From: Acidobacteria bacterium Ga0077522
GTDB lineage: Bacteria; Acidobacteriota; Vicinamibacteria; Vicinamibacterales; Vicinamibacteraceae
Assembly (NCBI GenBank): GCA_001464065.1
Contig: LNDN01000029.1
Coordinates: forward strand, 1 to 33,697
DNA: 33,697 nucleotides
Direction of reading: 5' to 3'
Made by a program: the position numbers and the translations under genes
Shown: positions 1 through 33,697 of the stretch, piece by piece
Numbering within the stretch: the stretch's first letter is position 1
Layout of the letters: each line of letters opens with the position of its first letter
The notes under the pieces: generated by a model
Databases searched by the model: none
What the model was told of the DNA's origin: nothing
Seen by the model: only the letters and a program-made list of their open reading frames with translations

Positions 1-353
1 CGCTCGTCCACGCCAACGCCGGCCACAACGCCCCTCTGCTGCGCCGCGCTGGAGGCGACGTCGAGGAACTCTGGACCACGGGTCCGGCGCTGGGCATCAT
101 CGCCGGTCCGCCCTTCGGCGAGCGACAGGTCGTCCTCGCGCCGGGCGATCGGCGGTTGCTGTTCACCGATGGTCTGCCGGAGGCCGGCGCCGACCGCACG
201 CTGGCCTTCGACAACGAGTCGCGTATCGCCACGCATCTGCACACGGCGGCCACACCACACGTGCTGCTCGACGCGCTGGCCGCGGAAGTGACCGCGGTCA
301 GCGGCGCCGCGCTGCACGACGATCTGACGATGCTGGCGCTGTATCGGGAGTGA
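1..353 (+). CDS. PP2C-type SpoIIE/RsbU phosphatase, C-terminal fragment
   Basis: The frame is open from the window edge (first full codon at 3) to TGA at 351-353, giving about 116 residues of a longer protein. It contains the block HANAGHNAPLLRR, typical of the SpoIIE/RsbU PP2C-like serine phosphatase domain, then LLFTDGLPEA with the metal-binding Asp-Gly, and it ends in DDLTMLALYRE, the usual final strand of this domain. These proteins dephosphorylate anti-sigma-factor antagonists in partner-switching pathways, often under control of an N-terminal GAF, PAS, HAMP or receiver domain. That sensory part lies outside the window, so the signal is unknown. The domain family is clear; the exact role is not. 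Confidence 0.85.
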   Translation, partial: LVHANAGHNAPLLRRAGGDVEELWTTGPALGIIAGPPFGERQVVLAPGDRRLLFTDGLPEAGADRTLAFDNESRIATHLHTAATPHVLLDALAAEVTAVSGAALHDDLTMLALYRE

Positions 354-680
354 TTCAGGCGCGCGTCGCTGACATTCACAGTTCAGAATGCAGGGCGCGT
401 CGACGGCAGGACGTATCAGGCCAGACGGCGTTCCTCCCGGTCTCGTGAGGGCGAACGGGGGACTGACGGTGCCATGCAGGCACGCCAGCCAGGCGGCCGC
501 CGTGGCGAGTAGCCTGCGGAGTCGCCCGTCGCGATCACGAAAGCCGGAGCGCAGGCGAGTGCCAGGCGTGGGGCTGGGGGTCCCCACGCCGTGCCTGCCC
601 GCACAACGCCGAGCGAACGGCTTTCCGGGGGACGAAGCCGGCTGCGAGTGCGGCGGCCGATTGGCTGGCGATGCTGCGCG
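354..680. other. Intergenic gap with one strong hairpin
   Basis: This 327-bp stretch separates the phosphatase gene from the convergent HAD gene. I see no convincing gene; the open frames on both strands have Arg/Pro/Ala-rich shadow composition. One hairpin stands out at 565-590: a 9-bp perfect stem GGCGTGGGG/CCCCACGCC with an 8-nt loop. It lacks a T-tract on either strand. It could end transcription from either side or be an RNA processing site. Confidence 0.4.
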
Positions 681-688
681 TCAGCATC
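670..688 (-). terminator. Weak hairpin over the HAD stop codon
   Basis: A perfect 7-bp inverted repeat GATGCTG/CAGCATC with a 5-nt loop spans the TGA of the HAD gene (681-683 on the minus strand). No U-tract follows, so this may be an RNA 3'-end stabiliser rather than an intrinsic terminator. Confidence 0.3.
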
Positions 689-1286
689 GCACGCCCATCG
701 CCCGCAGTTCCTCGCGACACTGCGCCGACGACGTGAAGTGCACCGTGTGCAGGCCGAGCGCCCGCGCCGCCTCGACGTTGGGCAGGTTGTCGTCGATGAA
801 CACGGTGCGTTCGGCGACGAAGCCCGTGCGCGCGAGCGCGAGCTGGAACACGCGGGGGTCGGGCTTGGCGATGCCCTCGACGCCGGAGATGACGACGTCC
901 TCGAACCAGTCGAGGAACGGGAAGCGCGCCCTGGCCACCGGATAGGTCTCTGCCGACCAGTTGGTGAGCGCCGCGACCCGATAGCCGTGCGCCCGCAACT
1001 CCTCCAGCAGCGTCACGCTCTCGTCGATGGCGCCGCCGAGCATGCGCTCCCAGCCGGACTTCCACTCGGCCAGCAAGGCGGCGTGATCCGGATACAACGC
1101 GCTCCGCTCGGCGATCGCCTGCGCGAACGGCTTGCCGAGGTCCATCTCGTGGTTCCACGTCCCCGGCGTGATCTCGGCGAGGAACTGCTCCATCGCCTCC
1201 GGGGTGTCGAAGCGGTCGCGGTAGTGGTTACGGGGGTCCCAGCGGATCAGGACATTGCCGAGGTCGAACAGCAGCGCATCGATCAT
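681..1286 (-). CDS. HAD-superfamily hydrolase (subfamily IA, YihX-like)
   Basis: This is a 201-residue cytosolic hydrolase of the haloacid-dehalogenase superfamily. Motif I is FDLGNVLI near residues 7-14, with Asp8 as the expected nucleophile; the DLGN form is that of YihX-like sugar-phosphate phosphatases. Motif II is ALTNWS, motif III KPDPRVF, and motif IV FIDDNLPNVEAA carries the Mg-binding acidic pair. A helical cap lies between motifs I and II. The length fits the family. The substrate is likely a small phosphorylated metabolite but cannot be read from sequence. It starts with ATG at 1284-1286, just past a palindromic repeat and behind the terminator of the exbD operon, so it is probably transcribed separately. 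Confidence 0.9.
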   Translation of the reverse strand: MIDALLFDLGNVLIRWDPRNHYRDRFDTPEAMEQFLAEITPGTWNHEMDLGKPFAQAIAERSALYPDHAALLAEWKSGWERMLGGAIDESVTLLEELRAHGYRVAALTNWSAETYPVARARFPFLDWFEDVVISGVEGIAKPDPRVFQLALARTGFVAERTVFIDDNLPNVEAARALGLHTVHFTSSAQCREELRAMGVRC

Positions 1287-1291
1287 GTTGG

Positions 1292-1348
1292 GTAGGGCCG
1301 GCTCTCCGACCTGTCCGCCGTAGCACCGCGCAGGCGGAGCCGGCCGTC
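1292..1348. repeat. Composite palindromic repeat, long form
   Basis: The outer arms GGCCGGCTC (1296-1304) and GAGCCGGCC (1337-1345) are perfect inverted repeats. Inside sits a second hairpin with TCCGCC (1314-1319) and GGCGGA (1333-1338). The left 18 bases (1292-1309) and the right 10 bases (1339-1348) match, in reverse complement, the short copy at 25567-25594. The 29-bp inner part (1310-1338) is extra. It lies in the gap just upstream of the HAD start codon. Confidence 0.7.
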
Positions 1349-1375
1349 AGCGGAACGACACTTGGCACCAGAAAC

Positions 1376-1406
1376 GACAATGCCGGCCTCGTGGGCCGGC
1401 ATTGTC
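1376..1406 (-). terminator. Terminator of the tonB-exbB-exbD-exbD operon
   Basis: A perfect 13-bp stem GACAATGCCGGCC/GGCCGGCATTGTC with a 5-nt loop lies 22 bp past the stop of the second exbD. On the minus strand it is followed by GTTTCTGG, a short weak U-tract. It is the strongest hairpin in this part of the window. Confidence 0.75.
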
Positions 1407-1427
1407 AGACATCGGAGACGCGGCAGG

Positions 1428-1886
1428 CTAGTCGCCGCCGCCACCACCGCGTCGCATGCCCTCGGTGACGATGCCGACCTTGTCGACACCGGCGCCACGG
1501 GCGGCGTCGATGGCCATCACGACGTGGCCGTAGGGCAGCGTCGGCGCGCCGAGGATGAACATCGTCTTCTCCTTGCGCGTCTCGAAGATCTCGGCGAGGC
1601 GCGTCTGGAGTTCGCCCATCGGGACGTCCTGGTTGTTGACCGAGAGGCTGCGATCGGCGTTCATCGTCAACACGATCTGCGTGTCGGAGGACGACTGCTC
1701 GGCGCTCTTGGTCTCGAGGGGCAGGTTGATGTCCGTGCCCTTCTGGGTCATGGGCAGCGCCGCCATGAAGATGACGAGCAGCACGAGCAGCACGTCGATC
1801 AGCGGCGTCACGTTCATGTCCGAGCTGGTTTCCGGCGTCGCACTCCGCTGGATGGTCTCGGCACCGTGGTGCTTGTGGGCTGACAT
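1428..1886 (-). CDS. exbD: ExbD/TolR-family proton channel subunit (second copy)
   Basis: This 152-residue protein has a short hydrophilic N-terminus, one transmembrane helix (about residues 29-48) and a periplasmic domain. The motif MNVTPLIDVLL places the essential proton-path Asp at residue 31. With ExbB it forms the inner-membrane motor that uses proton motive force to energise TonB. It starts 1 nt after the stop of the first exbD, so the two are co-translated. It ends in a Gly-rich tail, GGGGGD, resembling the tail of its neighbour. It is a divergent paralogue rather than a recent duplicate, because the periplasmic parts are only loosely alike. TolR is an alternative name, but the TonB in the same operon favours ExbD. 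Confidence 0.92.
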   Translation of the reverse strand: MSAHKHHGAETIQRSATPETSSDMNVTPLIDVLLVLLVIFMAALPMTQKGTDINLPLETKSAEQSSSDTQIVLTMNADRSLSVNNQDVPMGELQTRLAEIFETRKEKTMFILGAPTLPYGHVVMAIDAARGAGVDKVGIVTEGMRRGGGGGD

Positions 1887-1887
1887 G

Positions 1888-2322
1888 CTAGTCGCCTCCC
1901 CCTTCTGACTTCTTCTTGCTCTCGGTGATCAGCGCGACGTTCTCGATGCCGACCTCGCGGAGCTTGTCCATCATGTTCATGATGGCCGAGTAGGGGGCGT
2001 CGGTGTCGGCCTTGAGGTAGACGATGCGCTCTTCCTTCTCTTCGAGCGCCGCCTTGATGCGATCCACCGCCTCGGACTCGGAGACCTGGATGTTGTTGAC
2101 GTACAGACCCTTCTGCGCGTCGACGTGCACCACGGTCTGGTCCTGCGTGGACGGCTTCTCGGTGGTGTTGTCGGCGAGCGGCAGCCGCACGTTCACGCCC
2201 TTCTGCAGCAGGGGCGCGATGAGCATCATGATGATGAGCAGCACCAGCATGATGTCGACCAGGGGGGTGACGTTGATGTCGGCCTTGATGCCGCCCTTCC
2301 CGCCCCCCACGTTCATTGACAT
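1888..2322 (-). CDS. exbD: ExbD/TolR-family proton channel subunit (first copy)
   Basis: This 144-residue protein has the ExbD/TolR layout: a Gly/Lys-rich cytoplasmic start, the motif INVTPLVDIML with the proton-path Asp at residue 23, one membrane helix to about residue 42, then a periplasmic domain containing VYLKADTDAPYSAIM. It would form a dimer inside the ExbB pentamer and drive TonB. A good ribosome site (AGGAG) lies about 7 nt before the ATG at 2320-2322. The gene follows exbB after a 97-bp gap that holds a hairpin, and leads straight into the second exbD. The C-terminus is KKKSEGGGD. Confidence 0.93.
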   Translation of the reverse strand: MSMNVGGGKGGIKADINVTPLVDIMLVLLIIMMLIAPLLQKGVNVRLPLADNTTEKPSTQDQTVVHVDAQKGLYVNNIQVSESEAVDRIKAALEEKEERIVYLKADTDAPYSAIMNMMDKLREVGIENVALITESKKKSEGGGD

Positions 2323-2390
2323 GGCATCTTCTCCTCAGCGGGGACGCGCCGAACGGCACGCCCCCCGTCACATCTGGTCCTGATGCGAGT

Positions 2391-2410
2391 GGCCGGCCCG
2401 AGGGCCGGCC
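2391..2410 (-). terminator. Intra-operon hairpin between exbB and exbD
   Basis: GGCCGGCC pairs with GGCCGGCC around a 4-nt loop (CGAG), just beyond the exbB stop. There is no U-tract, and exbD lies downstream with its own ribosome site. A partial terminator or mRNA-stabilising stem-loop that sets the ExbB:ExbD ratio is more likely than a full stop. Confidence 0.45.
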
Positions 2411-2419
2411 CCATCAGCC

Positions 2420-3100
2420 TCAGTTGCTCTTCTTGACGAAGTAGTCGACCATCTCCGACGAGCTGTTGTCCATCTCGACGTTGAAGTACTCGAGGCGGCC
2501 CGTCAGGTAGTTGTAGAACCACACCGCCGGGATGGCCACGACGAGACCGAGCGCGGTCTCGACGAGCGCTTCCGAAATACCGGCCGACACCGAACCGATA
2601 CCGCCCGAGCCCGTCGCCGCGATGCCCTGGAAGGCCGAGATGACGCCGACCACCGTGCCGAGCAGACCGACGAACGGTGCCGTCGACCCGATCGTCGCGA
2701 GCGACGAGACGCCCTTCTTCAGGTCGTTGCCGGTGAGCGCCGTGGCGCGCTGGATGGCGCGACGCACCGTGTCGAGCAGGTCGTCACGGGTGAGCTGCTG
2801 CCCGCTCTCCGACTGGAACTGGTACTCCTGCAGACCCGCGAGCACGACCTTGGCCAGGTGGCTGTAGCGGAAGTTCTTCGACTGCGACAGGGCAATCGCG
2901 TCCTTGAGGCGGCCTTCCTTGAGGTGCTTGGCCACCTGCGGCGCGTAGAGCTTCGACTGCTTCTGCGCCTGCGAGAAGGTGTACCACCGCTCGACGAACA
3001 CGCCCACCGACCAGAAGGACATGAAGAAGAGGATGTACGCCACGGCCTTGGCGACGAAGCCCATCTGCTGCCACATGTGAATCAGATTCAGATCACCCAT
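2420..3100 (-). CDS. exbB: ExbB/TolQ/MotA-family proton channel
   Basis: This is a 226-residue inner-membrane protein with three predicted membrane helices: about residues 15-35, then a helix pair over roughly 130-205. The family core is visible as GSTAPFVGLLGTVVGVISAF and, near the end, ISEALVETALGLVVAIPAV, which contains the conserved Thr/Glu positions of the channel. It forms the stator ring around ExbD and powers TonB. I chose the ATG at 3098-3100 because it has GGAG 7-8 nt upstream and gives the expected hydrophilic N-terminus MGDLNLIHMW; an in-frame codon at 3157 would add a non-conserved stretch. It lies downstream of tonB. Confidence 0.93.
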   Translation of the reverse strand: MGDLNLIHMWQQMGFVAKAVAYILFFMSFWSVGVFVERWYTFSQAQKQSKLYAPQVAKHLKEGRLKDAIALSQSKNFRYSHLAKVVLAGLQEYQFQSESGQQLTRDDLLDTVRRAIQRATALTGNDLKKGVSSLATIGSTAPFVGLLGTVVGVISAFQGIAATGSGGIGSVSAGISEALVETALGLVVAIPAVWFYNYLTGRLEYFNVEMDNSSSEMVDYFVKKSN

Positions 3101-3179
3101 TGCGCTCCACCCCTCCGGGGATGACTGCCTGGGGGGCCTCCGCTGCGGGAGACACACCCACTGATCGTTCGTGAAGAGT

Positions 3180-3191
3180 ACGACCGGTCGT
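3180..3191. promoter_or_regulatory. 12-bp perfect palindrome between tonB and exbB
   Basis: ACGACCGGTCGT is a perfect palindrome in the 150-bp gap between tonB and exbB. It is a possible operator or RNA hairpin core; nothing identifies a binding protein. Confidence 0.25.
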
Positions 3192-3250
3192 GCTGTTTGA
3201 CGATGACAGGCCCCCGTGCCCCGCCAGGCGGGACGCGGGAACCCAGGTGA

Positions 3251-3997
3251 CTACTGCAACGTAAAGTTCACCGTGACGGTCATGATGACCGGCACCGGCA
3301 CGCCGTTGAGCAGCGTGGGCGTGTACTCCCACTGCTTCACGGCGTCGAGGGCGGACTGATCCAGCAGCGGGATGCTGCGGAGCACGCGCGCGTTCTGCAC
3401 CTTGCCGTTCGGGCCGATCGTGGCCTCGATGATCACCACGCCGGACACGCGGGCCGACTGGGCGATCTGCGGGTACACCGGCTTCGCGTCGCGTGTCTTC
3501 TTCGGCGGGGCGATGTTGCCACCGACGCGGACCGGCTGGGTCGGCGGCGGGGGCGGAGCCGGCGGCGGCGGCGCGGACGGCAAGCCGCCCACCACACCAC
3601 CCAGGGCCCCACCGGGGATCCCGCCCTCGACACCACCCGGGACGCCCACGCCGATGTTCGCGGCGGGCGGTGCGGGGGCCTCAGGCTTGATCTCCTTGGG
3701 CGGCTCGATGGGCGCGGCGTTCGGATTGGCCGTTGGCGTCGGCGTCGGCGTCGGCGCTGCCGCCGCGGGTGGCGGCGGCGGCGGGGGCGGTGGCGGCGGC
3801 GGAGGCGGCGGCGCACCGACGAAGGCCGACATGCTCCCGGAGACCTCGGGCAGCGCATCCATCGCCATCAGCGGGATGATGACCACCGAGCCCAGCACGA
3901 GCACGTGGAGAATGATCGAAACGGGGACCGTGTACCACTTCTGCGAACCAACCTTGATGGATGGCTCGACCACATCCCCGAACATGTCTTTCGGCAC
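3251..3997 (-). CDS. tonB: TonB-family energy transducer with long polyproline spacer
   Basis: This 248-residue protein has one membrane anchor (about residues 24-45), a periplasmic spacer with 15 consecutive prolines from about residue 63 followed by Ala/Thr/Pro repeats and Gly-rich turns, and a C-terminal TonB domain (about 165-248). That domain shows KPVYPQIAQSARVSG and IGPNGKVQNARVLRSIPLLD, then VKQWEYTPTLLNG, the usual landmarks. It would span the periplasm and open outer-membrane TonB-dependent transporters. The start is GTG at 3995-3997, with AGGAGG 8 nt upstream. It is the first gene of an operon with exbB and two exbD genes, preceded by a perfect-consensus promoter. The substrate of the system is not indicated. 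Confidence 0.93.
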   Translation of the reverse strand: MPKDMFGDVVEPSIKVGSQKWYTVPVSIILHVLVLGSVVIIPLMAMDALPEVSGSMSAFVGAPPPPPPPPPPPPPPPAAAAPTPTPTPTANPNAAPIEPPKEIKPEAPAPPAANIGVGVPGGVEGGIPGGALGGVVGGLPSAPPPPAPPPPPTQPVRVGGNIAPPKKTRDAKPVYPQIAQSARVSGVVIIEATIGPNGKVQNARVLRSIPLLDQSALDAVKQWEYTPTLLNGVPVPVIMTVTVNFTLQ

Positions 3998-4051
3998 TGG
4001 CCTGTCCTCCTACCGACCCAGACGCTGCATCTATACCGTCGTGAGGCGGCG

Positions 4052-4081
4052 ATTATAGCGACAGCAAAAAAACAGTGTCAA
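4052..4081 (-). promoter_or_regulatory. Perfect-consensus sigma-70 promoter of the tonB operon
   Basis: On the minus strand the sequence reads TTGACA (4081-4076), an 18-bp spacer containing a run of seven T, then TATAAT (4057-4052). Both hexamers match consensus at every position, which is striking in DNA this GC-rich. Transcription should start near 4044, leaving a leader of about 47 nt before the GTG. An inverted partner TTGACAC lies at 4100-4106 facing GTGTCAA at 4075-4081, so a regulator could overlap the -35 box. Confidence 0.85.
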
Positions 4082-4268
4082 CGAACTCCGATGTCCTCTT
4101 TGACACCGGTTTTCGGGATTCGGGCCACGGGTGCCGTGGACAAAATTTCCGAGGCTCGCTCGCGCCCTTCACCAGCACCGCACACGACCGCTGCCTCATC
4201 CTGACGGCACGGCCGCGTCCCCGCTGAGGTCGCAGAAGGCGCATGTTATGCGCGCAACTCCGCGCGTG

Positions 4269-4943
4269 TCAAAAGCCGCCCTGACGCGTGACTTCCGTGC
4301 CCCCGCCGAGCCTCCCCTCCGGCCCTGCAGACAGCGTCTCCGGCGCCCCCGCCGACGTCATGATCGACGCCGGCAGCGCCATGCCGCCGGTGAGGAAGAT
4401 GCGAACCCCTTCCTCGACCGTGATCTCCGGAAACCGCACGCGCTCCTGTCTGTAGAGGAGGACGTCGCCGAGGTACAGATGGTTGGTGGGGACGTACACC
4501 GCCACCCACGCCTCAGGCGTCCCCGACGCATCAGGCACCGTCAGCTCCCGCGTCAGAAACCCCAGGACCATGCCACGGTTGGGCTCCTCCACCAGCACCA
4601 CCCGCTTGAAGCCCGACTCGTTCTGCGGATTGAACGCCCACACCAGCTGCTTCACCGGCGCGTAGATCGATCGGAACAGCGGCACGAGCAACAGGTAGTG
4701 ATCGGCGCGCTGGAGCAGCCGACGACCGAGCACGTTGGCCGCGAAGAACCCCACCACGAGAATGCCCGCGCCCGTCACCGCGATGCCCAGGCCGGGCACA
4801 CGGCGGCCGAAGATCTGCTCCACCACCGGCGAGGTGAGCGCATCGGCGAGGCCGAAGATCCAGAGCAGGGCCGCCACGCTGAGCGCCAGCGGCACCGTGA
4901 CGAAGAATCCGGCCACGAAGCGGCGTTGCAGGTAGTTCCACAT
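4269..4943 (-). CDS. DUF502 family membrane protein
   Basis: This 224-residue protein has two strong membrane helices near the N-terminus (about residues 9-32 and 51-72), after an aromatic/basic start MWNYLQRRFVAGF. The block LLQRADHYLLLVPLFRSIYAPVKQ and the later LGFLTREL and VYVPTNHLYLGD match the DUF502 family, whose biochemical role is unknown. The C-terminal tail after about residue 190 is low-complexity. It begins 1 nt after the uppP stop and is the last gene of the tgt-yajC-secD-secF-uppP operon, so an envelope-related job is likely. No catalytic motif is visible. Confidence 0.85.
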   Translation of the reverse strand: MWNYLQRRFVAGFFVTVPLALSVAALLWIFGLADALTSPVVEQIFGRRVPGLGIAVTGAGILVVGFFAANVLGRRLLQRADHYLLLVPLFRSIYAPVKQLVWAFNPQNESGFKRVVLVEEPNRGMVLGFLTRELTVPDASGTPEAWVAVYVPTNHLYLGDVLLYRQERVRFPEITVEEGVRIFLTGGMALPASIMTSAGAPETLSAGPEGRLGGGTEVTRQGGF

Positions 4944-4944
4944 G

Positions 4945-5757
4945 TCAGCGGGTCATCGCCCAGGCGACGACGGTGCCGGCCAGCGCCAGCCGGTACCAGG
5001 CGAAGACGGCCAGCGAGTGCGAACCGAGGTAGCGCATGAAGAAACGGATCGCGAGGTAGCCCACGACGAAGGCCGTCGCGCCGCCAATCAGGAAGAGCGT
5101 GGCGTCGCCGGGCGTGAGGCCGACCTGACGCAGATCGATCGCCTCCTTGGCCGCAGCGGCCACGATGGCCGGGATACCGAGCAGGAATCCGAAGCGCGCC
5201 GCACCCGCGCGGGTGAATCCCATCAGCATGCCGGCGACGATCGTCGCGCCCGACCGCGAGACGCCCGGCACCGGCGCCGTGGTCTGCGCGAGGCCGAACA
5301 CCAGGGCCTGGCCAACGCTCATGCCGCGGTCGTCCTGGCGCCACTGCTCGCCGACGCGCTCGACCAGCAGGAACAGCAACGCGCCCGCCGCCAGCGTGAC
5401 GGCGGCCACGAGCGGCGTCCGCGTGTGCGCTTCGATGACGTCGGCCAGCAGCCCGCCGACGATCACCACGGGAATCGTGCCGATGGCGATGAGACGGGCG
5501 CGCCGGGCGTCTGCGTCGGTGCCGGCAGCGACGCGCGGGAGGGCCCGCAGCATGCCCAGGATGTCTTCGCGGAAGTAGAGGACGATGGCCAGCAGTGTGC
5601 CGACGTGGGTCGCCACGTCGAAGGCGAGGCCGAAGCCGCGGTCATCCCAGCCGAAGAAGGCGCGCGCGAGGATGAGGTGCGCGGAACTGGAGACGGGCAG
5701 GAACTCGGTGAGTCCCTGCACCGCGCCCAGCAGCGCGGCAGCGACGTGCACCGGCAC
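4945..5757 (-). CDS. uppP: Undecaprenyl-diphosphate phosphatase
   Basis: This 270-residue polytopic membrane enzyme removes a phosphate from undecaprenyl diphosphate, recycling the lipid carrier for peptidoglycan and O-antigen synthesis. The two signature regions are present: GLTEFLPVSSSAHL at residues 15-28 (catalytic Glu and Ser/His cluster) and PGVSRSGATI near residue 172, with the phosphate-binding Arg. About eight hydrophobic segments fit UppP/BacA. The start is GTG at 5755-5757, 9 bp behind secF, and the stop lies 1 bp before the DUF502 start. Its place in a Sec operon is less usual than its sequence; tight spacing implies co-expression. Confidence 0.95.
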   Translation of the reverse strand: MPVHVAAALLGAVQGLTEFLPVSSSAHLILARAFFGWDDRGFGLAFDVATHVGTLLAIVLYFREDILGMLRALPRVAAGTDADARRARLIAIGTIPVVIVGGLLADVIEAHTRTPLVAAVTLAAGALLFLLVERVGEQWRQDDRGMSVGQALVFGLAQTTAPVPGVSRSGATIVAGMLMGFTRAGAARFGFLLGIPAIVAAAAKEAIDLRQVGLTPGDATLFLIGGATAFVVGYLAIRFFMRYLGSHSLAVFAWYRLALAGTVVAWAMTR

Positions 5758-5766
5758 GCCCGCCGC

Positions 5767-6744
5767 CTACGCGTTGCGCCGCTCGCGGCGGCGCGGACGA
5801 TCCGACGCCGAACGGGCCGACGCCGACGGCGCGGCGGGGGTGTTCGCTTCGTTCTTGCTCAGCGCGATGGCGATGGCCGAGGCGATGAACACGGTCGAGT
5901 ACGTGCCGCTGACGATGCCGACGAGCATCGTGAAGGCGAAGCCCTCGAGGACCTCGCCGCCGAAGATGTACAGGGCGAGCACCGACAGGAAGGTGGTGCC
6001 GGCCGTGATGATCGTGCGGCTCAGCGTCTGGTTGACCGAGGTGTTGACCTGGTGCTCCAGCGACGCCCCGCGCATCGTCCGGAAGTTCTCGCGGACGCGG
6101 TCGAAGATGACGATGGTGTCGTTGACCGAGTAGCCGGTGATGGTCAGGATCGCCGCGATGACGTTGAGCGACAGCTCGTAGCCGAAGAACGTCAGCACCG
6201 CCAGCGTGACGATGACGTCGTGCAGCGTCGCCGCGATGGCGCCGATGGCGAACGACAGCCGGAAGCGGAAGGCGATGTAGAGGGTGATGCCGAGGATGCT
6301 GGCGAAGGTGGCGTAGAGCCCCTTGCGCTGCAGGTCCTTGCCGATGACCGGCCCGACGATCTCGGTGCTGATCACCTCGAAGGTGCCGAGGTTGGCGGCC
6401 CGCACGGCGTTGAGCACCTGCGTGGCGCCCTGCTCGAGGCTGGTGCCCTGCTCGGTCTGCTGGGCCTGCGGCAGGCGCACCAGCACCTCGTTGGCGCTGG
6501 CGTCACCGTACTGCTGCACGACCTTCTCGCCGGGGATCGTGTCGAGCGCGGTGCGCACGGCCTCTTCCGACGTCGGCTGCTGGAACTTCAGGACGACGAT
6601 GGTGCCGCCCGAGAAGTCGATGCCGAGCGGCAACCCGTGGCGCGCAATCTGGACGATCCCCAGCACGATGAGGATGGCCGAGAACGCCAGGGCGTGCCAG
6701 CGCCACTTGGTGAAGTTGTAGTTGGTGTTCGAGAACAGATCCAT
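5767..6744 (-). CDS. secF: Protein translocase subunit SecF
   Basis: This 325-residue inner-membrane protein of the SecDF complex pulls secreted proteins across the membrane using proton motive force. The N-terminal helix is followed by GIDFSGGTIVVLKF (about residues 38-51), the P1-like periplasmic domain, then five helices carrying TITGYSVNDTIVIFDRVREN, the SecF signature with the conserved Asp/Arg. The Arg-rich tail after about residue 305 is not conserved. It starts 7 bp after the secD stop. Confidence 0.96.
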   Translation of the reverse strand: MDLFSNTNYNFTKWRWHALAFSAILIVLGIVQIARHGLPLGIDFSGGTIVVLKFQQPTSEEAVRTALDTIPGEKVVQQYGDASANEVLVRLPQAQQTEQGTSLEQGATQVLNAVRAANLGTFEVISTEIVGPVIGKDLQRKGLYATFASILGITLYIAFRFRLSFAIGAIAATLHDVIVTLAVLTFFGYELSLNVIAAILTITGYSVNDTIVIFDRVRENFRTMRGASLEHQVNTSVNQTLSRTIITAGTTFLSVLALYIFGGEVLEGFAFTMLVGIVSGTYSTVFIASAIAIALSKNEANTPAAPSASARSASDRPRRRERRNA

Positions 6745-6751
6745 GACGCCC

Positions 6752-8308
6752 TCAGATGCTCAGCTTCGCGCCCTGCGGGCGACGCGAGAGGATGAGTTCG
6801 AACAGCGTCCGGGACACGAACACCGCGGTGAACACATTGGACAGCAACCCGAAGAACAGCGTCGTCGCGAAACCGCGGATGGGCCCGGTGCCGAACTGGA
6901 ACAGGAACGCCGCCGAGATGAGCGACGCGACGTGCGTGTCGAGAATGGTCAGGAAGACGCGATCGAAGCCGGCCGAGACGGCGGCGCGCGCCGACTTGCC
7001 GGAGCCGAGTTCTTCCTTGATGCGCTCGAAGATCAGCACGTTCGAGTCGACGCCCATGCCGATCGTCAGGATGAAGCCGGCGATGCCAGGCAGGGTCATC
7101 ACGGCGCCGATGTAGGCCATGAAGCCGAGCAGGATAAGCAGGTTGAGCGAGACGGAGACGAGCGCGTTGATGCCGGTCAGCTTGTAGTAGGCCAGCATGA
7201 ACAGCGTGACCAGCCCGAGGCCGATGGCCGAGGCCAGGACGCCGGCGCGAATCGAGTCGGCGCCGAGCGATGGGCCGACCGTGCGTTCCTCGAGGTAGGT
7301 CAGGCTGGCGGGCAGCGCGCCCGAGCGCAGCGTCAGCGACAGGTCCTGCACTTCCTGCGACGTGAACGACCCCGAGATGCGGCCTTCGTCGTAGATCCGG
7401 CCTTCGATCGTCGGCGCGCTCTGGATGCGGCCGTCGAGGATGATGGCGAGCTGCCGGCCGATGTTCTCGCTGGTCAGCTTGCTGAACTTGTCGGCGCCCT
7501 GCTGGTTGAGCGAGAAGCCGACCGCCGGCTGGTTGTTCTCGTCGAGCGAGGGACGCGCGTTGCGCAGGTCGCGACCGGTGATGCCGGCGACACGCTTGAC
7601 CAGATAGAAGACCGGACCGGTGCCACCGGCTTCGGCGGCGCCCGGCACGATCTCGAGGTCGGGCGGCACCTGGCCGCCGCGGGCCGCCAGCAGGGCGTCG
7701 CGTGACGGCGCCGGGCCATCCTCGACGATCTTCAGCTCGAGGAGGGCGGTGGACCGGATGATCTCCTTGGCGCGGGCGACGTCGGTCACGCCCGGCATCT
7801 GGACGAGGATCTGGTCGCCCTCGCCGTGCGGCGCGACGATCGGCTCGGCGACGCCGAGTTCGTTGACGCGGCGCTCGATGGTCTGGAGGGCCTGCGCCAC
7901 CGCTTCCTGGCGGAGCCGCGCCACCTGCGCGGTCTTGAGGGTGAAGGTGTAGGCCCCACCGGTGCCGGACGCGCGGTCGAACACCTGGCCGACCCACTCC
8001 TCGGCGATGCGACGGAAGTCGGCATCACGGTCGCCGGGCACGCCCTCCACGCGGAACGATCGGACGTCCTGCGGCGACACGGCGCCGATCGAGACGCCCT
8101 GGCGCGACAGCTCGTCGCGCAGGCGCTCGGCGCTCGTCTCCGTCTCGAGCTTCAGCGCATCGTCGGTCTGGACGCGGAGCACGAGGTGGACGCCGCCCTT
8201 GAGGTCGAGCCCGAGCTTGACCTTGTCCTTGGGCGGGTAGAAGGCCACGACGGCCAGCGCGACCACCACGAGGATGGCGATCACTTTCCAGCGAAGGTTG
8301 CTTGTCAT
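6752..8308 (-). CDS. secD: Protein translocase subunit SecD
   Basis: This 518-residue partner of SecF has an N-terminal membrane helix, the motif LGLDLKGGVHLVLRV (about residues 32-46), a large periplasmic P1 domain, and five C-terminal helices carrying FILTIGMGVDSNVLIFERIK, the proton-relay signature. The length is typical for compact SecD proteins. The ATG at 8306-8308 lies 6 bp beyond the yajC stop and shows no clear ribosome site (only AACTCCTC precedes it), so translation is probably coupled to yajC. Confidence 0.96.
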   Translation of the reverse strand: MTSNLRWKVIAILVVVALAVVAFYPPKDKVKLGLDLKGGVHLVLRVQTDDALKLETETSAERLRDELSRQGVSIGAVSPQDVRSFRVEGVPGDRDADFRRIAEEWVGQVFDRASGTGGAYTFTLKTAQVARLRQEAVAQALQTIERRVNELGVAEPIVAPHGEGDQILVQMPGVTDVARAKEIIRSTALLELKIVEDGPAPSRDALLAARGGQVPPDLEIVPGAAEAGGTGPVFYLVKRVAGITGRDLRNARPSLDENNQPAVGFSLNQQGADKFSKLTSENIGRQLAIILDGRIQSAPTIEGRIYDEGRISGSFTSQEVQDLSLTLRSGALPASLTYLEERTVGPSLGADSIRAGVLASAIGLGLVTLFMLAYYKLTGINALVSVSLNLLILLGFMAYIGAVMTLPGIAGFILTIGMGVDSNVLIFERIKEELGSGKSARAAVSAGFDRVFLTILDTHVASLISAAFLFQFGTGPIRGFATTLFFGLLSNVFTAVFVSRTLFELILSRRPQGAKLSI

Positions 8309-8314
8309 GAGGAG

Positions 8315-8671
8315 TTACGAGGCGCCCTGGTCGGGCACGACGACGGGGTCCTGCCCCTGCAGGCCGCCGACGGCCGCGCGAGCGACATCGATGCGGACCT
8401 GCGGCGCAATCTGGAGCTGCACGTGCTGCTCGCCGAGGCGGGTGATGGTGCCGTAGAGGCCGCCGGTGGTGATGACCTTGTCGCCGAGCTTCAGGCTGCT
8501 CTGGAAGTCGGCGACCTTCTGCTGCCGCTTCTTCATCGGCATCAGCACCATCGCGTAGAAGATGCCGAGAATGATGACGAACGGCAGCAACGACAGCCAC
8601 GGGCTGGCGTTGGGATCGGCCGGGGCCGACAGGGCAAGGAGCGAACGAACGAGCACACTCGAGGAGAGCAT
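8315..8671 (-). CDS. yajC: Preprotein translocase accessory subunit YajC
   Basis: This 118-residue protein has a single membrane helix (about residues 27-45, LLPFVIILGIFYAMVLMPMK) followed by the YajC basic/Gln stretch KKRQQKVADF and the core SLKLGDKVITTGGLYGTITR. It associates with SecDF at the translocon. The start ATG overlaps the tgt stop by 1 nt (ATGA), so the two are translationally coupled. The C-terminal tail is slightly longer than usual and variable. Confidence 0.94.
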   Translation of the reverse strand: MLSSSVLVRSLLALSAPADPNASPWLSLLPFVIILGIFYAMVLMPMKKRQQKVADFQSSLKLGDKVITTGGLYGTITRLGEQHVQLQIAPQVRIDVARAAVGGLQGQDPVVVPDQGAS

Positions 8672-9834
8672 CAGGAACTCGGGGTTGTCCGGGAGAAGCG
8701 GCGGTGAAAGTCCTGTCGAAACTGCTCGAACAACCCGAAACCGATAGCCTGTCGGATCCGCCTGAGGGTGTCAAGGTAAAAGACGAGATTGTGGACGCTT
8801 GCGAGCGTGCCCGCGTTCATCTCCTTGTTGTGGAAAAGATGGCGCAGGTAGGCCCGGGAATGGCGTCGGCAGGTCTCGCAGGGGCACTGGTCGTCGATGG
8901 GCCGATCGTCGCGGGCGAAGCGGGCGTTGCGGAGGTTGATCGGCCCGTCCGGCGTGAAGACCTGCCCGTTGCGGGCGTTGCGCGTCGGCAGGACGCAGTC
9001 GAACATGTCGATCCCCCGCGCCACGCACTCGACCAGGTCGTCGGGCATGCCGGTGCCCATGAGGTACCGCGGCCGATCCTCCGGCAGCAGCGGCGTGGTG
9101 TAGCCCACCACCTCGTACATGGTCGCCACCGACTCGCCGACGCTGAGGCCGCCGATGGCATAGGACTCGAAGCCGATCGCCTGGAGGGCCGCCGCGCTCT
9201 TCTCGCGCAGATGGGGATAGACCCCCCCCTGGACGATGCCGAACTGGGCCTGGCCCGGGGTGCTGACCGTGACGCCCGGCACCGGGCCGGCCTGCAGCTG
9301 GAGGAAGCGGTCGCGCGAGCGGCGCGCCCAGCGCAGGGTCAGGTCGAGGGACGCGGCCGTCGCCGCCTCCGACGCCGGCGCCGCCAGGCACTCGTCGAGC
9401 ACCATGGCGATGTCGGGGCCGAGCTGGGCCTGGATGTCGACGGCCTTCTCCGGCGTGAGCGCATGCCGTGAGCCGTCCAGGTGCGACTGGAACCGGGCCC
9501 CCTCCTCGGTGATCTTCACCAGCGGGCCGAGGCTGAAGATCTGGTAGCCACCGCTGTCGGTCAAGATCGGGCCGGGCCAGCCGATGAACCGGTGCAGACC
9601 GCCACGCTCGGCGATCAGATCGTCGCCGGGCCTGAGATAGAGGTGATAGGTGTTGGCCAGGACGATGGCGGCGCCGGCCTCTTCGAGCGCCCGTTGCGTC
9701 ACGCCACGGACGGCCCCGCGGGTGCCGACCGGCATGAACGCCGGAGTCTCGACGCTGCCGTGCGGCGTCTGCAGGCGTCCCGTGCGTGCCTGCCCGTCCC
9801 GGCCCGTCAGCGTGAACGCGAAGGCCCCGGGCAT
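8671..9834 (-). CDS. tgt: Queuine tRNA-ribosyltransferase
   Basis: This 387-residue cytosolic enzyme swaps guanine-34 of GUN-anticodon tRNAs for preQ1 in the queuosine pathway. Diagnostic blocks occur in order: ANTYHLYLRPG, LTDSGGYQIFSL (catalytic Asp), GIVQGGVYPHLR, FDCVLPTRNARNGQVFT (second catalytic Asp), and a zinc site CPCETCRRH with a later His in ASVHNLVFY. The length is normal. It is first in the operon with yajC-secD-secF, a conserved pairing in many bacteria. On the minus strand TAGTAT lies only 6 bp before the ATG, so the mRNA may be leaderless. Confidence 0.96.
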   Translation of the reverse strand: MPGAFAFTLTGRDGQARTGRLQTPHGSVETPAFMPVGTRGAVRGVTQRALEEAGAAIVLANTYHLYLRPGDDLIAERGGLHRFIGWPGPILTDSGGYQIFSLGPLVKITEEGARFQSHLDGSRHALTPEKAVDIQAQLGPDIAMVLDECLAAPASEAATAASLDLTLRWARRSRDRFLQLQAGPVPGVTVSTPGQAQFGIVQGGVYPHLREKSAAALQAIGFESYAIGGLSVGESVATMYEVVGYTTPLLPEDRPRYLMGTGMPDDLVECVARGIDMFDCVLPTRNARNGQVFTPDGPINLRNARFARDDRPIDDQCPCETCRRHSRAYLRHLFHNKEMNAGTLASVHNLVFYLDTLRRIRQAIGFGLFEQFRQDFHRRFSRTTPSS

Positions 9835-9839
9835 TCGGC

Positions 9840-9846
9840 TATACTA
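9840..9846. promoter_or_regulatory. Overlapping divergent -10 boxes for tgt and ddl
   Basis: The seven bases 9840-9846 read TATACTA on the plus strand. TATACT (9840-9845) is a -10 facing ddl; TAGTAT (9846-9841) is a -10 facing tgt. Neither has a recognisable -35 box at 16-18 bp. Polymerase could not occupy both at once. Confidence 0.45.
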
Positions 9847-9893
9847 CGGCATCCATCCGGCCATTCCGGCCGTCTCCGGGACCCCCAAAGACC

Positions 9894-11051
9894 TTGAAGA
9901 AACTGCGCGTGGGCGTCATCTATGGTGGCCGCTCGGGCGAGCACGAAGTCTCGATCGCCTCAGCCGCTGCCGTCATGGCCAACCTCGATCGCACTCGCTA
10001 CGAGCCGGTGCCGATCCGCATCGACCGTGACGGGCGATGGTCACTGGCCGACAAGCCACCGACGGCCGCGTCGGCCTCCGAGGTCATCGAACAGACCCGA
10101 TCGGAGATGAAGGCGCTGCGCGCCGGACGCGAGGTGCACCTGCTGCCCCGGCCGAGCGAGGAGACCATCCTCGCCATCGACCGCACCCCCACCCGGGGCG
10201 AGGACGAACCCCGCGCCATCGTCACCGGGGTCGGGCTGGACGTCATCTTCCCGGTGCTGCACGGGCCGCATGGCGAGGATGGCACCGTGCAGGGCCTGCT
10301 CGAACTGGCCAACGTGCCCTACGTCGGCTGCGGCGTGCTGGCCTCGTCGGTCGGCATGGACAAGGCGCTGATGAAGCGCGTGTTCGCGGCGCACGGCCTG
10401 CCGCAGTGCGCCTACGCCGTCGTGTTGCGTCGGCGCGTGCTGGCCGAGACCGAGGTGGTCGCCGACGAACTCCTCGCGCAGCTCGGTCTGCCGCTGTTCG
10501 TCAAGCCGGCCAATCTCGGATCCAGTGTCGGCATCTCCAAGGCCCGCACGCGCGACGAGCTGGTCGAGGCCCTGAAGCTCGCCGCCGACTACGATCGCAA
10601 GGTCGTCGTCGAGGCCGGCGTGCCGGCCGCCCGCGAGATCGAAGTGGCCGTGCTCGGCAACGACGAGCCGATCGCCTCGGTGCCCGGCGAGATCGTGCCG
10701 TCGCGCGAGTTCTACGACTACGAGGCCAAGTACCTCGACGGCGCGAGTCGGCTCGCCATTCCAGCCGATGTCCCCGACGAGATGGGCTCACGCCTGCAGG
10801 CGCTGGCCATCGCGGCGTTCCGCGCCGTCGATGGCGCGGGTCTCAGCCGCGTCGACTTCCTGGTCGATGGCGACAGCGGTGAGGTGTTCGTCAACGAGAT
10901 CAACACGATGCCCGGCTTCACGACCATCAGCATGTACAGCAAGCTGTGGGCGGCGACCGGCCTCGCGTATCCCGAGCTCGTCGATCGTCTGGTGCAGCTG
11001 GCGCTCGAGCGGCACGCCGAGAAGCAGCAGTTGCGCGTCTCGGCGTTCTAG
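9894..11051 (+). CDS. ddl: D-alanine--D-alanine ligase
   Basis: This 385-residue ATP-grasp ligase makes the D-Ala-D-Ala dipeptide for peptidoglycan. It opens with KLRVGVIYGGRSGEHEVS, shows HGPHGEDGTVQGLLEL (substrate loop), FVKPANLGSSVGISKA (ATP-grasp), and ends the core with FVNEINTMPGFTTISMYSKL, containing the Mg-binding Glu/Asn. It belongs to the longer Ddl class with an insert in the N-terminal domain. The best start is TTG at 9894, since this restores the full N-terminal strand and no in-frame ATG or GTG lies upstream; GTG at 9909 would cut into the motif. It is divergent from tgt. Confidence 0.95.
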   Translation: MKKLRVGVIYGGRSGEHEVSIASAAAVMANLDRTRYEPVPIRIDRDGRWSLADKPPTAASASEVIEQTRSEMKALRAGREVHLLPRPSEETILAIDRTPTRGEDEPRAIVTGVGLDVIFPVLHGPHGEDGTVQGLLELANVPYVGCGVLASSVGMDKALMKRVFAAHGLPQCAYAVVLRRRVLAETEVVADELLAQLGLPLFVKPANLGSSVGISKARTRDELVEALKLAADYDRKVVVEAGVPAAREIEVAVLGNDEPIASVPGEIVPSREFYDYEAKYLDGASRLAIPADVPDEMGSRLQALAIAAFRAVDGAGLSRVDFLVDGDSGEVFVNEINTMPGFTTISMYSKLWAATGLAYPELVDRLVQLALERHAEKQQLRVSAF

Positions 11052-11279
11052 ATCATCCCCATCCGCAAATAGGTCTCCTCCCCGAAAACACCCCGTCGAG
11101 GGCCCACGACATCGCGTCCTGCACGTGATGTCGTGGCCTCCGCGTGGCGTGCCCGCAGGGGGCGCGTATGCGTGCTTCAGTCCTTACTGATCAGGGGACG
11201 CGCGGCGCGTCAGGCCCCGCAAACGCGCGCCGGAATGCCAGGCGGGAGTCGGCGCAGGAACGTAAGCAAAGGGTTTGAT

Positions 11280-11295
11280 TTGTCAAGTTTGACAA
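11280..11295. promoter_or_regulatory. Operator-like inverted repeat TTGTCAA-GT-TTGACAA
   Basis: Two perfect 7-bp arms with a 2-bp centre (11280-11286 and 11289-11295). The same heptamer TTGACAA recurs at 11354-11360 and 11378-11384; the last of these covers the -35 box of the promoter. This is the pattern of a multi-site operator, although TTGACA alone is also the -35 consensus. Confidence 0.4.
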
Positions 11296-11377
11296 GGCTC
11301 GAGGTTTGCGCTAGCCGGCTCGACCAGGGGTGGGCGTGGCTGGGCAAATTTTTTTGACAATCACGCCGTCTTTATGC

Positions 11378-11405
11378 TTGACAAGCCAATTTTCTCATCC
11401 ATAAT
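11378..11405 (+). promoter_or_regulatory. Sigma-70 promoter of the mini-histone transcription unit
   Basis: TTGACA (11378-11383), a 16-bp spacer, then CATAAT (11400-11405) give 11 of 12 consensus matches in an AT-rich island. Transcription should begin near 11412, leaving an 88-nt leader before the first ATG at 11500. Confidence 0.75.
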
Positions 11406-11499
11406 CTACATCTTGTGTGAGGCAGGGTAGCTCAATCCACCTGTAGTGATGGGCCAATGACGGCTCACGGAGCGAGCGACCGGCAACCTAGGAGGAAGA

Positions 11500-11589
11500 A
11501 TGGCGAAGAAGGCAGCCAAGAAGGCCGCGGCGAAGAAGCCGGCAGCAGCCAAGAAGACGGCTACGAAGAAGGCCGCGAAGAAGCGGTAG
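11500..11589 (+). CDS. 29-residue Lys/Ala-rich histone-H1-like peptide (copy A)
   Basis: ATG at 11500 to TAG at 11587-11589 encodes 29 residues beginning MAKKAAKKAAAKKPAAAKK and ending KKAAKKR. It has 12 Lys, 12 Ala, 1 Arg and no acidic residue. A strong ribosome site (GGAGG, 11491-11495) sits 4 nt before the ATG. The AAKK/PAAAKK pattern resembles the C-terminal tails of eukaryotic histone H1 and of bacterial H1-like DNA-binding proteins, but here the tail is the whole protein. Binding DNA, RNA or another polyanion is the likely role, by inference from composition only. The promoter, the ribosome site, a similar second gene and a terminator downstream argue that it is real. Confidence 0.7.
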   Translation: MAKKAAKKAAAKKPAAAKKTATKKAAKKR

Positions 11590-11834
11590 TCGGCCTCGCG
11601 GCTCTGGCGCTTCGTCGCCACGCCGCAACGAGTGCTGCCCTCCGGGTGGCCTCGTCAGTTGGACACGCGGCGGCTGCCAGACTCGATCGGCGGCCGCCGG
11701 CCATTTCCGGCCGTAACGAACGGCTGTTCTCACTGCCTCTCACGGGTCGTGAGCGCGGGAGACAGCGTTGCGAGCGCACGTGATTGCCTGCGAGCGGCCG
11801 GCCGAGTAGACCGCCTGGAAAGGGGGGATACGCC
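11590..11834 (+). other. Spacer between the two mini-histone genes
   Basis: A 245-bp GC-rich spacer with no convincing gene. It probably belongs to the same transcript, because I see no terminator after the first peptide gene and no clear promoter before the second. It contains several short inverted stretches (for example GGCCGG near 11699 and 11718). Confidence 0.35.
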
Positions 11835-11909
11835 ATGGCCAAGAAAGCAGCAGCGAAGAAGGCCGCCGTGAAGACACCGGCAGCCAAGACGGCGGCCAAG
11901 AAACGATAG
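11835..11909 (+). CDS. 24-residue Lys/Ala-rich histone-H1-like peptide (copy B)
   Basis: ATG at 11835 to TAG at 11907-11909 encodes 24 residues starting MAKKAAAKKAAVKTPAAK and ending AAKKR. It has 8 Lys, 10 Ala, 1 Arg and no acidic residue. The first four residues, the central Pro and the AAKKR end match copy A, so the two look like diverged duplicates or products of one selected design. The sequence upstream is a G-run (AAAGGGGGGATACGCC), a weaker ribosome site than that of copy A. An intrinsic terminator follows 20 bp after the stop. Function is unknown; nucleic-acid compaction is a guess from composition. Confidence 0.62.
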   Translation: MAKKAAAKKAAVKTPAAKTAAKKR

Positions 11910-11929
11910 CGATGGTCAGAGGACATCGC

Positions 11930-11957
11930 AGAGGCGCGGCACCACCGCGCCTCTTTT
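11930..11957 (+). terminator. Intrinsic terminator of the mini-histone unit
   Basis: A perfect 10-bp stem AGAGGCGCGG/CCGCGCCTCT with a 5-nt loop (CACCA) is followed by TTTT on the plus strand. No T-run occurs on the minus side, so it serves the plus-strand unit rather than the convergent gene. Confidence 0.88.
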
Positions 11958-11975
11958 CGTGTCCGGCGTCCGGCG

Positions 11976-14123
11976 TTACTGTGGCGCCGTCACGCCGTCC
12001 CAGATCCGCACCCGCGTGATGGTGTCACCCACCTCGAGCCGATCGACGACGTCCATCCCCGAGACGACCTGGCCGAACACCGTGTAGCGACCTTCGAGAT
12101 GCGGCTGTGGCGCATGCGTCACGAACCACTGGCTGCCGCCCGTGTCCGGCCCCGACAGCGCCATGCCCACCGTACCCCGCGCGTACGGCCGATCGTTGAG
12201 TTCGTCGCGGATACTGTAGCCGGGACCACCGCTGCCATCACCACGCGGGTCGCCGTCCTGGACCACGAAGGCCGGCACCACCCGATGGATCTGCAGGCCG
12301 TTGAAGTAGCCCTTGCGCGCCAGCGTGATGAAGTTCTCCACCGTCAGCGGCGCGTCGAGCACCGCGAGTTCCACCTGCACCGTGCCCTTGGCCGTCTCGA
12401 TGTAGGCCTGCGGCGAATACGCCGGCGTGATCAACCGCGTCGACGCATACAGATCCGCCGCCACGGCGACCGGGGCCGGCCGGATGCGCCCGAGCGCGTC
12501 ACTGGCCGGATCCTGCGCCACCAGCCAGCGCGCCGCGCGCAACCGCATCGCCCAGTCGCGATCGGCCAGCGTCTCGTCCATCGGGCCGCGCGCCGCCGCC
12601 GGGTCGATGGCCGCCAGCGCCTGCAGGCTGGCCCAACGCGCGTCGTCGCTCGAGTCACTGCGTGACCGCTGCCACGCGGCGACGAGCGCCTCGCGCAGGG
12701 CCACCAGCTTCGCCTCGCCGGCGATCGACGCCGCTTCGGCGCGCACCAGCACATCGTCACGCGTCAGCACCGACGCGAGGTGCTTCTCGAGACCGGGCCA
12801 CTTCAACTGGTGAGCCGCGCGCAGCGCCGGCGGCAGCACGCGTGCGTCGGGGTCGGCCAGCAACCGCTCCAGCATCGGCGTGGCGTTCTCGAGCGACAAC
12901 GTCGGCAGCGCGTCGGCCAGGGCGCCGCGCACGCGCCAGTCGCCATCGGGGTCCAGCCCCGACAGCACCGTCGTGAACGACAGCGAGTCGATGCGCGCGA
13001 GGGCGCGCAGGGCCGCCGCACGCACGAACGGCGACCGCGACGTCAGGCGATCGATGACGTCGGGCTCGGCCTCGCGGGCACCGATCTGCGCGAGTGCCGT
13101 CACGATCTCGAGTTCGAGCCCGAGCGGCACGTCCTTCTGCCGCAACAGGCCGAGCAGGCCGGCCGTGGCACGCGCGTCACGCAGCTGCCCCGCGGCTCTG
13201 ACGGCCGACACGCGCACCTGCGGGTGGACCTGCCTCGAGGCCTCGAGCAGCGGGAGCAGGGTGGGCAGCGCCGTGGTCGCCTTGCGCTCGCCGAGGCCTC
13301 GCACCGCGTATCCCGCGGTGAAGGGCGAGTTCGAGGACACCAGTTCGACCAGCGCCGGCACGGCGCGGTCGTCACCGACGCGCGACAGCGCGGCGGCAAT
13401 CGGCCACCAGGAACTCCGCGGACGCCCCTGCGCGTCGAGGACGGCGGTGGCCAGGCCGTCGTAGCTGCGCAGCGCCGTCAGGGCCCCGAGCCCGCGGCGG
13501 ACCGCGTCGGCCTCGACGCTGCTCGTCGCCGCATCGTCGGCCGGTGGAGCGGCGATGGCGCCGCCTTCGACCAGTTGCCGGACCATCTGCGCGATCGGCG
13601 CCGCGGCCGCGGCCGCCGTGGTCGGTCCCAGCAACCCGAGCGCGTGTGCCGCACGCCCCTTCACGAGGGGGTTCGGGTCGCCGAGCGTGGTGATCAGGGG
13701 ATCGACTCCCGCGCGGTCGCCGAGGAGCCCGAGGGCGAACGCCACCATCGCGCGGACGTCGGCATCCGGATCCTGGAGGCGAGCCACGAGCGGCGCGACA
13801 CCCGCCGGCATCCCGACGCGGCCGATGGCCAGCGCGGCGCGCCGGCGCACACGCGCGTCGGTATCGCCGAGCAGCGAGACCAGGTCCATGGCCGGCGGTG
13901 GCGCTGGTGCCGGCAATGGCCGGCCGCGCCGATCGACGGCCGGAGGCGGTGGCGGGGCGGGCCGCGACTGCGCATCCTCCAGGACGCGGTGGTCCTCGAG
14001 GCGCAGGATGCTGGCGATCTTGGGCTCGTACGGCGGGGCGACGACCGGGGGAGGCGGCGGCGGAACCGACGCACAGGCGGTGGCCACCGCCAGCGAGGCG
14101 AGGGGCAACAGGCGACGCGTCAT
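11976..14123 (-). CDS. HEAT-repeat lipoprotein with C-terminal cyclophilin domain
   Basis: About 715 residues. The N-terminus MTRRLLPLASLAVATACAS looks like a lipoprotein signal with Cys near residue 17, followed by a Pro-rich linker. HEAT repeats run from about residue 80 to 560 (for example DTDARVRRRAALAIGRVG and LQDPDADVRAMVAFALGLLG). From about residue 575 there is a cyclophilin-type peptidyl-prolyl isomerase: QIHRVVPAFVVQDGDPRGDG, GSQWFVTHAPQPHLEGRYTV and FGQVVSG, close to the usual active-site blocks. It is probably an envelope folding factor whose HEAT solenoid binds partners. The start is uncertain: ATG at 14121-14123 gives the best signal, while an in-frame GTG at 14142-14144 adds seven residues. 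It is divergent from the kinase gene. Confidence 0.85.
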   Translation of the reverse strand: MTRRLLPLASLAVATACASVPPPPPPVVAPPYEPKIASILRLEDHRVLEDAQSRPAPPPPPAVDRRGRPLPAPAPPPAMDLVSLLGDTDARVRRRAALAIGRVGMPAGVAPLVARLQDPDADVRAMVAFALGLLGDRAGVDPLITTLGDPNPLVKGRAAHALGLLGPTTAAAAAAPIAQMVRQLVEGGAIAAPPADDAATSSVEADAVRRGLGALTALRSYDGLATAVLDAQGRPRSSWWPIAAALSRVGDDRAVPALVELVSSNSPFTAGYAVRGLGERKATTALPTLLPLLEASRQVHPQVRVSAVRAAGQLRDARATAGLLGLLRQKDVPLGLELEIVTALAQIGAREAEPDVIDRLTSRSPFVRAAALRALARIDSLSFTTVLSGLDPDGDWRVRGALADALPTLSLENATPMLERLLADPDARVLPPALRAAHQLKWPGLEKHLASVLTRDDVLVRAEAASIAGEAKLVALREALVAAWQRSRSDSSDDARWASLQALAAIDPAAARGPMDETLADRDWAMRLRAARWLVAQDPASDALGRIRPAPVAVAADLYASTRLITPAYSPQAYIETAKGTVQVELAVLDAPLTVENFITLARKGYFNGLQIHRVVPAFVVQDGDPRGDGSGGPGYSIRDELNDRPYARGTVGMALSGPDTGGSQWFVTHAPQPHLEGRYTVFGQVVSGMDVVDRLEVGDTITRVRIWDGVTAPQ

Positions 14124-14152
14124 CACTCGGGCGCATGCTAGCACGCGCGACT

Positions 14153-14181
14153 TGCCGCTCCTCGAAGCGCGTCGATATACT
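14153..14181 (+). promoter_or_regulatory. Promoter of the deoxynucleoside kinase gene
   Basis: TTGCCG (14153-14158), a 17-bp spacer and TATACT (14176-14181) precede the GTG at 14192 by only 10 bp. Transcription should start at about the start codon, implying a leaderless or nearly leaderless mRNA. Confidence 0.65.
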
Positions 14182-14191
14182 CAGGCGCAAC

Positions 14192-14830
14192 GTGGACGCG
14201 CGCTACCTCGCGATCGAGGGCCCTCCCGGTGTCGGCAAGGCCGTGCTCTCCGAGCGCCTCGGCCAGCGCCTCGACGCCAGCCTCGTCCTCGACGATGTCG
14301 AGAACCCGTTTGCGCCCGATCGGAAGTCCGAAGTCGCCGGCGCCGCATTCCAGGCCCAGCTCTTCCACCTGCTGGCTCGACACCGGCAACAGGAGACGCT
14401 TCGCCAGGGCGACCTGTTCAGTCAGGCCACGGTGTGCGATTACCTGTTCGACAAGGACAAGATCTTCGCCTACCTGACCCTCGACGACAACGAACTGTTC
14501 ATCTACCAGCGCCTGTACGACCTGCTGGCCCGCGACCTCCCCACCCCGGACGTCGTCGTCTACCTGCAGTGCCCGACCGACCGGCTGCGCAAGCGCCTGC
14601 GCGACCGCGCCCGGCGTTCCCCGGACCGTCGACTCGCCGACGACCACCACATCGGCGAGCTCAACGACGCGTTCAACCACTTCTTCTTCCATTACACGGG
14701 GGCGCCGCTGCTGGTGGTGGAGACCTCGTCGCTCGACCTCGACTGGCACGACGAGGACGTCGAGGATCTGCTGCGACAGATCGAGCACATGCAGCAGGGC
14801 ACGCAGTACTACGTTCCCCGGCAGCGCTAG
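14192..14830 (+). CDS. Deoxynucleoside kinase family protein (atypical P-loop)
   Basis: This 212-residue protein resembles bacterial deoxyadenosine/deoxyguanosine kinases, which phosphorylate salvaged deoxynucleosides with ATP. It shows the P-loop region YLAIEGPPGVGKAVLSERL, a substrate region FQAQLFHLLARHRQQE, VCDYLFDKDKIFAYLTLDD, VYLQCPTDRLRKRLRDRAR (lid Args) and a C-terminal VETSSLDL. The P-loop ends GK-Ala (residues 15-17) where nearly all kinases of this fold have GK-Ser/Thr, the Mg-coordinating residue. The GTG at 14192 gives the natural N-terminal strand; codons farther upstream give unrelated sequence. It lies upstream of accD and folC on the same strand. Confidence 0.85.
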   Translation: MDARYLAIEGPPGVGKAVLSERLGQRLDASLVLDDVENPFAPDRKSEVAGAAFQAQLFHLLARHRQQETLRQGDLFSQATVCDYLFDKDKIFAYLTLDDNELFIYQRLYDLLARDLPTPDVVVYLQCPTDRLRKRLRDRARRSPDRRLADDHHIGELNDAFNHFFFHYTGAPLLVVETSSLDLDWHDEDVEDLLRQIEHMQQGTQYYVPRQR

Positions 14831-14947
14831 GGGCCGGGCGCCCAGCCCTTGCGTTCCCCTCCGCGGCTGACTAACCTGTCCCTTCGCCTGCCGACGGACA
14901 GGGCGACCGGAGCCCGTCTCCGCCGCCGCGTCGCCGCGACGAATGCC

Positions 14948-15793
14948 ATGGCCTGGTTCAAGCGCGTTCCCAAACCCATCGCTCCGGCGCAGAAGACGAG
15001 CCGCATCCCGGAAGGCGTGTGGGTCAAGTGTCCCGACTGCAGCCAGGCACTCTACAAGAAGGACCTCGACGGCAACCTGCAGGTCTGCCCCAAGTGCGCC
15101 CACCACTTCCGGCTCGGCGCGGCCGACCGGCTGGCCATGCTGTTCGACGGGCCCTGGGTCGAGCACGACCGTGACCTCGCCTCCACCGATCCCCTGAACT
15201 TCATCGACACCAAGCCCTACTCGCAGCGGCTGCGCACCGCGCAGGAGGCGAGCGGCCTGAAGGACGCCATCGTCTGTGGCACCGGCACCATCGACGGGAT
15301 CGAGACCGAGATCGCCGCGATGGAGTACTCCTTCATCGGCGGCAGCATGGGCGTGGTGGTCGGCGAGAAGATCACCCGCGCCATCGAGCGTGGCCTGCAG
15401 TACCGCCGGCCCGTCGTCGTGGTGTCGTGCTCGGGCGGGGCCCGCATGATGGAAGGCACGCTGTCGCTGATGCAGATGGCCAAGGTCAGCGCGGCGCTGG
15501 CCCGACTCGATCGCGCCGGCCTGCCCTTCATCTCCGTGCTGACCGACCCGACCACCGGTGGCGTCACCGCCAGCTTCGCGATGCTCGGTGACCTCAACAT
15601 CGCCGAGCCGAAGGCGCTCATCGGCTTTGCCGGTCCGCGCGTCATCGAGCAGACCATTCGCCAGAAGCTGCCCGAGGGCTTCCAGCGCGCCGAGTTCCTC
15701 GTCGAGCACGGCATGGTGGACATGATCGTCGACCGCCGCAAGCTGAAGGCCGCGGTCGCCGACGCGCTGAGGTTCATGCACGCGCCGGCATGA
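14948..15793 (+). CDS. accD: Acetyl-CoA carboxylase carboxyltransferase subunit beta
   Basis: This 281-residue subunit transfers the carboxyl group from biotin to acetyl-CoA, the first step of fatty acid synthesis. A C4 zinc finger (Cys28, Cys31, Cys47, Cys50) precedes the crotonase-fold domain, which contains GSMGVVVGEKITRAIE, VSCSGGARMMEG and LTDPTTGGVTASFAMLGD. The length matches typical AccD. I chose the ATG at 14948 for the start MAWFKRVPK, common in the family. The stop overlaps the folC ATG (ATGA at 15790-15793), a classic accD-folC coupling. Confidence 0.96.
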   Translation: MAWFKRVPKPIAPAQKTSRIPEGVWVKCPDCSQALYKKDLDGNLQVCPKCAHHFRLGAADRLAMLFDGPWVEHDRDLASTDPLNFIDTKPYSQRLRTAQEASGLKDAIVCGTGTIDGIETEIAAMEYSFIGGSMGVVVGEKITRAIERGLQYRRPVVVVSCSGGARMMEGTLSLMQMAKVSAALARLDRAGLPFISVLTDPTTGGVTASFAMLGDLNIAEPKALIGFAGPRVIEQTIRQKLPEGFQRAEFLVEHGMVDMIVDRRKLKAAVADALRFMHAPA

Positions 15794-17097
15794 CGCCGCA
15801 GGACCGCCTCGCCACCCGCGAGTTCTTCGGGCTCAAGCTCGGGCTCGACACGATCGGCGCGCTGGTCGCCGCGCTCGGGCAGCCGCAGCAGGCCTTCCTC
15901 CCGGTCATCGTCGCCGGCACCAATGGCAAGGGTTCGGTCACGGCGATGGTCGCCGCGGCCCTGCAGGCCGCGCGGCTGCGCGTCGGTCGCTACACGTCGC
16001 CACATCTCCTGCATGTGCGTGAGCGCTTTGCCATCGACGGCGTCGATGTCGACGACGGGCAGCTCGACGCGGCGTTGCAGGCCGTGTTCGAGGCCGAGGA
16101 CGCCCTGCTCGCCGCCGGCACCCTCGGCGGTCCTGCGACCTACTTCGAGCTGACCACCGCCGCGGCCTTCGTCATCTTCCGCGAGGCACGCGTGCAGGTC
16201 GCCGTGATCGAGGTCGGCCTCGGCGGTCGGCACGACGCCACCAACATCGTCAGGGCGCCGTACGCGGCGATCACCTCGATCGCCCTCGACCACATGGCGC
16301 AGCTGGGCGATTCGCTGACGGCGATCGCCGGAGAAAAGGCCGGGGTGATCATGCCCGACGCCATCGTGGTGAGCGGCGTCACGGAGACGGAGCCGGCGGC
16401 CGTCATCGCCGAGACCTGCCGGGCGCGGGGCGCCCGCCTGGTCCTCGCGGCCGAGGACGTCGTGGTGGACGCCACGGAGACGGCCGGCGAGACGACGCTG
16501 CGCCTCGAGACGCCATGGCGCCACTACGGCCCGGTGGCACTGGCGCTGCCGGGGCGACATCAGGTGGCCAACGGCGTCGTGGCCGTGCGCCTGCTCGAAG
16601 TGCTCGAGGCCCGCGGCATCGGCGGCGGGCGGGACGCCATCACCGCCGGGCTGCGCGAGGCGCGCTGGCCGGGACGCCTGGAGCGGCGGCATCTCCCCGG
16701 CGGCGCGCCACTGGTGCTCGACGGCGCACACAACCCTGCGGGTGCCACGGCCCTCGCCCGCTGGCTGCAGAGCAGCGGATTCTCGCCGGTCACGCTGGTC
16801 ACCGCCTGCATGCGCGACAAGGACGTGGCGGGACTTCTCACGCCGCTGCTGCCGCATGCCCGTCGGGTCATCGCCACGGCCGTGGACTTCCCTCGCGCGC
16901 TGCCGGCCGACGACCTGGCTGCCCTGATCACGCGGCTGGCTCCCGCGATGCCCGTCGAGGCCGCCGCCACGCCGACCGCGGCCATGGCGCGCGCGTCCGA
17001 AGACGGTGCACGGGTGGTGGTCGCGGGCTCGCTGTTTCTCGTCGGCGCCGTCCGCGGCTGGCTCGACGACCAGGCCGGGGCGCGCGATCCCGCGTGA
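15790..17097 (+). CDS. folC: Bifunctional folylpolyglutamate/dihydrofolate synthase
   Basis: This 435-residue cytosolic ATP-dependent ligase adds glutamate to dihydropteroate and folates. The P-loop is GTNGKGSV at residues 43-50, followed by RVGRYTSPHLLHVRERF, VIEVGLGGRHDATNI, SIALDHMAQLGDSLTAIAGE and, in the C-terminal domain, LVLDGAHNPAGATAL. All are Mur-ligase/FolC landmarks. It is translationally coupled to accD by a 4-nt overlap. The C-terminal ten residues are variable. Confidence 0.95.
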   Translation: MTPQDRLATREFFGLKLGLDTIGALVAALGQPQQAFLPVIVAGTNGKGSVTAMVAAALQAARLRVGRYTSPHLLHVRERFAIDGVDVDDGQLDAALQAVFEAEDALLAAGTLGGPATYFELTTAAAFVIFREARVQVAVIEVGLGGRHDATNIVRAPYAAITSIALDHMAQLGDSLTAIAGEKAGVIMPDAIVVSGVTETEPAAVIAETCRARGARLVLAAEDVVVDATETAGETTLRLETPWRHYGPVALALPGRHQVANGVVAVRLLEVLEARGIGGGRDAITAGLREARWPGRLERRHLPGGAPLVLDGAHNPAGATALARWLQSSGFSPVTLVTACMRDKDVAGLLTPLLPHARRVIATAVDFPRALPADDLAALITRLAPAMPVEAAATPTAAMARASEDGARVVVAGSLFLVGAVRGWLDDQAGARDPA

Positions 17098-17137
17098 TAT
17101 TCTGCGGGTCGCCACGCCCGACCTCCCTGTCCAGCCC

Positions 17138-19456
17138 GTGCCATCCATTCCGACGCTCCGTGTCCTCGCGCTCCTGCTCGTCCTGGCCGCGCTCCCCGTG
17201 GCCGCCCACGCGCAGCAGGTCCCGGGCTTCAAGCTGTCGCGCCAGCTGAAGATCGAGATCGACGGCTCGAAGTTCCGCTTCCTCGGCGAGGTCGAGATGA
17301 CCGACGACGCCGGCAAGCAGAAGTTCTTCGCCGATCAGGTCGACTACGACACCGAGACGCGACTGATGGTGGCCACCGGCAACGTGGTCTACACGTCGCC
17401 CCAGACACGCATCGCCGCCGAGCGGCTCGAGTTCAACCTCGACACCAAGGTGGGCACGTTCCACAACGCCACCGGCTCGACCTACCTCGGCGACAAGGTC
17501 GACAAGAGCTTCTTCGGCACGCAGGAACCCGACGCGCTGTTCTACGGTGAGGTGATCGAGAAGGTCGGACCCAAGCGTTACAAGATCACGCGCGGCGGCT
17601 TCACCAGCTGCGTGCAGCCGACGCCGCGCTGGGAGCTCGTGTCGAGCACGTCGCTGGTCGAACTCGACGAGTACGCCATCATGAAGAACACGGTGCTGAA
17701 GGTGAAGGGCGTGCCGATGTTCTACCTGCCGGTGATGTACTACCCCATCCAGGGTGACGACCGCGCCACCGGCTTCCTGCTGCCGACGTATGGCTCCTCG
17801 GTCATCCGCGGCCCCAGCGTCAGCAACGCGTTCTTCTGGGCCATCAACCGCAGCCAGGACGCCACCGTCTACCACGACTGGTTCGCCAAGCGAGGGCAGG
17901 GCGTCGGCGGGGAGTATCGCTACGTCGCCGGCCGCGGGTCCCAGGGCAACGTCACGACCTACTACCTGAAGGAGAAGGAAGCGACGTACACGAGCTCGCT
18001 CGGTTCGGTGACGACGCCGGCGGCGACCAACTACGAGATCCGCGCCAACGTCGCCCAGGTGCTGCCGCTCGGCCTGCGCGCCCGCGGCAACGTCGACTAC
18101 TTCTCCAGTGTCGTCACGCGCGCGACCTTCAACCAGAATCCGTATGACTGGTCGTCGCGCACGCGCAGCGTCCGCGGCAACATCTCGGGCAACTGGGGCC
18201 GGCAGAGCGTCAGTGCGACCTACGACACCACCGAGCTGTTCTACTCCGACACGAACTCGAGCCTGCAGGGCGGCACGCCGCGGCTGTCGTACAGCCTCGC
18301 CCAGAGCCGCATCGGCAAGACGCCGATCTACTACAGCTTCAACAGCGAACACGTCTCGATTGCGCGCATCGACAAGGACGGCGACCGCGAACTCGATTCG
18401 AGCCTCAACCGCTTCGATGTCAATCCGACGATTCGCGTCCCCTTCAACAAGCTGCCGTACCTGACGTTCAACTCGTCGATTTCCTACCACTACACCCGCT
18501 ACGACAAGAGTTACGTCCCGCAGGCCAACGGGCGTCTCGGCGGCATCCCCGAAGACGCGCCCCTGACGCGCTCCTACTGGGATCTGCGCACCGACATCGT
18601 CGGACCGAAGTTCTCGCGGGTGTGGGACACGCCGAACAACGGCTACGGCGAGAAGTACAAGCACACCATCGAGCCGACCTTCACGGTGCAGCGCCTCACC
18701 GCCTTCGACAACTACGACCGGATCCCCAAGCTCGAAGGCTACGACTTCACCTACGGCGGCACCACCCGCATCGCCTACGGCATCGTCAATCGCTTCACGG
18801 CCAAGCGGCGCAGTGGCGCCTCGACGGCCAGGACCCGCGACTTCCTGACGGTGGGCCTGACCCAGAGCTACTACAGCGACCCTCAGGCCAGCCTGTACGA
18901 CTTCGGGGCATTCCCGCTCAACTTCTTCGGACGCGCGCCCAGCAATTTCTCGCCGATCAACCTCGGCGCCGCCTTCGCGCCGAGCGAGAAGACGTCGATC
19001 ACGACGCGCCTCGACTGGGACGACCGTGCCGGCGAGTTCCAGAGCATCCGCATCAACGGCACCTACGCGCTGTCGCAGTGGCTCGACGTCAACGGCGGCT
19101 GGAGCCAGCGCAAGTTCTCGTTCGACCCGACACGTCCGGACAACTTCTTCAACGCCAGCACCAGCTTCCGCACCAGGGGCAACCGGCTCGGCGGCACGTA
19201 TTCGTTCTACTACGACATCGGCCGCTCGGTGATGCTCGACCAGCGCATCGTCGGGTACTACAACGCGCAGTGCTGCGGCATCGTCGTCGAGTATCAGCAG
19301 TACAACTTCCCGCAGTTCTCGACGTTCTCCGTGCCACAGGACCGCCGCTTCAACATCGGCTTCACGCTGGCAGGGCTGGGCACGTTCTCGAACTTCCTGG
19401 GGGCGTTCGGTGGCAACACCGGCACCTCGGGCAGCTTCGGCAACCGTTCGTTCTAA
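17138..19456 (+). CDS. lptD: LPS-assembly outer-membrane protein LptD
   Basis: This 772-residue protein has a signal peptide (about 1-25, ending AAHA), an N-terminal LptA-like jellyroll (about 30-140, with DYDTETRLMVATGNVVYTSP) and a long beta-barrel domain rich in aromatic strands (about 180-770). It includes the entry region VPMFYLPVMYYPIQGDDRATG. Cys158 in FTSC and the adjacent pair Cys712-Cys713 in NAQCCGIVVEYQQYNF match the disulfide-forming cysteines of known LptD proteins. It would insert lipopolysaccharide into the outer leaflet. GTG at 17138 is preferred because it begins a clean signal peptide. TATTCT at 17098-17103 could be a -10 box overlapping the folC end. Confidence 0.93.
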   Translation: MPSIPTLRVLALLLVLAALPVAAHAQQVPGFKLSRQLKIEIDGSKFRFLGEVEMTDDAGKQKFFADQVDYDTETRLMVATGNVVYTSPQTRIAAERLEFNLDTKVGTFHNATGSTYLGDKVDKSFFGTQEPDALFYGEVIEKVGPKRYKITRGGFTSCVQPTPRWELVSSTSLVELDEYAIMKNTVLKVKGVPMFYLPVMYYPIQGDDRATGFLLPTYGSSVIRGPSVSNAFFWAINRSQDATVYHDWFAKRGQGVGGEYRYVAGRGSQGNVTTYYLKEKEATYTSSLGSVTTPAATNYEIRANVAQVLPLGLRARGNVDYFSSVVTRATFNQNPYDWSSRTRSVRGNISGNWGRQSVSATYDTTELFYSDTNSSLQGGTPRLSYSLAQSRIGKTPIYYSFNSEHVSIARIDKDGDRELDSSLNRFDVNPTIRVPFNKLPYLTFNSSISYHYTRYDKSYVPQANGRLGGIPEDAPLTRSYWDLRTDIVGPKFSRVWDTPNNGYGEKYKHTIEPTFTVQRLTAFDNYDRIPKLEGYDFTYGGTTRIAYGIVNRFTAKRRSGASTARTRDFLTVGLTQSYYSDPQASLYDFGAFPLNFFGRAPSNFSPINLGAAFAPSEKTSITTRLDWDDRAGEFQSIRINGTYALSQWLDVNGGWSQRKFSFDPTRPDNFFNASTSFRTRGNRLGGTYSFYYDIGRSVMLDQRIVGYYNAQCCGIVVEYQQYNFPQFSTFSVPQDRRFNIGFTLAGLGTFSNFLGAFGGNTGTSGSFGNRSF

Positions 19457-19460
19457 GCAG

Positions 19461-20417
19461 ATGCCCCGCCCTGTCCTGGTCACGGGTGCTGCCGGCTTCG
19501 CGGGCACGCACCTGCTGGCGCTGCTGCGGCGCGAGGGAACGCCGGTGCAGGGGTGGTACCGGCCCGGTGAGCCACCGCGCGGCACCGCGCTGGCCGGCGA
19601 TGACGACATCACCTGGACCGCCATCGATCTGCGTGACGCCGCGGCCGTCGACCGCGCGATCGCGGCCCTGCAACCTTCGGCCGTGTATCACCTCGCCGGG
19701 GCGGCCAACCAGGGCGCCGCCTGGGCCAACACCGATCTCACGCTCGAGCTCAACGCCTACGTCACCCACGTGCTGCTGGCCGCCGTGGCACGCCACGCAA
19801 CGGACGCGCGCGTGCTGGTGACCACGTCCGCGGTCGTCTACGCGCCCTCGGATCGCGCCCTCGCCGAGGATTCGCCGATCGCACCGTCGACGCCGTACGG
19901 CGTCAGCAAGCTCGCGCAGGAAATGGTGGCGCTCGAAGCCGCGCGGCGCGAGCAGTTGGACGTCGTCGTGGTGCGCCCGTTCAATCACATCGGGCCAGGG
20001 CAGAGCCCGGGGTTCTTCGCCCCGGAGTTCGCCCATCAGGTGGCGCGCATCGAAGCGGGCCTGGACGCCGGGCCGATGCGGGTCGGCAACCTCACGCCAC
20101 GGCGCGATCTCGCCGACGTGCGCGACATCGTGCGCGCCTACCGTCTCGTGATGCAGCACGGGGCCCGCGGCGAGATCTACAACGCGTGCCGAGGTGAGGC
20201 GGTCGAGATCGGCGAGTTGCTGGCGATGCTGCGCGCGCTGGTGGCACGACCGATCGAGGTCGTCGTAGCGCCGGAGAAGCTGCGACCGGTGGACGTGCCG
20301 CTCCTGCTCGGAGACCACGCGCGGCTGTCGGCCGCCACCGGCTGGCGCCCCGAGATCCCCATGGCGCAGACACTCGCCGACATCCTCGAGGAGCAGCGAC
20401 GGATGGTGAGATTCTGA
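19461..20417 (+). CDS. NAD(P)-dependent sugar-nucleotide epimerase/dehydratase family protein
   Basis: This 318-residue extended short-chain dehydrogenase has the Rossmann motif VTGAAGFAG at residues 7-15, the catalytic Ser123 in TTSAVVYAP and Tyr146-x3-Lys150 in PYGVSK, then NHIGPGQSPGFF and a substrate block LTPRRDLADVRDIVRAY. It is most like GDP-6-deoxy-D-lyxo-4-hexulose reductase and GDP-mannose dehydratase-like enzymes that make deoxysugars for surface polysaccharide, but substrate is not fixed by sequence. ATG at 19461 lies 4 bp after the lptD stop, so it is probably in that transcript. A short octamer array overlaps its stop codon. Confidence 0.88.
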   Translation: MPRPVLVTGAAGFAGTHLLALLRREGTPVQGWYRPGEPPRGTALAGDDDITWTAIDLRDAAAVDRAIAALQPSAVYHLAGAANQGAAWANTDLTLELNAYVTHVLLAAVARHATDARVLVTTSAVVYAPSDRALAEDSPIAPSTPYGVSKLAQEMVALEAARREQLDVVVVRPFNHIGPGQSPGFFAPEFAHQVARIEAGLDAGPMRVGNLTPRRDLADVRDIVRAYRLVMQHGARGEIYNACRGEAVEIGELLAMLRALVARPIEVVVAPEKLRPVDVPLLLGDHARLSAATGWRPEIPMAQTLADILEEQRRMVRF

Positions 20418-20436
20418 AATCCAGAAATCCTGAAAT
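20413..20436. repeat. Octamer array (3 units) over the epimerase stop codon
   Basis: Three head-to-tail 8-bp units read TCTGAAAT, CCAGAAAT, CCTGAAAT. The array begins on the epimerase TGA (20415-20417) and ends 3 bp before the stop of the convergent gene. Confidence 0.55.
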
Positions 20437-20439
20437 TCC

Positions 20440-21555
20440 CTAGACCCGCAGGAACGTCCCGTTGCGGTGCAGGTAGCGGAGGAAGATCCAGCGGGCGGCG
20501 ATGCCGCCGATGGCCAGGATCACCGGACCCGCGGCCCCCGAGAGGGACGCCACGCCACCGAGGAAGAACTTCGCGATATCCGGGAAGTTGATGAACTCCT
20601 GCGCGACGTAGATCGTGATCGCGTTCATCCCGATCACGACGAACGGGAAGGCCCAGCGCCGCGCCCCCTGGATGTCGATGACGAAGTAGAAGACGGCCAC
20701 GAGCAGCAGACTCCAGCCTGCCGCGATCATCACGTAGGAACTCGTCCACAGGTTCTTGATCACCGGGAACAGCGGTGACCAGGCCATGCCGATCAGCAGA
20801 CTCGCGACGCCGGCCAGCACCAGTCCGCGCAGCTTCTGCATGGCGGGCCGCGGCTGCATGAACCACCATCCCGTCAGCGCGCCGAACAGGCACGTGGCCA
20901 CCGCCGGGATGTGCGACAGCAGCCCTTCGTTGTCGCCGTAGGGATAGCAGCAGAACGTGCCAGGCAGCACCAGCCGATCGACGTAGCCCACGAGGTTGCC
21001 CTCGGGCGACAGGTCGTAGGCCTGGAAGCCGGGCGCCGGCACGAAGGCGAGGAGCGCCCAGTAGCCGAGCAGCAGTGACGCGGCCAGGATGGCCTGGCCC
21101 CGCATCCGCAGATGCAGCACCGCGAGCGCCGTGAAGAGATAGCAGATGGCGATCCGCTGCAGGACGCCCGGCCAGCGCATCGCCGCCAGGTCGAACTGCA
21201 ACAACCCCCAGTTGATCCAGCCGAGCAGGAGCAGCAGGGCGACTCGACGCAGGATGCGCGGATAGGCCGCGGAGGGCTTCGCCTCGTATCGCTGCAGCGA
21301 CATCGGCAACACGATGCCGACGATGAAGATGAAGAGCGGGAAGATCAGGTCGTAGAACACGAACCCTTCCCAGGGCAGGTGCTCCATCTGGTGGTCGAGC
21401 CACGCCCACCCGAGCCAGACCGCGAGCGCGCGACAGAGGATGTCGCCGCCCGTGATCCAGAACATGTCGAAGCCCCGCAGGGCATCGATGAACAGCAGGC
21501 GCGGCGGTGATCCCCCGGCGGGCACCGCCGGCCTCCTGTGCGGCGCGGGCGTCAC
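20440..21555 (-). CDS. DUF5009/HGSNAT-like membrane acyltransferase family protein
   Basis: This 371-residue polytopic protein opens with LLFIDALRGFDMFWITGGDI and has about ten membrane helices, including FYDLIFPLFIFIVGIVLPMSL and LLLLGWINWGLL. This is the pattern of DUF5009 and of the heparan-alpha-glucosaminide N-acetyltransferase-like (YeiB/OpgC-type) proteins, which modify sugars on the far side of the membrane using acyl-CoA. The acceptor here is unknown. The start is probably GTG at 21553-21555; it lies 4 bp behind the upstream secreted-protein gene, which suggests a two-gene operon. Confidence 0.85.
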   Translation of the reverse strand: MTPAPHRRPAVPAGGSPPRLLFIDALRGFDMFWITGGDILCRALAVWLGWAWLDHQMEHLPWEGFVFYDLIFPLFIFIVGIVLPMSLQRYEAKPSAAYPRILRRVALLLLLGWINWGLLQFDLAAMRWPGVLQRIAICYLFTALAVLHLRMRGQAILAASLLLGYWALLAFVPAPGFQAYDLSPEGNLVGYVDRLVLPGTFCCYPYGDNEGLLSHIPAVATCLFGALTGWWFMQPRPAMQKLRGLVLAGVASLLIGMAWSPLFPVIKNLWTSSYVMIAAGWSLLLVAVFYFVIDIQGARRWAFPFVVIGMNAITIYVAQEFINFPDIAKFFLGGVASLSGAAGPVILAIGGIAARWIFLRYLHRNGTFLRV

Positions 21556-21559
21556 GCGC

Positions 21560-22252
21560 TTACGGCTTCCGTGCGGCCGAATACGCGCCGGCGTTGCCGC
21601 CGATGTCGTACGTGCCCTTGATGACGCCGCCGTCGATCGTGCCCTTGATGGTGCCCGACAGTCCGTCGGCGACCACGGTCAGGGTCAGCGCCGAACCCTC
21701 GAGGGTGCCCTTGATGGGAATGTCGAGACCGTCGGGCGTCTTGAGGGTGCCACCAACGGTGGTGCCGTCCTGCGTGAAGTTGAACGAGTAGCCGCCACCG
21801 CCATCGCCGGTGATGTCCCAGGCGCCAGCGAGCGGACCCGCCGCGCCGGCCCCAGCAGCCGCACCGCCCTTGCTGGCCGTGAAGTCACCGGCCGCCGCGC
21901 CGTTGCCGTAGTCCACCGCGCCCTTCATCGTGGCGCCGGCGACCTTGCCGGCCAGCACGATCGGCAGCGGCTGTCCCTGGTAGTCCACGGTGAACGCGAT
22001 GGAGACCCCCGTCTCGGTCGTCTTGACGTCGACGGGGATCGACCCCATCTCGCCGGTCATCGCGCCGGCGAGCTTGCCGGCCTCGTCCTTGATGACGAGC
22101 GTGCCGGGGTGCGTGCCCTGCGGCGACGTCATGGTCAGGCTCCAGGTCCCCACGAGGTCCTGGGTGGAGGGAACTTGCGCCGTGGCTGCGCCGGCGAACA
22201 CGACCACCGACGAAGCGACGAGCGCCCGGAACGCGAACAGTCTGAATGTCAT
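21560..22252 (-). CDS. Secreted protein with two tandem beta-rich domains
   Basis: This 230-residue protein starts with a signal peptide (about 1-25, ending ATAQ). Two related segments follow: about residues 33-130, opening LVGTWSLTMTSPQGTHPG, and about 140-228, opening LAGAWDITGDGGGGYSFNF. Both share a G-x-W opening, alternating hydrophobic strands and near-end phrases (KGAVDYGNGAAAGDFTASK versus KGTYDIGGNAGAYSAARK). This looks like an internal duplication of a lipocalin-like or beta-barrel unit, separated by a Gly/Ala linker. I do not recognise a named family. It lies directly upstream of the acyltransferase-like gene and is probably co-transcribed with it. Confidence 0.8.
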   Translation of the reverse strand: MTFRLFAFRALVASSVVVFAGAATAQVPSTQDLVGTWSLTMTSPQGTHPGTLVIKDEAGKLAGAMTGEMGSIPVDVKTTETGVSIAFTVDYQGQPLPIVLAGKVAGATMKGAVDYGNGAAAGDFTASKGGAAAGAGAAGPLAGAWDITGDGGGGYSFNFTQDGTTVGGTLKTPDGLDIPIKGTLEGSALTLTVVADGLSGTIKGTIDGGVIKGTYDIGGNAGAYSAARKP

Positions 22253-22344
22253 AGCCGGGTCAGTCTACCCGAACTGCCGGGCGGTTGATCCCTCCAGCTT
22301 GACCCGCGTGGCCCGAGCAGTGACAATGCGAAGAAAAGACGAAA

Positions 22345-23340
22345 ATGACGCGACAGCTGGCGCTTTTCGAGGAGCCCCTCACCACCCGTGCCGTCGCCGC
22401 GCTCGTCAAGGCGGACGGTGTCGCCGCCCTGCCCTCGGCACGGCGCCGTGCCGATGATGCGCACTACCAGGAGGTGGTGTGCCGCTCGGCGCTCAACCGC
22501 ACGAAGGGCATGCCGTTCTCGTGGACGCTGAATCCGTACCGCGGCTGCACGCACGCCTGCCAGTACTGCTTCGCGCGTCGCTACCAGACACAGATGGAGA
22601 TGGGCGCCGGCGATCAGTTCTCGTCGTACATCTTCGTGAAGCGCAACGTGGCCGAGGTCCTGGCGCGCGAGCTCACGCGCCCCTCGTGGACCCCGTCACT
22701 CGTGGCCGTGGGCACCGCCACCGATCCCTACCAGCCGATCGAGGGACACTACCGGCTCACCCGCGCCTGCCTCGAACACCTGGAAGCGGCCAGCACGCCG
22801 ATCGGGCTGATCACGAAAGGGCCCCTGGTGGTGCGTGACGCCGACATCCTCGCGCGCATGTCACGTCGGGGGCTCGCCACCGTGTACATGAGCGTGCCCA
22901 CGGTCGACGCCGCGTGGGAACGCCTCGAGCCGGGCACCGCCCCGCCGCTCCAGCGGCTCCGCGCCGTCCGCCATCTGCAGGACGCCGGGGTGCGGGCGGG
23001 CGTCCTCATGAGCCCTCTCGTGCCGGGGTTCTCGACGCACCCGTCCCGAATCGAGGCCACGCTGGCGGCCATCGACGACGCAGGCGTCCCACTGCTGGGC
23101 GGCAACGTGCTGTACCTCGAGGACGGCAGCCGCGATCACTTCCTTCAGTTCCTCGAGACCGAGGCGCCGCACCTGCTCGCCAGGTACGCCCGCCTCTACG
23201 TGCGCAAGCATCCCGACCCCGCGTACACCGCACAGGTGAAGGGGGTACTGGCAACGCTGCGCGCCCGCCACAACGAGCACCGCCGCACACCCGAGGAGGA
23301 CGTGCGGCGGCAAACGGACTGGATTGCGGACCAGTTCTGA
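22345..23340 (+). CDS. Radical SAM protein (SplB-like, Rv2578c family)
   Basis: This 331-residue protein carries the radical SAM cluster motif PYRGCTHACQYCFARRY with Cys68, Cys72 and Cys75 binding a 4Fe-4S cluster. Further family blocks are VGTATDPYQPIEGHYRLTR and ITKGPLVVRDADIL, and VLMSPLVPGF. This is the SplB-like group that includes Rv2578c; the substrate is not established. The N-terminal stretch before residue 60 (including CRSALNRTKGMPFSWTLNPY) is typical. It starts at ATG 22345, is divergent from the secreted-protein gene across 92 bp, and has no operon partner. Confidence 0.9.
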   Translation: MTRQLALFEEPLTTRAVAALVKADGVAALPSARRRADDAHYQEVVCRSALNRTKGMPFSWTLNPYRGCTHACQYCFARRYQTQMEMGAGDQFSSYIFVKRNVAEVLARELTRPSWTPSLVAVGTATDPYQPIEGHYRLTRACLEHLEAASTPIGLITKGPLVVRDADILARMSRRGLATVYMSVPTVDAAWERLEPGTAPPLQRLRAVRHLQDAGVRAGVLMSPLVPGFSTHPSRIEATLAAIDDAGVPLLGGNVLYLEDGSRDHFLQFLETEAPHLLARYARLYVRKHPDPAYTAQVKGVLATLRARHNEHRRTPEEDVRRQTDWIADQF

Positions 23341-23341
23341 C

Positions 23342-23410
23342 AATGCCGCGATGCCGAATGCCGGAATGCCGAGAACATCACTCCCAGCATTCCCGGCATT
23401 CCCGGCATCC
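23342..23410. repeat. Palindromic ATGCCG array, left copy
   Basis: The left arm has four ATGCCG words (23343, 23351, 23358, 23366) at 7-8 bp spacing. The right arm (23385-23410) has the complement as 9-bp units with GGCAT cores. The whole folds as a long imperfect hairpin just after the radical SAM stop. Confidence 0.65.
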
Positions 23411-23435
23411 AGGCTGACTCGGCGTCGGGGTAGCC

Positions 23436-23678
23436 ATGCTTCGAATGTACCTTCTCGCGTTCTTGCTGGTGCACAGTGCGCGCGACCCACATTGCGTACA
23501 GTCGACAGGTCTCTCCGCCTCGTTGGCCTCGCCGCTCCGAGTGCTGTTTGTCGGCAACAGCTACACGTACGAGAACAACTTGCCGTTCGTGTTCGAGGCG
23601 CTCGCTGATCCAGTGCGTGATGTCAGCGTGACCATGGTGGCCGGTGGTGGGGCGTTCGGCCGAGTGCGGCGGGGATGA
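23436..23678 (+). pseudogene. Truncated SGNH-hydrolase-like remnant
   Basis: ATG at 23436 opens an 80-residue frame with a signal-peptide-like start (MLRMYLLAFLLVHS) and then LRVLFVGNSYTYENNLPFVF and VSVTMVAGGGAFG. The VGNSYT block is the nucleophile motif of an SGNH/GDSL-type hydrolase family whose members are normally about 250-350 residues. After AGGGA the reading frame runs into unrelated sequence and stops, so the later Gly, Asn and His blocks are missing. I find no continuation in the other frames. The fragment lies between two palindromic repeats, consistent with deletion or rearrangement there. Confidence 0.65.
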
Positions 23679-23918
23679 CGGCCATCCGTGACGCCATGCG
23701 CGGTGTGTATGAAGCGGGCTCGCCCGGACCACTCGAGGCACTGCCCGCTGTGCGACGTTCGGCCCGGATTACAGAGCAACCCTCTCGCTGGACCTTCGCG
23801 GTGCGACCGCGTCAATCCGTCCGGTGCATCCCGAGGAGGGGTGGCCTGCAGACGATGCCGAGCTGGACCGGACCATTCATCGGCGCGGGTGATGTCCTTC
23901 ACAGGCCACTGAGGACCC
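23679..23918 (+). other. Non-coding or decayed stretch after the SGNH remnant
   Basis: No complete gene is visible. The plus-strand frame 23752-23892 stays open for 46 residues, with a fairly protein-like composition (for example YRATLSLDLRGATASIRPVH), then stops. It could be the end of another broken gene. It has no start codon at its head, and its frame differs from that of the SGNH remnant. Confidence 0.3.
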
Positions 23919-23985
23919 GAATGCCGGAATGCCGTCGAACCCCGAGGCCTTCGACATTCCCGGCATTGCGGCATTCCCGGCATTT
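23919..23985. repeat. Palindromic ATGCCG array, right copy
   Basis: Left arm GAATGCCGGAATGCCGTCGAA (first 20 bases from 23919) faces a right arm at 23950-23985 with GGCATT and GGCATTT words. GTCGAA (23934-23939) and TTCGAC (23950-23955) close a perfect inner 6-bp stem. It shares the word AATGCCGG with the array at 23342-23410. Confidence 0.65.
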
Positions 23986-24003
23986 CGCCGAGCGAATCAG
24001 GGG

Positions 24004-24846
24004 CTACACGGCCCTTCCCATCAAGGCCGCGATTCGCTGCTCCGTCGGCGGGTGGGTGCTGAAGAGCGACATCAGGCCACGGCCGCTGAAGGGCTTGATG
24101 ATGAACATGTGCGCCGTCGCCGGGTTGGCGTCCATGGGGACGCGCTGGCTGTAGCCCTCGATCTTGCGGAGGGCGCTGGCCAGGCCCATCGGCGACCCGG
24201 CGATCGCCGCGCCGCCCGCATCGGCGACGAACTCGCGCGAGCGGGAGATCGCCGTCTGAATCAGCATCGCCGCCAACGGGGCCACGATGATCCCGACCAG
24301 CAGCACCAGCGGATTGGAGCCCTCCCCATCGTCGGAGCGGGAGCTGCCGCCGAAGAAGCTGGCAAACTGCGCCATGCGGGCCACCATCATGATGGCGGCG
24401 GCCAGGGTCGCGGCGACCGAGCTGATGAGGATGTCGCGATGCTTGACGTGCGCGAGTTCGTGCGCCATCACCCCCGCCAGTTCCTCGCGCGACAACAGCC
24501 GGATGATCCCCTCGGTGGCGGCCACCGCGGCGTGCTTCGGGTTGCGCCCCGTGGCGAAGGCGTTCGGCGAGTCGTCCGGGATGACGTAGACCTTCGGCAT
24601 CGGCAGCTGCGCCCGCTGCGCGAGTTCGGCCGTGAGCTGGTGCAGCGGGTGCCCGGGCCCCACTTCCGCGGCGCGATACATGCGGAGCACGATCTTGTCG
24701 GAGAACCAGTAGGACCCGACGTTCATCACCAGGGCGAGCAGAAACGCGGTCCACAGACCGCCCTGCCCGCCGAACAATTGCCCGAGATACAAGAACACGG
24801 CGCTGAGCAAGCCCAGCAGCGCGGCAGTCTTCAGTGAGCTGGTCAT
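24004..24846 (-). CDS. htpX: Membrane zinc metalloprotease HtpX
   Basis: This 280-residue inner-membrane M48 protease degrades misfolded membrane proteins. Two N-terminal helices (about 7-25 and 31-47) precede the catalytic domain; HELAH at residues 129-133 is the zinc site, with SPNAFATGRNPKHAAVA upstream and the distal Glu in REFVADAGGAAI. The second helix pair lies around 140-190. ATG at 24844-24846 with AGAGG upstream gives the expected N-terminus MTSSLKTAALLGL. It is convergent with the decayed region and divergent from the secreted orphan gene. Confidence 0.94.
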   Translation of the reverse strand: MTSSLKTAALLGLLSAVFLYLGQLFGGQGGLWTAFLLALVMNVGSYWFSDKIVLRMYRAAEVGPGHPLHQLTAELAQRAQLPMPKVYVIPDDSPNAFATGRNPKHAAVAATEGIIRLLSREELAGVMAHELAHVKHRDILISSVAATLAAAIMMVARMAQFASFFGGSSRSDDGEGSNPLVLLVGIIVAPLAAMLIQTAISRSREFVADAGGAAIAGSPMGLASALRKIEGYSQRVPMDANPATAHMFIIKPFSGRGLMSLFSTHPPTEQRIAALMGRAV

Positions 24847-24880
24847 TTGGCCTCTTCTAGGGCGAGTGCGCCCATCTCCG

Positions 24881-24886
24881 TACAAT
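24881..24886 (+). promoter_or_regulatory. -10-like box directly before the secreted orphan gene
   Basis: TACAAT ends 7 bp before the ATG at 24894. No clear -35 box is seen. If used, it would give a leaderless mRNA. Confidence 0.4.
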
Positions 24887-24893
24887 AAGACGC

Positions 24894-25562
24894 ATGACGC
24901 GCGTGATTCAGCTGACCGTCTGGCTAGCGGTGCTCGCCTCGGCCTCGGTGCTCGCGCAGGGCCGACCGCAGACGCCACCTCCGCCCCCGCCCGGTGTCAC
25001 TCCGCAGCCCGTCGGCCGCGGGGGAGAGACGACCGCACCGGCACCGGGTCCGACGGCGGTGCCCGCGCGCCCGCCGGCCCCGGCGCCCTCCTCAGGCGCC
25101 ACGACACGTCCCGCACAGCCCGCGGCCTCGGCGCCGCCTGCGCCGCGCGAGACGCCCGCGGCCAGCAGCGCCGCGTCGTCCGTGCTGCCGGCCGAGCCCA
25201 TTCCGACCGAAGCCCAGCTCGGCGTGCCCGTCTACCCGGGCGCGAAGTTCCTGCGGTCGTTCGACGCCGGCCAGGGTCAGCGCTACTACCTCTACGGGTC
25301 CACCGCGTCCTTCGCCGAGCTCGTCCTCTACTACCGGACCCAGCTCAAGGACAAGGGCGACCTCGTCTACGACGTCCCCCCGGTGCACATGTTCGAGGTC
25401 GGTCGGTTCCGCGAGGAGACGATGGCGTTTCCCCCGGGCGTGACGGTGAAGGACTACACGTGGGGCAAGAGCCGGGGCTACCTGGTGCCGACACCGGGGG
25501 CCAACCCGAGCCACTACCCCACCGTGATCCAGATCGTGCCCGTCGTCGCCGGCGGCCGGTAG
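24894..25562 (+). CDS. Secreted Pro/Ala-rich protein with a conserved-looking C-terminal domain
   Basis: This 222-residue protein starts with a signal peptide (about 1-21, ending VLAQ). Residues 25-100 are a low-complexity Pro/Ala/Thr linker. From about residue 108 there is a folded domain: EAQLGVPVYPGAKFLRSFD, RYYLYGSTASFAELVLYYRT, DVPPVHMFEVGRF and PTVIQIVPVV. Phrases of the VPVYPGA type occur in uncharacterised secreted bacterial proteins; I cannot name a family. It is probably periplasmic or surface-tethered by its linker. It is divergent from htpX with about 47 bp between start codons, and convergent with thiC across a palindrome. Confidence 0.8.
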   Translation: MTRVIQLTVWLAVLASASVLAQGRPQTPPPPPPGVTPQPVGRGGETTAPAPGPTAVPARPPAPAPSSGATTRPAQPAASAPPAPRETPAASSAASSVLPAEPIPTEAQLGVPVYPGAKFLRSFDAGQGQRYYLYGSTASFAELVLYYRTQLKDKGDLVYDVPPVHMFEVGRFREETMAFPPGVTVKDYTWGKSRGYLVPTPGANPSHYPTVIQIVPVVAGGR

Positions 25563-25566
25563 TCAC

Positions 25567-25594
25567 GACGGCCGGCTCGGAGAGCCGGCCCTAC
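25567..25594. repeat. Composite palindromic repeat, short form
   Basis: A perfect 9-bp stem GGCCGGCTC/GAGCCGGCC with a 3-nt loop lies between the convergent orphan gene and thiC. The 28 bases match the flanks of the long copy at 1292-1348 in inverted orientation. Sitting between two stop codons 46 bp apart, it could act as a bidirectional 3'-end structure. Confidence 0.7.
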
Positions 25595-25608
25595 CCCTCC
25601 CGGACGCC

Positions 25609-27540
<1,932 letters not shown>

Positions 27541-27564
27541 GTCGATGATAGATCGAACCGGGGA

Positions 27565-27606
27565 AGGACGGAGGAGCGAGGACGGAGGACCGAGGACCGA
27601 GGACGA
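27565..27606. repeat. Heptamer array (6 units) before hrpB
   Basis: Six contiguous 7-bp units read AGGACGG, AGGAGCG, AGGACGG, AGGACCG, AGGACCG, AGGACGA. The array lies between the thiC leader and hrpB. If hrpB began at an upstream ATG (27545), these units would be translated as a non-conserved Arg/Glu-rich tail. Confidence 0.75.
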
Positions 27607-27610
27607 TAAT
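27605..27610 (+). promoter_or_regulatory. -10-like box directly before hrpB
   Basis: GATAAT (5 of 6 consensus) ends 6 bp before the GTG at 27617 and partly overlaps the last heptamer. No convincing -35 box is seen. Confidence 0.4.
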
Positions 27611-27616
27611 CACTTC

Positions 27617-29926
27617 GTGCTGCCGCTGCCCATCGATCCGGTGCTCGTGCCCCTGCGCGACCACCTGCGGGCACGACGCGCCGCCGTGCTGGTGGCCGCA
27701 CCGGGTGCCGGCAAGACGACCCGCGTGCCGCCGATGCTGGCCGCCGACGGCCCGGTCCTGGTGCTGCAGCCGCGGCGGGCCGCCGCGCGGGCCCTGGCGC
27801 GGCGCGTCGCCGAGGAGCAGGGCTGGACGCTCGGTCGCGAGGTGGGCTGGCACGTGCGCTTCGAACCGCGCTTCGGCCGCGAGACACGCGTGCTCTTCGC
27901 GACCGAAGGCATCCTGACCGCGCGCCTGCAACAGGACCCGTTGCTGTCCGACATCACCACGGTCGTCCTCGACGAGTTCCACGAGCGCAGCGTGCATGCC
28001 GATCTGGGCCTCGCGCTGGTTCGGCAAGCCTGGCTGGCACGCGACGACCTGCGCGTGCTGGTGATGTCGGCCACCATCGATCCCGGACCGGTGGCGCGCT
28101 TCCTCGACGACTGCCCGGTCCTGACCGTCCCTGGCGATCCCCACCCGCTGGCCATCGAGTACGCCCCGGACGCGCCCCTTCCGGGCGTGGTCGAGCGTGT
28201 GTTGCGCGAGCACGTCGGCAACGTGCTCTGCTTCCTCCCCGGCGCGCGGGAGATCGACCAGACGGCTCGCCAGATCGACGAGGTCGCCCGACGGCACGGC
28301 ACGCAGGTGGTGCCGCTGCACGGCACACTCCCGCCGGAGGCCCAGGACGAGGCGCTGACGCCGGGCGCCGGGCGGCGGATCGTGCTGGCGACCAACATCG
28401 CCGAGACGTCGGTCACGGTGCCGGGCGTGCGCGTCGTGATCGACACCGGCTGGCAGAAGGTCGCGCGCTACGATGCGACGCGCGCGCTGGACACGCTGCA
28501 GACCGAGCGGGTCCCGGCCGATGCGGCCGACCAGCGGGCAGGGCGCGCCGCGCGCCTCGGTGCGGGCCTGGCCATCCGCCTCTGGCACGAGCGCGACAAG
28601 CTGCGCCCGTTCCGCGAGCCGGACATCGCCCGCATCGACCTGGCGCCGGTGCTGCTCGCCATCCTGGCGTGGGGCGGCGACCTGGCCACCTTCGAGTGGT
28701 TCGACACCCCGGCCATGCACCGGCAGCACGACGCGCGCCAGTTGCTGGCGCGTCTCGGCGCCATCGATGCGTCGGGCCTCACGGCGGCTGGCCGCGCGAT
28801 CGCGCGGCTGCCCCTGCCACCACGCCTCGCGCGGATGGTCGTCGATGCCGACGGGCATCCGGACGCCTGCCTGCTGGCCGCGCTGCTCACCGATGGCCGC
28901 GCCCCGACCCCCGACGGCAAGACGACCGCCTCCGACCTGCTCGGGCTCGTGCCCGGGGCCCGACGCCTGCCGCATCTGCGGCGCGCCGCCGACGCGATTC
29001 GCGCAGGCCTTGTCACCGCCTCCGCCTCGTCACGTCGTCGCGAGGGACCGCTCGACGAGGAGGTGCTGTGCAGGGCGGTGCTGGCCGGCTTCCCGGATCG
29101 CGTGGCGCAGCGCCGGACGGCTCATGGCGATGCCCTGCTGCTCGCCACCGGGACCGGGGCACGGCTCGCCGCGTCGAGCGGCGTCCGCGACGCGGAGTAC
29201 CTCGTGGCCCTCGACGTGCGGGGCATCGAGGGGCGCGAGGCCGTCGTGCAGCTCGCCAGTGGCGTCGACCGGGGGTGGTTGCTGCCCACCCACACGGAAC
29301 GACGGGTGTGGGTGGATGACGACGGCCGGCTGCGCGCCCTCCGCCAACGCCGCTACGACGCCCTCCTCCTGCAGGAACAGCCGGATGCCCTGATGCCGGA
29401 CGATCGGATCGTGCTCGCCCGGGCGTGGATCGACGCGCCGCACGGCGAGCGCGACCAGGCGCTGCTCGCCCGACTGGCGTTTGCCGGCATCACCATCAGC
29501 CTCGACGACCTGCTCGTCGTGGCCACCGCCAGCGCCGCCAGCCTGCGTGACATCGACCTCGAGGCGGCACTGCCATGGCAGGTGCGTCAGCAGATGCTGA
29601 CCGATGCGCCAGACCGACTGCCGCTGCCCAGTGGGCGCACGGCCGCCCTGGCGTATGCGCCCGACGGCACGGTGCGTGCCGCCGTCAAGCTGCAGGAACT
29701 CTTCGGCCTGGCCGAGACCCCGCGCATCGGTCCGCACCGGGTGCCCGTGGTGTTCGACCTGCTCGCGCCCAACGGACGCCCGGTGCAGACGACACAGGAC
29801 CTGCGCAGCTTCTGGACGACGACCTACGCCGAAGTGCGCCGGGAACTGCGGGCGCGCTACCCGAGGCACCCGTGGCCCGAGGACCCGTGGACCGCGACGC
29901 CGACGCATCGGACGGTGCGACGATAG
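27617..29926 (+). CDS. hrpB: ATP-dependent helicase HrpB
   Basis: This 769-residue DEAH-type superfamily 2 helicase has Walker A APGAGKTTRVPP (about 28-39), VLDEFHERSVHADLGLAL (motif II, DEFH), VMSATIDPGPVARF (motif III), TNIAETSVTVPGVRVVIDTG (motif V) and DQRAGRAARLGAG (motif VI). HrpB-specific C-terminal blocks include RHPWPEDPW. Its cellular role is not settled. I prefer GTG at 27617, which begins the family-like VLPLPIDPVLVPLRDHL; ATG at 27545 would add 24 residues made largely of the heptamer array. It is convergent with the methyltransferase gene. Confidence 0.92.
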   Translation: MLPLPIDPVLVPLRDHLRARRAAVLVAAPGAGKTTRVPPMLAADGPVLVLQPRRAAARALARRVAEEQGWTLGREVGWHVRFEPRFGRETRVLFATEGILTARLQQDPLLSDITTVVLDEFHERSVHADLGLALVRQAWLARDDLRVLVMSATIDPGPVARFLDDCPVLTVPGDPHPLAIEYAPDAPLPGVVERVLREHVGNVLCFLPGAREIDQTARQIDEVARRHGTQVVPLHGTLPPEAQDEALTPGAGRRIVLATNIAETSVTVPGVRVVIDTGWQKVARYDATRALDTLQTERVPADAADQRAGRAARLGAGLAIRLWHERDKLRPFREPDIARIDLAPVLLAILAWGGDLATFEWFDTPAMHRQHDARQLLARLGAIDASGLTAAGRAIARLPLPPRLARMVVDADGHPDACLLAALLTDGRAPTPDGKTTASDLLGLVPGARRLPHLRRAADAIRAGLVTASASSRRREGPLDEEVLCRAVLAGFPDRVAQRRTAHGDALLLATGTGARLAASSGVRDAEYLVALDVRGIEGREAVVQLASGVDRGWLLPTHTERRVWVDDDGRLRALRQRRYDALLLQEQPDALMPDDRIVLARAWIDAPHGERDQALLARLAFAGITISLDDLLVVATASAASLRDIDLEAALPWQVRQQMLTDAPDRLPLPSGRTAALAYAPDGTVRAAVKLQELFGLAETPRIGPHRVPVVFDLLAPNGRPVQTTQDLRSFWTTTYAEVRRELRARYPRHPWPEDPWTATPTHRTVRR

Positions 29927-29933
29927 GGAGGGG

Positions 29934-29968
29934 TCTCAAGGCTCAAGGCTCACGGCTCTCGACTCAAG
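29934..29968. repeat. Heptamer array (5 units) after hrpB
   Basis: Five 7-bp units: TCTCAAG, GCTCAAG, GCTCACG, GCTCTCG, ACTCAAG. It faces an inverted partner array at 29976-30003 across 7 bp. Confidence 0.75.
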
Positions 29969-29975
29969 GAGCTTT

Positions 29976-30003
29976 CTGAGACCTGAGTCCTGAGACGTGA
30001 GCC
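29976..30003. repeat. Heptamer array (4 units), inverted partner
   Basis: Four 7-bp units: CTGAGAC, CTGAGTC, CTGAGAC, GTGAGCC. They are roughly the reverse complement of the preceding array. Perfect long-range pairs include GGCTCACG (29947-29954) with CGTGAGCC (29996-30003), and GGTCTCA (29932-29938) with TGAGACC (29977-29983). The two arrays fill the gap between convergent hrpB and the methyltransferase gene. Confidence 0.75.
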
Positions 30004-30010
30004 CTTTCGA

Positions 30011-31198
30011 TCAGTGCGCGCGGCGCAGGACGAAGCACTTCAGGTAGTACGTCTCGGGCACGCTCAGCAACACCGGATGGTCGCGCGCCTGCATGCGCTT
30101 CTCGACGACGACCACCGGGATCTGGGCGTCGGTGGCGGCCGACAGGATGATGCCGCCGAACATTCCCTCGTCGACGTGCGCCGAGCACGTGCACGTGATC
30201 AAGTGCCCACCCGGGTTGAGCAGCCGCAGCGCCCGCAGGTTGATGTCCTTGTAGCCGCTCATCGCCTTGGGCACCGCGCCCTTGTGCTTGGCGAAGGCCG
30301 GCGGATCCAGCACGATCGTGTCGAAGCGCACATCGGCGCGTTCGAACTCGCGCAGCGCATCGAAGACGTTCTCCTCGCGGGCCTCGACGTTGGCCAGGCC
30401 GAGGCGGGTGGCGTTCGAGGTGATGGCAGCGACGGCGTCGGCCGACGCGTCGAGCGCCAGCACGTGGTCGACGTGCGGCGCCATCCGCAGGGCGAATCCC
30501 CCCTGGTAGCTGAAGGCATCGAGCGCCCGGCCGCGCGCGTACGAGGCCGCCGCGGCGTGGTTCTCGCTCTGGTCGAGGAACAACCCGGTCTTCTGGCCAT
30601 GCCACGGATCGACCACGTAGGTCACCGGACCTTCACGCACCTCGAGCTGGGCGGGCACCTCGCCGTACGCCAGGACGACCTCCTGCGGCAGCCCTTCCAG
30701 CGTCCGCACCTTCGGGTCGTTGCGCAGCAGCACGCCGCGCGGCTGCAGCAGTTCGACCAGCACGTCGACGATGAGCTCGCGGTGGGCGTCGGTGCCCTGC
30801 GACAGCGTCTGGACCACCAGCACATCGTCGTAGCGGTCGACGATGAGCGAGGGCAGGAGGTCGGCCTCGCCGTGCACGAGACGGACGGCCGTGGCGTCGA
30901 GCGCCAGGCGGGCGCGCACCGCGATCGCCGCGGCGAGGCGGCTCCGCCAGAAGTCGCGGTCGACGGGCGTGGCATCGCGCGTCAGCATGCGGAGCGTGAT
31001 CTGCGACTGGTCGGAGGACAGCGCCCGCCCCAGCAGGGCGCCGCGGCTGTCGCGGACCTCGACCACCTCGCCCGGGTCGGCGTGGAAGTCGGTGACGTCG
31101 GAGCGGTAGATCCAGGGATGTCCGGCGCGCACGCGGTCCACCCCCTTGCGGGAGATGACGGCGGTCGGGGGGCGGGGTGTGGCGTCGGGCGTGGACAT
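30011..31198 (-). CDS. rlmI: Class I SAM-dependent rRNA methyltransferase (RlmI family)
   Basis: This 395-residue enzyme has an N-terminal PUA-like RNA-binding domain (about 12-90, with RVRAGHPWIYRSDV), a central EEHD-like linker, and a Rossmann methyltransferase domain: TGLFLDQSENHAAAASYA, ALDAFSYQGGFAL (SAM site) and TIVLDPPAFAKHKGAVPKA (catalytic DPPAF), then CTCSAHV. This is the layout of RlmI, which makes 5-methylcytosine in 23S rRNA; the exact target here is inferred. ATG at 31196-31198. It is divergent from rpiB with 53 bp between start codons. Confidence 0.9.
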   Translation of the reverse strand: MSTPDATPRPPTAVISRKGVDRVRAGHPWIYRSDVTDFHADPGEVVEVRDSRGALLGRALSSDQSQITLRMLTRDATPVDRDFWRSRLAAAIAVRARLALDATAVRLVHGEADLLPSLIVDRYDDVLVVQTLSQGTDAHRELIVDVLVELLQPRGVLLRNDPKVRTLEGLPQEVVLAYGEVPAQLEVREGPVTYVVDPWHGQKTGLFLDQSENHAAAASYARGRALDAFSYQGGFALRMAPHVDHVLALDASADAVAAITSNATRLGLANVEAREENVFDALREFERADVRFDTIVLDPPAFAKHKGAVPKAMSGYKDINLRALRLLNPGGHLITCTCSAHVDEGMFGGIILSAATDAQIPVVVVEKRMQARDHPVLLSVPETYYLKCFVLRRAH

Positions 31199-31232
31199 GA
31201 GGGGTGGACCGGCCGGAATCGGGCGGAACCCG

Positions 31233-31243
31233 TATAGTACAAT
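31233..31243 (+). promoter_or_regulatory. Tandem -10-like boxes before rpiB
   Basis: TATAGT (31233-31238) and TACAAT (31238-31243) overlap by one base and end 8 bp before the ATG at 31252. A -35 box is not obvious. A leaderless or nearly leaderless transcript is implied. Confidence 0.5.
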
Positions 31244-31251
31244 TCGCCTCT

Positions 31252-31701
31252 ATGCGCGTGGCGCTGGGCGCTGATCATGCGGGCGTCCATCTGAAGGACG
31301 CGGTTCGCTCGTTGCTGGAGTCCCGGGGCATCGAGGTGCAGGACTTCGGCACGGCCGACGAGACCTCGGTCGACTACCCCGACTACGCTGCGCGGGTGGG
31401 TCGCGCCGTCGCCGGCGGAGAGGCCGACCGCGGCATCCTGGCCTGCGGCACGGGACTCGGCATGGCCATCGCGGCCAACAAGATCGACGGCGTGCGCGCG
31501 GCTCCCGTGGTGGACCTCGAGAGCGCGCACCTGTCACGCGAACACAACGATGCCAACGTCCTCGCGCTCGGCGCGCGTGTGACGTCGGCAGACACGGCCC
31601 TGAAGATCGTCGCCACGTTCCTCGACACGCCGTTCGCCGGCGGACGCCACCAACGGCGCCTCGACAAGATCGCTGCGCTCGAACACGACCGACACGCGTA
31701 G
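31252..31701 (+). CDS. rpiB: Ribose-5-phosphate isomerase B
   Basis: This 149-residue RpiB/LacAB-fold enzyme interconverts ribulose 5-phosphate and ribose 5-phosphate. It shows ALGADHAGVHLKD at residues 4-16 (Asp8, His9), and ILACGTGLGMAIAANK with catalytic Cys65, then ESAHLSREHNDANVLALGAR. The length is typical. ATG at 31252 gives the family N-terminus MRVALGADHAG; codons upstream are not conserved. It is followed 18 bp later by glyA, a common pairing. Confidence 0.95.
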   Translation: MRVALGADHAGVHLKDAVRSLLESRGIEVQDFGTADETSVDYPDYAARVGRAVAGGEADRGILACGTGLGMAIAANKIDGVRAAPVVDLESAHLSREHNDANVLALGARVTSADTALKIVATFLDTPFAGGRHQRRLDKIAALEHDRHA

Positions 31702-31719
31702 CCCGCGGGTTCTCACACG

Positions 31720-32988
31720 ATGTATCACCTCACGCCCCTGCACCTGCGGACGCTGGACCAGGTCGACCCCGACATCGCCCAGGCGATTGCCGACGAGACC
31801 ACCCGGCAGAACCACGGCCTCGAACTCATCGCCTCGGAGAACTTCGCGAGCACCGCCGTCATGGCGGCCGCGGGGTCGGTGATGACCAACAAGTACGCGG
31901 AGGGCTACCCCGGCAAGCGGTACTACGGCGGGTGCGAGTTCGTCGACGTGGCCGAGTCGCTGGCGATTCAGCGCGCGAAAGACCTGTTCCAGGCCGAGCA
32001 CGCCAACGTCCAGCCGCACTCCGGCGCCCAGGCCAACATGGCCGTGATGCTGTCGTTCCTGCAGCCAGGCGACACCATCCTCGGCATGAACCTGGCCCAC
32101 GGCGGGCACCTCACGCACGGGCACCCGCTCAACTTCTCCGGCAAGCTCTACAAGGTCGTGCCGTACGGCGTGCGCGAGGAGGACGAGCGTCTCGACTACG
32201 ACGAACTCGAGTCCCTCGCCCGCGAGCACACGCCGAAGCTCATCGTCGTCGGCGCCAGCGCCTACCCGCGCATCATCGACTTCGAGCGGATCTCGAAGGT
32301 GGCCCAGGCCGTCGGGGCGCGCATGCTCACCGACATGGCCCACATCGCCGGCCTGGTCGCCGGTGGCGTCCACCCGAGCCCCGTGCCGTTCAGCGACTAC
32401 GTCACGACGACCACGCACAAGACCCTGCGGGGACCGCGCGGCGGCCTGATCCTCTGCCGCAAGGAGTACGCCAAGGACATCGACCGGGCGGTCTTCCCCG
32501 GCGTCCAGGGTGGACCGCTGATGCACATCATCGCCGCCAAGGCGGTCTGCTTCCGCGAGGCACTCGAGCTGCCCTTCCGTGCCTATCAGGCCCAGGTGGC
32601 GACCAATGCCAAGCGGCTCGCCCAGTCGCTGCGCGAGGAGGGGTTCCGCCTCGTGAGCGGCGGCACCGACAATCACCTGATGCTCGTCGACGTGTTCTCC
32701 AAGGAGATCACCGGCAAGCAGGCGGAGGCCGCGCTCGGCAAGGCCGGCATCACGGTCAACAAGAACGCGATTCCCTTCGACAAGAACCCGCCGATGGTCG
32801 CCTCGGGCATCCGCCTCGGCACGCCTGCCGTGACGACGCGCGGCATGGCCGAGGGCGAGATGGACCGCATCGCCGACCTGATCTCGGCCGCGCTGGCCGC
32901 GCCCGAGGACGAGGCGGCTCTGGCCGCCATCAAGGTCGACGTGGAAGAACTGTGCCGGGAGTTCCCGCTCTACCCGCCCCCGGTCTGA
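31720..32988 (+). CDS. glyA: Serine hydroxymethyltransferase
   Basis: This 422-residue PLP enzyme converts serine and tetrahydrofolate to glycine and 5,10-methylene-tetrahydrofolate. Landmarks are [56 protein letters not shown] and the PLP-lysine block [14 protein letters not shown], with Lys234. The length is normal. It lies in an rpiB-glyA-dinG run and overlaps, or directly abuts, the helicase gene downstream. Confidence 0.97.
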
Positions 32989-33697
32989 TCGACGGCGTCC
33001 GGCGCGTCCTCGGCAGCGGGGGCGCGCTGGCGTCGGTGCTCGACGGCTTCGAGCCGCGCGCCAGCCAGCAGCAGATGGCCGAGGCCGTCGCGCGCGTCGT
33101 CACCGACGAGGGCGTGCTGCTCGCCGAGGCCGGCACCGGCACCGGCAAGACGCTGGCGTACCTCGTGCCAGCCATCCTCTCCGGCCGCAAGGTGCTGGTG
33201 TCCACGGGCACCCGCAACCTCCAGCAACAGCTGATCGACAAGGACGTGCCCCTGCTCCAGAAGGCGCTCGGGCCGTTCCGGGCGACGTGCATGAAGGGGC
33301 GCGGCAACTACCTGTGCCTGCATCGCTTCGAGCAGGCCCTGCAGGACGACCGCCCCCGCGACGACGAGACGCGTGTGGCGATGACGCTGATTGCGCACTG
33401 GGCGCCGCGCACCCCGACCGGCGACCGCGCCGAACTCGCCGACCTGCCCGAGGATCTGCCCTTCTGGCACGGCATCGCGGCGACCACCGAGAACTGCCTC
33501 GGCAGCGAGTGTCCGCGCTACACGGACTGTTTCGTGACGCGCATGCGCCAGGAGGCCGCCGACGCCGACGTGGTGATCGTCAACCATCACCTGCTGTGCG
33601 CCGACGCCGCCGTGCGCCGCCATTCGTTCGGTGCAGTGATTCCGGAGTGCCAGGTCGGCATCATCGACGAGGCGCATCAGCTCGAGGACGTCGCCAC
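32952..33697 (+). CDS. dinG: DinG/XPD-like ATP-dependent helicase, N-terminal part
   Basis: The frame is open to the window edge (about 248 residues shown). Walker A is [17 protein letters not shown], motif Ia [11 protein letters not shown], and motif [12 protein letters not shown] near the edge. Cysteines in [10 protein letters not shown] and [14 protein letters not shown] look like the four ligands of the 4Fe-4S cluster of XPD/DinG helicases, which unwind DNA structures in repair. The start is unclear. GTG at 32952 overlaps glyA by 37 bp, CTG at 32985 would overlap its stop, and GTG at 33036 would remove conserved residues. It is probably co-translated with glyA. Confidence 0.88.

Follow-up and report, generated by a model that had tools for sequence, protein, structure and literature searches.

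What lies in the short interval between a D-Ala-D-Ala ligase gene and a cyclophilin gene in bacteria of the order Vicinamibacterales, where two tiny open reading frames (ORFs) composed almost wholly of lysine and alanine codons follow a near-consensus promoter, and is its product a peptide, an RNA or an accident of composition? We addressed this question in the window, a stretch of 33,697 nt (contig C29) from a 5.4-Mb genome, and in related genomes. In the window the unit is flanked upstream by ddl (9894–11051, plus strand) and downstream by a convergent gene for a cyclophilin/HEAT-repeat protein (11976–14144, minus strand), both being syntenic neighbours outside the unit. The promoter (11378–11405, plus strand, as are all features of the unit) consists of a −35 element, TTGACA (11378–11383), and a −10 element, CATAAT (11400–11405), separated by 16 nt; it has the consensus base at 11 of 12 positions and is the only sigma-70-like match between 11050 and 12000, where shuffled sequences gave 0.2 ± 0.4 matches. 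With up to three mismatches allowed, the −10 motif occurs once in the source genome. Consistent with the AT-rich island described in an earlier note on this DNA, G+C content falls to 0.42 at 11350–11449 and is 0.63–0.74 in 100-base windows outside 11250–11499. There follow a structured 5′ leader (11412–11499, the start at about 11412 being predicted from promoter spacing), the Shine-Dalgarno sequence AGGAGG of ORF1 (11490–11495), ORF1 itself (11500–11589; 29 aa, MAKKAAKKAAAKKPAAAKKTATKKAAKKR), a structured spacer of 245 nt (11590–11834), ORF2 (11835–11909; 24 aa, MAKKAAAKKAAVKTPAAKTAAKKR) and an intrinsic terminator (11930–11957), made up of a hairpin (11930–11954) and a T-run. The coordinates previously given for promoter, leader, ORFs and terminator were all correct.

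To what extent is this unit conserved? A DNA search matched 57 of 60 genomes, the source genome included, although any K/A-rich coding sequence might account for the weaker of these matches. From 28 loci we built a covariance model that spans the promoter and leader; it matched 133 of the 193 genomes of the class (again including the source genome) and 89 of the 119 better assemblies; all of the class matches listed belong to the order of the window, Vicinamibacterales, and span 15 families. From a draw of 396 genomes across the phylum 42 matched the model, 41 of them from the same order and one marginally (E = 9.7e-4). A pattern scan of an 84,980-species collection returned 70 stretches, mostly labelled Acidobacteria and some labelled Vicinamibacterales, Vicinamibacteraceae or Luteitalea, the last a genus within Vicinamibacterales; a few bear the names of other groups, and our results suggest that L183, L188 and L233, which are among these, are misnamed records of the same order. 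Merging leader loci with an identical 220 nt left 133 distinct loci (the ftsZ-side copy L124, described below, was merged with another copy). Of these, 130 had a promoter that could be parsed, three could not, and in the 130 the −35 element reads TTGACA in 128 and TTGACT in two, with a promoter spacer of 16 nt in 120 and 15 nt in ten, all as part of a near-invariant block that extends from the −35 element through CTACATCTKGTRTG. The gene order tgt–ddl–unit–cyclophilin defines a syntenic locus: the cyclophilin gene is convergent downstream in 122 of the 133 loci and ddl lies upstream in 96, with many of the remaining loci truncated by a contig end or a short flank; in L011 the cyclophilin match is upstream and not downstream. 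Elsewhere in the source genome there were two further DNA matches (C120 and C185), the second of which contained no K/A ORF in our scan. The match in C120 sits in a separate, 166-aa K/A-rich H1-like ORF (L002:1376–1876), which has acidic residues in its N-terminal part and a weak HC2 match (E = 0.49).

Of the 133 distinct loci, 130 have K/A peptides behind the leader, 200 in total: 68 loci have two ORFs, 61 have one, one has three and three have none. (The locus with three ORFs, L115, carries them in tandem.) The proposal in the earlier note that the peptides work as a pair is therefore consistent with the 69 loci that have at least two ORFs, but not with the remainder, which have one or none. 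The 200 peptides range from 14 to 65 aa, with a median of 17; 193 begin with MAKK and 181 finish with KKR. Their composition (K 49.1%, A 28.0%, G 7.1%, R 4.8%, P 0.8%) includes not a single D, E, F, W, Y, I, L, H or Q, so the description of the window peptides as almost only Lys and Ala, with no acidic residues, extends to the family; the central proline does not, since each window peptide has one but proline is nearly absent from the family. Because the ORFs were picked with a filter for K-rich frames, this composition is partly selected, which applies less to how the peptides begin and end and to their codon pattern. In codons 2–4 the mean non-majority fraction at codon positions 1, 2 and 3 was 0, 0.01 and 0.27, respectively, and in the last three codons it was 0.05, 0.04 and 0.23. 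Third-position variation of this kind is predicted by translation and not by a mere purine repeat, and amounts to a coding signature; by codon-position bias, the ORFs are shown to be coding.

These findings bear on whether the ORFs might be chance low-complexity frames in GC-rich DNA. K/A-rich DNA does keep other frames open, and both other plus-strand frames are open across ORF1. However, the window contains two short K/A ORFs on the plus strand and none on the minus strand, and no comparable ORF arose in 200 dinucleotide shuffles of the window with both strands read. With conservation over 15 families added, the probability of a chance origin is close to nil, and we rejected it on the shuffles and the codon signature. 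The window peptides match no Pfam or NCBIfam family above cut-off, and the ORFs of the unit are shorter than common annotation cut-offs. Trypsin would be expected to leave fragments of such peptides too small for routine proteomics, a point made for lysine-dense domains in a passage of the study of AlgP (PMC9239181).

The conserved RNA structure of the unit was missed by the earlier note. Within the leader we identified a stem-loop, P1 (11420–11443), which in relatives is of the GGUGG/CCACC type and in the genus of the window is a weaker stem with an internal loop. The number of P1 alignment cells changed on both sides was 41, compared with 11.0 ± 2.8 in shuffled alignments (0 of 500 shuffles reached it) and with 15–30 when the helix was slid along the alignment; the covariation score and the percentage paired each exceeded all 500 shuffles, although kinship among loci can inflate these measures. 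Two of five measures fell within the shuffles (double-change pairs, 203 of 500; further pair types, 197 of 500), and the outermost pair tested almost never forms. A conserved helix with compensatory changes, as expected of a cis-regulatory leader, is what P1 presents. A second helix, P2, would bring together GCUCAG in the P1 loop and CUGAGC ahead of the ribosome site of ORF1; in the window its strands are GCUC (11430–11433) and GAGC (11474–11477), and 12 nt separate the latter from the Shine-Dalgarno sequence. In a complementarity test of 131 of the 133 loci (exclusions were for N, a short flank or a locus that could not be placed), in which related loci were treated as independent, a P2 helix of at least 6 bp was present in 62 of 89 loci with an adjacent ORF1 of the Shine-Dalgarno type, against 32.4 expected, and in 11 of 42 loci lacking such an ORF, against 13.6 expected. 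The excess is confined to loci with an ORF1 of this type, which indicates that P2 goes with ORF1. The covariation score of P1 and P2 together on alignment A1 was not above shuffles (80 of 500), so the case for P2 is that made by complementarity. Taken together, these results suggest that P1 and P2 probably gate the ribosome site of ORF1. Like the cis-regulatory leaders in Rfam, this one is structured, lies beside a ribosome site and has a helix that covaries; unlike them, it belongs to no Rfam family above its cut-off, and a search with positions 11050–12000 of the window and with six loci of relatives gave sub-threshold matches only. We also considered 6S RNA and rejected that identity, since 6S RNA lies elsewhere in all eight genomes searched, the source genome among them.

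In four genomes of one genus, g26 (L116, L119, L124 and L125), an additional copy of promoter and leader, followed by no K/A peptide, precedes ftsZ. Its flanks in L125 are ftsA and ftsZ by Pfam, and the other three copies are nearly identical to L125 in DNA over 900 nt. The presence of a leader copy without a peptide at ftsZ indicates that the leader module is portable, and the module is best read, on the basis of these arrangements, as a cis-regulatory element that at ftsZ would be used for a growth-linked gene.

Downstream of ORF1 the evidence speaks in part for the RNA itself. The spacer of the window folds more stably than expected (z = −2.68; 3 of 200 shuffles were equally stable), and in five congeners its mean pairwise identity is 77%, compared with 50% for ORF2 when gaps are counted as differences. 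ORF2 is degenerate in two of the five (L006 and L007), both of which retain the spacer and the GAAAGGGGG stretch, such that the spacer outlasts a broken ORF2. The expectation in the earlier note of conservation with synonymous-biased substitutions is thus satisfied across the family, where variation is mostly at third positions, but not by ORF2 in these two congeners. Many relatives have a terminator-like hairpin after ORF1 and, in the spacer, a hairpin of 14 nt upstream of ORF2, GUGCCAGGCGGCAG (L074, L082, L031 and others; alignment A3); neither is present as such in the window. GUGCCAGGCGGCAG was found once each in 89 of 311 loci, many of which overlap or are unrelated, and twice in none. 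Ahead of ORF2 RNAalifold returned a 4-bp hairpin alone, with no covariation, from 48 rows picked for containing the motif, the invariance of which is thus partly due to selection; of 100 unselected rows, 51 fit either of two variants of the motif, and the variant in the window may not be homologous.

These observations, together with the covariation of P1, raise the possibility that the RNA is the main product of the unit, either dual-function or structural, and that the peptides are accessory partners or by-products. In this respect the unit would resemble VcdRP of Vibrio cholerae, described as a dual-function RNA with a 29-aa protein (PMC8672173), in combining a bacterial RNA with a micropeptide encoded on it; unlike VcdRP it has no known base-pairing target, encodes a polycation and spans an order. 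However, the consistency with which peptides bearing a coding signature follow the leader argues against an RNA-first explanation, as do the absence of the exact GUGCCAGGCGGCAG hairpin from the genus of the window and the peptide-less leader ahead of ftsZ, which points to a cis-regulatory role. We therefore regard a primary role for the RNA as somewhat unlikely, if worth keeping in mind.

Ahead of ORF2 the window carries GAAAGGGGGGAT (11818–11829), its form of the GAARGGGGGGAT element. A run of at least five G residues precedes the ATG in 100 of the 200 ORFs, and the exact GAARGGGGGGAT lies within 30 nt in 75 of these 100, compared with none of the 100 ORFs that lack a G-run. The source genome has three occurrences of GAARGGGGGGAT, which by our estimate is about the number expected by chance, and hence the count provides no genome-wide signal by itself. 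In a test that excluded stretches shorter than 90 nt, 45 of the 70 ORFs with a further ORF beyond them were followed by a terminator-like hairpin, compared with 6 of 70 in shuffles. This, and the fact that half of the codons specify lysine, is what might be expected if ORF1 and ORF2 were the leader peptides of an attenuator responsive to lysine or lysyl-tRNA. Yet in most loci such a hairpin also follows the last ORF (119 of 127 loci, against 14 of 127 with one shuffle each), beyond which lies a convergent gene, and the unit persists in loci that have no ORF1. Attenuation accordingly appears very improbable, and a lysine attenuator was rejected on the grounds that there is no downstream gene to regulate.

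The pattern of presence and absence provides a further view of the unit. Sixty genomes of the class were negative for the leader, and the 31 that we followed (25 of the same order and six of the same class) were partly resolved. In six loci of family f8 (L236–L240 and L247) the gap between ddl and the cyclophilin gene is 19–111 nt and contains no K-rich ORF; these are, as judged from the gap, true losses, and such clean loss indicates that the unit is not essential everywhere. Locus L235, at the edge of a contig, begins within the unit and has both peptides. In f16 and f17, which belong to the same class and lack the leader of the order, five of six genomes encode peptides like MAAKKKAAKKGGSKKKK ahead of the cyclophilin gene; GAAAGGGGGGAT precedes each of them, and one genome has a second ORF; the sixth locus is too short to show. 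The order tgt–ddl–unit–cyclophilin is kept in three of these loci (L288, L290 and L291), ddl was not found in L289, and an extra gene, a HAD hydrolase in L289, the one tested, lies between the unit and the cyclophilin gene. Outside the class nine genomes matched in a pattern search, eight of which proved to have unrelated proteins or out-of-frame matches. The ninth, G286, comes from another class, in which 1 of 41 genomes carried such a peptide; it encodes MAAKKKAAKKKATKKKK behind a GAAAGGGGGGAT element. Here (L287, about 4950–5990) the K/A peptide gene is divergent beside a cyclophilin gene, an echo of the locus in the order.

How do the peptides compare with known lysine-rich proteins? Like Hc2 of Chlamydia and AlgP of Pseudomonas aeruginosa, they are Lys/Ala-rich and polycationic. 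Hc2 is reported to be 165–237 aa long (PMC2848022), and the KPAA-repeat region of AlgP, at 154 aa, forms a C-terminus that is predicted to be disordered and peptides of which are reported to bind DNA, with AlgP localising to polyphosphate granules (PMC9239181). The peptides encoded by the unit differ in being free, 14–65 aa long, almost devoid of proline (and so of proline-containing repeats such as KPAA) and derived from a structured RNA. The window peptides have no match to the Hc2 models PF07382 and NF038052, against which a 65-aa relative scored 19.1 bits (cut-off 40) and 19.4 bits (cut-off 135). Thus, of the analogy to histone H1 tails drawn in the earlier note, the Lys/Ala composition and the lack of acidic residues stand, but no H1-family model matches at cut-off and proline is nearly absent; that the peptides, like such tails, condense DNA is not supported beyond the resemblance in composition. 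Among PDB chains the 65-aa relative found weak matches to histone H2B only (best E = 0.046).

The ribosomal proteins bL37, bS22 and eL41 are very short and basic. The peptides might be lineage-specific mini-proteins of this kind, which they resemble in being small and lineage-specific, and their size, their charge and the housekeeping-type promoter fit. Moreover, actinobacteria are described as carrying bS22 and bL37 as additional ribosomal proteins, which E. coli lacks (PMC10085706). On the other hand, the peptides are of low complexity and vary freely in length, the unit can be cleanly lost, and a 22-aa relative matched no PDB chain at E ≤ 10. We consider a ribosomal role unlikely.

We are left with moderate confidence in the following explanation, which is built from sequence comparison: the unit would be a conserved gene, mostly single-copy and vertically inherited in Vicinamibacterales, the structured RNA of which encodes one or two free polycationic micropeptides that bind polyanions electrostatically. 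A strong housekeeping-type promoter would drive synthesis of a structured RNA of about 550 nt, from which the peptides would be translated, ORF1 from behind a P1/P2 leader that gates its ribosome site and ORF2 from behind GAARGGGGGGAT, with the G-run possibly exerting control; the level of peptide would in this way be set by RNA elements. No hydrophobic core is possible in peptides of this composition, which carry 0.54 positive residues per residue, and so electrostatic binding by an unfolded chain to cellular polyanions, be they RNA, DNA or polyphosphate, is the natural reading. We count in favour of this explanation the leader in 15 families, the 130 loci with peptides, the codon signature, the synteny, the peptides of f16 and f17, the covariation of P1 and the link between P2 and ORF1, and against it the degenerate ORF2 of the two congeners, the losses in f8, the mixed P1 measures, the null result on A1 and the wide length range. 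A more elaborate version, which we think doubtful, is that the peptides form a self-partnered ribonucleoprotein: they would bind their own RNA (the P1/P2 leader, the GUGCCAGGCGGCAG hairpin where present, and GAARGGGGGGAU) and feed back on their own synthesis, and in trans would condense RNA, DNA or polyphosphate in step with growth. Overall, what the earlier note observed was confirmed, and its interpretation was partly supported.

No account of the unit appeared among the titles listed by our literature search. The products would be lysine-rich basic proteins, a known kind, with an RNA architecture that we have not seen described; new here are the near-invariant promoter, the covarying leader helix, the second helix linked to ORF1 and the GAARGGGGGGAT element ahead of ORF2. 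The gene is present in most of the genomes searched from an order that is known largely from soil and water metagenomes, and the promoter–leader copy ahead of ftsZ suggests that the module carries growth-linked control. If the peptides are made, we judge that few conserved polycations encoded by genes would be shorter; they would be a counterpart in nature to the polylysine-type peptides with which condensates are studied, and would allow the connection of RNA structure and peptide dose with the physiology of the nucleoid or of condensates to be tested.
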